Origin: Deltaproteobacteria bacterium ADurb.Bin207
GTDB lineage: Bacteria > Myxococcota_A > Polyangia > Polyangiales > Polyangiaceae
DNA: 64,000 bases
NCBI GenBank assembly: GCA_002070115.1
Contig: MWCO01000002.1
Location: 62,001 to 126,000, forward strand
Reading direction: 5' to 3'
In this document: positions 1 through 64,000 of the stretch, piece by piece
Numbering within the stretch: position 1 is the stretch's first letter
Layout of the letters: each line of letters opens with the position of its first letter
Made by a program: the position numbers and the translations under genes
Notes under the pieces: generated by a model
Database searches by the model: none
What the model saw: the letters and a program-made list of their open reading frames with translations, nothing else
Told to the model about the DNA's origin: nothing

Positions 1-1586
1 TTGTGCAAAACCCCCGTGTCGATCATCAGGTCCCGCGCCGTTTTTCCTTCCAACGCTTCCCCATCTTTTCGCATCGCGGCACGCGTGGAAATGACCCCCA
101 TCACGCTAGCCCCATCGGCCACCACGAGCACAGACTGACGAACCGCAGGCAAGCGGTTCACCAGCTCGAAAGCAGACAACGACGCCGGCACCGTGTCTCG
201 CAACGGATCGATCAACTCCTCGATCGTCGTTGGCGTCAACTCGATCGACGATTGCACCGGACCTTGCGCTGGAAGCCCTGGACGATGGCCGGAAACCGGC
301 TCATCACGAATCGTCGCCGACATGATCGAGGCGGCCACCCCTGCCACCACCCCAGGAACGACAGCGTCGTAACTACGTGTAATTTCAACGATAAATGCCG
401 CGGCGGTGAGGGGAGCATGCACCACCGCCGACGCCATCGAGACCATCCCAACCGCCGCATACGATGAGGCTGGAGCAAACGTCTGAGGAGCGACACCGTG
501 AACGGCACGGCCCACCAGCCAACCGAGGCCCCCCCCCACGACAAGCGATGGAGAAAACACCCCACCTACACCCCGACTTCCCAAGGTAAGTGCCGTCGCA
601 GTGAGTTTTGCCACCAATACCGCGACGACGAACGAAATCGTTACAGAATTGGACAATAGACCCGACAGCGCGGGATAGCCCACCCCCACGGCCTGAGGAA
701 CCATCAGAACGACGCCACCCACCATCAACCCGCCCAAAACCGACGGCCACACCCCAGCGCATCGATCCCTCATCGATACCAACCATTCCGTTGCTTTGAG
801 GAGCAGAACGGCCAATGCGCCGCATCCTGTCCCCACGACAGCATGAATCACAAGGTCGAGCGGACTTTGCAACACGAACGGTGGCGCGGAAAATGGCGCA
901 TCGAGTCCTGCGCCCCATCGTGACAACCCCAACGAAACCCCCGCGGCAAGCAACAAATACGCAAGGCGCCGAATCGCGTACACCCCCAACACCACCTCCG
1001 CGGCAAAAACGACAGCCGCAAAAGGTGTATGGAAAATTCCCGCGATACTCGCGGAAACACCGCAAGCTATGAGCAGTTGTGCTCGACTATCATCGAGCCC
1101 AAACCGACGCGCAAACCATGAACCAAGCGCGGTGGAGGCTCGCGCCACCGGTCCCTCCGCTCCTACGCTCCCTCCCATCGTCATGGTCACTGCACAAGCC
1201 AGCAAACGAAGCAATGCAGTGGGAACGGCAAGAATCCCCACCGTCGTCAGGAATGACTTGCGCAATTCCTCGACTCCCGGTTCGCCAACCGCCATCGAGA
1301 TACGAGCAATAAGCCCGAGTACGAGCCCGCCCAGGGCCGGAATTGCCAACACCAGAAGCACGAATAGAGGGCGATCCAAGGAACGAAGATACGAAAACGC
1401 CCACCAATTCATGTCGATGAGCAGCCGGACCCCCAAAGCAAACCCACCACCACAGGCCCCCACGATGATGGCAGCCCACAACAACAACAAGCGTTCGTTG
1501 CGGAAGAGACGGTCCGTAACGGTATTGTGAATCAACAATTCGGGGCGAGACTCTCTCCAAGGCCGAGGGCGCGTCGAAGGTTGCAT
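1..1586 (-). CDS. ClC-family chloride channel or H+/Cl- antiporter with C-terminal CBS region (3' end outside the window)
   Basis: The frame stays open from an ATG at 1586 to the left edge, giving at least 528 residues with the C-terminus missing. The protein is an integral inner-membrane chloride channel or exchanger. The ClC signatures are visible: GAEGP near residue 140, with the gating glutamate, and GGVFSP near residue 337. The first ClC motif is diverged (GEPGVEEL instead of GSGIP). An acidic residue in VFAAEVV sits where exchangers carry the internal proton glutamate, so antiport is possible. After the last helices there is a linker and the start of a CBS domain (SVLVVADGASVMGVIS), the usual regulatory nucleotide-binding tail. 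The gene begins 22 bases after the acetoacetate-decarboxylase-like gene ends, so the two are probably co-transcribed. Confidence 0.88.
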   Translation of the reverse strand, partial: MQPSTRPRPWRESRPELLIHNTVTDRLFRNERLLLLWAAIIVGACGGGFALGVRLLIDMNWWAFSYLRSLDRPLFVLLVLAIPALGGLVLGLIARISMAVGEPGVEELRKSFLTTVGILAVPTALLRLLACAVTMTMGGSVGAEGPVARASTALGSWFARRFGLDDSRAQLLIACGVSASIAGIFHTPFAAVVFAAEVVLGVYAIRRLAYLLLAAGVSLGLSRWGAGLDAPFSAPPFVLQSPLDLVIHAVVGTGCGALAVLLLKATEWLVSMRDRCAGVWPSVLGGLMVGGVVLMVPQAVGVGYPALSGLLSNSVTISFVVAVLVAKLTATALTLGSRGVGGVFSPSLVVGGGLGWLVGRAVHGVAPQTFAPASSYAAVGMVSMASAVVHAPLTAAAFIVEITRSYDAVVPGVVAGVAASIMSATIRDEPVSGHRPGLPAQGPVQSSIELTPTTIEELIDPLRDTVPASLSAFELVNRLPAVRQSVLVVADGASVMGVISTRAAMRKDGEALEGKTARDLMIDTGVLH

Positions 1587-1607
1587 GCCATTGCCCCCCA
1601 CGCGGCG

Positions 1608-2315
1608 CTACTTGACTTTGAACCGCGCCGATGGCTCATCCATTCGGGTACGAAAAGAATCATACCAACGAACCCGCAGGGGATCTTGCAACTCGATGCT
1701 GACCCCCCGTAGTTGTTCGACCCGCTCATGACGTCGCAGCACCAATTCGGCGCTCGCGAACATGGCCTTTTCACGTCCAACCCCATCCACCATCATCTCA
1801 GTTTTGAGCACCTCGCCCCCAGAGCGTCCATAATAGCGCAATGGGAAACGTTCGGGCATACCTGGTCCCGGCCGCTTGAGTTCGAGACGCAGCACTTCGG
1901 CTCCTTTTTCCGATACGACCGCCTTCATTTTCGAGCGCTTGACGGAGATATCGATTCCCGCGTGAAAACTCGGCAATCCCCAATGCTGGGTCGATGCTTC
2001 CACCACGGCCTCCGAAGAAAACGCGGAGAACTGAATCCAATATCCGAAGTCACTCGCCCTTCGTTCCAACCATAACGCTCCCAGAGGCGGAGCCAGCCAC
2101 GGTTTGGGTCTTGCGGCAAAAGCGATGGCGCAGTGTTTGTAGGGCCCCCACGACGTGTCCTCGCAATCCAACACAAACGCCGCCACCAACACACGCCCCC
2201 CCCGCAACGCAATCGGCTCCAAAGGAGGAGGAACCAACGCGCGAACCGGGTTGAGCTGACAACGAAAAAGCGCGAACCATCCACGTGCCGCGCTGATGAC
2301 ATTGGGCAATTGCAT
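1608..2315 (-). CDS. Acetoacetate decarboxylase-like protein, probably without the catalytic lysine
   Basis: The 235 residues resemble the acetoacetate decarboxylase superfamily (ADC/DUF2071-like beta barrel). The N-terminus has the typical pattern of a short helix followed by VRALVPPPLEPI, a strand VLVAAFVLDCED, and a central segment STQHWGLPSFHAGI. In true decarboxylases the last segment carries the Schiff-base lysine in a G-x-P-K-K context. Here the residues after LP are Ser-Phe, so decarboxylase chemistry is unlikely. I infer a ligand-binding or other catalytic role. The gene lies between the GHL10 lipoprotein and the ClC gene on the same strand. The superfamily call is moderately sure; the function is not known. 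Confidence 0.6.
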   Translation of the reverse strand: MQLPNVISAARGWFALFRCQLNPVRALVPPPLEPIALRGGRVLVAAFVLDCEDTSWGPYKHCAIAFAARPKPWLAPPLGALWLERRASDFGYWIQFSAFSSEAVVEASTQHWGLPSFHAGIDISVKRSKMKAVVSEKGAEVLRLELKRPGPGMPERFPLRYYGRSGGEVLKTEMMVDGVGREKAMFASAELVLRRHERVEQLRGVSIELQDPLRVRWYDSFRTRMDEPSARFKVK

Positions 2316-2385
2316 GTCAAAGTTCCCTGGATGAAAACGCTACGTTAGCGGTCTTCCGACAACGAGGGCAAGCCCCGTCGATTCC

Positions 2386-4152
2386 TCAGGGCTGACACCC
2401 GATCTGTCCGGTGCTTTCTTCACACGTGCATGGTCCGCATTCCCCGCGAGGCTTCCAACTCCCATCGCAGCATTGATAGCTTGGGGAACATCCCCCATGG
2501 GCGTAGACCCCGCCATAGGTATGCTCACAGCTCGCGCCCCCGGAGCCTGCATCCGCCTGGCCATGGCCCTGCACCACGACGGCTTTGCTCTCCCTTCCCC
2601 AACGGTCGATGGCGGAAATCGCCCATGTGCCATCCGGTAGCGAAAAATCGGTGCGTTCGGAAGGAACGAGCCTTTCGAGTTCCCAGCCTCCCTGCTGCTC
2701 GCCATATACCGCCCAATAACGCATTTTTTCCGCACTCGAGAGGATGGTCACCGCGCCTTGGTCCACCTGCACCGAGGGATGGGCCAGTGGCGTATTGGCC
2801 GCACCCACGATCGCCGGAGAAGCCGCGGGACGATTGTAATACTCGTTGGCTAGCATCGTCCGCAATCCATTCGTGTTGTCCACGATGGGCTTCGCAGACC
2901 ACCAGATCGCACCGCGCGTGGCTCCCTGCGCAGCGTTCCGCACCGCATCCATCTGTGCGCGATGCTCATTCAGCCCATATTCGAGATACCCGGAATTGCC
3001 CGCCAGAAGCATACGCCCTGCCTCCGCGGCACGCTCATCCCACCAGGACAGCAACTTCTTGTACGGCTGGCCCGTCGATGTAGTCGGCCAGTATAGCTGC
3101 GGAGCAAGATATTCGAGCCATCCTTCTTGAATCCACTTGATCGGATCGGCATACAACGATTCGTATTGATCCAACCCCGTCACCCCCGCGGGCATGCCCG
3201 GCCGGTAAACCCCAAAGGGAGATATCCCCCAACGGACATCGTCACGCATCGCCTTCACCCGCTCCCCCACCGCCGCCACCATCCGATTGACATTGTCCCG
3301 ACGCCAATCCGCACGTGATTTTCCCCCTCCATACGCCGCAAAAGTAGCGTTGTCATCGAAGGTCAATCCAGTATCCGGATAGGGATAGAAGTAATCGTCG
3401 AAATGAAGTCCATCGAAATCGTAGCGCTCGAGTAAGTCCTCGATGACAGCCAGCGTGTGGTTGAACGCATCAGGATGACCTGGATCGAGCCATCGCAAGT
3501 TCCCGTAAGACACGACCGCTTGCGGCATCTGGTTGATGACGTGATTCGGCGCGCTCGCCCCCACATTGCCAGCTCTGGCCCGGTAGGGGTTGAGCCAGGC
3601 GTGCAGTTCGAGCCCTCGACGATGGCAGGACTCGAGCGTGAAGGTCAATGGATCATAGCCGGGGTCCACTCCTTGGGTTCCCGTCAAGTACCGACTCCAA
3701 GGCTCGAGATCCGAGGCATACAAAGCATCCGCCTCAGGGCGTACTTGAAAGAAAACCGTATTGAATCCAGCCTTTTCGACCGTATCGAGGATGGCCTCCA
3801 TCTGCGCCTTCTGCTCGGAAGCTTTGGTGCTCGTCGGCCAGTTGATACGCGATACCGTCGCAATCCATACTCCCCGCACCTCGCGACGATGGGATACGTC
3901 CACCGTGGTGACGACGGGTGGAGCATCAGCTTCTTGCTCGGCATCCGACGGGCTCGTCACATCTTCGGTTTTTTGATCTTGCTGCGCGACATCCTTGCCC
4001 GATGCATCATCGACCGTGATGACATCGTCCACCGAGGCATCCTGCTCGGTGGCTCCATCGGAAGGGGGCCACCAATCCTGACTCGACTCGGAGTCATCGG
4101 AACAGGCGGCGAGAAAAAGACCCGTGGAGAAAAAAACTAGCCAACGACCCAT
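2386..4152 (-). CDS. Exported lipoprotein with GHL10 glycoside-hydrolase-like domain
   Basis: The 588 residues begin with a lipoprotein signal (LFLAAC, lipidated Cys17), then an Asp/Glu-rich linker to about residue 85. Next comes a GHL10 (PF02638-type) TIM-barrel domain, about residues 90-420. It starts at REVRGVWIATVSRINWP and includes FFQVRPEADALY, the active-site-like DGLHFDDYFYP and WGISPFGVYRPG. A small beta domain and a Cys-rich tail follow (eight cysteines in the last 50 residues), probably disulphide-bonded outside the cytoplasm. Family members are linked to cleavage of cell-wall or exopolysaccharide glycans; the substrate here is unknown. The gene is downstream of lon on the same strand with a 72-base gap. 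Confidence 0.85.
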   Translation of the reverse strand: MGRWLVFFSTGLFLAACSDDSESSQDWWPPSDGATEQDASVDDVITVDDASGKDVAQQDQKTEDVTSPSDAEQEADAPPVVTTVDVSHRREVRGVWIATVSRINWPTSTKASEQKAQMEAILDTVEKAGFNTVFFQVRPEADALYASDLEPWSRYLTGTQGVDPGYDPLTFTLESCHRRGLELHAWLNPYRARAGNVGASAPNHVINQMPQAVVSYGNLRWLDPGHPDAFNHTLAVIEDLLERYDFDGLHFDDYFYPYPDTGLTFDDNATFAAYGGGKSRADWRRDNVNRMVAAVGERVKAMRDDVRWGISPFGVYRPGMPAGVTGLDQYESLYADPIKWIQEGWLEYLAPQLYWPTTSTGQPYKKLLSWWDERAAEAGRMLLAGNSGYLEYGLNEHRAQMDAVRNAAQGATRGAIWWSAKPIVDNTNGLRTMLANEYYNRPAASPAIVGAANTPLAHPSVQVDQGAVTILSSAEKMRYWAVYGEQQGGWELERLVPSERTDFSLPDGTWAISAIDRWGRESKAVVVQGHGQADAGSGGASCEHTYGGVYAHGGCSPSYQCCDGSWKPRGECGPCTCEESTGQIGCQP

Positions 4153-4224
4153 GAGTCGCGCTTAGCATACAAGGCGCACTCCGACCACGAGCCAGAGGAA
4201 AGGGAGAAGAAATTAGCGGGCTGA

Positions 4225-6630
4225 TCAATTTGCCGGGGGAGGCGCGTTTTGCACGTCGGCGGGTAGCGGCGTGGGCATGGTTTCCAAAGCATTTTCCAGC
4301 ACTTGATCCATGCGCTGCACAAATACGAATTCGAGTTCGTCTTTGATCTCCTTGGGAACCTCTTCGAGGTCCGCTTTGCAACGCTCCGGGAGCAAAAGAC
4401 GCCGAATTCCCGCGCGATGGGCTGCCAGGACTTTTTCCTTGATGCCCCCCACCGGCAACACCCGCCCTCGAAGCGTGATCTCACCGGTCATGGCCACATC
4501 ATGACGAACGCGGATCCCGGTCAGCATGGAAACGAGCGCCGTGAACATCGTCACGCCAGCGCTGGGGCCATCCTTGGGCATCGCGCCCGCAGGAATATGA
4601 ATATGCAAATCGCTTTTTTCGAGAAAATCCCGGTTGATGCCATAACGCTCGGCATTGGTCCTCACGTAGGACAAGGCCGCTTGCGCGGACTCTTTCATCA
4701 CATCACCGAGTTGACCCGTGAGCTGAAGCTTGCCCGTACCAAACATCTTCGTGGCTTCGATGAATAGGATTTCCCCTCCCACGCTGGTCCAAGCCAGCCC
4801 CGTAGCCACACCGGTTTCCTCCGTACGTTCCGCCACCTCACTGGTGAAGCGAATCGGTCCAAGATACTCGCGCAACTGGTCTTCCGTCTCAATGGTGCGA
4901 GGCGTGTCGTCGCCCTCCGCTACTTTCACCGCCACGCCACGGATGACGCTCGCAATCGATCGTTCGAGATTGCGAACACCAGCTTCTCTCGTCCAATGGT
5001 CGATGATTTCTTCGACCGCGGCATCGGTGATGTTGACTTGTTCTTCCGCTAGGCCGTGCTCTTCGAGTTGCTTCGGGATCAAGTGACGACGTGCGATGGC
5101 GAGTTTTTCACGACGGGTATATCCTGGCAGATCGAGGATTTCCATGCGGTCCCGCAGGGGCGGAGGAATCGGGTCCGGAACGTTGGCGGTGGCAATGAAC
5201 ATGACATGCGACAGGTCATAAGGGATCTCGAGGTAGTGGTCCGCAAAGGAGTTGTTTTGCTCCGGATCGAGCACTTCGAGCAGCGCTGCCGACGGATCTC
5301 CGCGGAAGTCATGGCCGATTTTATCGACCTCATCCATCATGAACACGGGATTGATCGTGCCCGCTTTTTTCATTCCTTGAATGATCTGCCCGGGAAGAGC
5401 CCCCACGTAGGTTCGTCGATGGCCCCGGATGGCCGCTTCATCATGCACACCCCCCAAAGAGATGCGGTGGAATTTCCGACCAAGCGCACGCGCCACGCTT
5501 TTTCCAAGCGATGTTTTGCCCACGCCAGGAGGCCCGATGAGGCACAAAATTGGGCCCTTTTTATCTTTTTTGAGCTTTCGAACCGCCAGGTATTCCACGA
5601 TGCGTTTTTTCACTTTGTCCAAGCCGTAATGGTCCTCGTCGAGCACCTCTCGTACCTTGAGGATATCCATGTTGTCTTGCGTGGATGTGGCCCAGGGGAT
5701 ATCGAGGATCCAATCGAGATACGTTCGCACCACCGTGTATTCGGCTGACCCCACCTGCATAGCTCGAAGACGTTTGAGCTGTTTGCGGGCGACTTGATCG
5801 GCTTCTTGAGGAAGCTCCGCTTTGGAAATACGCTCTTCGAGTCCATCCAGATCTCCCTGGTCGCCTTCGTCTTCGCCCAGTTCTTCTTTGATGGCCTTGA
5901 GTTGTTGACGCAGCACATATTCGCGCTGGTTTTTCCCCATTTCCTCTTTGATTTGGGAGTTGATGCGGTCGCGCATCTTGAGCACTTCTAGCTGGCGTGT
6001 AAGCAAACGAAGGACTTTTCGAATACGTTCCTTGACGTCCACCGTCTCGATGAGTTGCGCCTTTTCTTCCACCGGCGCGTCGAGGTTGGCGGCCACCAAA
6101 TCCGACAACGCTCCGGGCTCCTGAATGGAATCGATGAGAGCCGATGCCTCCCGAGGAAGTTCGGGCATGAGTTGAATGACCTGTTTTGCAATCTCTCGAA
6201 GACTCATCGCCAGCGCTTCGATCTCCACATCATCGGTCGCAGGCGGTTCGAGCTTCTGCACCTTTGCAATGAGATACGGTGACGTTTGCGGCATGGATGT
6301 CAGCCGAATCCGTGTCAATCCCTGCAAAATCAGGGAGTAATTGCCTGAACTATGTTTCAAGGCTTTCAGCACTCGCGCCGCACACCCCACCGGGTATAGA
6401 TCATCGAAACCAGGATCGTCTGTCGCTGGATCCCGTTGCGCAAAAATCGCAATCACAGGACTGGAAAAGCTATCCATCTCCTCGACGAGGGCGACAGACT
6501 TTTCTCTGCCCACGTCGAAGGGCGCCACAGCGCCAGGAAAAAGCACGGCATTTCGAATCGGCAATACGGGAAGCCGATCTCCGAAAGTAACTTCGTCTTC
6601 TGAACGATGCGGGTTCTTTTTTTCCGACAT
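4225..6630 (-). CDS. lon: Lon ATP-dependent serine protease
   Basis: The 801-residue length is normal for LonA, the cytoplasmic quality-control protease. Domains in order: N-terminal LAN/substrate-binding domain from [14 protein letters not shown] (residues ~18-215), a coiled-coil segment, the AAA+ module with Walker A GPPGVGKT near residue 363 and sensor region [12 protein letters not shown], then the Lon protease domain. The catalytic dyad is present: Ser in PKDGPSAG (~residue 690) and Lys in [14 protein letters not shown] (~residue 730). A Shine-Dalgarno AAGGA lies about 7 bases before the ATG. The clpP/clpX genes that often accompany lon are not here; the gene sits in a run of minus-strand genes. 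Confidence 0.97.
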
Positions 6631-6737
6631 GATGTTTCCTTGGATGCCCGGCTCGCGTGGCTCATCGCTTCACGATGCTCAACGTTGGTTGCGGACCAGC
6701 ACGTCTGGAGCAAGCTAATCACGACAGGCGGTGGGGG

Positions 6738-9278
6738 CTAGCCCTCGTTCGCGATCTTTTTTCCGACGGTAAAAAAACGCGAACGAAGCGGGGCCAGCAC
6801 CGAGTCGGGGCCGCCATGGACGGCTGCCCAGCCCAAGGCAGTCACGTAACACGCCGCTGCCAAAAAAAACGTTCCTTGCACACCCAAGCGCTCGCAAATC
6901 GGTACGAACAACATCGCTCCCACCACGTTGGCCGCGGCGCTCATCCCCCACAACCACGCCAGACTACGGTCCGCTTGGCTTCGAACTTTCAGGATCTCCA
7001 TGTACCACGGCACGGCAAGGCCTAGCACCGCGCCAAAGGCAATCACTACCCCCACCGCAGTCCCCATCCTCGTTTCCATGGACCAACCCATCCCGGCGGG
7101 CACCGCCCAATGGGCAAAAACCCACAGCAGAAAAAACGCCGCCGCATAGATCATCGCCAACCGAAGGGCCCCTGCCCGGTTGGCCGAAACCACCTGCAGC
7201 ACCACCAGACTGCCCAATCCGTAGCCCATCAACAGCGATGGCAACACAATGCTCAACGAGTACAAAGGCCCCCCGACAAACAGCGACAGCAGCAAAAACA
7301 AGCCATTTTCCGCGAGGATGAACGCAAAACCGCAAAGCAAAAAATACGGCATCACGCGCAAAGCCCCTCTACCATCTTGCCCTCGACGCCTCGCCACCAG
7401 CCACGGAACGACCACCATCCCCACCGCGGCGGCCAGCGCCAAGACCAGTAGCCATTGTGCCGATGCCATCGGATACAACCACCCCGAGGGACTCGGAGCC
7501 CCCCGTTTTCCCCGGATCCAATAAAAATAGGGACGATCATCCGTCACCGGACGCACGTCGTAAGGATACGCCTCCAACAGCGCCTGTCGTTCCGCCCGGG
7601 AAGCTCGCCCCAACCGGCGAAACATGACGTCGCCAGGCCGTTTCACGATCGCGTCCCCATCGATGAACGGGTCCCATAGCACCTGAAAGCCTGCATCCGC
7701 GGCGAATTGGCGCAAACGCTCCACTTCTTGTTGTGTATAATCTTCCCCTTTTTTCACAATCGCGTTTTCCCAAAACCCCTCGGATACCACACAAATCCGA
7801 CGCCCCGGATCGTCGACCCCTTGCTCATCCAATACCTCCAAGAACGTCGCAAACATGCGCAGCGCAAGCGTGGGAGGCTCCAAATGCCAATGCGTCAACG
7901 CCAACTGTCCGCGAGGCGAAAGCACCGACAAATAATCTTTCACCGCATCTTTCGTATACAGGTAGTTTTCGCTCAGCGCATTGCCCGCCGTCTGAATGGC
8001 CGTCAGTGTATCCACACCGCTCGCCAGCACGACATCGTAGGGGCGCTGCCCTGCCTGGGAACGCACGAAATGCCTTGCTTCCGCTTGAAAAATGCGAACG
8101 TCGGTGATGTCGTCGGACTTCAAAAACCGCGTATACGCAAGCCGTTCCGGGTCTTCTGGACGCCCCAACAGCAGCGAATACATGTCCGGATTGAGTTCTG
8201 CCGCATCTATCTCATCGATTTCATAAGCTTTTCCTACAAGAAGGTCGATGCCGCCCCCGGGGCCGAGCACCAAGACGCGTTCGGTTTCCGGACGCAACAC
8301 GTAGGGTATCGCCCATAGGGTCCTTCCGAGCATTCCTTCGCGCGTCGGCTTTTCCCCTAAAGCGAATTGACGGGTATTGGCGCTGCCGTCCACCAGCACC
8401 ATGCGTCCCCACAGCGGCTCAGACCAGTCTTTGCGGGATAAACCATAGCGAAACCCGCCAATATGAGATTCGCCCGTCGGACTGACGTCGATTCTTGCGA
8501 TCGGATTCCAATAGGTCTGAACCGCGCCACCGAAGGTCATGAATTCTGCCTTCAACGGCGCGTGTTTGAAAGACACCATGTCGAAGTGCAACGTGGATTG
8601 CAAAACCCGAGGTACAAGCAGCACAGCCGAGCACGAAAGCGCCATGGCCGTCGTTCCAAGCGCAAGTTCCCGCAAACGTCGTTTCGGCTCGAGGCTTCGA
8701 AGGATGAGAGCGCCGACGAATCCGAGGAGGGAGGCGGCCACGACACTACCGTAGCCGCCTACGAGCGAGAGCCCTAACGGTCCCAAGACGGCGCCCATTC
8801 CAGCTCCGAAAAGATCCCAAAAATAAACCCGCGTGGGACGCATGCCTTTGGCGACGAGCAAGGCGCTCACGCAGACGCCTGCAAAAAAAAACGGAACAGC
8901 GAAAAGCAGGAAGTAAACGGGCAGGGAAATGAGCCCAACGAGCCCCGGAAATGCGGGATCGAGCGGAAGGACGAGAAAGAGCGCAACGACTGCGGGAACG
9001 GAAGCGGCATACCCCAAGGCCCAGGGCCAGAGCCGAAGGGGGTCCGCCTCTTTTTCTGGAGAATACCTATGAGAAAGCAGATGCACGTACACCCCACCCA
9101 CACCGAAACCGAGAAGGGCAATGGAGATCACGGCGAACGTGTAATGATGCTCCAGTTTGTTCGAAAACAGCTTGGTGATCAGGACTTCCAGGTGCAGGGT
9201 CGACGCAGCCAACAACGCCAGCGCGAGATACATCGCCAAGCGGCGTCGTTGGGCAAGGTCGAAATAGAGCGGGGACAT
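6738..9278 (-). CDS. Large polytopic membrane protein with spermidine-synthase-like Rossmann domain
   Basis: About 846 residues from the ATG at 9278. A TTG at 9374 would add 32 hydrophilic residues and is less likely. N-terminal hydrophobic helices (~residues 16-240; for example ALALLAASTLHLEVL) are followed by a soluble domain with a spermidine-synthase/SAM-methyltransferase-like nucleotide loop (VLVLGPGGGIDLLVG, ~residue 336) and DVVLASGVDTLTA. At least five more helices follow at ~residues 630-840. Myxobacteria and related groups commonly encode such membrane spermidine-synthase-like proteins, whose reaction is unproven. The gene lies about 107 bases upstream of lon on the same strand. Confidence 0.75.
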   Translation of the reverse strand: MSPLYFDLAQRRRLAMYLALALLAASTLHLEVLITKLFSNKLEHHYTFAVISIALLGFGVGGVYVHLLSHRYSPEKEADPLRLWPWALGYAASVPAVVALFLVLPLDPAFPGLVGLISLPVYFLLFAVPFFFAGVCVSALLVAKGMRPTRVYFWDLFGAGMGAVLGPLGLSLVGGYGSVVAASLLGFVGALILRSLEPKRRLRELALGTTAMALSCSAVLLVPRVLQSTLHFDMVSFKHAPLKAEFMTFGGAVQTYWNPIARIDVSPTGESHIGGFRYGLSRKDWSEPLWGRMVLVDGSANTRQFALGEKPTREGMLGRTLWAIPYVLRPETERVLVLGPGGGIDLLVGKAYEIDEIDAAELNPDMYSLLLGRPEDPERLAYTRFLKSDDITDVRIFQAEARHFVRSQAGQRPYDVVLASGVDTLTAIQTAGNALSENYLYTKDAVKDYLSVLSPRGQLALTHWHLEPPTLALRMFATFLEVLDEQGVDDPGRRICVVSEGFWENAIVKKGEDYTQQEVERLRQFAADAGFQVLWDPFIDGDAIVKRPGDVMFRRLGRASRAERQALLEAYPYDVRPVTDDRPYFYWIRGKRGAPSPSGWLYPMASAQWLLVLALAAAVGMVVVPWLVARRRGQDGRGALRVMPYFLLCGFAFILAENGLFLLLSLFVGGPLYSLSIVLPSLLMGYGLGSLVVLQVVSANRAGALRLAMIYAAAFFLLWVFAHWAVPAGMGWSMETRMGTAVGVVIAFGAVLGLAVPWYMEILKVRSQADRSLAWLWGMSAAANVVGAMLFVPICERLGVQGTFFLAAACYVTALGWAAVHGGPDSVLAPLRSRFFTVGKKIANEG

Positions 9279-9499
9279 GCTTCGCAGTTCGGAGCCTACG
9301 AGAGGGCTTGGAGGTTGGCTAGACTGGATTTGCGGGCGCAGGGAATTGCCATGCCGAATGGCAGCCGGAAGCAATGTCCTTCTGGCAATCGGAGATCACA
9401 GGCGAGACATGGCAGATCCCAATTTTTTTACGGAACCAAGGGAAATAAGAGGATTAGTCAATGGGCTTGGGGGCACGATGTGTGCAACAATTGAAGCCG

Positions 9500-11200
9500 A
9501 TGAAGCCCAAAAACTGCCATTGGTTTGCACTGCCGTTCGTGGGGATGGTGATACTTGCCAGTGCTTGTGGCGACGGTGAATCGTCAGGCACGGTTGTATC
9601 GAATGCCGGCACGGGAGGGGGCAAAACCTCGGATGCGGGACAAGAAAGCGGCGTGGGGGGGTACGGAGGGACAGGTGGGGACGCGGCAACGGGCGGCACC
9701 GGTGCCAGCGCAGGAACGGGAGGCTCGGTCGGTCCAGGGGGGACTGGCGGTGGTACATCGGGCTCCGGTGGAGCGGAGGTGGGAGGGAGCGCGGGACAGG
9801 CAGGCAGCAGCGGCGGAGCGGCAGGCAACGCGGGAAGCGAGGGCGGTAGTGGAGGCTCGCCCCCCCCGCCTTGCACCACGCGCATCACCTACGGTTCCTC
9901 CTGGATTCACGGCGACAACCATCCCGATGACTTCGACATCGCTTCTGGCATCATTACCTGGGATGGCAGTTGCCAGGCCGATGGCGGCAACTCGTACGCG
10001 ACGCTTTCCAACGGGTGGAAACCCTATTTCAAAGGCAAGGGCACCTGCGTTATCGCCCTTGATTATGAAGGGTGTCAAGGCGTGCCCGCGTCTTGCGAAT
10101 CCCGGGTCACGTACGGGCCCAAGTGGATGCCCGCCCCCAACCATCCCGACTATTTCGACGATGTCCAAGGGGCTCTCACCTGGAATGGGGCCTGCCACAA
10201 TGATGGTTCCGCCTCCTACGCCACGCTTTCCAACGGATGGAAACCCCATTTTTCGGGCAATAGCGCCTGCGACCTGGCGTTTCGGTACACACAATGCGGC
10301 GGACTTTATGTCAACCCCGTGGTGGGCAAGGATTGTCCCGACCCAGGGGTCGTTTTCGATGGAACCCAATATGTCATGGCATGCACGGGCGGTGGCAGTG
10401 GCGACGCTTTCCCGCTTCGTCACTCCGACGACATGGTCCATTGGAAATGGAAGGGGTATATTTTCCCTACCAAGGACAGACCAAGTTGGGCCGTAAGCCA
10501 TTTTTGGGCACCCGAAATCCATAAAATTGGCTCCAAATTCGTCGCCTATTTTACCGCCAAACACAAAAATGGCGCGTTGAGCATCGGCGCGGCCACCGCC
10601 TCCGCCGCTCTAGGCCCTTACAAAGATATCGGCAAACCCCTGCTCAACAACCCTTCCATGGGACTCATCGATGCCACGCATTATGAAGACCCACAAGGAA
10701 AACACTATTTGCTGTGGAAAGAGGATGGGAATGCGGTAGGCAAACCCACTCCCATCTACGGTCAAGAGCTTGCCAGCAACGGTTTGTCGCTCGTCGGCTC
10801 ACCCGTAAAACTCATCACCAACGACATGGCCTGGGAAGGAGCCCTCGTCGAAGGCCCCTGGTTGATAGATCACGGCGGCTACTACTACTTATTCTATAGC
10901 GCAAACGGCTATGCCAGCGCTTCGTACGGAGTCAGTGTGGCACGGGCTTCCTCTCCCCTGGGACCTTATAAAAAAGCGCCGGCCCCCCTGCTACGAACCG
11001 CCGGCGCCTGGGCTGGACCAGGACATGGCTCCATCCTAACCACCCCCCGTGGCGAAACCTGGCATATCTATCATTCCTGGCAGGCCGGCCACGTCGGCAA
11101 AGACCCGGGACGTGTCGTGCTGATCGACCGTGTGTTCTGGGATGGGGACTGGCCCACCATGCTCGGCGCCCCTTCGAGTGTCTCACTGCCTCCTCCCTGA
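9500..11200 (+). CDS. Lipoprotein with duplicated Cys-containing module and GH43 glycosidase domain
   Basis: From the ATG at 9500 the product has 566 residues; an upstream ATG at 9461 is possible. The signal peptide ends in ILASAC (lipidated Cys23). A Gly/Thr/Ser-rich linker, about 90 residues, reaches to residue ~122. Two tandem modules of about 65 residues follow (~124-190 and ~191-258), each with ITYG/VTYG...NHPD.F.....TW.G.C...G.SYATLSNGWKP. They look like a duplicated carbohydrate-binding or spacer unit. A five-bladed GH43-type domain fills the rest. Its probable catalytic residues are Asp in CPDPGVVF (~279), Asp in IDATHYEDP (~389) and Glu in VEGPW (~450). The likely role is hydrolysis of arabinan- or xylan-type side chains at the cell surface. 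Confidence 0.85.
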   Translation: MKPKNCHWFALPFVGMVILASACGDGESSGTVVSNAGTGGGKTSDAGQESGVGGYGGTGGDAATGGTGASAGTGGSVGPGGTGGGTSGSGGAEVGGSAGQAGSSGGAAGNAGSEGGSGGSPPPPCTTRITYGSSWIHGDNHPDDFDIASGIITWDGSCQADGGNSYATLSNGWKPYFKGKGTCVIALDYEGCQGVPASCESRVTYGPKWMPAPNHPDYFDDVQGALTWNGACHNDGSASYATLSNGWKPHFSGNSACDLAFRYTQCGGLYVNPVVGKDCPDPGVVFDGTQYVMACTGGGSGDAFPLRHSDDMVHWKWKGYIFPTKDRPSWAVSHFWAPEIHKIGSKFVAYFTAKHKNGALSIGAATASAALGPYKDIGKPLLNNPSMGLIDATHYEDPQGKHYLLWKEDGNAVGKPTPIYGQELASNGLSLVGSPVKLITNDMAWEGALVEGPWLIDHGGYYYLFYSANGYASASYGVSVARASSPLGPYKKAPAPLLRTAGAWAGPGHGSILTTPRGETWHIYHSWQAGHVGKDPGRVVLIDRVFWDGDWPTMLGAPSSVSLPPP

Positions 11201-11340
11201 CCCCTGCCGGTATCCGATTAACTTATTGATTTTACACATATTTTCTTCAGCTCCCCCGACTCGTTCTCCTTGTGCTACACCAAGGCCCCAGCCCCCATCG
11301 ATTCCTATTCCACCAAGGTAGACTATCGTTGCATGGCGGA

Positions 11341-11348
11341 AAAGGAGG
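11341..11348 (+). promoter_or_regulatory. Ribosome binding site fixing the start of the FG-GAP lipoprotein gene
   Basis: AAAGGAGG lies five bases before the ATG at 11354. This makes 11354 the start, ahead of the upstream in-frame ATGs at 11270 and 11333. It also puts a signal peptide at the very N-terminus. Confidence 0.75.
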
Positions 11349-11353
11349 CCCGG

Positions 11354-12628
11354 ATGACCCCCACAACCCATTTTGATTTGACCCCTTGGCTATGCTTGGT
11401 CCTCGGCAGTATCGCGCTGACCAGCACCCCCCTGGGATGCAAAAGCGATCATCCCCCTTCCCCAAACAATACCGCCGCCGGGTCCGCGCGCGCTTCCGCT
11501 CCCAAGGTATCTACCAGTTCCGCGCGAAAACCAAAAGTGCCACCCGCAACCGCTCCAGGGCCATCGTGGAACCCTTCCGTGGGCACGCGGCAAGACATCA
11601 CCGATCTGGCAGCCGATGCATATCATGTGGCCATCGGAGATGTCGACGGCGATGGGCAGGGGGATTTGGTATTTGTCGACGGCCAGCGGATTCGCGTGGT
11701 GACTCCTTCCGGTCGCCTGGTGGGGGAAGCCGAGGTTTCTGCGGGAATTCAGGTGCTTCGGACGACGGATTTGGATGGCGATGGCCGAGCCGAGATCGTC
11801 GCAGGATGGGGACGCTCGCGCCACCACCCCACGGCTACGACGCGGGTGACCGTTCATCGTCTCCAGGGCAATACCCTTCGAGAAGAAGTCATCGTTGCAC
11901 CGACGACGACTCGCCCAGACGTCGCGACGATCGTGCCGACGGCCAAAAACTCGCTTGCGATTGCCTATTTTGACAGCAAGTACGAGGTGAATCTGGTTCA
12001 TGCCCATCGACAGCAGGCCCGATGGACGTTGGAAACGCTGGGTCAGGTGCGTATGGCCATGAGCCTGGCCTGGGGGGATGTGGATGGGGATGGGTCTTCG
12101 GACTTGGTCGTAGGCCGCGTGTATGGCGAGACACAAGGGGGGGATGGCGATGCGTTCATCCTGAAAGCCAAGGGACAGCGGACAGCCCTTCCCACGCTTC
12201 GAGGGGTTCGCGGTCTTGCTGTCGCGGATATGGACGGGGACGGGAAAAGCGAAATCTATCTTGGAGATGGCTGGCATCAGGATTATGGCAAGCAAGCGAA
12301 GGGGCTTCTTTCGCGAATAACTTGGGCGGGCGGAGAATATCGAAAAGAAGTCGTTGAAGATACGGCTGGGCAATACACGCTATGGGATATTTTCCCCGCG
12401 GATATCGATGGCGATGGGAGCAAGGAGTTGATCACCAGGGGCAGCGCGTATGTTCGCGCGTATCGGTTTCGGAAAGGGCGCTGGCAAGCGGTTGCTTTTG
12501 GCGGCATGAGCCGGGGGATTGCCGTGGGCCCCTTGGATGGCAGCGCTGGCGACGAGGTGGTGCTGCTTGGCAACCGTTGTGAGGTGGTGAGTTTACTAGA
12601 TGTGAATTGGGCCGATATCGAGAGATGA
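11354..12628 (+). CDS. FG-GAP/VCBS repeat lipoprotein (predicted beta-propeller)
   Basis: The 424 residues start with a lipoprotein signal ending in TPLGC (Cys29), then a Ser/Pro-rich linker. The rest holds at least five calcium-binding loops of the FG-GAP type, including DVDGDGQGDL, DLDGDGRAEI, DVDGDGSSDL, DMDGDGKSEI and DIDGDGSKEL. These are spaced about 50-65 residues apart, as expected for blades of an extracellular beta-propeller. Such proteins bind ligands or partner proteins and have no recognisable catalytic site. The stop codon overlaps the start of the following beta-lactamase-like gene by four bases (ATGA), so the two are translationally coupled. Confidence 0.85.
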   Translation: MTPTTHFDLTPWLCLVLGSIALTSTPLGCKSDHPPSPNNTAAGSARASAPKVSTSSARKPKVPPATAPGPSWNPSVGTRQDITDLAADAYHVAIGDVDGDGQGDLVFVDGQRIRVVTPSGRLVGEAEVSAGIQVLRTTDLDGDGRAEIVAGWGRSRHHPTATTRVTVHRLQGNTLREEVIVAPTTTRPDVATIVPTAKNSLAIAYFDSKYEVNLVHAHRQQARWTLETLGQVRMAMSLAWGDVDGDGSSDLVVGRVYGETQGGDGDAFILKAKGQRTALPTLRGVRGLAVADMDGDGKSEIYLGDGWHQDYGKQAKGLLSRITWAGGEYRKEVVEDTAGQYTLWDIFPADIDGDGSKELITRGSAYVRAYRFRKGRWQAVAFGGMSRGIAVGPLDGSAGDEVVLLGNRCEVVSLLDVNWADIER

Positions 12629-14022
12629 ACGTGCGTCGGTTTCTGCTTCTGGCTGCCACGGGACTTGGGGTATCGTCGGGTTGCGATTCCGTAGGGGTAG
12701 CGAATCCTTCGAGACCTGCGTCGAGCGTCCACGAAGCCTTTGGCGTTCAACCTGGGGCGGTGAGGGAAGCGTTCGATGGGCCGAAGGCAGGCGACTCGCG
12801 GCAGCTCACGCAGCAAGCCCGGCTGGTGGACGAAGGCCAGGATCCGCCATGGCGTTGGGACGAGCAGGTTGCCCGGGTATTGGATTCGACCACCCTTGCG
12901 CGGGAGCTTGGATATCGACCACCGCGAGGTACGGAAGCGTACGCGGCCATCATCCAGCACAATGAATTGGGACTGTCCTACGCCTTCTTCGATTACGATA
13001 AGGGCGCGTTTTCTCAATCTTTTTGGCCCGCTTCCACGGTCAAGGTGCTGGCTGCTCTCGCCGCGCTGGATTGGCTACGGATTCATGGATTCAGCGGCCA
13101 GGCCGAGGTTCGCTGGAGAAACGGTTTTTCCGATCGGGTCAATGCCATCGTGGACCGGTCGGTGCGTCTCAGTTCCAACGAAGACTACGATCGCACGTTG
13201 CAGATCGCGGGTTTGGATCACCTGAATGGCCGTTGGCTCACGGCGGAACGGGGCTTTCCGAATACCGTCATTCAGGCGGCTTATGCCCATTCCAACGTCA
13301 GGACCCCACCCAGTTTCACACTTACGGAAGGGGACAAGCAGTGGGTCGTACCCTCGCGCACGACAGGTCCCCTCGACAAGTGCAGCGGCGCAAGGGTTCA
13401 ATGCGCCACTCTTTTCGAGCTGACGGAAGCGGTGCGTCGGGTCGTGCTTCGCGATTTGATTCCGCCCCAGGAGCGTTTCGAGCTATCTTCCGAGGATTCG
13501 AACGCACTGCAAGAAGCTCTATGCCAGGCAAAACCGTCGTTTTTTGCCCGCGGGGTGCGCGCCGTTCTTGGACCGGACGCTCGCATTTGCCACAAGCCCG
13601 GCTGGGTTCCCGGCAAGGATTACTTGGATCACGGGGTCATGGAAGCCGCGGATGGTCGTCGCTTCTTGCTGGCGGCGGCGATGCCCGATCCTGGGGATGG
13701 GTCCGCGCAAGGGCGGCTTCCGGTGTTGGCCGAGAAAATCCTTCGGGTTATCACTCGCTTGGAAATGGAGCCCTTTTATTTGCAGCCGACGGCAGGCGCG
13801 GAGATCCGTGTGAAAAAGGAAGCTGGCGGGCTTCGTGTGCAAGGCGAGGGGTTTGACGAGGTGCAGGTATATATCGATGGCACGGGAGTGGATCGGGTGC
13901 GGCGTGACGAAGAGACATTTTTTGCCGAGGTGACGACGGAGTCGTGGCAGGATAAGCTCATGACGGTGCGCGGGTATCGCCAGGGCGCCATCGTAGGGGT
14001 TCGGAATCTGGTATTGCCCTGA
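12625..14022 (+). CDS. Exported serine hydrolase of the beta-lactamase/transpeptidase fold
   Basis: The ATG at 12625 overlaps the preceding stop and gives 465 residues; a TTG-like extension upstream is unnecessary. The signal peptide ends in a lipobox-like VSSGC. A class A beta-lactamase-like core follows: the SxxK box is STVK in WPASTVKVLAAL (Ser137, Lys140), an SNE tripeptide takes the place of SDN (~residue 180), and HKPG (~residue 323) takes the place of KTG. After ~residue 385 there is a small C-terminal beta domain. The SxxK box suggests an acyl-enzyme serine hydrolase in the cell envelope. The altered KPG makes true antibiotic resistance doubtful, and a peptidoglycan-related role is equally possible. 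Confidence 0.75.
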   Translation: MNVRRFLLLAATGLGVSSGCDSVGVANPSRPASSVHEAFGVQPGAVREAFDGPKAGDSRQLTQQARLVDEGQDPPWRWDEQVARVLDSTTLARELGYRPPRGTEAYAAIIQHNELGLSYAFFDYDKGAFSQSFWPASTVKVLAALAALDWLRIHGFSGQAEVRWRNGFSDRVNAIVDRSVRLSSNEDYDRTLQIAGLDHLNGRWLTAERGFPNTVIQAAYAHSNVRTPPSFTLTEGDKQWVVPSRTTGPLDKCSGARVQCATLFELTEAVRRVVLRDLIPPQERFELSSEDSNALQEALCQAKPSFFARGVRAVLGPDARICHKPGWVPGKDYLDHGVMEAADGRRFLLAAAMPDPGDGSAQGRLPVLAEKILRVITRLEMEPFYLQPTAGAEIRVKKEAGGLRVQGEGFDEVQVYIDGTGVDRVRRDEETFFAEVTTESWQDKLMTVRGYRQGAIVGVRNLVLP

Positions 14023-14123
14023 CAAATCCCCTTATATTTTCCTGAATTAGAAAGGGATACGAGCTGATGATTCTTGGGTCTTGATTTTGGCTCGGTCCTT
14101 GGCACCCCCCTTGGAGCATCCCC

Positions 14124-14342
14124 AACAGTTACGCTGGGCTGTTAAACATTGGATTGGCGTTATGCGGTGAACAGTATGGGATGACTGTGACCGTTTTTGT
14201 GTACCGTGCGCCGTGACCGTGACCGTGACCGTGACCGTTTTCGTGCGCCGCGGGCCGTGACCGTGACCAAGCGATGGCAGATAGTTGTTTCGAACTGTCG
14301 TAGGGTGAAGGAAAGGCTTGGGGAAAATGAGGGGATAGCTCA
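14124..14342 (+). repeat. Copy A of a GTGACC-containing dispersed repeat (inverted relative to copy B)
   Basis: This sits inside the gene-free stretch 14023-14463. It runs from an AACAGTT...GGGCTGTTAAACA segment through GCGGTGAACAGTATGGGATGA into tandem GTGACC hexamers (four consecutive near 14216, with further units on each side). These are separated by TTTTCGTGCGCCGCGGGCC spacers, and the copy ends at GGGAAAATGAGGGGATAGCT. The reverse complement of 17396-17569 matches almost throughout. Copy A differs by an extra stretch of about 40 bases (near 14260-14305) and scattered substitutions. No coding potential was seen in it. Confidence 0.8.
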
Positions 14343-14463
14343 GGGTTTTGCCCTGATCGTCTCGTCATGAGCCAAAGGGGGACAGGCGATGGGCAGGGTT
14401 GGGGGGAGCCGAGCGCCATCGAAAGAAGGGGGGAAATCAGATAATAGCTTTTATTTCAATAGG

Positions 14464-15945
14464 TTATGCCACATCCGTGGGCTGGGCGGCCCATGGATCG
14501 GCTACCAATTCACGCACGGACTCCGTCCCTGATAGTGCGGTGAGGGTATGGATTTGCCGTTTCGCCACGATGCGCGATTCACCGTTGTGTTTGAGTTTCA
14601 GGAAGGTCCCATCCACCCACACGAGTTCTCCCTGGACGCGGGTTCCGTCGTGAAGGGTGGCTTCGACCACCACCGGTCCGGAAGGTTTGGCGAGTTGCGT
14701 GGCCGATTCGACGAGCACCTGATCCAAACTGTCGAAAGCATCCGTTATCTTTGATATTTTTTGCAGGGCATGCTCGAAATCTTCGCGAGCCACCGATATT
14801 TTTTCTCCTTGCGCGCGGCATCGTCGCACCGCCAGAAGAGCGGCTTCGTTGGCAAGGTTTTCCAGCATGGCGCCGTTTACACCCTCGCAACGGTCGGCGA
14901 GTTTTTGCAGGGAGACATCGTCGGCCAGGGGCATGGGGGCGGTATGAATTCGTAAGATCGCGAGCCGTGTCTCGGCGTCGGGCAACGGGATACGGATTCG
15001 ACGATCGAGTCTTCCGGGTCGAACCAGAGCCTGGTCGAGGATATCGGGGCGATTGGTGGCGGCGATGACGACCACGCGATCGTCGGTTTCGAACCCATCC
15101 ATGCATGACAGCAATTGATTGAGGGTTTGCTCACGTTCGTCGTGGGCGCTGCCGACGCCGGAACCTCTGCGACGGCCCACGGCATCGAGTTCATCGATGA
15201 AGATGATGGCCGGGGCTTTTTTTGAGGCCGTTTCGAAGGTATCGCGCACTCTGGCGGCACCTACGCCCACGAACATTTCGACGAATTCGGAAGCGGAGAC
15301 GAAGAAGAAGGGGACCTTGGCTTCGCCGGCGACGGCGCGAGCGAGCAAGGTTTTGCCGCAGCCGGGGGGGCCTTCGAGCAGGACACCTCGGGGCAATCGA
15401 ATGCCCGCGCTTTTCCATGTGGCGGGGGAACGAAGAAAATCGATGATATCCTGGAGGTCTTTTTTCGCCTCGTTGGCGCCGCCGACCTGGGCAAACGTGG
15501 CCGTACGATTCTCGGGCAGGATGCGCGCACGACTTTTTCCAAGGGTGATCAGCCCACCCCCACTGCCCCGCATGCGCCGCAACACGAGGGCTACCACGAC
15601 CAAAACGGCGACAGCGCCCGCCCAATAGAGGAATGAGGTGGAGACACTCGTTTCCTGGGGCTCCTGCCCGTAGTGGATCGAAGCGCCTTGCCGTGTGAGG
15701 TCTTCCATGGTTTCGGAATCCAACACGCCAACGGTTTCGTAGACCAAACCTTCTTCGGGGGTGACGATCAATCGGTTACCGAGCACGCGAACGCTGGCGA
15801 TACGGTCTGCCACCACGTCCTGCAAAAAAACTGTAAACTCACGAAATTCCAAATGTTTTTCTTCCGTGGACAGGAATTTCCAAACCACCAGAAATAGCGC
15901 CACGAGCACTACCCAGATGACGATGGTGCGAGCATACTTGGACAT
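14464..15945 (-). CDS. FtsH-like membrane AAA+ ATPase lacking the M41 peptidase domain
   Basis: The 493 residues show the FtsH plan up to the end of the AAA module. There is an N-terminal membrane helix ([15 protein letters not shown]), a periplasmic FtsH-ext segment, a second helix near residues 105-125, then the AAA domain. That domain carries Walker A GPPGCGKT (~residue 197), Walker [12 protein letters not shown] (~248), sensor VIAATNRPD and arginine fingers RPGRLDRR. After the lid ([10 protein letters not shown]) a zinc peptidase of about 200 residues with HEXXH should follow. It is absent, and a segment of about 90 residues with an SH3/Sm-like strand pattern ([18 protein letters not shown]) ends the protein. 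I infer an unfoldase or chaperone without proteolysis. The gene is divergent from the SPASM radical SAM gene. Confidence 0.85.
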
Positions 15946-15985
15946 ATCGGCAAAATAGCAGAGTGGTGCAGGCAGGAGAAAGCGA

Positions 15986-16249
15986 TTGATGATTCGGAAA
16001 GAGGCGTCGGCGGAAAAAGGGATAAAGCGGTTCGAATCACGGCGCTTCGATCCGGTCCATGAGGATGCATGCGGGAGATGGCCTGTGATTATTGGGCCGA
16101 GTTCTGGCCTAGGGCGAAGGCCACGGGCTATTTTGGGTCATCGAGGATCCCAACACGCGGAAGACTCGAGAATATCGCCTATTTTCATGGCTGCGATTTC
16201 GAGCTTTGATGGTTTTGCGAATCGGACGGTCGAATCAAGGTATCCATGA
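15986..16249 (+). CDS. Small ORF translationally coupled to the SPASM radical SAM gene (doubtful)
   Basis: An 87-codon frame ends with a TGA that overlaps the ATG of the radical SAM gene (ATGA at 16246-16249). A shorter version starting at 16187 would encode 20 residues ending [11 protein letters not shown]. It is the only frame between the two divergent genes that could supply a peptide substrate for the SPASM enzyme. However, no good ribosome binding site is seen, the sequence matches no precursor family I know, and the frame may be fortuitous. Confidence 0.25.
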
Positions 16250-17304
16250 CGCGTCTTACCCTCTACAGCCTGGCGATTGAACTCACCTGGGCGTGCAACC
16301 TGCGCTGTTCGCACTGCTACAATCCGTTGCATATATCGAAATCGTTGGACTCGTCGACGGATCGGCTCCTCGAGCGTATCGACAAGATTTTTGATGCGGT
16401 GCAGGTGGGCCATATCACGTTGACGGGCGGCGAGCCCCTCAGTTATCCGCGGCTTTTCGAAGTTCTCGCCGCGCTCAAACGTCATGGGGTGCCTTGTCAG
16501 ATGATTTCGAACGGAACGTTGTTGGACGCGGCGTATGCGAAACGTCTTGTCGAGGCGAAGCTGCGAGGCATTCAGATCTCGCTGCACGGACCGGATGCGC
16601 AAACCCATGAAGATTACACGCGAACACAAGGGTCTTTCGAACGAGCGGTCGCGGGGGTTCAGGCGGCGAACCAGGCGGGACTGCATGTCACCGGATGCAT
16701 CGTGGTCACGCGTCGCAATGCGCATTGGGTGGGCGCGACCCTTGGGTTATGGCAGAAGCTTGGGGTTCAAAGGGTGGCGTTGAGCCGATTCAGTCCGTCG
16801 GGGCTGGCATCCCAGCATGTTGCGCGGTTGTTGCCATCGATTGCTGAGCTGATGACGGCGTTCGAGCAAGCGACGCCGTATGCTCGCGGCGGGATGCGAT
16901 TGTTTTGCACGATGCCGATTCCGCCGTGCGCGATGGATACGAAGCTTTATGCGCCGATTCGATTCGGAAGTTGCGCGGTGGGAACCACGAAGCAGGAATT
17001 TGCGTTGAGTCCAGGTGGGGCTTTGCGATTTTGCACGTTGCACACGCAGGCGATTGGGGGGGTGGAAGATATTCTGGATGTCGAGGATGTGTCTTCGCTG
17101 TTTCATCACGAGCAGGTGGTGACCTATCGGGAAGGGGCGCCTTCCTTTTGCCGGGGATGCTATTACGAAAGGAGTTGTGGGGGGGGCTGCGGGGCGGCAT
17201 CCATGTCGGTATACGGTCATCGAGAGCAGCCGGATCCATTGTTGTGGCAGCATGTGGACGATGCGTTTCGAGAAGGTCTCGACCGGCAGCGCGAAGGAGG
17301 CTGA
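16246..17304 (+). CDS. Radical SAM/SPASM-domain enzyme, probable peptide or protein maturase
   Basis: The 352 residues carry the radical SAM iron-sulfur motif CNLRCSHC near the N-terminus (Cys17, Cys21, Cys24), the SAM-binding TGGEPL and a full partial-TIM-barrel core. The C-terminal SPASM region contains GSCAVG, LRFCTLH and CRGCYYERSCGGGC, enough cysteines for one or two auxiliary clusters. SPASM enzymes such as AlbA, PqqE or anSME modify peptides and proteins by crosslinking, epimerising or oxidising side chains. No clear precursor gene is nearby; the small overlapping frame upstream is the only candidate. The gene is divergent from the peptidase-less FtsH and shares with it the segment bracketed by the inverted repeats. 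Confidence 0.85.
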   Translation: MTRLTLYSLAIELTWACNLRCSHCYNPLHISKSLDSSTDRLLERIDKIFDAVQVGHITLTGGEPLSYPRLFEVLAALKRHGVPCQMISNGTLLDAAYAKRLVEAKLRGIQISLHGPDAQTHEDYTRTQGSFERAVAGVQAANQAGLHVTGCIVVTRRNAHWVGATLGLWQKLGVQRVALSRFSPSGLASQHVARLLPSIAELMTAFEQATPYARGGMRLFCTMPIPPCAMDTKLYAPIRFGSCAVGTTKQEFALSPGGALRFCTLHTQAIGGVEDILDVEDVSSLFHHEQVVTYREGAPSFCRGCYYERSCGGGCGAASMSVYGHREQPDPLLWQHVDDAFREGLDRQREGG

Positions 17305-17395
17305 GACGAGGGCGGGGTTCGATGGCCCGTTAGCGGGTTACGGTGAGGGGGCGAGAGAAAAAAGCGGATAACAGGCTTCAGCGTCGAGAGGCCCT

Positions 17396-17569
17396 CTAAG
17401 CCATCCCCTCATTTTCCCCGAGCCTTTCCTTCACGGTCACGGCCCGCGGCGCACGAAAACGGTCACGGTCACGGTCACGGCCCACGGCGCACAAAAACGG
17501 TCACGGTCATCCCATATTGTTCACCGCAGAACACCAAGCCAGTGTTCAGTAGCCCAGGGCAACTGTTCA
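17396..17569 (-). repeat. Copy B of the GTGACC-containing repeat, inverted relative to copy A
   Basis: This is the reverse-complement copy of 14124-14342. It reads CCATCCCCTCATTTTCCCC at one end, then GGTCAC hexamers with CGGCGCACGAAAACGG spacers, CATCCCATATTGTTCACCGC, and ends near AACTGTTCAA. It lacks the ~40-base insertion seen in copy A. It lies within the gene-free stretch 17305-17957, the rest of which (17570-17957) shows no supported gene. Confidence 0.8.
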
Positions 17570-17957
17570 ATTCAGGAAAAATGAGGGGATCTGTCAGGAG
17601 CCCCTCACCCGCTGAAACCTATGCAACTATTTGGAATCATTATACAATTTTCTATTCCTGCAACATGGCCCCTTGCATGGTGACGATGGAAAATGGCGAC
17701 GATGTCGAGCGATGCTTTGGGGCGCGTTCAATGGTGATATGGGCTTTGTCACGAGGGGAATGTCAGGATGGTGGTGGGAAGAAGGCAGCAGGAGGCGTGG
17801 AGGGGCAGAGCTTATCGGATAAGCCAGAAACAGGTGCCAGGATGACGGGCGCGGCAAGGGATGTTGCGTCAGGGGCTGATGGGGATCGTGTTGAGGATTT
17901 CCTGGCCGGATGGCTTGCTACGTTGGCGCGGCTTTGCTGCCGGTGGCTCAGGTTCCC

Positions 17958-19598
17958 TTACATCGCAAATACGGCATCGCAGCAGTAGGTAGCGGACTGG
18001 CCGGGCTGGGTGTCGAATTCCTGGGAAGGCTGGGCCAGGTGGAAGCACCATCGGCTTCTGGACAGGTCGACGGTGATGCCGCACATATCGGCGAAGTCGA
18101 TTCCTTGCAGGACCACCTGGGTGGCACCGTCTCCGGGGCGCGTGCGGACGATAGCGCTGGTGCTAGCCTGGACGTACGTCAGCCTCATGCCGTCAGCGTG
18201 CATTTCAATGATACCGGAGTAAAAGGGGCCCTGGCAGGGGGCGGCCTGAAGCGCTGAGCTGGCGAGGCGGGTGACTTCGCCATTGGCCGTATCGATGACG
18301 ATCAATTCGGTGCCGGTATGGACGGCCACGTGTCCGAAGCCGGCAAAAATACCTGACCCCGCTGGGATTTGGAAGCTTTCCGACAACGGAATCGGTGTTC
18401 CCGCCACGAGGGGCATCTCATTGATAACAGGGATAATTTTCGTGATGGTAGCGCCAGCGGCCACTGCCCATCCCTGATTGGTGGAAAGGGCCCATAACTT
18501 CCCGCTTGCAAGGTCCGAGGTGAGACCGGGTATGGCTTCCTGGCTCATGATCTCGGCCCAATAATCCGCGAAATCATAGCTCAGCACTCGGGAAGCCCCG
18601 GAGTAGAAGACCAATCCTTCCCCAAAGGCGATGGGGCCCCTGGGTGCGTCAAGCTTGGAGGTATCGTCCACAATCCGGCATTGCGTATCCAGGGAGACGA
18701 TGCGGAACGTTCCGGCGGTACAGACGCCCGCCATACAGGCCTCTTCGGCACCGCAAGCGTTGCCGCACCCGCCGCAATGCAGGACGTCGCCCATGGTGTC
18801 GACGCAGTGGCCGCTGCAAAGCGTCTGGTCTGGGGGACATAGTTGGGGACAGCTTAAATCCTGGCAGCCGGAAAGACCGGCACATATCTGGCCGCTACCG
18901 CATTTATTGTTGCAACTTCCGCAGTGTTCGGGGTCGTTGGTGATGTCCACGCATCGATCACCGCATTGCTTTAGCGGCTCAGCGCAGGTGGGCACACAGT
19001 TTCCGCTGGCGCACTGCAGCCCCGGACCGCATTCGTAGCCGCAATATCCGCAGTTGTGGATGTCGGTCTGATAATTGACACATTTGTTTCCGCACAGACT
19101 CAGGTCCAGCGGGCAACTCACTCCACATATCCCGTAGCTGCACGTCATCCCCGACCCGCATTGGTTGCCGCATGCGCCGCAGTTCAGGCTGTCGGTCTGA
19201 TAGTCCACGCACTTGCCCATGCACAGACTCATGTGTGGCTGGCAAGTCGGCCCGCATATCCCGCTGCTGCACCTCGTCCCCGACTCGCATTGGTGGCCGC
19301 ATGCGCCACAGTTCAGGCTGTCAGTCTGATAATCCACGCACTTGCCCATGCATACACTCATGTCCGGCTGACAACTCGCCCCACATACCCCGCTGCTGCA
19401 CGCCATCCCCGGGCCGCATGACTTGCCGCAGGAACCACAATGATACGGATCGGTGGCCAACGTCACGCATTTCCCTGCGCACATCTCCTGCCCTTCAGGG
19501 CACCCTTCCTCCTTCGGGCAACCTGATACCATGAAGATCAGGGCAATAAAACATAAGCAATTTTGAAGAGTTACCCCAATTTTGCGACGATACATCAT
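17958..19598 (-). CDS. Cysteine-repeat lipoprotein with C-terminal beta-propeller-like domain
   Basis: The 546 residues begin with a lipoprotein signal (MVSGC). The first ~280 residues hold six repeats of about 40 residues with the pattern C-x-GKCVDYQTD-x-x-NCGACG-x-x-C-x-x-G-x-x-CSSGIC. Repeats two and three are almost identical in sequence and so probably arose by recent duplication. Cys-rich arrays of this sort are typical of myxobacterial surface proteins. The C-terminal half has no cysteine array and looks like a beta-strand domain (GPIAFGEGLVFYSGASRVLSYD, TELIVIDTANGEVTRLA), perhaps a propeller. The role is unknown, probably extracellular recognition or stalk formation. AGGAGA lies before the ATG. 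Confidence 0.75.
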   Translation of the reverse strand: MMYRRKIGVTLQNCLCFIALIFMVSGCPKEEGCPEGQEMCAGKCVTLATDPYHCGSCGKSCGPGMACSSGVCGASCQPDMSVCMGKCVDYQTDSLNCGACGHQCESGTRCSSGICGPTCQPHMSLCMGKCVDYQTDSLNCGACGNQCGSGMTCSYGICGVSCPLDLSLCGNKCVNYQTDIHNCGYCGYECGPGLQCASGNCVPTCAEPLKQCGDRCVDITNDPEHCGSCNNKCGSGQICAGLSGCQDLSCPQLCPPDQTLCSGHCVDTMGDVLHCGGCGNACGAEEACMAGVCTAGTFRIVSLDTQCRIVDDTSKLDAPRGPIAFGEGLVFYSGASRVLSYDFADYWAEIMSQEAIPGLTSDLASGKLWALSTNQGWAVAAGATITKIIPVINEMPLVAGTPIPLSESFQIPAGSGIFAGFGHVAVHTGTELIVIDTANGEVTRLASSALQAAPCQGPFYSGIIEMHADGMRLTYVQASTSAIVRTRPGDGATQVVLQGIDFADMCGITVDLSRSRWCFHLAQPSQEFDTQPGQSATYCCDAVFAM

Positions 19599-20063
19599 GC
19601 CTCTCTCCTGTTCCCGTCCGTGATCCGATTCACGCCACCATCACCATACCTAGAACCTGATCCTCATTTTAGCCTGACTTTCCTGTCAATGCAAGCCTTC
19701 CCCTAGGCCGAGACGATAAGCATATTCAATAATATTCGTTAGATGGTAAATGGTATGGCCTCACCTTTTCGACACACTTATTTGTGCGAGTTTCACCCAC
19801 TTTTGCGTCATGGAAAAGAGCTTTGGTCCGCGGTCGACTCTGCCAAAACCGAGAAAATAACTCGGAGACAATCCTTTGAAGGTCCGAAATCCAAGTTCAG
19901 GTTGCCGTTGCTGCCAAAGTCGAAATCAAGATCGAGGATAACTCTCTGATTGAATCTCTACCCCATGCCAGAAATCACGAGGGCTCTTGTCGACGATAGG
20001 GGCATGGTCGCGATTCGGCCACGATGAAAAGCAGCGTTAGGAGGCATTATTATACGTAACCTA
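19599..20063. other. Gene-free stretch between the cysteine-repeat lipoprotein and the methyltransferase
   Basis: This interval of about 465 bases is relatively AT-rich around 19720-19760. Both flanking genes are on the minus strand. I see no supported gene or RNA. A 68-codon plus-strand frame at 19743-19949 has no family resemblance or ribosome binding site. Confidence 0.5.
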
Positions 20064-21464
20064 TCAGAATAAGCTTCCTTGTTTTGTCCCCGTCCCTGTC
20101 GATTTGCGGGTGATTGCTTTCCTGCTACCGGAACGACTGGGCGCTTTTTTGGGAGCGGCTTTTTCGACCTCAGGATGGCCTGAATTCGTGTCGGTGCCGA
20201 AAGGCAAAGATGGAGTCGGAGGAGTCCTTGGCAGCCCGGCGGAAGATTCGAGACCGGCATCGTCCCGAGGAAAAGTGCATAGATAGTTTGCGAATCTCCT
20301 GCGCATGACCTCGATGGCTTCCGGGTTATTGTCCACCAGGGTAACGTCTCGTCCATGGCTTGCCGCGGCCTGCCCAAACGAACCGCTGCCGGCAAAAAAA
20401 TCGAGGAGTTTATCACCTTTTTTCGAATGGATACGAACGATCCGAGACAGGATTCCCAGAGGTTTCTGCGTGGGATAGCCGGTTTTCTCCTTGCCGTTGG
20501 GACTGACAATGGTGTGCCACCAGGTATCGGTCGGAGTCTTGCCCCGAGCCGCTTTTTCCTCGCCCACGAGAGACGGAGCCATGTACGGAATACGGTCGAT
20601 TTCCTCGTAGTTGAAACAGTATTGGTGAGGATCTTTGGCGTACCAGAGAATGTTGTCGTGTTTGGGGGACCACCGATGGGTTGCCCGTGCGCCGTAGTCA
20701 TAAGCCCAGATGATTTCGTTGATGAAGCTGTCGCGGCCAAAAATCTGGTCCAGGGCGACCTTGGCATAATGAACTTCGCGATAATCCAGGTGCAGAAATA
20801 GGCTCCCCGTGGGCTTGAGGAGACGGTAGGCCTCATGAAGGCGGGGAACGAGAAACGCCATGTAGTCGTCGAAAACATCAGCGTATCCGCTCACCCCCAC
20901 CACGGTGGTTCGGTATCGTTTTCCTTGAAAACCGACTCGATCGCCCTTTTCGTCGCGCTCTGTTCGAATACGGGTACGCGACTGTGGACGTCCGGTGTTG
21001 AAGGGCGGATCGATGTAGATCAGATCGAAAGATTGATCGTCGAAACCGCGGATAATTTCGAGATTGTCACCATGGAATACTTGCACGCTTCCCGCTTCGG
21101 CGGGGTTGGCAGGAACAGGGAAATCCCGGATGCCTCCCAGCTCCTCAGAAGTGCTGCCCGCGGGCATGCGTTTTCCCTCGTGCGCTACAGGCGCGTTTTC
21201 TGGCTTTCGTCCGAAGGCATAGCGAGTGCCTCGTCGTTGCCCCACGCAATGGACGGAAACCTTTCCGATCCATCCATTTGTTTTGGCCGCGGCACGAATC
21301 CGCGCAACGGCCGAGTCTGCCGGGGCATTCAATGATTTGCCAATAAATTCAATAAGTTCTGATTTACTCCACCAGCGTTCTGCGCCGGTATTCTCATGGC
21401 TGATGTCGGCGAGCAGGTTTTCCAGGTCGTGTTCTTGGGTCTGAGCGTCCTTGGGTTTCGGCAT
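20064..21464 (-). CDS. Orphan adenine/cytosine-N4 DNA methyltransferase (N6_N4_Mtase type, beta order)
   Basis: The 466 residues contain the catalytic DPPFNTG (~residue 151) before the SAM-binding DFFAGSGSFGQAA (~residue 356), the motif order of beta-class amino-methyltransferases. An intervening target-recognition region includes WSPKHDNILWYAKD and TGYPTQKPLGILSRIV. An N-terminal ~85-residue helical segment (residues 1-85, WWSKSELIEFIGKSL) precedes the catalytic part, and the C-terminus is basic and low in complexity. DPPF favours N6-adenine methylation, but N4-cytosine cannot be excluded. No restriction endonuclease lies on either side, so it is probably a solitary, perhaps regulatory, enzyme. 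AGGAG lies before the ATG. Confidence 0.87.
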   Translation of the reverse strand: MPKPKDAQTQEHDLENLLADISHENTGAERWWSKSELIEFIGKSLNAPADSAVARIRAAAKTNGWIGKVSVHCVGQRRGTRYAFGRKPENAPVAHEGKRMPAGSTSEELGGIRDFPVPANPAEAGSVQVFHGDNLEIIRGFDDQSFDLIYIDPPFNTGRPQSRTRIRTERDEKGDRVGFQGKRYRTTVVGVSGYADVFDDYMAFLVPRLHEAYRLLKPTGSLFLHLDYREVHYAKVALDQIFGRDSFINEIIWAYDYGARATHRWSPKHDNILWYAKDPHQYCFNYEEIDRIPYMAPSLVGEEKAARGKTPTDTWWHTIVSPNGKEKTGYPTQKPLGILSRIVRIHSKKGDKLLDFFAGSGSFGQAAASHGRDVTLVDNNPEAIEVMRRRFANYLCTFPRDDAGLESSAGLPRTPPTPSLPFGTDTNSGHPEVEKAAPKKAPSRSGSRKAITRKSTGTGTKQGSLF

Positions 21465-21767
21465 GGGCTGCTCCTGTCCACGGATTGCGGTTGAAACGAA
21501 GATGTACCGTCATCACACCGCGGGGATTCTCCAGCCATCCTTTCAGAAATCCGATTTGCTTTTCGTTATCGCGACCACGGCGTTTTTCGCAACCCTTGAG
21601 CCGTACCCCGTAGCGTGAATGGTCGAGGTGTCAGGTCATTCGAACGCGATTCGCGAGTCAACGCAACACGGGGGCGATGGGTTTCGGGAGCCTGTCGATC
21701 GGTATCCACGAGGTCCATCGGCGTGCGGCGGTGCCAGCGGCTTGTTCTCGACTGAAAAACGGAATAG

Positions 21768-21784
21768 GCTGAACGTTCTTTCAG
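21768..21784 (+). promoter_or_regulatory. Probable LexA (SOS) operator before uvrA
   Basis: GCTGAACGTTCTTTCAG contains the dyad CTGAA-N6-TTCAG. Read on the opposite strand it fits the Myxococcus xanthus-type LexA consensus, as I remember it, at 15 of 17 positions. It lies 20 bases before the uvrA start and overlaps a weak -10-like TAGGCT (21765-21770) placed 17 bases after TTGTTC (21742-21747). Repression of uvrA by LexA would be expected biologically. Confidence 0.55.
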
Positions 21785-21804
21785 TATCTTTTGGAGTCAT
21801 GTGG

Positions 21805-24627
21805 ATGGAACCAGAGTGGATCGAGATTGATGGGGCTCGGCAGCATAACTTGCGCATCGAGCATCTTGCCATTCCCAAGAAAAAGCTCGTGGTATTCACG
21901 GGGGTGAGTGGTTCGGGCAAGACCTCCCTGGCCTTCGATACGCTCTATGCGGAGGGCCAGAGGCGTTATGTGGAGAGTTTGTCCTCCTACGCGCGTCAAT
22001 TCCTTGGGGTGATGGAAAAGCCGGCGTTCGAGAAGTTGCGGGGGCTGAGTCCCACGATCGCCATCGAGCAGAAGTCGGCATCGAACAATCCGCGTTCGAC
22101 GGTGGGGACGATCACCGAGATTTATGATTATTTGCGTGTGTTATATGCCCGGATTGGGATCCAGCATTGTCCGCGATGCGAGGAGGTGGTGGCACCGTTG
22201 ACGATCGAGCAAGCGGTTCGCGAGCTTCGGGAAATCGATCGGGACGTATGGCTGCTCGCGACCATCGTGGAAAACCGAAAAGGCGAGCATCGCGAGGTGT
22301 TGGAGGGGTTACGTCAACGAGGTTTTTTGCGCGTGCTCGTGGACGGAACGTTGGAGCGTCTGGATTCGCTCGTGACGCTGACGAAAGCGCGCAAGCATAC
22401 GGTGCAATTGGTGGTGGATCGGGTGAATCCCCATAAGGTTTCGGTGTCACGTCTTACGGATTCCGTGGAGACGGCGATGCGCGAGGGGCAGGGTTCGCTA
22501 TTGGCGGTCTGTCCCCATGGCCGGATGCCTACCGTTCGTTTGAGCCAGCATCGGGCGTGTGGCTCTTGCGGCATTGGACTTCCCGACCTTTCTCCCCAGA
22601 GTTTTTCCTTCAACAGTCCGTTGGGAATGTGTCCCACGTGTCATGGGATGGGGCGTCGATGGGAGATGGACGCCAGGTTGGTGGTGCCGAATGAATCGTT
22701 ATCGATTCGACAAGGGGCGATTGAGCCTTGGGCATCGATCATGGAGCGAGGGTCCGGGTGGAGTTATGAGATTTTCTCGGGATTGGAGAAGGCTTTTGGG
22801 ATCGATTTCGATCGTCCCTGGAAGGATTTATCGAAGAAACAACGGGACATCGTGTTACGAGGGACCCAAGGTCGTCGCATCGAGATCGAGCATCGGCATC
22901 GCTCGGGTTCTGGCACGTGGTCGATCGAGTTCGAGGGGGTATTGAACACGATGCTTCGTCGATATTCGGAAACGCGTTCCGATGCGATGCGCGAGTATTA
23001 TCAGAAGTATTTTTCGGATGCGCCATGCTCGGATTGTGAGGGGCGGCGTTTGCGGAAGGAATCTCTTTCCGTGCGCGTGGGCGGTCGAAGCATTGCCGAG
23101 GTAGTTGGGATGTCGGTGGATCGGGCGCGCGAGCACTTCGAAGCACTATCCCTACACGGACAGGACCTCATCGTGGCACGCGAGATTCTCCGGGAAATCA
23201 AGGGTAGATTGGATTTTTTGCGTTCCGTGGGTCTCGGGTATCTTTCGTTGGATCGGGCTGGACCATCGTTGTCGGGAGGGGAAGCGCAGCGGATTCGATT
23301 GGCCAGTCAGCTTGGAAGCGAATTGTCTGGTGTGATGTACGTTCTCGATGAGCCATCGATTGGGTTGCACGCCCGGGACAATCTTCGGTTGATCCGCACG
23401 TTGGAGCGCTTGCGGGATACGGGCAACACGGTATTGGTGGTGGAGCATGATGCGCAGATGATGCTTCACGCCGATTATGTGGTGGATTTCGGTCCTGGGG
23501 CGGGCGAGCAGGGCGGACAGGTTGTGTTTTCCGGAACGCCCGAGCAATTGCGTGCCAGCGACACGTCGACGGCTCAGTATTTGTCAGGCAAAAAGCAAAT
23601 AGCCCTACCTTGGAAGCGGAGGAAGGCACGAGGCAAGCTGGTGGTGCGCGGGGCTCGAGCCAACAACTTGAAGGGCATCGATGTGGCGTTCCCATTGGGC
23701 ACGCTCATTGCTGTCACGGGCGTGTCGGGGGCGGGAAAGAGTTCCTTGATCACGGGAATTCTATTTCCGGCGCTGGCGAGACAACTGCATCAGGCCAAAG
23801 TCACGGTGGGAGAGCATGATCGCATCGATGGGATCGACGCGATCGACAAGTGCATTCATATCGATCAGAGTCCGATTGGGCGTACGCCTCGTTCGAATCC
23901 CGCGACCTATACGAAGGCCTTCGATCTGATTCGCGATATTTTTTCGCGAACGCCTGAAGCGCGGGCTTTGGGCTATGGTCCGGGGAGGTTTTCTTTCAAC
24001 GTGCGTGGAGGTCGATGCGAGGCATGTGAAGGCGATGGGATGAAGCGCGTGGAGATGCACTTTCTTGCCGATGTGTATGTGCCTTGCGAAACTTGCGGTG
24101 GAAAACGGTATCACGAGGCAACCCTTCGGGTGCAATACCGGGGGATGTCGATCGCGGATGTGTTGGCTCTTTCGGTGGATCGAGCGAAACAGGAGTTTTC
24201 TGCCCATCCGAAACTCACACGAATCCTTCAAACCTTGTGGGATGTGGGTTTGGACTATGTAAAGCTCGGGCAACCTGCGCCTACGCTATCGGGAGGGGAA
24301 GCCCAGCGCGTGAAGCTCAGCCGCGAGCTTGCGAGGACGGATACGGGCAAAACGTTATACGTTCTCGATGAACCCACGACGGGGCTTCACTTCGAGGATA
24401 TTCATAAATTGTTGGGGGTCATTCATCGTCTGGTGCAAGCGGGCAACACGGTCATCGTCATCGAGCATAATCTCGACGTCATCAAGTGTGCGGATCATGT
24501 CATCGATTTAGGTCCCGAGGGAGGGGATCAAGGCGGTTTTATCGTTGCGCAAGGGACTCCTGAGCAGGTGGCAAGTCATCGGGATTCGGCCACGGGGCAT
24601 GCGCTTTGCGCCGTGCTTCCCCCATGA
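21805..24627 (+). CDS. uvrA: UvrA, excision nuclease ATPase subunit
   Basis: The start at 21805 gives 940 residues, the usual UvrA length; GGAG at 21793-21796 sits eight bases upstream. Upstream in-frame starts would add a tail unlike the family. Two ABC ATPase modules are present: Walker A GVSGSGKTSL (~residue 32) and GVSGAGKSSL (~637), and signatures LSGGEAQRIRLASQLG and LSGGEAQRVKLSREL. Zinc-binding cysteine pairs occur around CGSCGIG...CPTC and CEACEGDG...CETCGGKRY. UvrA with UvrB scans DNA for bulky damage and starts nucleotide excision repair. A LexA-like dyad lies in the promoter region. Confidence 0.98.
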   Translation: MEPEWIEIDGARQHNLRIEHLAIPKKKLVVFTGVSGSGKTSLAFDTLYAEGQRRYVESLSSYARQFLGVMEKPAFEKLRGLSPTIAIEQKSASNNPRSTVGTITEIYDYLRVLYARIGIQHCPRCEEVVAPLTIEQAVRELREIDRDVWLLATIVENRKGEHREVLEGLRQRGFLRVLVDGTLERLDSLVTLTKARKHTVQLVVDRVNPHKVSVSRLTDSVETAMREGQGSLLAVCPHGRMPTVRLSQHRACGSCGIGLPDLSPQSFSFNSPLGMCPTCHGMGRRWEMDARLVVPNESLSIRQGAIEPWASIMERGSGWSYEIFSGLEKAFGIDFDRPWKDLSKKQRDIVLRGTQGRRIEIEHRHRSGSGTWSIEFEGVLNTMLRRYSETRSDAMREYYQKYFSDAPCSDCEGRRLRKESLSVRVGGRSIAEVVGMSVDRAREHFEALSLHGQDLIVAREILREIKGRLDFLRSVGLGYLSLDRAGPSLSGGEAQRIRLASQLGSELSGVMYVLDEPSIGLHARDNLRLIRTLERLRDTGNTVLVVEHDAQMMLHADYVVDFGPGAGEQGGQVVFSGTPEQLRASDTSTAQYLSGKKQIALPWKRRKARGKLVVRGARANNLKGIDVAFPLGTLIAVTGVSGAGKSSLITGILFPALARQLHQAKVTVGEHDRIDGIDAIDKCIHIDQSPIGRTPRSNPATYTKAFDLIRDIFSRTPEARALGYGPGRFSFNVRGGRCEACEGDGMKRVEMHFLADVYVPCETCGGKRYHEATLRVQYRGMSIADVLALSVDRAKQEFSAHPKLTRILQTLWDVGLDYVKLGQPAPTLSGGEAQRVKLSRELARTDTGKTLYVLDEPTTGLHFEDIHKLLGVIHRLVQAGNTVIVIEHNLDVIKCADHVIDLGPEGGDQGGFIVAQGTPEQVASHRDSATGHALCAVLPP

Positions 24628-24903
24628 TTTCATCCGCCGTACGCAGGTTCTTCCGCGTGTGCGAAGTCGCATGTCCAAGCTTATCGATGTATCCGGAAAG
24701 GGCTTAGACCGATGTCTTTTTCTTGCTTCGATTTCGATCCCAGCCGCGAAGCATCCCTATCCGTGGGGTGATGGTATCGTCATCGAACCATCTGTATCGA
24801 TCGTGATGCGGGTCGTTGCGAACGTGCCATGTCGCGCGTACGCAACGGGGTTACGAACGAGCGGTGGTTGACGGAGTTGTCGAAGCGAACGTAGCGTTGT
24901 CGG

Positions 24904-25443
24904 ATGATGTATCCTCGAATTGTCTATCCCGCGATGTGTGTTGTTGTCGGGCTATCGATTGGGTGCAAAGACACCAAGCGAGATTCAGGATCGTTGGGGG
25001 ACGACGGGTTGACGTTAGCGGCGGGCTCGCAATCTGCGGCTCCGATTCCGGTATCGACGTTACCCACGAGCGATCGGGACAAGCTTCATTCGCTGGCGCA
25101 AAAAGTCCTTGGATTCATAAAAAACAAGGATACGGAGGCGTTGGTTCTGATGGCCGCGCCGCAGGATCGGCAGAAGATGAGCCAATCGCTTCAGGCGGGG
25201 CAATCGATGTACGAGACACTATTCGCTTCCGGTGGGTGGTGTGGCAAAGCGGTGGAAGCGTGGCAGGAAGAGGTTGGCGAGACACGGATCAAAGACAGAC
25301 AAGCGCGTGTGAAGTTCATGGATCTTGAAGACAAGCGCGTGGCGGTGGTGGTATTTCAAAAGGAGGATGGGGTTTGGTATTTCCAGGGTGTGGATAATCC
25401 CTCGCTGGATACCTATGGGTCCTGGGGCGTATCCGCGCGTTGA
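24904..25443 (+). CDS. Small lipoprotein of unknown function
   Basis: The 179 residues begin with a short signal peptide ending in LSIGC. A Ser/Ala-rich linker and a compact domain of about 120 residues follow (SDRDKLHSLAQKVLGFIKNKDTEALVLM..., then VKFMDLEDKRVAVVVFQKEDGVWYFQGVDNPS). The pattern of a helix followed by three to four strands resembles SnoaL/NTF2-like or lumazine-binding-like periplasmic domains, but I cannot assign a family. The 276 bases between uvrA and this gene (24628-24903) show no supported feature. The next gene starts about 120 bases downstream. Confidence 0.65.
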   Translation: MMYPRIVYPAMCVVVGLSIGCKDTKRDSGSLGDDGLTLAAGSQSAAPIPVSTLPTSDRDKLHSLAQKVLGFIKNKDTEALVLMAAPQDRQKMSQSLQAGQSMYETLFASGGWCGKAVEAWQEEVGETRIKDRQARVKFMDLEDKRVAVVVFQKEDGVWYFQGVDNPSLDTYGSWGVSAR

Positions 25444-25554
25444 ACACGCTTTTTTGCTAGCGCGAATCATTTTTGGCCGAGTGCGCGTGAGCGGGTTGGT
25501 GCTATGGTTTTGCGCTCCCGTCGGTTGTTTACGCCAACGGTTTGCCCATCCAAC

Positions 25555-25559
25555 GGAGG
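25555..25559 (+). promoter_or_regulatory. Ribosome binding site fixing the start of the Tat-lipoprotein gene
   Basis: GGAGG lies seven bases before the ATG at 25567. This places the start there and rules out the upstream in-frame start at 25504. It also defines the N-terminus of the leader-like segment. Confidence 0.75.
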
Positions 25560-25566
25560 CTATATC

Positions 25567-26595
25567 ATGGGAATCAAAGCGGGTTCCCCCAATGGAATCA
25601 CCATTGTGGGAGGTCGTCCGATGCATCGGGCGGTGCAGGCCACGGAGTTGCCGCAAGGGGTGGAGCAAGTGTTGACGATTGCGGCTCTCGATCCTGTGTT
25701 TCGCGCCCAAGTGGCACGGGATCCCATTTCGGCGGCGGCAGCCAAAGGAATTCGTCTCGATCCGGTGGAAGCGGCTTTGTTGCAGTCGATGCCTGCACAG
25801 CGCCTGGCGGCGATGACCGAGCGGCTGATCATTCCACGAAGTTCTGGTCGTCGAACGTTCATGAAAGCGGTATCCGCTTCGGTTGTGGCGATGGTGACAG
25901 GCCAGGCCTTCCTTCTTTGCTCGGGATGTACGGGAGCGGATACGTTCGAGCGGGATACGGAGCCGGAGCAACGGTGGATGGAGCTGGCTGGATATACGTG
26001 TTACGTTTGTATCCCTACTGGGATACCTGAAGCGGACGCGGGGACTGTTCCCGTGGTATTGGCGCTACACGGAGAGGGGGAGACGTGTCTTTCCAGCGCC
26101 CAACGTTGGCAAGCCATCGGTGAGCGCGCGGGATTCTGTCTTGTGGCCATCAACTGGACGGAAGAGGCGCGTCTTCCGGAGCAGCGCAAAGCGCTTGTGA
26201 GCCACTTACAGCAGATCGTCGAGCAGTTGGGGGAGCAATTGAGGATATCCACGGGCGACGTGTACTTGACGGCGCGGGGGATGGCCGCGGATATGCTCGT
26301 TGATGCGGTGTACTTGGGGGGAAGTTCGCTATCCTGCAAGGCGGTCAATCTGCTTGGGGGAGCGCCAAAGGGCGATTGGATCGGGCAAGCAGACACGCTT
26401 CTTGCGCCTCTTGGGGCAACACCTCCGAAGTTATGTTACGTCTTGGGCAAGGTCGATGACGACTATGCGCAGGGCAAAGCATTTGCGGAAGCGCTCGTGG
26501 CGCGTGGCGTGACGGTGCATCGGCAAGAACTCGAGGAGGCTACGGATTCGGCGAAGCTTTCTTTTGCCGATATTTGGTCTTGGATGTCCGCGTGA
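25567..26595 (+). CDS. Tat-exported lipoprotein: RiPP-leader-like N-terminus plus inactive alpha/beta-hydrolase domain
   Basis: The 342 residues fall into three parts. Residues 1-~95 read VEQVLTIAALDPVFRAQVARDP...GIRLDPVEAALLQSMPAQRLAAM. This recalls the NHLP/Os1348-type leader segments that accompany B12 radical SAM enzymes. Next is a twin-arginine signal (GRRTFMKAVSAS) with a hydrophobic stretch ending in LLCSGC, giving a Tat lipoprotein. The rest resembles a secreted esterase or PHB-depolymerase-like alpha/beta hydrolase (VPVVLALHGEGETC, DVYLTARGMAADM). The nucleophile elbow G-x-S-x-G is replaced by a sequence without serine, so it is probably not a hydrolase. The stop overlaps the next gene's GTG (GTGA), implying coupled expression with the radical SAM enzyme. 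Confidence 0.65.
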   Translation: MGIKAGSPNGITIVGGRPMHRAVQATELPQGVEQVLTIAALDPVFRAQVARDPISAAAAKGIRLDPVEAALLQSMPAQRLAAMTERLIIPRSSGRRTFMKAVSASVVAMVTGQAFLLCSGCTGADTFERDTEPEQRWMELAGYTCYVCIPTGIPEADAGTVPVVLALHGEGETCLSSAQRWQAIGERAGFCLVAINWTEEARLPEQRKALVSHLQQIVEQLGEQLRISTGDVYLTARGMAADMLVDAVYLGGSSLSCKAVNLLGGAPKGDWIGQADTLLAPLGATPPKLCYVLGKVDDDYAQGKAFAEALVARGVTVHRQELEEATDSAKLSFADIWSWMSA

Positions 26596-28058
26596 ATACG
26601 AAAGCCGACGTCACCTTATTGAACCTGAACATGCTGTGTGTCCGGTATGTGGATCGCAGCGAAAGCGAGGTTCATTTGCCTCTTGGACCGCTTTACCTGG
26701 CGCATGCGCTCGAAAAGGCGGGATATGCGGTGGATTTTCGTGATTATCAGCTCGTGGACCGGGCCGATAAGTTTTCGATCGAAGCGTTGCGAAGGTTTTT
26801 ATCGGGGGCGGCACCTATCGTTTTCGTAAGCTGTATGGCCAATCTGCTTCCGTATACGTTGTTGGCGCTCGAACGATACAAGCTCGATCATCCGGATGCT
26901 TTCCTTGCGCTGGGGGGAGTGGGAGCGGCGGGGGTGGAGCGTCAGGTGCTTGATTTATGTCCCTGGATCGATGCGATATCGGTGGGGGAAGGAGAGGTTT
27001 CGGGACCAGCGTTGGTAAGGGCGGCCCAGCGAGGGCGGGGGACAGACGGAAGCTGGGATTTATGCGATGTGCCTGGCGTCCTGTGGAGGCAAAAAGGCGC
27101 GATTTTCGTGCAGCCGGCCGCGGCTCGGCTTCGGGATCTCGAAGCGATCGCGCCCGCTTGGCATCTTGTGGATTTGTCCCGATACGCGGGGATCAACATC
27201 ATTACGTCGCGGGGATGTCCTTTTCCTTGCTCATTTTGTTCTGTCGCGCCCGTATGGGGAAGAAAGCCGGTCCTGCGACGGGTTGAAGGCATCGTGGCCG
27301 AGATGGAGTGGTTGCACGAACGGGCGGGCTGCGAATTATTTCTCTTTCAAGACGAGTATTTTTTGTCTTCTTCCGACCGGGTACGCGCGTTGTGTGAGGC
27401 GATGCAATCGCGAGGGCTTCGGTTTCGATGGAAGGCGTTTGGGCGTATCGATCAAACCGATGAGCCCACGATGCGAGCGATGGCGCGGGGGGGATGTATC
27501 GAACTACGATTTGGGGTCGAATCGGGTTCGGACAGAATCCTCTCGAGGGTCGTCAAAGGGTTCGATGCCCAACGCGCGCACGAGGTACTCAGCGAAGCGG
27601 TAGGAATTTTTCCCGGTGTGGATGCGTTTTATATGTGGGGATTTCCTTTCGAAACGATGCAGGACTTCCAGCAGACGTTGCTGCACATGATCGTGAGTCG
27701 CACGATGGGGGTACGCATCTTGCCGTCGTTGTTGTCGCTTCTTCCCCAAACCGATTTGTATCAAAGCTTGGATCCATCGGAAAAACTCGAGTTTTTTCCG
27801 GAGTTATTCCCGGAGTATATGCTGACGGGACATGAGGTATGCGACGCTGGGCGGGTCCGCATACAGCCGGAGCACGCGTCGATCTACCGGTTCATCGAAC
27901 GGAATCCCCATGTGTTTCCTGGTTTTTTTCATATCGATGTCGAGGGCAACGTGCTTCCGAAAGCTCGCCTGTTGCAGAAGTTCGGTTTCTACGCATCGCA
28001 GGATCGTCAAGAACTGCTTGGTGCGGAAGTCGAGTGTTGTGGCGCGCATTCTCCCTAA
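26592..28058 (+). CDS. B12-binding radical SAM enzyme
   Basis: The GTG at 26592 overlaps the previous stop by four bases and is preferred over the TTG at 26574. The product has 488 residues. Residues ~1-140 form a cobalamin-binding-like Rossmann domain (LPLGPLYLAHALEKAGY...ALGGVGAAG), without an obvious His ligand motif. The radical SAM motif is CPFPCSFC (Cys209, Cys213, Cys216), followed by the TIM-barrel core (ELFLFQDEYF, ELRFGVESGSDRIL, GVDAFYMWGFPFETMQDF). These enzymes methylate unreactive carbons or rearrange peptides, sterols and other substrates. The preceding leader-like Tat protein is the natural candidate partner. The bases from 28059 to 28178 show no gene. Confidence 0.85.
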   Translation: MNTKADVTLLNLNMLCVRYVDRSESEVHLPLGPLYLAHALEKAGYAVDFRDYQLVDRADKFSIEALRRFLSGAAPIVFVSCMANLLPYTLLALERYKLDHPDAFLALGGVGAAGVERQVLDLCPWIDAISVGEGEVSGPALVRAAQRGRGTDGSWDLCDVPGVLWRQKGAIFVQPAAARLRDLEAIAPAWHLVDLSRYAGINIITSRGCPFPCSFCSVAPVWGRKPVLRRVEGIVAEMEWLHERAGCELFLFQDEYFLSSSDRVRALCEAMQSRGLRFRWKAFGRIDQTDEPTMRAMARGGCIELRFGVESGSDRILSRVVKGFDAQRAHEVLSEAVGIFPGVDAFYMWGFPFETMQDFQQTLLHMIVSRTMGVRILPSLLSLLPQTDLYQSLDPSEKLEFFPELFPEYMLTGHEVCDAGRVRIQPEHASIYRFIERNPHVFPGFFHIDVEGNVLPKARLLQKFGFYASQDRQELLGAEVECCGAHSP

Positions 28059-28178
28059 GGCATATCGACGCGCCCAGACGCGTGGATACATCTGCTTGGC
28101 GTACCAAAGCGTATCGAACGAGCCGACAGCGCGTTGCGATGGTGGCGCTCCCGGCTTCGGGTAGGGTATGAAGCTGTC

Positions 28179-29099
28179 ATGGTTCCGGCCCCTTTGGTTT
28201 TCTCCACGAACTCTTACGGCTATCTTCGCGACGAGATATGCAAGCTTGGACGGCTCGAGCGCGGCCAGGTAGAGCGTCGTACCTTTCCCGACGGCGAGCA
28301 TTATCAACGGATATGCGAGAGTGTATCGGGGCGTGATGTGGTGCTGGTCGGGGGAACCATCGATGATGGGGCTACGCTGGAGCTATTCGATCTTGCCTCG
28401 ACATTGGTGAAGTATGGGGCGGATCGATTGACGTTGGTGATTCCGTATTTTGGCTATTCGACGATGGAGCGGGCGGTTCGGGCGGGGGAGGTGGTGACGG
28501 CGAAAACGCGGGCGCGATTGTTCTCGGCGATCCCGCCCGCATCGCGAGGAAACCGCGTATTTTTGCTTGATTTGCACACCGAAGGCATCACGCATTACTT
28601 CGAGGGAGCGATTACGCCTCGGCATATCTCGGGAAGGAAAGTGATCGCGGCGGCGGCTCGCGAGATCGGTGGTGAGGACTTTGTGCTGGCCTGCACGGAT
28701 GCGGGTCGAGCCAAGTGGGTCGAGTCCCTGGCCAACGATTTGGGGGTGCATGCGGCCTTCGTTTTCAAACGGCGTCTGGACGAAACCCGTACGGAAGTTA
28801 CGGCGGTAAGCGCGCAAGTGCGCGGCAAGAACGTGGTGATTTATGATGATATGATTCGCACGGGGGGCTCGCTCATCCATGCGGCACGGGCGTATGCGGA
28901 TGCGGGGGCCGCGCGCCTCGATGCCATCACCACCCACGGGCTGTTTCCGGCCGATGCCTTGGAAAAACTGCGAAGCTGCGGGTTATTACAGCGTGTGGTG
29001 AGCACGAATAGCCATCCCAACGCATGCCGATTGCAGGACGATTTTCTGCAGGTCATTTCGGTGGCGGATATTTTGGTCGACGAGCTGCGCGCGCCGTAA
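28179..29099 (+). CDS. prs: Ribose-phosphate pyrophosphokinase, class II-like
   Basis: The 306 residues make PRPP from ribose 5-phosphate and ATP, the entry point to nucleotide, histidine and tryptophan synthesis. Visible motifs are [12 protein letters not shown], the PRPP-binding loop [10 protein letters not shown] and a catalytic-loop [10 protein letters not shown]. The central [20 protein letters not shown] and TDAGRAKW replace the usual bacterial PYARQDR and PDxGGxxRA. This resembles the class II, phosphate-independent enzymes best known from plants. The ATG at 28179 is preferred over the TTG at 28134. No obvious operon partner is present, since the next gene is on the opposite strand. 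Confidence 0.85.
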
Positions 29100-29224
29100 C
29101 TACTTGATCTTCCGTTATTTTTCGACAGCGAGCCTTGGATGAAATGGAAAAACGCTCGCCTCTGCCACGGATGACGTGATGGCTTCCGTGCATACGTCAT
29201 GCGTCGGCCCATCCTCCGAGCCCG

Positions 29225-32200
29225 TCATGCGTGACTATCCTTATCCGGATATTCCAAGTCTGTCTTCGATACGTCGGAACCCGAGTCTTGCGCGGCAGAC
29301 GGAGAGCCAGGACCGATTTGCGTTTTGCCCACATCGAGGGGAATTGCGTTTTCCGGAGGCGATGCACTGTCCTCTGTTTCTTTGTGTGCGGGCATCGAGG
29401 ATTGTTCGAGCCAGGCTGCCGTTGGCGATGCCTCGGGCCGTACACTAGGGGGGTTCGATGACCATGCATTTTCGGTCCGTGGCAGGATGGAAGTGCCGGA
29501 AAGCAGACGTGGAATTTCCGCGGCATCGTCATCGGAGGCCACCCAGGCGCTGACCCAGGAGAGCCATGAAATGGCCTGGTGTCGGAACAATATTTTTCGT
29601 GCGTCGAGGGGGCGCGGAGGTTTGGCGGGTTTGAGGCCTTTTATTTTCGGAGCCAGGGCTTTGGGGCGCTTGGCATCCACGCCGTAGGCATACTCCGTTC
29701 GATAATCGTTTCCGGGCCAGCATACGAGGCCTTCCTCGGCGATCTCGAAATGCGTTCCCTCGCCCAATTCTTCTTCGATTTGCTCGCGCACCAGATCGAC
29801 TTCCGCGCGCTGATAAAACCCTGCGAGTGCGTTTTCGAAGATGCGCGCCGACGTTCGTGAGCGCCGCACGAGCACGTCGACGAATCCTACGGACGGCATC
29901 CCTGCCAGAATTCGTCCTCCCTGCTGTTCGAAAGCGATCTCGCAAGCATCGCGACCAAGCTGCTCGCACGTCAATCGGATACGAATACGGTTGGAACTCA
30001 ATTCCACGCTTGCGATAGAAACCGGACCGAAGCGCCAGCGTGAGGATTTCAAAAGATAAGCCAACAGCTCTCGCTCCACGAAGCGTCGAATGGCTCGTTC
30101 CACCTCGGCAATCCCTTCGCGAAACTTGGCCGCACCACTGCCCTCGATCGATTTGCCATCGGCCACTCTCGCGATTTGCGAGGCCACTTGTTCGTGTTCT
30201 CGAGAGGCGGCGCGTCGCAATCGTTCATACAGTTTAGGCAGTGTTCCCGAGTGAATTCCCGCCACGAGAAGGCCTCTCATCGTTTCCCCATGAGCGCCAA
30301 ACCGCGCGGGCACCAGACGGTCAGGGATCGTAGCTCGATACAGTTTGTAATTCTCTTTCAGTTCCCACGCTAGAAAGCCCGTGACACTTGGCGCGAGAAA
30401 CGCCGTCACGCCCGCGATGGCCCCTCCGACGATGGGGCCCAGCGGCGACAGCGGAATTTGCAGCGCGGCAAGCATTTGCGGAGCAAAAGGAAGCGTGAGC
30501 TTATGAGCCACGGTGATGATCGGAAAATGCTTCAGCGGATTGAGTTCCGGCTCCACCAGCAGCGTGACATACACGCGAATCACGTACGCCACCATGGCCC
30601 AACACAACCCGAACGAAGCCCTCACGACCGTCCACAGACCATGGTGCCCCTGCTGATAGCGCAGCAGTTCATCCACGCGAATCATTCCTCGTAGCAACCA
30701 CTCCATCGCGACGGCAAACGATCTTGCAATGAGCTGAAGCAGTTGCGGAATCCACTGGTGACTCAGCACTTGCCATGTGGGCACGAGTTGTTCGAGCACG
30801 TAATCTTCGACTCGCTGGCCGATTCGCGTACCCGCCAGCAGACTCACGGTGACAAAGGTCGCCAGCGAACCCGCCAGCCCGAGAAACCAGTCTTCTTTTC
30901 GCAAGGGTGTGAGATAAAACGCAACGACAGCCAAAAGAATCGGCACGACAATCCGACGCAGGACGAGTCGTACGCCTGGGCGAGCGAACCATTGCTGCAC
31001 TGCGGGGATGGTGAGGATGGCCCTAGGAATGCGAAAGAACACCCAAGCGATGACAACGCCGAGCATCTCCAGGATTTGCATCCCAAAGGCCCGAAGCGGT
31101 TCGCTATGAAGTATCCCGAAAAGGATAGTCGATGTTACAAAAAACGAGGTGAGGGTCAACACGTTTGGCGCAGCGGCGCCAAAGAGTCTCCACAGCGGCC
31201 CCACCAGATGCCCCACGCCTTCGAGCAGCACGAACGCCGCGCCCAACGGAAGCAGCACATACAACGAGATGACTCTTCCCACGCGAGTCCCAAACGACAG
31301 GCTGCTCGCCTTTTGCATTCCTCGTAAGTAAATGTCACTTCGACGATAGATGCCATCGAGTTGCGTTTCGAGCCGCCGGTCGGCTTCGAGCAACGCGTCG
31401 CCATGGATCCATTCGGAGGAACCCTTCAGATCAGCTAGTTTGAGTTGATTGCGGGAGATGGCATCGCGAAGTTGCGGAAAAGTCAGATATCCACTGAGCA
31501 GGACTTGATCCATCAACTCCTCGATGAGTTTGTCGCGGGACAATTGTTCCGGGGTACTCGTCGCCACGAGCCCCACCTGGTCGAACACACGTCGAAAACG
31601 TGGACGAAGCGCCTCCCGAGTCCTTCGATCAGCGATTCGAACCGCATGACCGAGAGCGTCCGTGAGTCGTTTTCGCTCGGAAGAAGTGAGCCGCACGTGT
31701 TGTGCCCGAGCCAACGCAACTTGAAAGGCTCGAGCCACTCGCAGCTCCTTCGTGGACTCCAGCTTTCTTACAATCTTTCGCTTTCCGCGCGAAAGGATAT
31801 ACGACGCCACGTCGACAGCCTCGTGCTGCTTTTCGGCTGCGAGCGATGCACGTTGCAACGTGTACAACACTCTTGCCTCGATCCCGTACCGAATCCGACT
31901 CGAATCCGCGGCGGCACGATGAGCAAGAACAACGATAAGCGACGGCCAATCGATATCATCGGCCCGGTCGATGGAAGAGCCCAGCGCCGCATGCAAGCGC
32001 TGGCCCAGATGCCCACAACATTGCTGCAACGACTCTTCGGCTTGTTGTCGTAGTTGTGGTTCGAGTGCTCCACACGCCACCGCCCAATGCAGCACGGCCC
32101 GCACGTCATTGCCAACCTCTTGTGCTTTCCGCGCGCGGCCCTCGAGCCTTCGATAAGCCTTGGAAGGGATTTCTTTCGATGGGGCAACCAGCGGTTGTCG

Positions 32201-32881
32201 AACGGAGATGGGACTCCAAGGCCCCACCGTTCCCGTCGGTCCCAGGGCTTGTTGAACCGCGACCGGGCGCCCTTTCGATAGCAAAGGCAAAGGATCGACA
32301 TCGAGCGCGATGGCTTCATCCACTTTGTCAAACGCACTCAATCCGGGAAATGTCGTGACCAGAAGTCGAGGAGCGAAGTGCCGGAGTTCCAGGTAAACCG
32401 CAACGAACTCTACATACACTTCACGGTCCGTGCCCGGCGGAAGAACCAGGTCGTCATGACTCAAAATCGCGCGAATTTCATTGAATTCCGTCGGCCCTAT
32501 CAGCTCGATACGCTTCCGGATCTGGACATCGTCGAGGCAACCATCCGCCTGTCTGCGAGCCAACGCAAGATGCACACGCGCGTGAAATACATCACGCCAC
32601 AGTCTCGTGATGACCTCCGTGTCGGAACGAGTGCGAAGGAAACGAGGACTCGGACGCGCGATGAGAATGACGGGATCAGGAATGTCGGTCGCTGGCAATC
32701 CCAACTCTTCCGCGCCCGCGAGCGCGAGCAATTCGGTTTTCGCGATTGGATAACACTGGTCGTGGGGAACCAATCCCGAGAGCCTGTGATGGTATTTGAT
32801 GACGCGACGAAGAAAGCGAGGGTCCACCACGACCGCTCCAGCGGCATGACGCAAAGCGAGTTCGTGGGCGGCAAGATCCAT
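29225..32881 (-). CDS. Giant multi-pass membrane protein of unknown function
   Basis: The 1218 residues fit no family that I recognise. Residues ~1-520 are soluble and helix-rich, with several Arg-rich helices (RRVIKYHHRLSG, ERKRLTDALGHAVRIADRRTREAL). About nine hydrophobic segments lie at ~530-850 (SLYVLLPLGAAFVLLEGVGHLVG, LVLRRIVVPILLAVVAFYL, VGGAIAGVTAFLAPSVTGFLAW). A soluble domain at ~870-1060 includes FVERELLAYLLKSSRWRFGPVSIASVEL. The tail after ~1085 is Ser/Pro/Glu-rich and low in complexity. The gene starts four bases after the transketolase stop, so both are likely one transcript, but no metabolic link is evident. It could be a scaffold, a transporter or part of a lipid system; I give no function. 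Confidence 0.75.
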   Translation of the reverse strand: MDLAAHELALRHAAGAVVVDPRFLRRVIKYHHRLSGLVPHDQCYPIAKTELLALAGAEELGLPATDIPDPVILIARPSPRFLRTRSDTEVITRLWRDVFHARVHLALARRQADGCLDDVQIRKRIELIGPTEFNEIRAILSHDDLVLPPGTDREVYVEFVAVYLELRHFAPRLLVTTFPGLSAFDKVDEAIALDVDPLPLLSKGRPVAVQQALGPTGTVGPWSPISVRQPLVAPSKEIPSKAYRRLEGRARKAQEVGNDVRAVLHWAVACGALEPQLRQQAEESLQQCCGHLGQRLHAALGSSIDRADDIDWPSLIVVLAHRAAADSSRIRYGIEARVLYTLQRASLAAEKQHEAVDVASYILSRGKRKIVRKLESTKELRVARAFQVALARAQHVRLTSSERKRLTDALGHAVRIADRRTREALRPRFRRVFDQVGLVATSTPEQLSRDKLIEELMDQVLLSGYLTFPQLRDAISRNQLKLADLKGSSEWIHGDALLEADRRLETQLDGIYRRSDIYLRGMQKASSLSFGTRVGRVISLYVLLPLGAAFVLLEGVGHLVGPLWRLFGAAAPNVLTLTSFFVTSTILFGILHSEPLRAFGMQILEMLGVVIAWVFFRIPRAILTIPAVQQWFARPGVRLVLRRIVVPILLAVVAFYLTPLRKEDWFLGLAGSLATFVTVSLLAGTRIGQRVEDYVLEQLVPTWQVLSHQWIPQLLQLIARSFAVAMEWLLRGMIRVDELLRYQQGHHGLWTVVRASFGLCWAMVAYVIRVYVTLLVEPELNPLKHFPIITVAHKLTLPFAPQMLAALQIPLSPLGPIVGGAIAGVTAFLAPSVTGFLAWELKENYKLYRATIPDRLVPARFGAHGETMRGLLVAGIHSGTLPKLYERLRRAASREHEQVASQIARVADGKSIEGSGAAKFREGIAEVERAIRRFVERELLAYLLKSSRWRFGPVSIASVELSSNRIRIRLTCEQLGRDACEIAFEQQGGRILAGMPSVGFVDVLVRRSRTSARIFENALAGFYQRAEVDLVREQIEEELGEGTHFEIAEEGLVCWPGNDYRTEYAYGVDAKRPKALAPKIKGLKPAKPPRPLDARKILFRHQAISWLSWVSAWVASDDDAAEIPRLLSGTSILPRTENAWSSNPPSVRPEASPTAAWLEQSSMPAHKETEDSASPPENAIPLDVGKTQIGPGSPSAAQDSGSDVSKTDLEYPDKDSHA

Positions 32882-32885
32882 GCGA

Positions 32886-34910
32886 TTACGACTTCTTTTC
32901 CGCGATCACCTGGCGAATCGCGGCCACCACTCGATGAACATGAAATCCGTATTTTTCCATCGCTACGTGTCCAGGGGCCGAGCTTCCATATTGGTCCACG
33001 GTCACAAGCGCACGTCTATGTTTCACCCACCTTTCCCAGCCGAAACTGACTCCAGCCTCGACGGCCACGCGGGGGATATCCGAAGGAAGCACCTGCTCGA
33101 TATAGCTCGACGGTTGCGATTGAAAAATTTCCCAGCTTGGCATCGACACCACGCGAACGGCAATGCCTTCGGAAGCAAGCTGTTCGTGTGCTTGTAAGGC
33201 AAGGGAAACCTCCGAACCGGTGGCAATCACGACAACGTCCGCGGGCGCGTTTGCATCCGTCAGGATGTAAGCTCCTCGATGAAGCCCGCAAGCCGGTGCA
33301 TACTTGGCGCGGTCGATGACCGGAACCTTCTGGCGGGTCGTCACGAGCGCTACGGGACCATCGGAATACTGCATACACCAACGCCACGCTTCGGTGGTTT
33401 CATTCGGATCGGCCGGTCGCAAAACGATGACATTCGGCATGAGGCGAAGGGATGCGAGTTGTTCGACAGGTTGGTGGGTGGGACCGTCTTCGCCTACCGC
33501 GAGCGAGTCATGCGAAAAAACCATGAGGATGGGAAGATGCGCCAACGCTGCGATACGAATGGAAGGCCGCATATAATCCACGAACGTAAAGAACGTGGAT
33601 ACGAGGGGCCGAACGGCACCGTGATAAGCCATGCCATTAGCAATGGCAGTCATGGCGTGTTCGCGTACCCCAAAATGAATGTTGCGCCCCGCGCCTGTCA
33701 CGCCATCGAACGAGCCACCTTGTTTGATTTGGCTTTGTGTCGAACTGCCGATATCCGCATCGCCTCCGACCAGCCATGGCACGCGCGACGCTATGGCGTT
33801 GAGCGCTTTGCCAGAGGCATTTCTCGTGGGTTGATCCTCACCGGGAGAAAAGCTCGGCAAGTCCACATCCCAATCATCCGGCAACGCTCCTTCCCATGCC
33901 AGTTTCCATTGTTCCGCCAGCTCCGGGTACGCCTTTTCATACGCGCGAAACCGATTTTCCCAGGCGACTCGGGCCTCATGGCCGCGCTGCATCCCTTTGC
34001 CAATATGCGCGCGAACGGCCTCCGGCACATGAAAGTGCCACGACGGATCCCAACCCAGGTTTTTCTTCGTCAGCGCGAGTTCTTCCACACCGAGAGGTGC
34101 CCCATGCGATGCGTTCGACCCTTGTTTATTCGGTGAACCATATCCAATCGTCGTCTTCACGATGATCATCGACGGTCTTTGTGTTTCGGCACGGGCTTCC
34201 GATAGCGCACGATCAAGACCTTCCAGATCGTGGTTCCCATCCGCCACGAACACGACATGCCACCCATACGCTTCATAGCGTTTTCCCACGTCTTCCACGG
34301 AAAAGGTCAACGACGTGGGCCCATCCAACGTGACATCGTTGGCGTCGTACAAGCATATCAGCTTACCCAACCCCAATTGCCCCGCGAGAGACGCGGCTTC
34401 CGCCGATACGCCTTCCATCATGTCGCCGTCGGATACGATGGCGTAGGTGTGATGGTCCACGATCTCGTGACCCGGACGATTGAATCGGTGCGCGAGCATG
34501 CGCTCGGCGATCGCCATTCCCACTGCATTGGCAGCCCCCTGACCCAACGGTCCCGTGGTGGCTTCCACGCCCGCGGTGAGTCCAAACTCAGGATGCCCCG
34601 GTGTCTTGCTGCCCCATTGTCGGAAAGCTTTCAACGCTTCGATGGGTACATCCTCGAATCCCGCGATATGCATCAAACTGTATTGCAAAGGGCTTCCATG
34701 GCCTGGAGACAAAATGAATCGATCGCGATCGGGCCACGTCGGCGCGGATGGATCAATGAGCAGATGACGTTGCCAAAGCACGTAGCCCATCGGAGCTGCA
34801 CCCATCGGAAAACCGGGGTGTCCCGAATTGGCTCGTTGCGCCATGTCCGCGGCCATGATTCGAAGGGTGTTCACGCATAGCTGATCAATCGTTTGCATTT
34901 CCCCGTGCAT
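32886..34910 (-). CDS. tkt: Transketolase
   Basis: The 674 residues show all transketolase landmarks: N-terminal [16 protein letters not shown], the thiamine-diphosphate motif SDGDMMEG with ANDVTLDG, the pyrimidine-domain [17 protein letters not shown] and [14 protein letters not shown]. It moves two-carbon units between sugar phosphates in the non-oxidative pentose phosphate pathway, needing TPP and Mg2+. A clear AAGGAG lies about six bases before the ATG. The long downstream membrane-protein gene begins immediately after it, on the same strand. Confidence 0.97.
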
Positions 34911-35180
34911 CCCGTCTCCTTGGTCATCGACGACGCTTCCTTAACCCGAAAGGGCGCGGGTGGCCACTGGGGAAGGAAGTTGTGTGGTTTCAGCGAATCA
35001 CTTGCCAAAAACGCTGTGACACCATGGCAGGGACCAGGTCAACACGTGGTGCTCGTCGGTGCGCGGAGCGCGAGGGAAGGCTCTTGTTGATACCGATATT
35101 TATCGTTATTAATCAATAGGTTACATCAATCTAGAAGAGGCAAGCGGAAGTACTGCCGCGCGTACGGATCACGGCGCTTG

Positions 35181-35525
35181 ATGGTTCACGCTGATGGCGT
35201 CGAGAACGATTCGAATGCTTCCTGCGGTGGGATACGGGTCAAAGATCGCTTGTCTCGAAAGCTCGATGGCTTCCTCTCCAAGTTCAGCCGCGAGTGCTTC
35301 AACGCTGAGACCTTGGTCACCGACGCCGAGAACAGCAACTACCGCCGAGCGATGGTGGACAAGCTCGCGGCCACCTTGAACAATCCGGCCGACAATGAGG
35401 AGTTCGTCAAGTGGCTGATCGCCAGCATCTACAAGGGAAGACGGCTCAACACGGTGCTGGCAAGGCTCAAGGATCTGCTCAGACAGGCGATGGAGGCCAC
35501 GCGGATGCGGAGTAGGCTACCCTGA
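35181..35525 (+). CDS. Short unidentified ORF with codon use unlike its neighbours
   Basis: A 114-codon frame (AENSNYRRAMVDKLA...EEFVKWLIASIYKGRRL...) uses AAG, CTG/CTC, GAG and GCC heavily. This suggests a genuinely coding stretch, but of different origin from the flanking genes. I do not recognise a family. The first 30 residues may be upstream sequence, because the N-terminal part has weaker bias. It may be a fragment of a larger, once-transferred gene. An inverted repeat lies 16 bases after the stop. Confidence 0.5.
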   Translation: MVHADGVENDSNASCGGIRVKDRLSRKLDGFLSKFSRECFNAETLVTDAENSNYRRAMVDKLAATLNNPADNEEFVKWLIASIYKGRRLNTVLARLKDLLRQAMEATRMRSRLP

Positions 35526-35541
35526 TGGAGCAAACTCGAGC

Positions 35542-35574
35542 CTACAGGCCTTTTCGAAATCCGAACGCCTGTAG
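35542..35574 (+). terminator. Inverted repeat after the short ORF
   Basis: CTACAGGC and GCCTGTAG form a perfect eight-base stem with a 17-base loop just after the stop codon of the 35181-35525 frame. There is no run of T after the stem (GAAAACC follows), so intrinsic termination is uncertain. It may be an operator or the scar of a former element. Confidence 0.35.
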
Positions 35575-35735
35575 AAAACCAACTCGATCCTCAACGACAT
35601 AAGCCGTCAGCGCGATCACGCACCCGGCGCGAAACCAGCCGCCAACCGTGGCGCGAAGGGGATTTCAAGACAACGCAATGCGTCGCTACGGTTGCCCGCG
35701 GCGCATAACCCGCTGCCCTCCGCGGCCAGCCTCCC

Positions 35736-37859
35736 TTAATCTCCCCGATCCAACACGTAACGCACCGGTCCCAAGCTTGTCATTTTCACACCACCCGGCT
35801 TGCGTTCCACCAACATGAGTTGCTGGCTGCGGGCTTCTCCTACCGGAACAACCATCTTGCCGCCAGGATCAAGGGATTCGATCCAAAGGTCTGGAATTTT
35901 TTTCACCGCAAACCCCACACTAACCTTGGTAGCCCCTTTCCAGCGCGATACGTCGTGAGCGTTGGCGCATTCCACGCGAATATTACCGTATTGCGCAAGG
36001 ATATTCGCAGCCAAAGCTGACAACCCTTCGTCCACGTCCATCGTCAACACCGCCCCATGTATTCCCACGACATGAGCCGCGATCGCGGCTCCGTAGCCTG
36101 TACCTCCCCCAAGATCGACGAGCGTGTCTCCTTCTTTCAAGGCAAGGGCCTGAAACGACATCGCATAGGCATGCATGGCCGACAAGGTGGCTTCACCGGA
36201 TTCGTTCAGAAGAAACGCACGATCTTGCGCGGATCGATCGATGTCTTCCACCCGTACGAATCTTTCTCTCGGCACCCACACCAGAGCCTCATGCAATGCG
36301 GGGGCGATACCATCGAATCTTCGGTCCCGAAGTGTTTGCCGACGCGCCTCTCTGGCTACCTGGGCAAGCTCCTCATCATCCACGACCCGCTTTCTCGTAT
36401 CCGATTCGTATCCGACCAATTCATTCCATAAATGCCATAAACCAATTGCTCGCAAATGCCGGTAAGGCTCATGCTGATCTACGGCATCTTCCACGGATCG
36501 AAAAAAGTACGCTTCTTCGGGGTCTCTTACGGAAAAGTGCGAAGCGATCTTTCGTAACAGAGGACCAAATAATTCAAAGCGCAAGCGAAGCGTTTTTCGG
36601 AAGTCGAGTTCGAACGAAGGGTCTACCCATTCGGATAAATAATCTTGGTCACCATCGTGCCACCATGCCGGACGATGCACCGTCATTCCCGTAAGACGCT
36701 TCCACGATTCGAGATTCTGATCGATCCCGGAGCCCGGGTAGAAACGAAATGGGTCAATGGATAAAAACCCAGTCGTTCGATCGCCACTGAGAAAGACGCT
36801 TTCGAGATAGGCATGAGAAGCTCGCAGAGTCTCCTCGGTTTCTCCTGGGTGCCCGACGATGACGTTGGCGCCAAAAGGCAAGTCAAGCTCGCGGGCCCAG
36901 TTCGCCACCTGCCGAAAATGATCCAAAAATTGCTGCGGAGAACCGGCCTTCTGAATTCGTGCCAACTGCGAAGGGTCTCCGGACTCGATACCAAAGCCTG
37001 GAGCGATATTCGCACGACGCATCCACTCGAGGTCCTCCCGTTCCAGAAGATCAGCGCGGGTGAGCAGCCAAATCTTGCGAACGGGAATCGGTTTTCGAAC
37101 GAATTGTTCGAAAAACACGCGGCGCCACGATTTCGAACATCCAAAGAGCGCATCGGTCACAAAAAGCGTCCACGACGAAAGATCCAGAAAAGCATGCAAG
37201 CGATGCAATTCCTCTACTGCCCTTTCGGGCTCGTACGCGCGCCATGCCGTGCATCGTTTCGCCCGCTCCATGCAAAACGAGCAGTCGTAAGGACAGCCTC
37301 GGGAAAGAAATAGCTGCGCTTGAGACGCTACCTTTCGCGCTACCGGACGATACCTATCGAGCAAGCTCCAATCCAGGTCCGGAATTCTGTCGGATCGCTG
37401 GACCGGCTCGACCGGCAACACCCGCTGGGTCGGCGGTTTCCCCCGGATAAGTGCATCGACCAGACCGCGTAACGGACGTTCGCCGTCGCCAATCACGACA
37501 TAATCGAAAGGAGAGTCATTTCCCGTAAAATCTTCGGGTCGCGCACTGGGATGATACCCCCCCACGACAAGGCGAGCGCGCGGGACAAAGCGCCGCAAAG
37601 TCTCGCCCATCAGCATCGTTTTCAAATAATCGTACGAGGAATAACAGGATATCCCGATAAGGTCATCATCCGACGATACGATTTGGTCGAGACGAACTGC
37701 GCCAAAAGCTCGTTCGAGATCGAGATCGATGATCCGCACATCGACGATTGGACTTCGCAGCGCGCCTGCCAAGCTCAGCAGATGGGGCACACCAAAAACG
37801 CGCCCATCTCCATACAGAGCACCGGGCCATAGCAGCAATACCCGAAAACGATCCTGCAT
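35736..37859 (-). CDS. B12-binding radical SAM enzyme fused to a PIMT-like methyltransferase
   Basis: From the ATG at 37859 the product has 707 residues. Residues ~1-140 are a B12-binding-type domain (VLLLWPGALYGDGRVFGVPHL, RARLVVGGYHPSARPEDF). A radical SAM domain follows with CPYDCSFC (~residue 191). From ~520 there is a protein-L-isoaspartate O-methyltransferase-like domain: EALVWVPRERFVRVEDIDRS, ESGEATLSAMHAYAM (matching GQTISAPHM, though its Gln is Ala), and SAM loop LVDLGGGTGYGAA (~581). Isoaspartyl methyltransferases act on Asp/isoAsp and in some RiPPs install aspartimide. The upstream lipoprotein, 54 bases away on the same strand, is full of Asp-Gly repeats and is the candidate substrate. 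Confidence 0.85.
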   Translation of the reverse strand: MQDRFRVLLLWPGALYGDGRVFGVPHLLSLAGALRSPIVDVRIIDLDLERAFGAVRLDQIVSSDDDLIGISCYSSYDYLKTMLMGETLRRFVPRARLVVGGYHPSARPEDFTGNDSPFDYVVIGDGERPLRGLVDALIRGKPPTQRVLPVEPVQRSDRIPDLDWSLLDRYRPVARKVASQAQLFLSRGCPYDCSFCMERAKRCTAWRAYEPERAVEELHRLHAFLDLSSWTLFVTDALFGCSKSWRRVFFEQFVRKPIPVRKIWLLTRADLLEREDLEWMRRANIAPGFGIESGDPSQLARIQKAGSPQQFLDHFRQVANWARELDLPFGANVIVGHPGETEETLRASHAYLESVFLSGDRTTGFLSIDPFRFYPGSGIDQNLESWKRLTGMTVHRPAWWHDGDQDYLSEWVDPSFELDFRKTLRLRFELFGPLLRKIASHFSVRDPEEAYFFRSVEDAVDQHEPYRHLRAIGLWHLWNELVGYESDTRKRVVDDEELAQVAREARRQTLRDRRFDGIAPALHEALVWVPRERFVRVEDIDRSAQDRAFLLNESGEATLSAMHAYAMSFQALALKEGDTLVDLGGGTGYGAAIAAHVVGIHGAVLTMDVDEGLSALAANILAQYGNIRVECANAHDVSRWKGATKVSVGFAVKKIPDLWIESLDPGGKMVVPVGEARSQQLMLVERKPGGVKMTSLGPVRYVLDRGD

Positions 37860-37913
37860 GGCCAAGGCACCGTCAGGGTTCGACAGGGGTCATTGGTCAG
37901 GAAATAGGATCCA

Positions 37914-38321
37914 CTAGGGATTCGCATCCCCTGCATCGGCCGGCGGAGTCAAACACGGCTGAGGCCCATCGTCACCCGCATCCTGGGGTGGCGCCAGACA
38001 AACTTCCGGCGAAGCGTCCTCGGCTGGCGACAAACACGGCTGAGGCCCATCGTCACCCGCATCTTGAGGGGCAGCAAGACACACTTCCGCGGAGGCATCC
38101 TCCGCCGGTGTCAAACATGGCTGAGGGCTGTCGTCGCCCGCATCATTGGGTGGAGTCAGACAAGCTTCCGGGGAGGTCTCCAATCCTGCGTCCTTCGGTG
38201 GGGGATCTTCAGGATCCGCTTCTCCCCCACACCCTTGCACAAGCCCCGCACTGGCCACCGCGATGGCCAGGAAACGAGCCCGACGTGCAAGAATACGTTT
38301 CTTTGTGTCGTCCTTGGTCAT
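37914..38321 (-). CDS. Repeat lipoprotein, candidate substrate of the radical SAM-PIMT fusion
   Basis: From the ATG at 38321 (GGAGG four bases upstream) the product has 135 residues. A basic N-terminus and a lipoprotein signal (VASAGLVQGC) are followed by PPPKDAG and then alternating units of about 15 and 12 residues: DAGDDGPQPCLxPAE and DASxEVCLAPPQ. There are six Cys-Leu-x-(Pro/Ala) motifs and seven DA(G/S) starts, including two DDG sites prone to aspartimide formation. No folded domain is visible. The regular Cys, Pro and Asp spacing looks like a multi-core modified peptide or a crosslinked surface stalk. A simple unmodified linker-type lipoprotein remains possible. Confidence 0.7.
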   Translation of the reverse strand: MTKDDTKKRILARRARFLAIAVASAGLVQGCGGEADPEDPPPKDAGLETSPEACLTPPNDAGDDSPQPCLTPAEDASAEVCLAAPQDAGDDGPQPCLSPAEDASPEVCLAPPQDAGDDGPQPCLTPPADAGDANP

Positions 38322-38342
38322 GCTTCCTCCCTGACACCCTCG

Positions 38343-38370
38343 ATAGTACGAGCCTGCCGGTCTTTCGCAA
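38343..38370 (-). promoter_or_regulatory. Probable sigma-70 promoter of the repeat lipoprotein/radical SAM unit
   Basis: On the minus strand TTGCGA (38370-38365) and TACTAT (38348-38343) are separated by 16 bases, just after the stop of the upstream HD-GYP gene and about 22 bases before the lipoprotein start. This suggests the lipoprotein and radical SAM genes form their own transcription unit. Confidence 0.4.
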
Positions 38371-38416
38371 GGATGATTTTTTGAACCTCCGTGCCGTCGT
38401 TCAGGCTTCAAAAAAA

Positions 38417-41400
38417 TCAACGATTTCGAAGCTTTGCACGAAGAAGGCGCGCTTCGCCCTGCGCTTCACGATGTTCGGGATTGAGAGAAAGCAATTGCTC
38501 GAGATCGTGAAGGGCCTGTTCGACTTTTCCCATCCTGCGCAATAATTTGGCACGGTACAGCAAGGCAAGTTCGTTTTTTGCATCCCTGCGAATCAGGTTC
38601 GTCAGGGCCGCAATGCTGTCCATGGCCGCGTTCGGGCGCGATGAAGAGGCGCCAATCCACGCCAGCAGAGCGGCATAATCGATGGAGTCAGGATCGTTTT
38701 CGATCGCTTGCCGAATCAATCGTTCCGCACGCACAAGGTCGCCCCGCTTCAGCGCCTCCTGCGCAGCTACGAAATCTTGCGCCGCCCGTTGATGATCAGC
38801 CTCGGAACCCGAAGTGGAAACAAGCTTAGCCGACGATGGAACTGGTGTCGTGTTCGGAACGGCGGCACGAGCGACGATGGGTTGCGCTTGGGCGTGAGGT
38901 TGACTCGGTCGCGAAAGCGGTGGTGGTCTCGGCACGGGAAGCGGCTGAGGTACAGGACTCCTTGTGGATTCTGGAGATGCACCATCCATCGCCATGGCCT
39001 GCCGGGGAGGTTGAACCCTTTCTCGTCCACCGACAGGCTTTGGCGTTAGGGTTCCCACGGAGCGTTGGCTTGACGGAGTGGGATCCGAATAGGGAGGATG
39101 AGAGGGCACGTTGCTCAAGCGCAAGCCGCCCGAAGAGGGTGGTTCAGACACGGAAGGTCGGCTTGGCCGAATACTGACGGGCGGATCCAGTTGCGAACGT
39201 CGCGCTCCCCCAAAGCGCATGGGGGGCTTCTGTTGCTTTCTAAACTGAAATTGCCGGGAAATCGCAAGTGCGTACACAAGCGCGTTGACGTCCTCCTGGG
39301 GCGCGAGGCGCTGGGCATGAATGGCTCGAAGCGAAGGAGTCCCGGCCGTGATCGCATTCAACACCAATCTTTCCGTGTCCGTGACCCCAAGGTTGCGCAA
39401 ATCCGCATCCGGATGAAGTCGTAGCGGTTGATCAATGATCTTGTGAAGCGCTCCACGAATACGTCGACGTTCTTGCCAAACCCTTGCCACCGCTAAAATG
39501 ACGCTCAGAGCATCGGCAGGAAACAAGTCGTCCCCAGCCCATATCATCAGCAAATTGGTGCCTCTGTAGTATTCGTAACTGGTTTCTTCCGGCAGATTCG
39601 CCAAGCAGATGATCTTTTCGAAGATTTGGTTTTCGAGAGCATGGATGACAGCGCCACGGCTCGATAGATTGTCGACGATGAGATACTCGCCTAGCAGAGT
39701 GCCAATCTCTTTCGCGGTTTGCACGGCCGCATCCACCTGGCCGGCATCCAATTGTCCAGCCGCAACCAATAGCTCTCCGAGCCGAGCCATCGGTCGGCCC
39801 GACCGAACCTTGGCTACCGCCCCATTCTCGAAATAAACCGCGTGAAAAACACCATCGGGCTCGCGAAGCACAACTGTCCCCGTGGCCAGATGATCCAACA
39901 TATACGTAAGCACGTGGATGAGAGGGGTGCTCGCCAACTTGCCACGGGCTGTCGGCTCTAATCCCTGCGGCACCAAGTCATCGCCCAACACAGGCTCTTG
40001 AGCAGAACCCACATCGGATCGATACGTGATCGTCGCTTTCATGTCGGAAACGACTGCTTGTGCCACCGCCGATGGACTCGTCGCCAGCGACGGATACGAT
40101 TCATACGACAACTCGTCATCTTCTTGTCCTGCCACGGTCGTGACCGAAGGCGCCGGGTGGATGGCTTCTGGTCGTCGCGAAGAAATGGCTTCGTTGGGTA
40201 AGAATGCGGTGTGCTGACTGCAACGCATCGGCGCTCGATCCTGCCCGGGGATCTGAAGCTGTCGCGTAGCAAATAGCATGTACAAAAAAGCGCTAATGCC
40301 GTGATCCGTGGACAAGCTATCGCCATACAGTTCGAGCAACGACACCTCACGGGAGCGGATGACCGAAAGGACTTGCTGCTCCTCCTGGGACAACATCAAC
40401 CCCTGCACGCAGGCCTCGGGATGCAGACGAATCGGATGATCCTTCAATCGCATCAAGTTGGAAATGATGCGTTCGTGGTCGTTCCAAGAGCGCATGGCGC
40501 TCAAAATGGCGCTCAGCGGCTCAATCGGCGTGATCTGGCCTCCCCAAGAAGCCAGCAAGTTCTGATCACGATAAAATTCGTACCGCGCCTCGCCCGGAAG
40601 CTTCGCAAGCCAATCGAGCCGATGCGTAACCTGTGCTCGCAGAGCATCTGTCACCGCCTGCCGCGTGACCAGCCCACTATGAATGAGAAACTCACCAAGC
40701 AAACGCCGATGGGCTTGGGCTTGTTGCACCATGGTGTCGATGACAGCAGGAGGTAACGCGCGTGAAGCAATGAGTTCCTCCCCGAGCATCGCCACCGGAT
40801 GCTCCGTTCTCACCTTCGACGGCGCACCATGGTCAAAAAACACACAATGCTCCCGTCCCTCCGGGTCCATCACGACCAGAGAGCCGGATAATTCCCTATC
40901 CAATACGTAGACCAACACGTGAACGAGAGGAGTTTTTGCCAGCTCCCCTTGCGCGGTAGGCGGTATGCCCGCTTGCTCACGGAGCTTCGCCCCAACAACG
41001 ACAGGTGGACTCGACGCTCGTTGGAAAAAAATCGTTCCCGCTTCGTCGTCATCGTCATACGGCGCGCCATCCGGCTGCTCTCCGAACGGCGAAGCCTCAA
41101 ATACCGTATTCTCATCCGCATCGGGATCCAGCGTTTCAGCAGTCGAGGGCAGCGTATAGACTTTGGGCGGGCGCGCGGTCGGCATCATCTGCCGGGCCGT
41201 CGGCAAACGCACCGTTTCGCGAAGCAACGCTTGCTCTGCAGAACGCGCGGCTGGTGGGGGGGCATCATGCCATCCCAAAGACCGGTTTGCGCTATTCGAC
41301 AGCGCACTTTGTCCTGAATCATCGACCATGGAATCAGGAATGACCGAATCGGTGGCTCCCACCTCATCGGCATAATCCCCAGGTTCATAAGCGGAATCAG

Positions 41401-42922
41401 AAAACGATGCGGCAGCGTGCGCAGGCGCGGAAGAAGGAGGTGCCGGAATTTCGGACGCCTGTTCGCCGACAGCCGACTCGAGGTCGATGCCGCGCCCCCA
41501 TCCTTCCGTACTCAAAACCTGCTGAATATGTGCGCCTTTCAAGTCCGCAGGGGGATTGGATAAATCGACGACACGCGGCGGCGAAACCATTCCGCCGCGG
41601 CCATCCATGATGATCTTGATTCGTGGCCGGTCCGTCGGCGCCCCCAGATCGGGCCCCACGACAACCTCCGCCGTCTCTCCAGACGACAACTTTACGAGCG
41701 TTCCAACAGGCATGAGCCCAAGCGCCGCCACGAGCATGCGCAAGATGAGCCGGTCGGTAGGATGCTCCATCTGGGAAAAAATCCGTGCGATGGCCACATC
41801 GGGCGCGGGAGGAGGCAACCCCGGCTCGGGTGTCACAAAATCATTGTATTTCCTGGCAATGGCAATGATACGCGCGTGAACCGTGGGTTCACGTAACCCG
41901 CCATAGAGCGGTCCCAACATCTGACCGCGACGAATCCACAACGACTCATACGTCACCACCGTGCGCGCCACCGTAGGCTCGTTGACCCGACCAAGGGCCG
42001 TAAGCACAGCCGCGGCTCCCGCGGCTTGGCGGTCCTCCGCATCTTCGCTCAATCGAGGCACCACACCGGGCAGCCCCCCCGTAAGCTGCGCGAGGGCGCG
42101 CGGACGAGCGATATCGTGCATCAACGCTGCCATGGCAATCTGGCAGAGCAACACGCGGTTGGCAGTGACTTGACGCGCGGTAGCCACGGATAAAATGGCC
42201 GTGTTGACCGCGCGACCCGCATCATCGTGATTCTGATTGCGAACCTCGGTTACCCCAAGAAATGCTGGTGTTTTCCCTTCCGATAGATCCACCAGACTCT
42301 GGGCTATGCGTTTGATTTTCGGCGGAAGAACGTATTGGCCGCGTCGAAGATCATCAAACAATCGCCTCATCACCACGACCGCCGAGGCATACGTTCGAAC
42401 GATTTTTTGTTCGACGGTCATGGGTTCAACATCGACACCTCGCAAACGTGCGGAAGCAGAAACAGAACGAAGACGCACCTTTCGGGTCGGAGATTCGAAA
42501 GAATCCGTGCGTTTTCCTCGCTGTGCTTCCGAAAGCGCATCGGCGAAGGCCTTGAGTTCCTTCATCGTGATGTCCCGAGCGATGGCCAATTCAGAACCAC
42601 CACACCACGACAGGATCTCCCCAAGATCGAGGGCAGCCTCATAAGCGCTGCGGGAACCTTTGAGGATTTGACCGCCGATGAGCACCACCTTATTGGCAAA
42701 AAGCACGGATAGATGTGTGCCCGCATGCAGACAATACTCCACCACGAGCTTGTGCGTTTGTTCCAATTGTCGCGAAAACGCTTCGTTGTCCGAGTCGTGA
42801 AGCCGTGTCAAACGAACGAGCCGATGCAACGCCACGATGACGTCTTCGCCCATGTCTCGCGCATGGGCACGACGAACACGTTCGCCGGCATCGTTGGTTA
42901 CGATATCGATGCCCGCGGTCAC
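38417..42922 (-). CDS. Signalling protein: HD-GYP-like, two DUF4388 (PATAN-like) segments and TPR
   Basis: The 1501 residues show several recognisable segments. An HD-GYP-type region at ~210-470 keeps MHDIARP but is otherwise degenerate (GTLVKLSSGETAEVV at its end). Two DUF4388/PATAN-like halves of about 240 residues lie at ~655-895 and ~995-1235. Each has a strand-rich part (GELAKTPLVHVLVYVLDRELSGSLVV) followed by an alpha segment that ends in the FEFYRD/YEYYRG type. Pro-rich linkers separate the parts, and a TPR-like repeat (LVRAERLIRQAIENDPDS) closes the protein. Such proteins act in myxobacterial motility and two-component networks. HD-GYP hydrolysis of cyclic di-GMP is unlikely given the missing GYP residues. 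The start overlaps the kinase stop by four bases. Confidence 0.7.
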   Translation of the reverse strand: MTAGIDIVTNDAGERVRRAHARDMGEDVIVALHRLVRLTRLHDSDNEAFSRQLEQTHKLVVEYCLHAGTHLSVLFANKVVLIGGQILKGSRSAYEAALDLGEILSWCGGSELAIARDITMKELKAFADALSEAQRGKRTDSFESPTRKVRLRSVSASARLRGVDVEPMTVEQKIVRTYASAVVVMRRLFDDLRRGQYVLPPKIKRIAQSLVDLSEGKTPAFLGVTEVRNQNHDDAGRAVNTAILSVATARQVTANRVLLCQIAMAALMHDIARPRALAQLTGGLPGVVPRLSEDAEDRQAAGAAAVLTALGRVNEPTVARTVVTYESLWIRRGQMLGPLYGGLREPTVHARIIAIARKYNDFVTPEPGLPPPAPDVAIARIFSQMEHPTDRLILRMLVAALGLMPVGTLVKLSSGETAEVVVGPDLGAPTDRPRIKIIMDGRGGMVSPPRVVDLSNPPADLKGAHIQQVLSTEGWGRGIDLESAVGEQASEIPAPPSSAPAHAAASFSDSAYEPGDYADEVGATDSVIPDSMVDDSGQSALSNSANRSLGWHDAPPPAARSAEQALLRETVRLPTARQMMPTARPPKVYTLPSTAETLDPDADENTVFEASPFGEQPDGAPYDDDDEAGTIFFQRASSPPVVVGAKLREQAGIPPTAQGELAKTPLVHVLVYVLDRELSGSLVVMDPEGREHCVFFDHGAPSKVRTEHPVAMLGEELIASRALPPAVIDTMVQQAQAHRRLLGEFLIHSGLVTRQAVTDALRAQVTHRLDWLAKLPGEARYEFYRDQNLLASWGGQITPIEPLSAILSAMRSWNDHERIISNLMRLKDHPIRLHPEACVQGLMLSQEEQQVLSVIRSREVSLLELYGDSLSTDHGISAFLYMLFATRQLQIPGQDRAPMRCSQHTAFLPNEAISSRRPEAIHPAPSVTTVAGQEDDELSYESYPSLATSPSAVAQAVVSDMKATITYRSDVGSAQEPVLGDDLVPQGLEPTARGKLASTPLIHVLTYMLDHLATGTVVLREPDGVFHAVYFENGAVAKVRSGRPMARLGELLVAAGQLDAGQVDAAVQTAKEIGTLLGEYLIVDNLSSRGAVIHALENQIFEKIICLANLPEETSYEYYRGTNLLMIWAGDDLFPADALSVILAVARVWQERRRIRGALHKIIDQPLRLHPDADLRNLGVTDTERLVLNAITAGTPSLRAIHAQRLAPQEDVNALVYALAISRQFQFRKQQKPPMRFGGARRSQLDPPVSIRPSRPSVSEPPSSGGLRLSNVPSHPPYSDPTPSSQRSVGTLTPKPVGGRERVQPPRQAMAMDGASPESTRSPVPQPLPVPRPPPLSRPSQPHAQAQPIVARAAVPNTTPVPSSAKLVSTSGSEADHQRAAQDFVAAQEALKRGDLVRAERLIRQAIENDPDSIDYAALLAWIGASSSRPNAAMDSIAALTNLIRRDAKNELALLYRAKLLRRMGKVEQALHDLEQLLSLNPEHREAQGEARLLRAKLRNR

Positions 42923-45747
42923 GACGCTCCCTCCCGGCGTTCGGCTGCACGCGCCTCGATTTGCGCCATCGCCGCGGAAGCTCGGCTTCGCGTTTCATCC
43001 GTGGTGGCCCATCGAGACTGCGCCACTTGGGCAAGCTCGCGGGCTACCTGAAGCGAGGCAGAAACCGCCCCAAGGGCATCGATGGCCGCACATCGAGTCA
43101 GCTCTCGGGACTCGCTCGAAAACAACCCACCTTTCTTCGCGGTCTCCAGAGCGAGGGCTTCTCCGCGATCAGGGGCGAGCCGGAGAACAGTGATGAACAG
43201 CTCTCGACGCTCTTCCAGCGTGAGGTTTCCAAAATCCGAGCCATGAATGCGACGCGTGACAGCGGCCACGGTTTTTTTCATATCATGCCGCGCGATGGCT
43301 CGAAGAGCGGCAATTCGAACACCAATGGCCTTGTCTTGAAGCAGCGAGACGAGTTCCTCTTCTGCGGCTTCCGGACTCGTGGCACAAAGAACCTTTGCCT
43401 CGATGCGAACCGCAATATCCTTGTTTTTCGTGAGCGAAACGAGGGCCTCACGCGCGGCAGGTGTCTTGAGCCGATTCAACAAATCGAGCAAAGGAAACAA
43501 TACCACTGGGTCAAGACCGGGAATCGCTTCCACCAACGTCTCCTCATAGCCTTGAATCGATCGCTCGATGAACTTCAACAAGGCCGTTCGTACCGCCGGA
43601 GGAAAGCTTCGCTGCAACGCCGCGAGAATGACCGGCAGCACATTGGCGGAAAGCTGGGCAAGAACCACATCGAGAGCATCCGCGAGATCCGGATCCGCAA
43701 TGACCTGATCCAGCAAAATTCGAAGCGTATCCCCCCCAAACATCGAATCCGTCAGCTCACTAACCACCCCCCGCAATGACGCATCCGTACTCGATTGAAG
43801 CTTGTTGGCAATCGTCCGATACAATTCGACCGCTACACGCAAACGCCCCGCAACCACCAAATCCGAAGCGGATTTGCGAAGAGAACCCAAAACGAGAGAA
43901 GCATCCCCCGTCTGCAACGCATCCCTCAACCCATCGACCAAAACGTCCACGTACCGTTCGGTCCACTGTTCACGAGTCACTTCGAGGTGCGGCGCAAAAG
44001 CAAGCTGTATCGTGTGCTCGAGCGCCATCGGTGACTGACCCGATGACTGCCCCAACGCACCCCGATCCGTCGATACCGCCATCGCCTTGGCTTCAATGAG
44101 GTTGAGCCTCGCCTCCGATGCTCGTGCCGCCAAGTCCTCCAACTCATCCGCCTCGTCCACAAACGCCTCTCGTTGCCCCGCATCGCCGTCCGTAAACGGA
44201 TCCGTCGTCTCGAACGCAACGTGCGAAAGACCACGATCCCAAAACGCCGATACCAAATCATCCTCTGGCGGCAGATCTTGCCCCGGATCGAGCATCATCA
44301 ACGCCACGACCGTACGGAATTCCTCGAAGGCGAGCCCCGGAAGCATCACAAACTGACGCACCCCCGCCGCAAACATGTTGTACGGAATGGTATCGAACGG
44401 CGCACCAGGCTCCCACACCGTTTGGTTCAAAACGAGAAACGAATAAGGACGAACCTTCCACCGCAACGCCTGAGGTTGACGGTTCAGCGCAAGAACAAAC
44501 GCTTCATAACTCGTGCGCATCGCGCGTTCGGTCGCAGGATGCTCCAGCCCGAGTTGCCGCCCAGTTGGCAGTAACCTATCGATATGTTTGAACAAATCGC
44601 GTGCTTCCTGCACACGGGGGTCGTCTTCCTCCGCCGTCTCCTCCTCCACCACCGATGGGGGAATCGAAGGCCGATGCGAAGGCACGGAGCGCGTGGGAAC
44701 GGTTTGCGGTGGTTGGGCCGGTCGAGAAGGCGAGGAAGGCCGAGCCACCCCTCTCGCCGCAGGCGCTTCCGGAATGGCCGCTACCTCGCGGGCCGATGGC
44801 ATTCGGACTGGCGCGGTCGAAGGCTGCCCTTGCACCAACGCCAACGTCCGCTCCACATCCTCGCGCATCGCCGTCGCATCCGCATGACGATTGCGACGAT
44901 CCCAGGCGAGGGATTTGTCAATGAGCTTGATGACTTCGATGGGTAAATTGGGGTCAATGCGCGCAACCGTAGGAACCGGCGTCGTTGCCGCAAGGATGAG
45001 AGCTTCGTTTTCCGTTCGAGCATTGTGAATCCGCTGCCCCGTGATCAACGCGTGCAGAATCGCTCCCACGGAAAACAAATCCGCCCGACCATCGAGTTGA
45101 TCCACAAGCCCCATCGCTTGTTCGGGAGACATATAATACGGCGTGCCAAGAGCCGTGCCCGTTCGCGTCTTCTCCGTCGTCGCATCCCGAAGCTGCGCAA
45201 CACCAAAGTCCAGGATCTTGACCCGACCATCGTCCGTCAAAAAAATGTTCGGTGGCTTGAGATCACGATGAATCACGCTGGCCGCATGACACGCGGACAA
45301 ACAATCCAATACGGGCAGGGCAATGCGAAATGCTTCGACAATCGGCATACGACGACCAAGCTTCTTCCAACGCTTGGAAAGCGTCTGACCAAGCAATAGC
45401 TCCATGATCAAAAACGGAGCACCATCGTCCGTCTCATCGTCGTCGAGTACCGCTACCACTCCAGGATGGTTCACCGAATTGGCGACATACCCCTCACGAA
45501 GAAACCGATCGCGAATGCTCGTCTCGTTGGATAACGACGTATGTAGGACTTTGAGAGCCGCCGTCTGCCCATTTCGGTGCGTCGCCGCATACACCGACGC
45601 CATTCCGCCCGAACCCACAAGCGAGTCGACACGCCATTTCCCACGAATGACCGTGCCTACGCGAGACGCTGGTTCAACATCTCCTCCTTTGGCAACGGGT
45701 TCCGCTCTCTGTCGTGGTTCAGCCACCGGTTCACTATATCCAGTCAA
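42919..45747 (-). CDS. Hanks-type Ser/Thr protein kinase with C-terminal HEAT-like repeats
   Basis: The 942 residues start with a full kinase domain (~37-300): Gly-rich loop GSGGMASVYAA, Lys in TAALKVL, catalytic HRDLKPPN, DFGVA and the activation-segment GTPYYMSPEQ. A Pro/Arg-rich linker (~300-370) follows. The rest is helical, with repeated ALVSLTKNKDIAVRIEAKVLC- and LLQDKAIGVRIAALRAIARHD-type units resembling HEAT or Armadillo repeats, probably a docking surface for its substrate. Its stop overlaps the start of the HD-GYP/DUF4388 gene (ATGA), so the two are co-translated; the second gene product is the natural candidate substrate. No transmembrane helix is seen. Confidence 0.9.
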   Translation of the reverse strand: MTGYSEPVAEPRQRAEPVAKGGDVEPASRVGTVIRGKWRVDSLVGSGGMASVYAATHRNGQTAALKVLHTSLSNETSIRDRFLREGYVANSVNHPGVVAVLDDDETDDGAPFLIMELLLGQTLSKRWKKLGRRMPIVEAFRIALPVLDCLSACHAASVIHRDLKPPNIFLTDDGRVKILDFGVAQLRDATTEKTRTGTALGTPYYMSPEQAMGLVDQLDGRADLFSVGAILHALITGQRIHNARTENEALILAATTPVPTVARIDPNLPIEVIKLIDKSLAWDRRNRHADATAMREDVERTLALVQGQPSTAPVRMPSAREVAAIPEAPAARGVARPSSPSRPAQPPQTVPTRSVPSHRPSIPPSVVEEETAEEDDPRVQEARDLFKHIDRLLPTGRQLGLEHPATERAMRTSYEAFVLALNRQPQALRWKVRPYSFLVLNQTVWEPGAPFDTIPYNMFAAGVRQFVMLPGLAFEEFRTVVALMMLDPGQDLPPEDDLVSAFWDRGLSHVAFETTDPFTDGDAGQREAFVDEADELEDLAARASEARLNLIEAKAMAVSTDRGALGQSSGQSPMALEHTIQLAFAPHLEVTREQWTERYVDVLVDGLRDALQTGDASLVLGSLRKSASDLVVAGRLRVAVELYRTIANKLQSSTDASLRGVVSELTDSMFGGDTLRILLDQVIADPDLADALDVVLAQLSANVLPVILAALQRSFPPAVRTALLKFIERSIQGYEETLVEAIPGLDPVVLFPLLDLLNRLKTPAAREALVSLTKNKDIAVRIEAKVLCATSPEAAEEELVSLLQDKAIGVRIAALRAIARHDMKKTVAAVTRRIHGSDFGNLTLEERRELFITVLRLAPDRGEALALETAKKGGLFSSESRELTRCAAIDALGAVSASLQVARELAQVAQSRWATTDETRSRASAAMAQIEARAAERREGAS

Positions 45748-46224
45748 TGTTATGTCGAGTGTACCTTGAACATCTTTCCCAGCGCTAGGTCAAGCCCCAC
45801 GTCAACATTGAAGTCATCGTCAAATTGTTCCCAGACCCACCCCGAAATGACAATCGAATTCTCTGCACAATTCAGTATTCTCCACGATTCGAGATGCGGC
45901 CCGACCATCGTTGCGTTCCTTGGCCCTTGCTCCTATGAAGTCCGGTTATGCCGCACATTGGTTTCGATATGCTCCCCAATCCTCGCACAAGAAATCAAAC
46001 GCGCCTCGAACGCCCAAAACCCAAGGCCTTCCAACACGGCCCCATCGTTTCCGGTCAGCTTCGGCCCTGCCGTCACTATCTGCCCAATCCCCTCATTTCA
46101 TGCGTATTGAGCAAACCCGTAGGCCAAGATACCTGCCCCGACGACTCCGTGATAGCCTCGGCTTTCAACGGTCGTTTGTCGATTTCCATCAAACCCTCTC
46201 CGACAATCCAGGAGCAAGATAACC
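45748..46224. other. Divergent intergenic region between the kinase and threonine-synthase-like genes
   Basis: These 477 bases separate two divergent genes and should hold promoters for both. AGGAG lies about ten bases before the ATG at 46225. A 177-codon plus-strand frame (45577-46110) covers most of it but overlaps the kinase 5' end and looks like no known protein, so I treat it as fortuitous. I see no RNA gene. Confidence 0.5.
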
Positions 46225-47505
46225 ATGAATGATGTCCCCTGGAGGCTGGTTTGTACGGATTGTGGTACTTCCTACCCAGGCCTCGAATCACGCTACCGTT
46301 GCGATTGTTTCGGTACCCTCGACGTCAACCACGATTTTCGCCGCTTCCGCCTCCCATCCCTGAGCGTTCTCGATGCGCGACTCGCCTCCCGTACCCCCAT
46401 CGACCGCTCCGGTGTATGGCGCTTTCGCGAATTCATCCTTCCTCTTCCCACAGAGCATATCGTCACACGACGAGAAGGAAATACCAACCTGTATGACGCG
46501 CCAAGCGTCGCGCGTTACACGGGAGTCGAGCAGCTTTTCCTCAAACACGAAGGGGAAAATCCAACGGGTAGTTTCGTCGACCGCGGCATGTCCGTCGCCA
46601 TGAGTGTCGCTCGTCAGCTCGGTGCCACGCGTGTGGCCTGCGCCTCTACGGGAAATACATCCGCTTCCATGGCCTCCTATGCGGCCGTGGCTGGCATGCG
46701 CGCCTTCGCTTTCGTCCCCGAGGGTCAGATCACCGATGCCAAACTAAGCCAAACCCTCGCTTTCGGAGCCAAAGTCATTCGAGTCGCCGGAACCTTCGAT
46801 ACCATCATGACCTTGGTAGAAGACTTCTGCGAAAGTGAACGAATCACCTTGGTCAACGCTCTGAATCCATTTCGTATCGAAGGACAAAAAGCAATCGGAT
46901 GGGAATTGATGCAAGACTTGGATTGGGAAGTCCCCGATTGGCTCGTGCTGCCAGGCGGTAACCTCGGCAATGCCTCCGCTATCTACAAATCCCTCCAAGA
47001 AATGTATGACTTGGGACTACTTCACCGGCTGCCCCGCTTCGCAGTCATCCAACCCGAAGGCGCCAACAGTCTGTACAAAGCCTTCCTCACCGCCGATTCC
47101 CTCGTGCCTATCCCAACCCCAACCACCTTATTGTCCGCCATTCGTATCGGAAATCCGGTGTGTTGGAAAAAAGGATTGCGAGCAGTTCACGCCACCGACG
47201 GCGTCGTGGAAGAAGTCTCCGACCAAGAAACCTTCGATGCCAAAGCCATCGTCGACAAAGCAGGCATCGGCGCCGAATCTACCGCCTGCACAACCATCGC
47301 CGGCGTCAAAAAACTCGTCGATGGCGGTGTCATCGAAAGCCACGAACGCGTGTGCTGCATCCTCACGGGCCATATCCTCAAAGAACACGACTCCGTGCTC
47401 GCATACCATCACGCTACCATGCCCAACATCACGGCTCACTTCGCCAATACTCCCATCCTGGCCGATGCGTCGATACAGGCCATAAAACGTGCCACCGACA
47501 GTTAG
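46225..47505 (+). CDS. thrC: Threonine-synthase-like protein without the PLP lysine
   Basis: The 426 residues are threonine synthase-like (fold type II) throughout. There is an N-terminal zinc-ribbon-like CxxC...CDC segment, the substrate loop LFLKHEGENPTGSF, CASTGNTSASMASYAAVAGM, and the phosphate-binding LVLPGGNLGNASAIYKSL. In active enzymes NPTGSFKDRG carries the lysine that forms the PLP Schiff base. Here codon GTC gives valine at residue 118 (NPTGSFVDRG). This needs at least two base changes from a lysine codon, so a sequencing error is unlikely. The protein should not be able to bind PLP covalently and may be a paralog with a new role, while a normal thrC sits elsewhere. Gene symbol by family only. 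Confidence 0.75.
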   Translation: MNDVPWRLVCTDCGTSYPGLESRYRCDCFGTLDVNHDFRRFRLPSLSVLDARLASRTPIDRSGVWRFREFILPLPTEHIVTRREGNTNLYDAPSVARYTGVEQLFLKHEGENPTGSFVDRGMSVAMSVARQLGATRVACASTGNTSASMASYAAVAGMRAFAFVPEGQITDAKLSQTLAFGAKVIRVAGTFDTIMTLVEDFCESERITLVNALNPFRIEGQKAIGWELMQDLDWEVPDWLVLPGGNLGNASAIYKSLQEMYDLGLLHRLPRFAVIQPEGANSLYKAFLTADSLVPIPTPTTLLSAIRIGNPVCWKKGLRAVHATDGVVEEVSDQETFDAKAIVDKAGIGAESTACTTIAGVKKLVDGGVIESHERVCCILTGHILKEHDSVLAYHHATMPNITAHFANTPILADASIQAIKRATDS

Positions 47506-47608
47506 CATTCTCCATTCATGGGCACCTCGTTACGTGGCGCACATATTCCCCATCCTATTTCGTCCCACTTCTCCCCCCAACGGTCCACCCTCCCTCATCA
47601 TCGATGCT

Positions 47609-48916
47609 ATGCTTAAACCCATGCGGTTTGCGTGGACTCTTTCCATCGTCATCGTTTGGGGGTGTTCAGGCCCAGCGTTCTCTTCTTCCGAATCCACCCC
47701 TGCCTTCGATGCAGGGGCGGATACACCCATCGACTCCCCTACGTGTACCCCCATCACGTGCGCACAATTGAACGCTGCTTGCGGTATCATTGCGGATGGC
47801 TGCGGCAGCACTCTGCAGTGCGGCTCATGCCCGCCCAATCATCTTTGTGTCTCAGATGGGGCTTCGTTTTTCTGCCAATGCCAACCCAAGTATTGCGCAC
47901 AACTCGAAGCGCATTGCGGACTGCAAGACGATGGTTGCGGCGATACGATCGATTGCGGTGGTTGCGATGCCCCCTCCGTGTGTGCCGGAAAGACCTGCCA
48001 ATGTTCAAAAATAGACTGTAAATCCGCGGGGTTCGATTGCGGCCTTATTCCGGATGGATGCGGCGGAACCATCGATTGCGGCACCTGTGAGGGGGGCGAG
48101 ACGTGTGGCGCCAACGATCAAGCCAATGTTTGCGGTGAAGGTTCATGTACCGCCAAAACCTGCGCGCAACTTGGTGTTGAATGCGGCGACGTTTCCGACG
48201 GATGCGGCAATATCCTCTCTTGCGGTTCATGCACACCTCCTGATACATGCGGAGGCGGGGGCATCCAAAAAAAGTGCGGCTGCTCGCCAACCACCTGCGG
48301 CCAGCTCGGATTCAACTGTGGGGTGGTTTCTGATGGTTGCAAAGGAACCCTCGATTGCGGCACGTGTACCCCCCCCAATACATGCGGAGCAAACGGTCAA
48401 GCTAACGTATGTGGCTGCAAGCCAACCACGTGCGAAAAAGAAATGTTCGAGTGCGGCAATGCCCCCGATGGATGTGGAGGAACCATCCAATGTGGCACGT
48501 GCCCCAACAACATGGAATGTTCGAATCACAAATGCAGCTTGGCTCCTTGTAATCCCACTACTTGTGCAGCCGCCGGCGCCACGTGCGGCCCCATCGACGA
48601 TGGCTGTGGCAAAACGATCAATTGCGGCCACTGCACCCTGCCCGAGACTTGTGGTGGCGGAGGCACCCCCAACCGATGCGGCTGCACCCCTCGACCATGC
48701 AAATCGAAAGAATGCGGGACCGTCGATAACGGCTGCGGAGGGAATATGGTCTGCTCCTGCCCCCCAGGTGCCCTATGCAACAATGGAGTTTGCATGGGTA
48801 CCTCGAATCCGTGCGCCGGGATCAATTGCACTTGGATATGTTGCGGCGGAGAGTGCTGCAAGCAAGGCGAGATATGCCTAAACAACCAATGCTCATCAGA
48901 CGGAATTTATCAGTAA
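47609..48916 (+). CDS. Cysteine-repeat lipoprotein of repeated ~45-residue units
   Basis: The ATG at 47609 gives 435 residues, with a signal ending in VIVWGC. About eight units of ~45 residues follow, patterned TTCGQLGFNCGVVSDGCKGT-x-DCGTC-x-PPNTCGANG-x-x-NVCGCKP. Each has six to eight cysteines, including the paired CG-x-C, and unit boundaries are well conserved. The composition matches extracellular disulphide-rich repeat proteins of myxobacteria, though the repeats differ from those at 17958-19598. The last three codons overlap the oppositely directed TerB-like gene. Adhesion or surface-layer function is only a guess. Confidence 0.75.
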   Translation: MLKPMRFAWTLSIVIVWGCSGPAFSSSESTPAFDAGADTPIDSPTCTPITCAQLNAACGIIADGCGSTLQCGSCPPNHLCVSDGASFFCQCQPKYCAQLEAHCGLQDDGCGDTIDCGGCDAPSVCAGKTCQCSKIDCKSAGFDCGLIPDGCGGTIDCGTCEGGETCGANDQANVCGEGSCTAKTCAQLGVECGDVSDGCGNILSCGSCTPPDTCGGGGIQKKCGCSPTTCGQLGFNCGVVSDGCKGTLDCGTCTPPNTCGANGQANVCGCKPTTCEKEMFECGNAPDGCGGTIQCGTCPNNMECSNHKCSLAPCNPTTCAAAGATCGPIDDGCGKTINCGHCTLPETCGGGGTPNRCGCTPRPCKSKECGTVDNGCGGNMVCSCPPGALCNNGVCMGTSNPCAGINCTWICCGGECCKQGEICLNNQCSSDGIYQ

Positions 48917-49242
48917 GCCAAACCAAGCTTTTTCGTGAGTCGATTGAGTTCCGCTTCTTCCTCGGGCGTCACCTTGCCATCCGCTGCCATCACCCCCCTG
49001 CACGCTTGCAGAAATAATTCCCGATGCGCGACCGGAATCGCACAAGGATCGAAATCCTCCTCCGGCGGTGGGCTATCAAGCCACTTCTTCACCTGCCGAA
49101 TCTCTTCTGCCGGCGCCCCAATCTGAAACATGAGCTTGGCAATATAACCCCGCTCATGCTGCTGAATCTCGGCATCTGCCCAGGCCACCGAACAGGCTAG
49201 ACGCAACAACCGCAGCCGCTCCTCACTGTCGAGTTCTTTCAT
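48910..49242 (-). CDS. TerB-like helical protein
   Basis: The 110 residues are mostly helical, with the two acidic half-repeats of the TerB/DjlA-like fold: ERLRLLRLACSVAWADAEIQQHERGYIAKLM and FLQACRGVMAADGKVTPEEEAELNRLT. The ATG at 49242 is preferred over a TTG at 49248. TerB-family proteins bind divalent metal and occur in stress and phage-related clusters, but here the context says little. It ends within the last codons of the convergent cysteine-repeat gene (stops overlap at 48910-48916). Confidence 0.65.
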   Translation of the reverse strand: MKELDSEERLRLLRLACSVAWADAEIQQHERGYIAKLMFQIGAPAEEIRQVKKWLDSPPPEEDFDPCAIPVAHRELFLQACRGVMAADGKVTPEEEAELNRLTKKLGLAY

Positions 49243-49333
49243 GGCCAATCACGATACCAAAGCGCCACCAGCACACAAGTCGCGCTTGTAACACCTGCCC
49301 CAATGCTCTCCAATACACAGCATAACGAACCCT

Positions 49334-51178
49334 TTACCTGCACTCCCCCACTAGCATCTGTGCCTGCGCACCCCGATCTTCACATTCTTGCCCTTGCTCA
49401 CAGTCCGAAGCGCCCGAAGGATCACACAAACGCACACAAGTATTCGTGGACCGATCGCATTGAAATCCCCTCGCACACGTCTCCCACGACGAACACGCTT
49501 GCCCTGCGACCGCCTGGCTAGCAAACCAACATCGACTCACCCCAGCCCCAAGCCATACGCAAGCCACACCATTCGGACAATCTTGCCCAATGGGATCACA
49601 CCCATCCCCGGGCTCGCAATACCCCCACGTGGATATCCGATCCCAATCAAAACACGCTTGCTCTGTCGGACAGGACCCATCCCCACAAGGGCGTCGACAC
49701 CACCCCAGCCACGTGCATCCCAACCCCTCAGCACATTCCTCATCTGCCAAACATGCGGCACCCTCCGCCAACTCCAAACGCTCCCCTCGTTCCAACCCAT
49801 AAGCCCCATCGACCGAAAGCTCCTCCATAGTCAGCCGTTGCCCAAGACGATACACGAATCGCACATCGCGCAACGCCTGGATATCCGCCAACGGATTGCC
49901 TCGCACCACAAGCAAATCCGCTCGCATTCCCGCTTCGATACGCCCTCGATCCGCCAGGCCCATCACGCGCGCAGCCTCCGAAGTTGCCGCACGAAGCGCT
50001 TCCACGGCCGAAAGCCCCGCTTGCACATAAAGCGCAAGCTCCCGATGCATGGATATCCCGTGAAAAACAGCAGGGTTGCCCGCATCCGTGCCTGCCACGA
50101 TCCGCACGCCCGCCCGATGGCATATCCGAAGATTGTCAAGCACATTGTCTCGTCGACGTTGCGCCTCTTGCTGCATCTTCGGCTCCCTCCACGAAGCCAC
50201 CATCGCAGGGTCGCGCCAAGCGGCTAGCACATCCTCGGATATATTCGACTTCGCATCATCTGCCCCCACTTCCTCCAGGGGCCCCAGCGAAGCCCGGTAT
50301 CGCGCATCTTCCACCACCACCGTCGGAATCACCACGGCACCCACTCGAGCAAGACGCTCGGCCACCGCATCGTCCAGCCGATCTCGAACAGGTAGGTGGG
50401 CAAAGAATCTCACCCCCGCATCCAGGGCATCCACGATATCCGCTGTCCTAGAAATATGTGCAATTACAGGTACTTGTAACTTTTCTCCGCGATCGACCAG
50501 CGCCTCGATCACCTCATGGCTCATCGTAGGCAAGGGATGCGTTTGGGTCCCTGACTCGATGATGATTTTGAAGGCGTCCGGGTGTTCGCCCGCCAACTCG
50601 ATCAGGCTTTGGTCCACATCGGCAGCTCCATCCACGAATGTGCAAAGATCGAAGCCCGGTCTCCCATACACACAAGGATGCCCACCCGTCGGAGTGAACG
50701 CTGCTCCCGCCGCAAGAAGGCAAGGCCCTGCGAGAAGCCCATCCTGAATTCGCTGTCGGAGCGCAAAAACGATGTGTCGCTCGGTCCCCAAGTCCAACAC
50801 CGTGGTGATCCCGGATCGCAGCAAGGCCTTGAAATGGTCTTTGGTATCATGGTGGGGGTCGGCCATGGCCGGTGGTCCCGAAGAAGCACGCACGTGAACG
50901 TGAAGATCGATGAGTCCAGGTAAAATCGTGTGGTTGTCCATATCCAGCACCCGACCCGCCACGATTTCGACTGGTCCTCGAACCAGCGATTGCACACGGT
51001 CCCGTCGAAGCACAACCGTGCCTGGCGCGGCTACTTGCCCATCGAATACCGTGGCTCCTCGAAGGATCGTGCAATCGGAACAATCGATTCGTGTAGGAGA
51101 TTCTACCGTGCCACCACATCCACTCACGGCTACCATGGCAAGGGCGGAACACAACCTTAGGCTGCTGCAAACAGGCAT
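49334..51178 (-). CDS. Lipoprotein amidohydrolase with a Cys-rich tail
   Basis: The 614 residues start with a lipoprotein signal (VAVSGC). An amidohydrolase TIM barrel follows: metal-binding DLHVHVR near residue ~92, probable ligand Lys in FKIIIESG, HIS in VIAHISRT, and Asp in VAGTDAGNP, with the imidazolonepropionase/prolidase-like ending (GRIEAGMRADLLVVRGNPLADI). Residues ~470-614 form a Cys-rich tail with CADEEC and CDPSGASDCEQGQEC, probably an extracellular adhesion or binding segment. Amidohydrolases of this type cleave C-N bonds in imides, dipeptides or cyclic amides; the substrate cannot be read from the sequence. Confidence 0.82.
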   Translation of the reverse strand: MPVCSSLRLCSALAMVAVSGCGGTVESPTRIDCSDCTILRGATVFDGQVAAPGTVVLRRDRVQSLVRGPVEIVAGRVLDMDNHTILPGLIDLHVHVRASSGPPAMADPHHDTKDHFKALLRSGITTVLDLGTERHIVFALRQRIQDGLLAGPCLLAAGAAFTPTGGHPCVYGRPGFDLCTFVDGAADVDQSLIELAGEHPDAFKIIIESGTQTHPLPTMSHEVIEALVDRGEKLQVPVIAHISRTADIVDALDAGVRFFAHLPVRDRLDDAVAERLARVGAVVIPTVVVEDARYRASLGPLEEVGADDAKSNISEDVLAAWRDPAMVASWREPKMQQEAQRRRDNVLDNLRICHRAGVRIVAGTDAGNPAVFHGISMHRELALYVQAGLSAVEALRAATSEAARVMGLADRGRIEAGMRADLLVVRGNPLADIQALRDVRFVYRLGQRLTMEELSVDGAYGLERGERLELAEGAACLADEECAEGLGCTWLGWCRRPCGDGSCPTEQACFDWDRISTWGYCEPGDGCDPIGQDCPNGVACVWLGAGVSRCWFASQAVAGQACSSWETCARGFQCDRSTNTCVRLCDPSGASDCEQGQECEDRGAQAQMLVGECR

Positions 51179-51394
51179 GAAGATAGGATAATTCAGCTTC
51201 GGTTCGCGAGCACTCCAAGGATTGGCAGCGAGTTCATGCCAGCGTGAGGAACCCGTACACGAACCATAGCCCCCCGCTTGCCCTCGATTGGCGCGAATCG
51301 TTCAAGAATACCTCGATTGCTCTGGACCAAGGGACACCCCTCGACGTCAGCACCCGCAAAGGATACACTGCGGTTCTGTCACACCATCGAACCC

Positions 51395-52171
51395 ATGCCG
51401 AACACGCATTCCATTCTCATGCGGCGGATCGTATTGTCACAGTGGTTAGCAACCATGGTCGTTGCAACCGTTGTCTGCACCTCGCAAGCCAAGGCGCAGA
51501 AGGAGCCATCGGACGAGGAATCTTCCTCGAGCACGAACGAAAAACTCCGCTCCTTCCCCATCATCGAAACAGGCCCCCAAGCTGGTTTTCGAACCGGTTT
51601 TGCGAAGGGTATGGGAAAGCTCTCCGCACAAGACGGCGAACTTGGCGGCGGCTCTCACGGCTTCATCCCCTTCTGGCTCGATCTGGGGTATCGCGTCCAC
51701 CCCAACGTATACGTCGGCGCCTACGGTCAATTCGGTTGGGTGCTGCTTCGCAAAGGGGTGCTATGCGACGGCGAGTACGTCAAATGCTCGGGACAAAACT
51801 ATCGAGTCGGAGCCAGCTTCCATTATCATTTCATTCCCGACGGTGACGCCGATCCCTGGGTCGGCCTCGGCGCGGGCTACGAATGGTATTTCAGCAATGT
51901 TTCCTTCGCGACGTCAGGCGTGCCCAATATGCGGAACGTTTTCCACGGACCCGAATGGGTCAACGTCAGCGTCGGTCTGGATATCAAAAAGAATCGACAG
52001 GGAGGAGTCGGCCCCTTCGTCGCCCTGGCCGTCGGCCAATATCTTTCTCGGCTCTATTCAGACGTGAATGAGGGAGAAGTGGTCGATGTCGCCGAATCCA
52101 TTGTCGCCACCGAGATGCACCAATGGCTGTTTTTCGGAATCCAAGGCTCTTTTTTCGACAGCTTCCACTAG
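51395..52171 (+). CDS. Outer-membrane beta-barrel-like protein
   Basis: From the ATG at 51395 (or 51419) the product has about 258 residues with an N-terminal signal peptide ending near TSQAKAQ. The mature part has alternating aromatic strands (GFIPFWLDLGYRVHPNVYVGAYGQFGWVLL, ASFHYHFIPDGDADPWVGLGAGYEWYF, PEWVNVSVGLDIKK) and ends with GIQGSFFDSF. This is typical of small eight-to-ten-stranded outer-membrane barrels. The C-terminal residue is His, not the usual Phe. No role is evident, and it is not part of an obvious operon. Confidence 0.7.
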   Translation: MPNTHSILMRRIVLSQWLATMVVATVVCTSQAKAQKEPSDEESSSSTNEKLRSFPIIETGPQAGFRTGFAKGMGKLSAQDGELGGGSHGFIPFWLDLGYRVHPNVYVGAYGQFGWVLLRKGVLCDGEYVKCSGQNYRVGASFHYHFIPDGDADPWVGLGAGYEWYFSNVSFATSGVPNMRNVFHGPEWVNVSVGLDIKKNRQGGVGPFVALAVGQYLSRLYSDVNEGEVVDVAESIVATEMHQWLFFGIQGSFFDSFH

Positions 52172-52354
52172 TCGTATCCAGGGTTGACCTCGACGCCAAC
52201 TGGTTGTACCCGAGGGCGTCTCCGCACGCGTAACGATTGGAGTTGGTCGTCATCAGGCTGGTCTGATCACCTCCCCCGATCAACGCGACGACTATCCCAG
52301 CATCACGACCAAGCCCACCCAAGCTTCTGTCGGATGACTCCCGAAGGTTGGACC

Positions 52355-53314
52355 ATGACCTCGCTCGATCGCTCGCACCCTGTCGCAGTGGTCGCCATTG
52401 GCGGCAATTCCCTCATCAAAGACAAACACCATCAAGAGGTTCGCTACCAATGGGATGCGGCCCGTGAAACCTGCTTCCACATTGCCAATATGATCGAAAA
52501 AGGATGGACCGTGGTCGTCACCCACGGCAATGGTCCACAAGTCGGCTTCATCCTCCGACGAAATGAAATCGCGTCTTCAGAAGTCCATACCACTCCGCTC
52601 GACGCCATCGTCGCCGATACCCAAGGCAGCATTGGCTACATGCTTCAGCAAAGCCTCAACAACGAATTCGTGCGCCGCGGCCTGCAACGCCATGCCTTCA
52701 CCATCGTCACGCAAGTGCTCGTCGACAAAAACGACTCGGCTTTCAAGGATCCCACCAAGCCCATCGGGTCGTTCATGGACGAAACGACAGCGATGCAAAT
52801 GAAACAAGCGGAGGGATGGGATGTGGTGGAAGACGCGGGGCGAGGATGGCGACGAGTGGTGGCGTCACCTCATCCGGTGCAAGTCGTCGAACAAGATGCC
52901 ATCACCGCCGCTGTCCAACAAGGTTGGATCGTGATAGCCGGCGGAGGGGGAGGTATTCCCGTCGTTCAAACCCCCCAGGGCCTCGAAGGAGTCGCGGCCG
53001 TCATCGACAAAGACCGTCTCTCAGCTCTTTTGGCTGCCGCGATCAAAGCCGACTTGTTCGTCATTTCCACGGCGGTGGAAAAGGTCTGCTTGCATTACGG
53101 AAAACCGAACCAACAAGACCTCACGCATATCACGGCGGAACAGGCTCGACAGTACATGAACGAAGGCCATTTTGCGCCCGGTTCCATGAAACCAAAAATG
53201 GAAGCCGTCCTTCAGTTTCTCGACGAAGGAGGCAAGCGCGCCATCATCACCAATCCAGAAAACCTCGAACGCGCGTTGCTAGGCGAAACCGGCACCGTCA
53301 TCGAAGGGCATTGA
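52355..53314 (+). CDS. arcC: Carbamate kinase
   Basis: The 319 residues match carbamate kinase (amino-acid kinase fold): VVAIGGNSLI at the start, THGNGPQVGFILRR, the GGGGIPV loop and the C-terminal FAPGSMKPKMEAVLQFL. The enzyme transfers phosphate from carbamoyl phosphate to ADP in arginine-deiminase, allantoin or purine breakdown, or works in reverse. GAAGG lies about seven bases before the ATG. arcA, arcB or transporter genes are not in the window. It is convergent with the iron alcohol dehydrogenase (29 bases apart), so it may serve anaerobic ATP formation in the same cell state. Confidence 0.93.
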   Translation: MTSLDRSHPVAVVAIGGNSLIKDKHHQEVRYQWDAARETCFHIANMIEKGWTVVVTHGNGPQVGFILRRNEIASSEVHTTPLDAIVADTQGSIGYMLQQSLNNEFVRRGLQRHAFTIVTQVLVDKNDSAFKDPTKPIGSFMDETTAMQMKQAEGWDVVEDAGRGWRRVVASPHPVQVVEQDAITAAVQQGWIVIAGGGGGIPVVQTPQGLEGVAAVIDKDRLSALLAAAIKADLFVISTAVEKVCLHYGKPNQQDLTHITAEQARQYMNEGHFAPGSMKPKMEAVLQFLDEGGKRAIITNPENLERALLGETGTVIEGH

Positions 53315-53343
53315 ATCGCGTTGATCCTGAAAAATGAGCGTAG

Positions 53344-54555
53344 TTACGGCAGAAGCTGACGAACCAACTTCTCGCACTCCGAATATGTCATGATGCGCGG
53401 AACCGGATAATCCGGATGCGCCTCCGCCAACGTGCGTCGAACGATGAGCGGGATATCGTGCGCTTGCAACTCGGCGATGGTGGTGGGAATGCCCATTCGT
53501 TCATTCATTTGCTTGATGCGCTCGATGAACCGATCGGCCAACTCGATGTCGGGTTCCCCGCGAGCCCCCAGCCCCGCTACCATCGCCAACATGGCAAGCT
53601 TGTGCGCCGCTTGTTCACGACAAAACGTCAGCACGTGCGGCAAAATGATCGCATTCGCAAGACCGTGAGCCACCCCATACAAGCCCCCCATATTATGTGC
53701 GATCGCGTGAACGTAACCCACGTAGGCACGCGTGAAAGCCGCGCCGGCAAACGTGGACGCCAGCGCCATTTGATAGCGGGCCTCGAGATCGCTTCCGTCG
53801 CAGTACACCTTTTCCAAGTTCTCGAATACCAATCGCGTGGCTTTCTCCGCATGACGATCGGTAAACGAATTGCCGTTCAGCCCGATATACGCCTCTACCG
53901 CATGGGTCAGGGCATCCATCCCCGTGGCCGCCGTAATCGCAGGAGGCAACCCCACCATCAATTCGGGATCGAGCACCGCAACTTTCGGAACCAGTTTCAA
54001 ATCGTTGATCGCAAATTTTTCGTGCGTCGAAGCATCCGTAATCACCCCAACCACGGTGGTTTCCGAGCCCGTCCCGGCAGTCGTCGGCACGCAAAATAGC
54101 GGGGGGATGGGCAATATCACCTTGAACAAGCCTTTCATGCGACGAACGGAAAGAAACGGATTTCCAACCCTGGCCCCGATGATTTTCGCGCAATCCATCG
54201 GAGAGCCCCCACCGATCGCAATGATGCCATCACAACCATGCTGCCGATAAACACGCACCCCCGCCTCCACGTTTTCGATGGTGGGATTGACCTGCACCTC
54301 ATCGAATACCGCAAACGTGATGCCCTTTTCCCGAAGGGATTCGAAAAGCGACGCCGGCAAGCCGATATCCATGAGCCCCTTATCCGTCACGACAAGTACG
54401 TGGCGTAACCCGCGAACACTCACGTTATCGGCAAGTTGTCTGACACTTCCAGGCCCAGTCAATAGGGCAGGGACGGGAAAAGGCAGCACCTTGGCCGCCA
54501 CTTTCATGACGCGTTGTTGGGTTCGATAAAGGCCCTTTTTCACGGTCCACAACAT
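53344..54555 (-). CDS. Iron-containing alcohol dehydrogenase
   Basis: The 403 residues show the family III alcohol dehydrogenase pattern: nucleotide loop AIGGGSPMDCAKIIG, PTTAGTGSETT, and metal-binding GMDALTHAVEAY and HAIAHNMGGLYGVAHG. It should reduce an aldehyde (or oxidise an alcohol) with NAD(P)H in the cytoplasm. The ATG at 54555 is preferred over a GTG at 54564 because GGGAGGTG lies eight bases upstream of it. The gene is divergent from the glycyl radical enzyme fusion across about 130 bases. It could reduce an aldehyde made by that enzyme. Confidence 0.93.
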   Translation of the reverse strand: MLWTVKKGLYRTQQRVMKVAAKVLPFPVPALLTGPGSVRQLADNVSVRGLRHVLVVTDKGLMDIGLPASLFESLREKGITFAVFDEVQVNPTIENVEAGVRVYRQHGCDGIIAIGGGSPMDCAKIIGARVGNPFLSVRRMKGLFKVILPIPPLFCVPTTAGTGSETTVVGVITDASTHEKFAINDLKLVPKVAVLDPELMVGLPPAITAATGMDALTHAVEAYIGLNGNSFTDRHAEKATRLVFENLEKVYCDGSDLEARYQMALASTFAGAAFTRAYVGYVHAIAHNMGGLYGVAHGLANAIILPHVLTFCREQAAHKLAMLAMVAGLGARGEPDIELADRFIERIKQMNERMGIPTTIAELQAHDIPLIVRRTLAEAHPDYPVPRIMTYSECEKLVRQLLP

Positions 54556-54645
54556 GGGCAACACCTCCCGGCTGCCCGCATGGTACGGCGTCGGTCATCC
54601 ACAAGCCAGCGGATGATTCAAAGAGATGGACTTGATTTATATATT

Positions 54646-54678
54646 CTGATGATACAGAATTTACAATCAGATCATCAG
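54646..54678 (+). promoter_or_regulatory. Inverted repeat before the glycyl radical enzyme gene
   Basis: CTGATGAT and ATCATCAG form a perfect eight-base inverted repeat with a 17-base spacer in an AT-rich stretch (54630-54670, unusual here). The right arm touches the Shine-Dalgarno AGGAGGAG (54677-54684), so it could be either an operator or an RNA hairpin controlling translation. TTGATT at 54632 may be a -35 element. No FNR-type TTGAT-N4-ATCAA match was found. Confidence 0.5.
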
Positions 54679-54687
54679 GAGGAGCCC

Positions 54688-57600
54688 ATGACCGCTCTCG
54701 GCTTGCACGAATCGCACATCGCCCCCAAATCCAGCGCAGAACTATCCCTTCCCATCCTTCGTGTGCAGCGGTCCTGTGTTCACGACGGTCCGGGTCTTCG
54801 CACGGTCATCTTCTTTCAAGGCTGCGCCATGCGATGCCTCTGGTGTCATAACCCCGAAGCACAACCCATGCGCCCCTGCAAGGGGACCACCCCAACGGCC
54901 ATTTCCACGATCTTAGAGGAAGTATGCCGCGATAAAGCCTATTTCGATGCTACCCACGGAGGCGTCACCCTCAGCGGCGGCGAACCCATGCTCCAACCCC
55001 CCGAAAGCCTCGTCGCCCTGCTTCAAGCCCTTCACACGAAAGCCATCCACGTTACCGTGGAAACCGCCGCGGACGCCCCATGGCCTAGTTTCCAGGCTTG
55101 CTTGCCATGGGTCGACCTATTCCTCGTCGACCTGAAAACCGCCGGATCCCCCGCGTTGCATCGACGTCTCACCCACCGTCCGCCAGACCGGGTCCAAGAC
55201 AATATCCGTCGGCTCGTGGCGGCAAACGCTAACGTTCGTTTTCGAATGTGTATCGTTCCCGGCCACAACGATTCCGACGAAAGCTTGCTTGGAGTCGCTC
55301 GATGGCTCTTTGCGCTCGAACGCCCGGAAATCGAATTGCTTCGCTACCATGGCTTGCATGAGCGCAAAGCGCGACAGCTTCACCTCGCGCAACAACCCCT
55401 CGCCATCGATGACCACCAAGCCGCAAAAGCATTCGAAAACGCAAAACTTAAATTCTTACAATTCGGAATTAATATTATAAATTCATCGTCGGAGGTTGAC
55501 AGCCCCAAAACCCCCTTTTCTCCTCGAATCCGCGCTATCACCAAGGACCTTCGCGACGCCAAACACGCCGTCTGTCTCGAATCTGCGCGTCTAAAAACCG
55601 AATTTTACAAACAAAATGCCTTCCGCCCTCCCGCAATTCTTCATCGGGCCCGTGCCTTACAATACGTATTAGCCCATAAAACGATTCGTATTTATCCACA
55701 CGAATTACTCGTCGGCAATTTCACCGCAAAAAGAGTAGCCGGCAATGTCTGGACCGAATACTTCGCCACATCGATGGCGATCCATTTCTGGCAAATCGAT
55801 CGCCAAAAACCCGTCCCCTTTTCCTGCTCCACCACTGAAAAAATAGCGTTCTACAAAAACCTGTTGCCCTTTTGGGCTCGCCATAGCCTGATCGCCAAAG
55901 CCTTTCCCAAAGCCAAAGACTTCCTCCCGTTGCTTGCGCGTACCATCGAGCAGCGTGTTGGATTCAACAATAACCTCGCAGCCCTCGCTCACTTCATCGT
56001 TCCCGTCGAACGACTATTGCGCCTGGGAACGAGCGGTCTTGCCAGAGAAATCAGACAAACCCAAAAGGATGCTTCGCCCGCACCCTCCGACTTTTATGAA
56101 GCAACCCTCATCGCTTTGCAATCCGTGGAAGCATGGGCCCAGCGATATGCACAACACCTCGAGGCCTTGGCGCGCAAGGAAACAGACGCGCTCCGACGTT
56201 CCGAGTTGGAAGAAATGGCCGCCGTTTGCTCCCACGTGCCTCGCCATCCAGCGCGCACGTTCCACGAAGCCCTCCAAAGCATTCTTTTCGTTCACATCGC
56301 CTTATGTACGGAATCGTTCGAAAACGCGATTTCCCTCGGACGTCTCGATATCCTGCTCCAACCGTATTTCGAGCGCGATCGGGCGGCCGGACGTCTCGAT
56401 CGCGACAAAGCCCGTGAACTTCTCGCCTGCTTCGTTCTCAAATTCGATGAAATCGTCTTTCTCAATGATGGAGATTTTGCCTTCCAACTCGGCAAGCTTT
56501 TCGAAAGCCTGTCGCCCGTCGAAACCATCACAATGGGGGGAACCGACGAATACGGCCAGGACGTGACCCGAGACGTGACCTATTTGCTATTGGATATCTG
56601 CGAATTGCGCCCCATTGGGGTCAATATGGCGGCACGGATCCATCGAGATAGCCCCAAAGACTATCTGCACCGCATCGCCCAGGTCTATCTCGGAGGCTCT
56701 CCCATGCCCGCCCTTTTCAACGACGATGTGTATGTCCCAGCCCTTCTTCGCCAGTACCCTGTGACTCCAGCACAAGCGCGTGACTATGGCATCGTGGGTT
56801 GTGTCGAGCCGGTGGCAAACCACGATCATTTTGCCAACACGGACTGCGCCAACATCAACGTGGTCCTGCCATTTCTTCAAGCATTACGCGGGGATTCACG
56901 CCGTCTTTGGCGAAGGGGTGCCCTGGGCCGTGCCGATCAAATAGGCCTCGATTGGTTGCACCGAAACGCAAGGCATTGGCCATCGCACCGCCTCGTTTCT
57001 CCCGCCTTATATCGCCTACGCGGCATTACCCCTCCCCACGATCTCGATTCCTTACTCGAGCGCTTCCAACTGCGGCTCCATGAATTGGTCCAGGATATTC
57101 TTTCGGATCACCAACGCATCGAATCAGCCTTGGCCCGGGATTTCCAAACCCCTTTGGCTTCATCCCTCTTTGCGGGCTGTGTGCAATCCGGCAAAGACCT
57201 GTACGAAGGTGGTGCAAGCCTCAATTCCAGCGGCATCCAAGCCGTCGGTATCACCGATGTGGCCGATTCGCTCCTGGCCATCGAAAAGATCGTCGTGAAA
57301 GATAAGCTCTTTTCCCTCGATGAGATCGTCCATGCCATCGACACGGATTTCGAAACCGAACAAGGGAAAGTCATTCGAACCCACCTGCTCGCCGCCCCCA
57401 AGTTCGGAAACGATGATGCCCAGGCTCACCAATGGGTCAATCGGGTTCTGCAAATATGGGTGGATGCCCTGAAAACCGCCAAGCATACGACCCGCAACGC
57501 AACCTATGTCGCCGGTTATTACGGCTTGAACGTCAATCGTGTCTACGGCCAAAAAACACCGTCGTTGCCCTCGGGACGCTTGCGCGGTGAGCCCCTTGCC

Positions 57601-57972
57601 AACAGCCTTTGCCCCCACCACGGGATGCAACGAACCGACTTGACCTCCGCGCTCAACGCGGTCGCCAAAGTCGATTTCATCCAATATGCCCCCAATGGCA
57701 CTACCCTCACCTCGACCATCGATGCGGGCCTGTTCACCGGCACCGAAGGGATTCACAATCTCGCCGGATTGATACAAGGCTTCTTCGCCCAGGGCGGCAT
57801 GCAGTTTCAACCCAATCTGGTCAGCCGGACGCTGCTATGGAATGCCTTTCGTAACCCTGGGAAACATAAAGATTTGGTGGTTCGAATCGCTGGCTACTGT
57901 GCCTACTTCGACGATTTATCCGACGATTTAAAAAGGGAAATTCTGGAACGAAGCTATTATTCTGCAAGCTAA
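54688..57972 (+). CDS. Glycyl radical enzyme fused to its own radical SAM activating enzyme
   Basis: From the ATG at 54688 (AGGAGGAG just upstream) one frame encodes 1094 residues. Residues ~20-265 are a pyruvate-formate-lyase-activase-like radical SAM domain: Cys46, Cys50 and Cys53 in CAMRCLWC, and THGGVTLSGGEPML. The extra cysteine clusters of long activases are absent. It ends as activases do (AFENAKLKFLQFGINI). An AT-rich linker leads to a full glycyl radical enzyme (~279-1094) with thiyl residue Cys705 in GCVEP and radical Gly1069 in RIAGYCAYF. The Cys-x-Glu pair is of the lyase/dehydratase type (pyruvate formate-lyase has Cys-Cys). The usual GKTEGWHDAAFFN-like sequence after it is replaced, so the substrate is unknown. 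The neighbouring dehydrogenase fits an aldehyde product. Confidence 0.9.
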   Translation: MTALGLHESHIAPKSSAELSLPILRVQRSCVHDGPGLRTVIFFQGCAMRCLWCHNPEAQPMRPCKGTTPTAISTILEEVCRDKAYFDATHGGVTLSGGEPMLQPPESLVALLQALHTKAIHVTVETAADAPWPSFQACLPWVDLFLVDLKTAGSPALHRRLTHRPPDRVQDNIRRLVAANANVRFRMCIVPGHNDSDESLLGVARWLFALERPEIELLRYHGLHERKARQLHLAQQPLAIDDHQAAKAFENAKLKFLQFGINIINSSSEVDSPKTPFSPRIRAITKDLRDAKHAVCLESARLKTEFYKQNAFRPPAILHRARALQYVLAHKTIRIYPHELLVGNFTAKRVAGNVWTEYFATSMAIHFWQIDRQKPVPFSCSTTEKIAFYKNLLPFWARHSLIAKAFPKAKDFLPLLARTIEQRVGFNNNLAALAHFIVPVERLLRLGTSGLAREIRQTQKDASPAPSDFYEATLIALQSVEAWAQRYAQHLEALARKETDALRRSELEEMAAVCSHVPRHPARTFHEALQSILFVHIALCTESFENAISLGRLDILLQPYFERDRAAGRLDRDKARELLACFVLKFDEIVFLNDGDFAFQLGKLFESLSPVETITMGGTDEYGQDVTRDVTYLLLDICELRPIGVNMAARIHRDSPKDYLHRIAQVYLGGSPMPALFNDDVYVPALLRQYPVTPAQARDYGIVGCVEPVANHDHFANTDCANINVVLPFLQALRGDSRRLWRRGALGRADQIGLDWLHRNARHWPSHRLVSPALYRLRGITPPHDLDSLLERFQLRLHELVQDILSDHQRIESALARDFQTPLASSLFAGCVQSGKDLYEGGASLNSSGIQAVGITDVADSLLAIEKIVVKDKLFSLDEIVHAIDTDFETEQGKVIRTHLLAAPKFGNDDAQAHQWVNRVLQIWVDALKTAKHTTRNATYVAGYYGLNVNRVYGQKTPSLPSGRLRGEPLANSLCPHHGMQRTDLTSALNAVAKVDFIQYAPNGTTLTSTIDAGLFTGTEGIHNLAGLIQGFFAQGGMQFQPNLVSRTLLWNAFRNPGKHKDLVVRIAGYCAYFDDLSDDLKREILERSYYSAS

Positions 57973-58208
57973 GCCGCGCTCCCCTCGTTGTCGCCTCCAC
58001 GACGACATAAGCGTGATTTTCCCGAGCAACGTGCGTGAGCACGCGAGTGGAGTGCCCCCTTCCCGCCCCAGCTTGAATACCTTACGTTCATGCATAAGCG
58101 TGCCAGCTCGGCGAGAAAATGCCTCCTCCCTCACGCTACGATCCAACGGTTCATCGATCAGCGTTGCCCCCCGGTGCCGTTTCAGCCGTCGAGAACCACC
58201 CCACCCAT

Positions 58209-58838
58209 TCAACACTCAATCACCGAATCGTCGGCCTGAAGCGGGGCAAGAATAGCAGCCTGAACACCTACTTTCGTCATGAGACCTCGCAGCCTTGCTT
58301 CCACCTCCTGCCGCGAACCTTGCTCTCTGCCCAAATCGACCAGAGTCGTCCCTTCCACAATCAAATCGGCTCGATAGGCTTCCTCAATCACCATTCCTTG
58401 ATAAGAAGCGGCCACCGCAACGTCTTCCCACACCATCAAACCACGCCTTCTCAACTCATGGGCCAATAACGCGCGATAGGCCCCTCGCTCGACCCCAGGC
58501 CCCAAGACACTCCTCAGCCGTGCCGAAGCCTCCAGCACATCCTGCACACATTCGGTTACTCTCGCGGACTGCTCGAAAACCGGCCGCGCACAAGCGCAAC
58601 GCAAGGTGGCCAACGCAATGGGATGAGCAGGCGAAGTGTCTTGCTCGACCGAACCCGGGGCTTGCATCACCTCGGTAACCGAAGAAGGAAATACGAGTTG
58701 ATCACGGGGAATGATCCGGCTCGTTCTTTCACTTTCCTCACAAATACGCGAAACAATCTCATGCACTTCTTCCCTCCAGCCGCTCGATGCATCGTTCGCC
58801 TGACCGTGGGATACCTGTTCAACACCATGCTGCTGCAT
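58209..58838 (-). CDS. GxxExxY-family protein with a degenerate nuclease-like site
   Basis: The 209 residues carry a GxxExxY-type core in the second half: GPGVERGAYRALLAHELRRRGLMV, then YQGMVIEEAYRADLIVEGTTLVDLGRE and ARLRGLMTKVGVQAAILAPL. In the family, which shows PD-(D/E)XK nuclease folding, the acidic E-x-K motif follows the VxVEL strand. Here LVDLGRE replaces VVVELK, so hydrolysis is doubtful. The first ~85 residues are unlike the family and rather polar. AAGGAGG lies four bases before the ATG at 58838. No mobile element is nearby; role unknown. Confidence 0.6.
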   Translation of the reverse strand: MQQHGVEQVSHGQANDASSGWREEVHEIVSRICEESERTSRIIPRDQLVFPSSVTEVMQAPGSVEQDTSPAHPIALATLRCACARPVFEQSARVTECVQDVLEASARLRSVLGPGVERGAYRALLAHELRRRGLMVWEDVAVAASYQGMVIEEAYRADLIVEGTTLVDLGREQGSRQEVEARLRGLMTKVGVQAAILAPLQADDSVIEC

Positions 58839-58969
58839 CTCTCCTCCTTCGACCATCGTGATTCACACCGTTTCATCGGACAGACAAGCAAGCGGTTGCC
58901 TCAAAACAGCACTTCGTCCGTTCATCGTTGAAGAATCCGCCCCCCGTGGGGTACCAACCTACACACGCC

Positions 58970-59701
58970 ATGATCAGCCTGCTCTTGGATCCCATATTCG
59001 TTGCGCTCCTCTTGCTGCTCATCGGCTTGTTGGTGTGGACCCGCTCCCCCCCTCGACGGGCGTTGCTCAAGGGGAAAATCATCGCGTGGATGGGATTCGC
59101 CCTATTATGGATTGGGGCATCTCCTTGGTTCTCGTCGCGTCTATCCGCCAGCCTGGAGCCGCGGCCCGTCGACCTCACCGCCGCTCTTTCGGACACGGAG
59201 CCATCCCAACGCGCGTTGGTCATACTCGCTGGCGGAAAACGATACGACTATGATTTCCTTCCCTCCGCCGAACGCCTTGGCCCAACGACCCAAGCCAGAC
59301 TGCTCGGAGCCGCACGCATCATTCGAGAACATGGCCCATTTTCGCTCGTCATCGTCTCGGGCACGGGAATGCCTTTCGTCACCGCGATGGCGGACTACCT
59401 TACGCTGCACGGCGTTCCGAAAGACAGCATCGTCCTGGAGCCCAAGGCGACGGATACCACGACCAACGCGGTGTATTCCGCGGCGATCCTGCAAGAGCAT
59501 CCCAAACAACGGGTGGTTCTCGTCACCAGCGCCTTACATATTCCCCGATCGGTCGCGGAATTCCACAAGGTCGGCATCGAAGTCGTTCCTGCTCCTGTCG
59601 ATTATGTCGGAGGGCGCAGTTTTCAGGTCATACCATCCGCCAACTCCTTGTCTCGCACGGCACGTTGTACGCATGAGTTGCTCGGACACTTCGAGCCTTG
59701 A
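58970..59701 (+). CDS. YdcF/ElyC-like membrane protein (DUF218)
   Basis: The 243 residues have two N-terminal hydrophobic helices (ISLLLDPIFVALLLLLIGLLVW, IIAWMGFALLWIGAS) and then a DUF218 domain with ALVILAGGKRYDY, LVIVSGTGMPF, TTNAVYSAAIL and VLVTSALHIPRSVAEF. This matches the SanA/YdcF/ElyC group linked to envelope and peptidoglycan precursor homeostasis. The ATG at 58970 is preferred over 58928. The stop overlaps the start of the next lipoprotein gene (TTGA), so they are probably translated together. Confidence 0.85.
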   Translation: MISLLLDPIFVALLLLLIGLLVWTRSPPRRALLKGKIIAWMGFALLWIGASPWFSSRLSASLEPRPVDLTAALSDTEPSQRALVILAGGKRYDYDFLPSAERLGPTTQARLLGAARIIREHGPFSLVIVSGTGMPFVTAMADYLTLHGVPKDSIVLEPKATDTTTNAVYSAAILQEHPKQRVVLVTSALHIPRSVAEFHKVGIEVVPAPVDYVGGRSFQVIPSANSLSRTARCTHELLGHFEP

Positions 59702-60198
59702 CCTTTCGTGGGCGGCAGGGTCACACTTTTTGGGTATCCTTCGAAAGGAATCAGCATCTGTTCCTTGATCGTCTCAGCCTTCGTTTTCTCGTCCACGTAT
59801 TCTTAGCCGCGTTTGCGCTGGGAGGATGTGGGCGGAAAACTCCGCCCTCCACCGTCGGTAGCGAAGTGCAAGCGCTTCGCGCCGATGGGACGCTAGCCTC
59901 CGCGCGGATCGTGGAATTATATGGGAAACTCGCGCGCGTATCGTTCGAGGACAAGACGGAAGCCTGGCAACTCGCGGTGGAGTTGGAGCCGCCTGCCACA
60001 CCTGCCAGCACTCCCGAAGACCCATGCTCCGTGGCGCCCGATGATCGCATCCGCGCCCCATGGACACTCACCAACACCATGTACGCCGGCAGAGTGCGTG
60101 AAACCCACGGAAGAATTGCCGAAGTGCAATTCGACGATGGCGATCGAACGTGGGTGCCTTGCGATGCCATCCAGCCCATCGAAAGCCCAAGCCGCTGA
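59698..60198 (+). CDS. Lipoprotein with duplicated SH3/Tudor-like segment, TTG start
   Basis: The 166 residues contain a signal-like FLVHVFLAAFALGGC after a polar N-terminus of about 25 residues. Two tandem ~40-residue segments follow, each with strand patterns such as GTLASARIVELYGKLARVSFEDKTEAWQL and GRVRETHGRIAEVQFDDGDRTWVPCDAI. These resemble SH3- or Tudor-like small barrels. The only in-frame start upstream of the signal is the TTG at 59698, which overlaps the previous gene's stop. Its role is unknown; coupling suggests that it acts with the YdcF-like protein in the envelope. Confidence 0.65.
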   Translation: MTFRGRQGHTFWVSFERNQHLFLDRLSLRFLVHVFLAAFALGGCGRKTPPSTVGSEVQALRADGTLASARIVELYGKLARVSFEDKTEAWQLAVELEPPATPASTPEDPCSVAPDDRIRAPWTLTNTMYAGRVRETHGRIAEVQFDDGDRTWVPCDAIQPIESPSR

Positions 60199-60321
60199 TA
60201 TTGAGCCTTGCTCATCGAACGTCAATGCAAGGGGTAGTAAAACCACGAATCAGCCCATCAAAGCCCAGATTTCGCTTCAATCCCATCGCATCATCACGGA
60301 TTCCGCGTTACGCTTCCGCAC

Positions 60322-61887
60322 ATGACACAATCCGTTTTCCTCGATCGCAGAGGATTCATCACCTATCTTGTGGGTACGAGCGGCCTGGCTTTCGTCGGAT
60401 GTTCTTCGGAGTCAGAGGAGGAGCAGACCATCCCGCGAACACCTGTAACTCTCGAGCCTCTCGACACCGTCATCCTCACCACCGAGCGCACCATCGTACC
60501 TACGAAACCTCATCAAACGACGCTCGATCCTCGCAGTCCCATCGATCCCGAAGGGCGAGCTTTGTTGATCGAGGATGGCTACGACGAGTACGAATACGGA
60601 CCAGGGGAACCCATCATCGAACGTATGCCCGAAGGCCATACCGTGGGTAATCCCGGCGCGGGACGTAAGGTGCTGACCCGATTTGTCCATGTCACGGATA
60701 TCCACGTCACCGATGATGAATCACCCATTCGGCTGGCGCGATTCGATGGTGGGCATCCACTTGGCGGCGCTGCCCGGCCTCATTCTTCGCATATGGGTCG
60801 AATCCTGAATGCGGCGGTGCGTACGGTCAATGCGTTGAACCGCGCCCAACCCATCGATTTTGTCTTGCTGGGAGGGGACTCGAGTGATTCCGCCCAGCTC
60901 AACGAGATGAGTTGGGTCATCGGCGTCTTATCAGCAACGGGCGTGATTGCCTGTGACTCTGGCAAAACCAACGACCCGGTGCCCGGCCCAGACAATGATC
61001 CCAAAGACCCCTTTGTTCCGGAAGGGCTCGATATTCCATGGAAATTTTGCCTCGGGAACCACGACACCGAAATCATGGGCATCAGCGTCATCACACCCCT
61101 AGGCGTCGAAAACTCCATGGGCAATAACGCCGTCGCCGGCACACAAGATTGGTCGAAACCAGGAGGACCCGTCGTCGTAGGAGAAGTACCCGCCGACGAA
61201 AACCGTCGCCTTTTGTATCGACACGAGATGCTCGAGCTGGTCGCCGCCGATGGGGACGGCCATGGTTTGAAAAACCGTCCAACGAGCAAGGCGAGTTACA
61301 CGTTCGACGTGGGAGAGAACCTTCGGTTCATTGTCTATGATACGGCTTTGGAGGAAGGCGGCGCCGACGGCATCGTTCGACGCGAGGACTTGGAAGCATT
61401 TTTGAAGCCCGCGTTGAACAAGGCGAAGTCCGAGGGGAAGCTTGTCGTTCTTGCCTCCCATCACGGGCTTGGTTCGCTCAGCGACGGCGGTTTTGGCAAC
61501 CAAAGCTCGAAAGAAAGCGCGGTATTGCCCGATGAAGTCAAAGAGTTTTTCCTGTCTTATGGCAACATCGTCATGAGCATTACCGGTCATACCCACGACC
61601 ATGTGGTCAAGTGGGTGGGAAATAACGATGACGGATTCTGGGAAGTACAAACCTGCGCACTCGTCGCCTTCCCAAGTCAGATGCGCTTGGTGGAAATCGC
61701 AAACGAGGACAATGGTTACCTGTCGATTCAGCTCATCTGTGTCGACTTCGCCACCGACAATGACGTGGTAGCGGAACAAGGACGCCGGCTGTCCATCCTC
61801 GATTATACGTCGGGTTGGGGCGGCGGAGATGCGGGTACCCCCACCGACCGAAACGTCAAACTATACGTTCCGCTTCCCTCCCCCTGA
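60322..61887 (+). CDS. Tat-exported calcineurin-like metallophosphoesterase
   Basis: The 521 residues begin with a twin-arginine signal (DRRGFITYLVGTSG) ending in AFVGC, so it is probably a Tat lipoprotein. The metallophosphoesterase motifs are complete: HVTDIHVTD, LLGGDSSDS, CLGNHDTE, ASHHGLG and SITGHTHDH, with acidic residues and histidines for a two-metal centre. Likely activity is hydrolysis of phosphomonoesters or phosphodiesters in the periplasm or at the surface. A long inserted segment lies between the third and fourth motifs. Substrate unknown. Confidence 0.87.
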   Translation: MTQSVFLDRRGFITYLVGTSGLAFVGCSSESEEEQTIPRTPVTLEPLDTVILTTERTIVPTKPHQTTLDPRSPIDPEGRALLIEDGYDEYEYGPGEPIIERMPEGHTVGNPGAGRKVLTRFVHVTDIHVTDDESPIRLARFDGGHPLGGAARPHSSHMGRILNAAVRTVNALNRAQPIDFVLLGGDSSDSAQLNEMSWVIGVLSATGVIACDSGKTNDPVPGPDNDPKDPFVPEGLDIPWKFCLGNHDTEIMGISVITPLGVENSMGNNAVAGTQDWSKPGGPVVVGEVPADENRRLLYRHEMLELVAADGDGHGLKNRPTSKASYTFDVGENLRFIVYDTALEEGGADGIVRREDLEAFLKPALNKAKSEGKLVVLASHHGLGSLSDGGFGNQSSKESAVLPDEVKEFFLSYGNIVMSITGHTHDHVVKWVGNNDDGFWEVQTCALVAFPSQMRLVEIANEDNGYLSIQLICVDFATDNDVVAEQGRRLSILDYTSGWGGGDAGTPTDRNVKLYVPLPSP

Positions 61888-62136
61888 TACGCCCAATCCG
61901 AATGGTTCGTATCCATCGCCCGAGGCTGCGCCGGCGATCCAAATTTAACAGTTATTTCAATTAGTTACAATTATCATGCCCATCGCTTTCCTACCGTGGT
62001 GGTGCCGAACGGTATGGGCTGGTGGGGGGACCTTGGCAAGGGAAGCGAGGTTCGACCAAGCTACGACAGCGCTCAGGGCGTCATCGACCGTGGTGAATGA
62101 GGTCAGCGTCGAGTGTTTGGAAGGCGGGATGGGGGA

Positions 62137-64000
62137 TTACGGAATAGCAATGATGCGCTGGAAGGGCTCAGGCGTTTTCAGATCTTTGACCTTTTTGATG
62201 TAGTCCGCCACGGCATCGTTGAACAAGCCCCACGGGACGGTAGGCACTTCCTCTTTGAGCATCTCGTATCCATCACCGCCCGTGTTCATGAAGTCATTCA
62301 CGGCGATCCTGTAGATGGTGGTATCTGTTTTTGTGATTGGCTTGTTCGAACCGTCGCCCGTGAAGAGAATGGACTGAACGCGGGCGCCAGGGGCGGCAGA
62401 AGCCTTATATGTGACCTTGATGCCGCCAACTTGAAGGAATCGGCCATGGTTCGCCTCCACGGTCGACACCGAAAACTCCACGACATCCCACACCACCGAC
62501 CCGGGGACATCGCGGAGCACGACGGTATTGTTGAAGGGAAGGATCGAATAGATATCACCGAGCACCACGTCACAAGGCGTGGTAGTTGAGCAGCCGACTC
62601 GAACCAACGAGGTGTCCGTGGGCTTATAGGAAGAGGGCATGGAGTCCCGGATGCCTCCACCATTCATGAAAGCGATTTGGATTCCGAGACCCGCGTAGGA
62701 ATCGAGGATGGCGTCCGTGATGATGTCTCCCATGGGGACCTCCTGGGAGCGCTCGACAATCCCGTTACGAGGCCAAACACCATCGACAGTGCCGACCTTT
62801 TCGTCGAATAGCTCTTTGACGTGCGTTTTCCACGGCTCAATCATGGTAGCCACCGCGGGGTCCGGTTCTTCGATGACCTGTTCGCATAGTTTTTCCGCGA
62901 CACACTCGAAGCCGGTGGGACACTGCGCCGTGTTGTCTTTGCAGGATGCGCTTAGTGTGATGGCCTTTTTCCCTAGAACCTGAACGTGGGAACCTTGGAT
63001 GTCGGTGACGACACCATCTTCCACCGTGATCAACACTTTGTTGTACGCGGTGAGCTGGCCATCGCTCTGCACGAGCATGACATCGCCCATTTTCCAGTTG
63101 ACCTCTGCTTCCGTATGTCCCCCCTGCACCAGATCAGCACCGTTAATATTTTTTGCAAAATCTACGATCGGTCCAATCGGGGCGCCAGAACCGTCGGTGT
63201 TGAGCCCCGTGGCGCCGATATGAGCGGTCACCAAGACGACATGAGCGCCATCGGCTCGGGCTTGGGCAATGGCAGCGTTGGCGGGAGCGACGGGCTCGGT
63301 GATCTTGACATCTCCCATGTGTCCAGCGATGACAATTTCTTCCGTTTCGGGATTGGACACCCCCACGACGGCCACCTTGATCGGGTTGGCTGGATCGCCG
63401 AAAGTGAGCATTTTGTACGGCTTGACGACATGGCCGCCGAGTTCGTTTTTGGGATCTTCGACGTTGACCCCCACATAATCGAAGTCAGCGATTTCCATCA
63501 GATCTTTGAAGTGCGCCGTGCCATCGTCGAAGCTATGGTTGCCGATGTTGCTCGCATTGACGCCCAAATAATTCAAAGAGACGATGGCGGGTTCATCGCG
63601 CAAATCTGTTCCGTAGGCGCTGAGCGTGGGGCTTGCGCCAACCTCATCACCTCCATTGAGAATGATGGTGTTGGGGTTCGCCGCTCTTTCTTTCTGGAAG
63701 TAGGTCGAAGCGTAAGCGACTCCGCCCAGGTAGTTGGTATAGCCATCCTTGTCTTTCACGGTGATCGGGTCAATCTGACCGTGGAAGTCATTGATGGTCA
63801 GCACTTGGATGGTGCCGGAAGGAGGCGGGAGAACGACATCCTCGACCACATCGGGGTTGGTCGTTTCCGATTCTACGTCTTTCCCCGTATCGGGTCCCGT
63901 TTCCGGGCCGGTTTCCGTACCCGTTTCCGTTGCTGCTTCGGTTTGCGTATCCAGGGGCGCATCGGGAAGTGACGTATCCGGTCGCACGTCAACCCCGGCA
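62137..64000 (-). CDS. Secreted UshA-type 5'-nucleotidase/phosphoesterase (5' end outside the window)
   Basis: The frame is open through the right edge, so the signal peptide is missing; at least 620 residues are visible. After an Asp/Glu/Thr/Pro-rich linker comes a metallophosphoesterase domain: LTINDFHGQIDP, ILNGGDEVGASP, SNIGNHSFDDG, VTAHIG and VQGGHTEAE. The C-terminal 5'-nucleotidase domain contains NGGGIRDSMPSSY and the substrate-binding FNNTVVLRDVPGS. An insert with CKDNTAQCPTGFECVAEKLCEQ lies between them. Expected activity is dephosphorylation of extracellular nucleotides or UDP-sugars. The preceding 250 bases (61888-62136) show no gene. Confidence 0.88.
   Translation of the reverse strand, partial: AGVDVRPDTSLPDAPLDTQTEAATETGTETGPETGPDTGKDVESETTNPDVVEDVVLPPPSGTIQVLTINDFHGQIDPITVKDKDGYTNYLGGVAYASTYFQKERAANPNTIILNGGDEVGASPTLSAYGTDLRDEPAIVSLNYLGVNASNIGNHSFDDGTAHFKDLMEIADFDYVGVNVEDPKNELGGHVVKPYKMLTFGDPANPIKVAVVGVSNPETEEIVIAGHMGDVKITEPVAPANAAIAQARADGAHVVLVTAHIGATGLNTDGSGAPIGPIVDFAKNINGADLVQGGHTEAEVNWKMGDVMLVQSDGQLTAYNKVLITVEDGVVTDIQGSHVQVLGKKAITLSASCKDNTAQCPTGFECVAEKLCEQVIEEPDPAVATMIEPWKTHVKELFDEKVGTVDGVWPRNGIVERSQEVPMGDIITDAILDSYAGLGIQIAFMNGGGIRDSMPSSYKPTDTSLVRVGCSTTTPCDVVLGDIYSILPFNNTVVLRDVPGSVVWDVVEFSVSTVEANHGRFLQVGGIKVTYKASAAPGARVQSILFTGDGSNKPITKTDTTIYRIAVNDFMNTGGDGYEMLKEEVPTVPWGLFNDAVADYIKKVKDLKTPEPFQRIIAIP

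Follow-up and report, generated by a model that had tools for sequence, protein, structure and literature searches.

Peptides modified by radical SAM enzymes and RiPPs whose leader is a signal peptide are both known kinds, and several described systems come close to the locus analysed here. The class B radical SAM methyltransferases (MgmA, PoyB/PoyC and TIGR03975) combine a B12-binding domain with a radical SAM core carrying CxxxCxxC, and the target of MgmA is a protein. SPASM maturases such as PqqE, SkfB, AlbA and WgkB have a radical SAM core with auxiliary-cluster cysteines and are encoded beside their precursors. The PAMTs (OlvSA and related enzymes, and the FxLD-system methyltransferase) have a PIMT fold with TxSAxH and SAM motifs, and those known modify Asp residues of peptides that are already cyclised (PMC11285071). 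Signal peptides rarely act as RiPP leaders and are known in this role for bufferins; bufferins and oxazolins are MNIO-modified, exported Cys precursors with Sec signal peptides that may aid recognition, and some of them are predicted lipoproteins (PMC12452194).

The window, that is the whole stretch of 64,000 nucleotides that we analysed, has counterparts to these elements in a fusion gene, an adjoining lipoprotein gene and a more distant SPASM gene (Table 1).

Table 1. Positions in the window of the fusion, the putative substrate and the SPASM gene
Feature	Position	Strand	Evidence
B12-binding/radical SAM/PIMT-like fusion, 707 residues from ATG	35736-37859	-	ORF and Pfam domains, structure model, fold matches
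B12-binding domain of the fusion, contains GGYHPSARP	37461-37781	-	Pfam 1.5e-12, residues 29-135 (TTG form)
Radical SAM core of the fusion, CPYDCSFC	36819-37307	-	Pfam Radical_SAM 1.3e-14, residues 187-349 (TTG form)
PIMT/PCMT-like domain of the fusion, TLSAMH and GGGTGYG intact	35754-36302	-	Pfam PCMT/PIMT 3e-27, residues 522-704 (TTG form)
135-residue lipoprotein, putative substrate, six Cys-Leu motifs	37914-38321	-	ORF, repeat analysis, leader profile
Recognition box ILARRARFLA, within the lipoprotein signal region	38265-38294	-	Alignment and leader profile
Tandem array encoding most Cys-Leu units	37933-38176	-	Period 81 bp, 3.0 copies, 76% matches, score 286
SPASM radical SAM protein, 352 residues	16246-17304	+	Orthologue, 48% identity, E 8.4e-96; next best in genome 27%

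The fusion and the lipoprotein beside it

The sequence-only reading of this DNA had described a fusion of B12-binding, radical SAM and isoaspartyl-methyltransferase-like domains, and the open reading frame (counted from the ATG) and its Pfam domains confirmed this description; an alternative TTG start extends the frame to 35736-37865 on the reverse strand. The AlphaFold2 model is confident (pLDDT 93) and consists of three parts. The B12/radical SAM part matched solved folds with Z scores of 25-27, including AprD4 (27.2), CysS (26.6), the protein C-methylase MgmA (25.7), OxsB and TsrM, and the PIMT part matched PIMT folds with a Z score of about 28. Both sequence and model thus display the layout of a B12-dependent radical SAM enzyme, with a B12-binding fold and a radical SAM core carrying CxxxCxxC. 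When compared with NCBIfam, the fusion remained under the cut-offs by a wide margin for every curated B12/radical SAM family listed, and it is no member of TIGR03975, the RiPP maturation radical SAM C-methyltransferases, for which it scored 40.7 bits against a cut-off of 281.85. AprD4 and OxsB are radical SAM enzymes with known reactions other than methyl transfer and, as they are among the closest folds, methylation by the fusion is not certain.

The Cys-Leu repeat lipoprotein that had been placed just upstream of the fusion was borne out by its ORF, its six CL motifs and the tandem repeat, which makes up its C-terminal part at the DNA level. Translation starts at the ATG at 38321, immediately preceded on the 5' side by the purine-rich AGGGAGGAAGC, and Cys31 follows a lipobox-like LVQGC. 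Against Pfam, the protein gave no match except a sub-threshold lipid-attachment motif. The gap between its stop codon and the ATG of the fusion is about 55 bp, so that the two genes may be co-transcribed, and a terminator scan around the lipoprotein gene found none. Promoter-like elements had also been attributed to this gene; they found no support in a scan of positions 37600-38700, which was limited to sigma-70-type promoters and returned no such site.

The pair is more than a local oddity. Orthologues of the fusion (39-63% identity) were detected in 25 of 97 related genomes and in 54 of the 318 genomes of the class. A scan of named-species genomes gave 47 fusion loci, mostly in Polyangia MAGs (Polyangiaceae, Labilithrix, Sandaracinaceae) and also in the cultured Paraliomyxa miuraensis SMH-27-4; single fusion-bearing MAGs are filed as Planctomycetota, Pirellulaceae and Aminicenantes, labels which may be wrong. 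Overall, 59 distinct fusion loci were gathered. The radical SAM CxxxCxxC is invariant across 36 aligned orthologues, and the alignment also shows GGxHxSA of the B12 domain to be retained. The PCMT fold is present, and the TxSAxH and SAM motifs of the PIMT part are intact in the window protein and in most orthologues.

Cys-Leu proteins and their linkage to the radical SAM genes

The fusion orthologues are accompanied by short exported proteins that combine an N-terminal ILARRxxFVAAAL box, a lipobox-like Cys and P-x-[P/V]-C-L-x-x repeats, with up to three units in tandem and up to seven motifs in one putative substrate. Some members are larger, with one or two motifs, or are joined to other sequence, and in some a single motif lies at the extreme C-terminus (VICLSFDPDLP, PAICLSIDP, PMICLSEF). 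Over 88 distinct substrates, Leu follows 286 of 305 non-lipobox Cys (94%), as compared to 18 of 351 Cys (5%) in the other long genes of the window, the former count including many loci retrieved with a profile that itself contains the CL motif. Position -3 is P in 250 of 300 CL units and position -1 is P or V in 252 of 300. A leader profile restricted to the box matched 73 distinct proteins and CL is present in all 73, including one match scored as CL-less whose CL lies within the first 30 printed residues. The ILARRxxFV box is conserved and the spacers are variable, which separates a recognition element from a variable core, and the invariant target predicted from these alignments is Cys-Leu, not Asp.

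Profile searches located up to about 15 substrate genes dispersed through one genome, and the genome of the window itself encodes a second substrate on another contig (C31, ...VPVICLSFDPDLP). The earlier proposal of a modified multi-core lipoprotein consequently holds insofar as a Cys-Leu repeat lipoprotein is linked to the fusion, but not in assuming a single lipoprotein, as the substrates form a genome-wide family. None of the precursors run against Pfam or NCBIfam matched a known family; weak NCBIfam matches to invert_tail, BigA and Lcl were rejected as effects of composition or of the signal region. The box reads NRRKFLI or HRRRFLI in two Planctomycete-labelled loci, where it is Tat-like, and a strict RRx-hydrophobic-hydrophobic pattern fits only 12 of the 88 substrates.

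The gene order found in the MAG filed as Aminicenantes (locus L160) is, judged by sequence, a classic RiPP layout. In one compact operon, the genes of two precursors (MDKRHDEDTKAILARREEFVKRALSSKEISSVKGG/SLPGICLSIVPVDPPCLSP and MDKKKHDEDTKAILARREAFVKSVLSKNEIDSAKGG/INICLSIDPCLSIYPCLSP; 54 and 55 residues) are followed by the SPASM gene and the fusion. Both precursors combine CLS cores with an ILARRxxFV-type box and a Gly-Gly site, and they have no signal peptide. Leader removal sites of the Gly-Gly type occur at this locus only, most other substrates having a lipobox. Since the box is kept here without a signal peptide, the twin arginines are probably part of the recognition box and not merely of an export signal.

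In 35 of the 59 distinct loci a substrate gene lies no more than 6 kb from the fusion, so that the adjacency seen in the window recurs among homologous fusions. At the remaining 24 loci no substrate was detected nearby, but some of these genomes (G013, G054) carry substrates elsewhere. Among the 97 relatives, the SPASM protein and the substrates (presence being defined by E < 1e-5, a threshold chosen after the results were seen) have the same distribution, each being found in 24 of the 25 genomes with the fusion and in 2 of the 72 others; in both cases Fisher's test gives 2e-19, a value that takes genomes as independent and ignores shared ancestry. Exceptions are G015, with the fusion and neither SPASM nor clear substrates; G046, where substrates are present and neither enzyme was detected, and which shares its genus with the fusion-bearing G313 and G314; and G028, in which no fusion was detected and where a substrate and SPASM share a short contig, the assembly being fragmented. 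Standalone PIMT matches in G010, G019, G038 and G058 looked ordinary, and no substrates lie beside those inspected. The 35 loci and the 24 genomes together establish genetic linkage of precursor genes to modifying enzymes, as in RiPPs in the broad sense, and on this linkage a protein-modification system at the cell surface, as the sequence-only reading had suggested, is the best reading of the locus.

While the description of the fusion/lipoprotein pair was accurate, the SPASM radical SAM partner in the same window had been overlooked. Elsewhere its gene lies directly upstream of substrate and fusion; of the 50 loci with enough upstream contig, 47 have it no more than 6 kb from the fusion. The window, with 19 kb between the two genes, is therefore among the few rearranged cases. 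Cysteines C16, C20 and C23 of the core and C227, C242, C262, C301, C304, C310 and C314 are invariant in 31 orthologues; the protein thus has both the radical SAM CxxxCxxC and the auxiliary-cluster cysteines of a SPASM maturase, and its closest solved folds are PqqE and the sactipeptide enzyme SkfB. It falls in no curated SPASM maturase family, its best NCBIfam scores being far under the cut-offs.

A third protein of roughly 300 residues, termed HVL, is encoded next to the fusion in 35 of 59 loci and is present in 17 of 25 fusion genomes and 1 of 72 others among the 97 relatives; in the genome of the window its gene is on a different contig. Searches of Pfam and NCBIfam assigned HVL to no family, and no PDB sequence matched it. 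Its invariant residues include H14, D51, H198-E199, E217 and W240, and its structure model is confident (pLDDT 93). The best fold match, a weak one, is the HExxH domain of ChlB (8s5f; Foldseek E 0.11, Z 5.4, 146 residues, rmsd 4.2), an alpha-ketoglutarate RiPP oxygenase of the mod_HExxH type (TIGR04267). Membership of HVL in TIGR04267 was rejected: there is no sequence match, hhalign gives a probability of 0.2%, and the motif is HEATV without the second His. That HVL is a metal enzyme is a guess.

A putative modification pathway and its alternatives

We consider it probable that the locus encodes a dedicated RiPP-like modification system acting at Cys-Leu, in which the lipoprotein signal region doubles as leader. 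Substrates would be made with the N-terminal ILARRxxFV box, located in a lipoprotein signal peptide in most species or in a Gly-Gly leader in one MAG, and this box would recruit the SPASM protein and the fusion in the cytoplasm. Both enzymes would then modify every P-x-[P/V]-C-L-x-x motif by two-step radical chemistry. In the likeliest split, the SPASM protein would carry out a Cys-centred step (thioether formation or another oxidation), and the B12/radical SAM part of the fusion would methylate an unreactive carbon in or beside the Cys-Leu pair. We put forward C-methylation at or beside the motif tentatively, at close to an even chance, and the Cys-centred step by the SPASM enzyme with a shade more reserve. 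The PIMT part would be an accessory that varies between lineages and may methylate the carboxylate of an Asp nearby; its action after a ring made by the SPASM enzyme would fit known PAMT behaviour. HVL might carry out a further modification or processing step, and the finished proteins would be exported, lipidated and displayed on the surface.

A version of the sequence-only reading gives Asp the central place, with aspartimide or isoaspartate formed by the PIMT part on Asp-rich spacers (DAGDDG) as the key product and C-methylation as an option. The intact PIMT catalytic and SAM motifs of most orthologues agree with this, as do the fact that none of the 83 substrates under about 260 residues has a mature part devoid of Asp, the occurrence of Asp within -8 to +9 of 212 of 286 CL units, and the conversion of Asp to isoAsp through aspartimide by related PAMTs in RiPPs (PMC11285071). 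However, the position of Asp relative to CL is not fixed, Asp being at +6 in just 71 of 300 units. Furthermore, the PIMT catalytic motifs are degenerate at loci L143 and L172, and the PIMT part is unrecognisable in family f14 (L234, L235), whereas CL proteins still adjoin the fusion at L143, L172 and the f14 loci L234 and L236; the substrates of L172 and f14 lack the ILARR box and have GPCL as their motif. Proline- and Asp-rich linkers are moreover commonplace in the lipoproteins of this group. As CL substrates persist where the PIMT part is degenerate or lost and no Asp is fixed, aspartimide would be at most an accessory step: we rejected it as core chemistry, the case for an aspartimide-bearing product is weak, and Asp chemistry is unlikely to yield the main product.

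The same linkers would favour an incidental association, namely a common lipoprotein leader and proline-rich spacers that happen to lie near unrelated radical SAM genes, and the dispersal of substrates in the genome of the window could be taken in the same sense. This explanation appears highly improbable, being contradicted by the SPASM linkage, by the co-occurrence across genomes, by the Cys-Leu rule and by the separate lineage with Gly-Gly leaders. Dispersal over unlike architectures, the predicted export of the substrates and the single motifs at the extreme C-terminus would also suit a sorting or anchoring signal made up of box and CL motif, with a logic like that of PEP-CTERM or MYXO-CTERM, in which a modified Cys attaches or crosslinks the protein at the surface. 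Most substrates already have a lipobox, though, the motif repeats up to seven times and no transpeptidase-like gene is recurrent among the neighbours of the loci, so that we give this possibility little weight. We are equally doubtful of a metal-binding surface coat of modified Cys motifs with a role like that of bufferins. The system shares with bufferins multi-Cys precursors that carry signal peptides and are exported (PMC12452194), but no metal-homeostasis genes recur beside the loci, and motif and enzymes are unlike those of bufferins.

Returning to the Cys-Leu modification system, we lean towards a genome-wide version, in which the SPASM protein and the B12/radical SAM(-PIMT) fusion would act in trans at Cys-Leu on the dispersed surface proteins of a genome, up to about 15 of them, through an address box in the signal peptide. 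As the same box is the Gly-Gly RiPP leader of another lineage, one and the same recognition code would serve both a peptide natural-product pathway and surface modification across the proteome, and both would carry a new Cys-Leu modification. If this is true, radical SAM chemistry would extend beyond single peptides to proteome-wide surface decoration by means of a signal-peptide address tag, the RiPP concept would be broadened, a multi-site modification system addressed by a short, portable box would become available, and the Cys-Leu lipoproteins of Polyangia, so far unexplained, would gain a testable biochemistry. The short L160 precursors and the cultured P. miuraensis open the system to direct testing.

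Comparison with known systems

Searches of the open-access literature returned no description of the system or of a B12/radical SAM-PIMT fusion; nor did Pfam, NCBIfam, PDB or the same literature yield the pairing of this fusion with SPASM, the Cys-Leu code or the genome-wide scatter of substrates. By its model name (rSAM_w_lipo), TIGR04133 pairs a SPASM protein with a lipoprotein, as here; the SPASM protein of L172 matches it weakly (2.8e-13), with 49.5 bits, far below the cut-off of 425 bits. No paper on TIGR04133 was found in the open-access literature, and we know of no B12/radical SAM-PIMT fusion in TIGR04133 systems.

The system shares the exported Cys precursors of bufferins and oxazolins, but it has radical SAM enzymes instead of MNIO and another Cys motif, and by Pfam the window lipoprotein is not of the DUF2282/Buf family; MNIO (DUF692) does not figure in the inventory of recurrent neighbours of the loci. 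In contrast to the PAMTs, the PIMT domain is fused to a B12/radical SAM enzyme, has no fixed Asp target and is degenerate or absent in several lineages. The SPASM protein differs from the described maturases in scoring under every curated cut-off shown and in its new substrate motif. Finally, the class B radical SAM methyltransferases are resembled by the fusion in domain layout and, for MgmA, in its putative protein target, whereas the present fusion adds a PIMT-like domain, a SPASM partner and many exported substrates. There is a real chance that the system constitutes a distinct class.

Genes around the window SPASM gene and the lipoprotein

The gene encoding the SPASM protein, the radical-SAM partner of the fusion, lies together with an FtsH-like AAA protein gene between a pair of CCGTGACCG-type repeat arrays, one apparently the reverse complement of the other. 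It is also adjoined by a gene for a Cys-rich repeat protein; a 129-bp tandem repeat underlies this protein, which has no Cys-Leu (CL) motif array. Directly upstream of the lipoprotein, a 1501-residue protein carries two DUF4388 domains, an MshE-like c-di-GMP-binding motif and TPRs, and the next gene reads like a Ser/Thr kinase.

Features neighbouring the SPASM gene and the lipoprotein (window coordinates)
Feature	Position	Strand
CCGTGACCG-type array	14182-14268	
FtsH-like AAA protein gene	14464-15945	
CCGTGACCG-type array	17431-17509	
Cys-rich repeat protein	17958-19598	-
129-bp tandem repeat	19020-19430	
1501-residue protein	38417-42922	-
Ser/Thr kinase-like gene	42919-45747	

Putative substrates at other loci

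A profile search returned eight matches to the substrate family in genome G046, and the recognition box and CL motifs were present in both of those inspected (loci L105 and L107). Neither fusion nor SPASM enzyme was detected in this genome, which is 98% complete; two genomes of the same genus (G313 and G314) have the fusion, and the absence possibly reflects recent loss or an assembly gap. At two further loci (L104 and L112), the box and CL motifs are joined to a longer C-terminal part resembling an outer-membrane barrel.

Loci with divergent fusions

At four loci (L234, L235, L236 and L172) the fusions are divergent, their PIMT domain being degenerate or unrecognisable. The Cys-Leu proteins of L234, L236 and L172 carry an N-terminal pair of hydrophobic stretches, GPCL motifs and a common C-terminal tail, ERLAAAGVLTxEQLxRL or RRAVVDKLAANLPADV, which is possibly a replacement recognition element.
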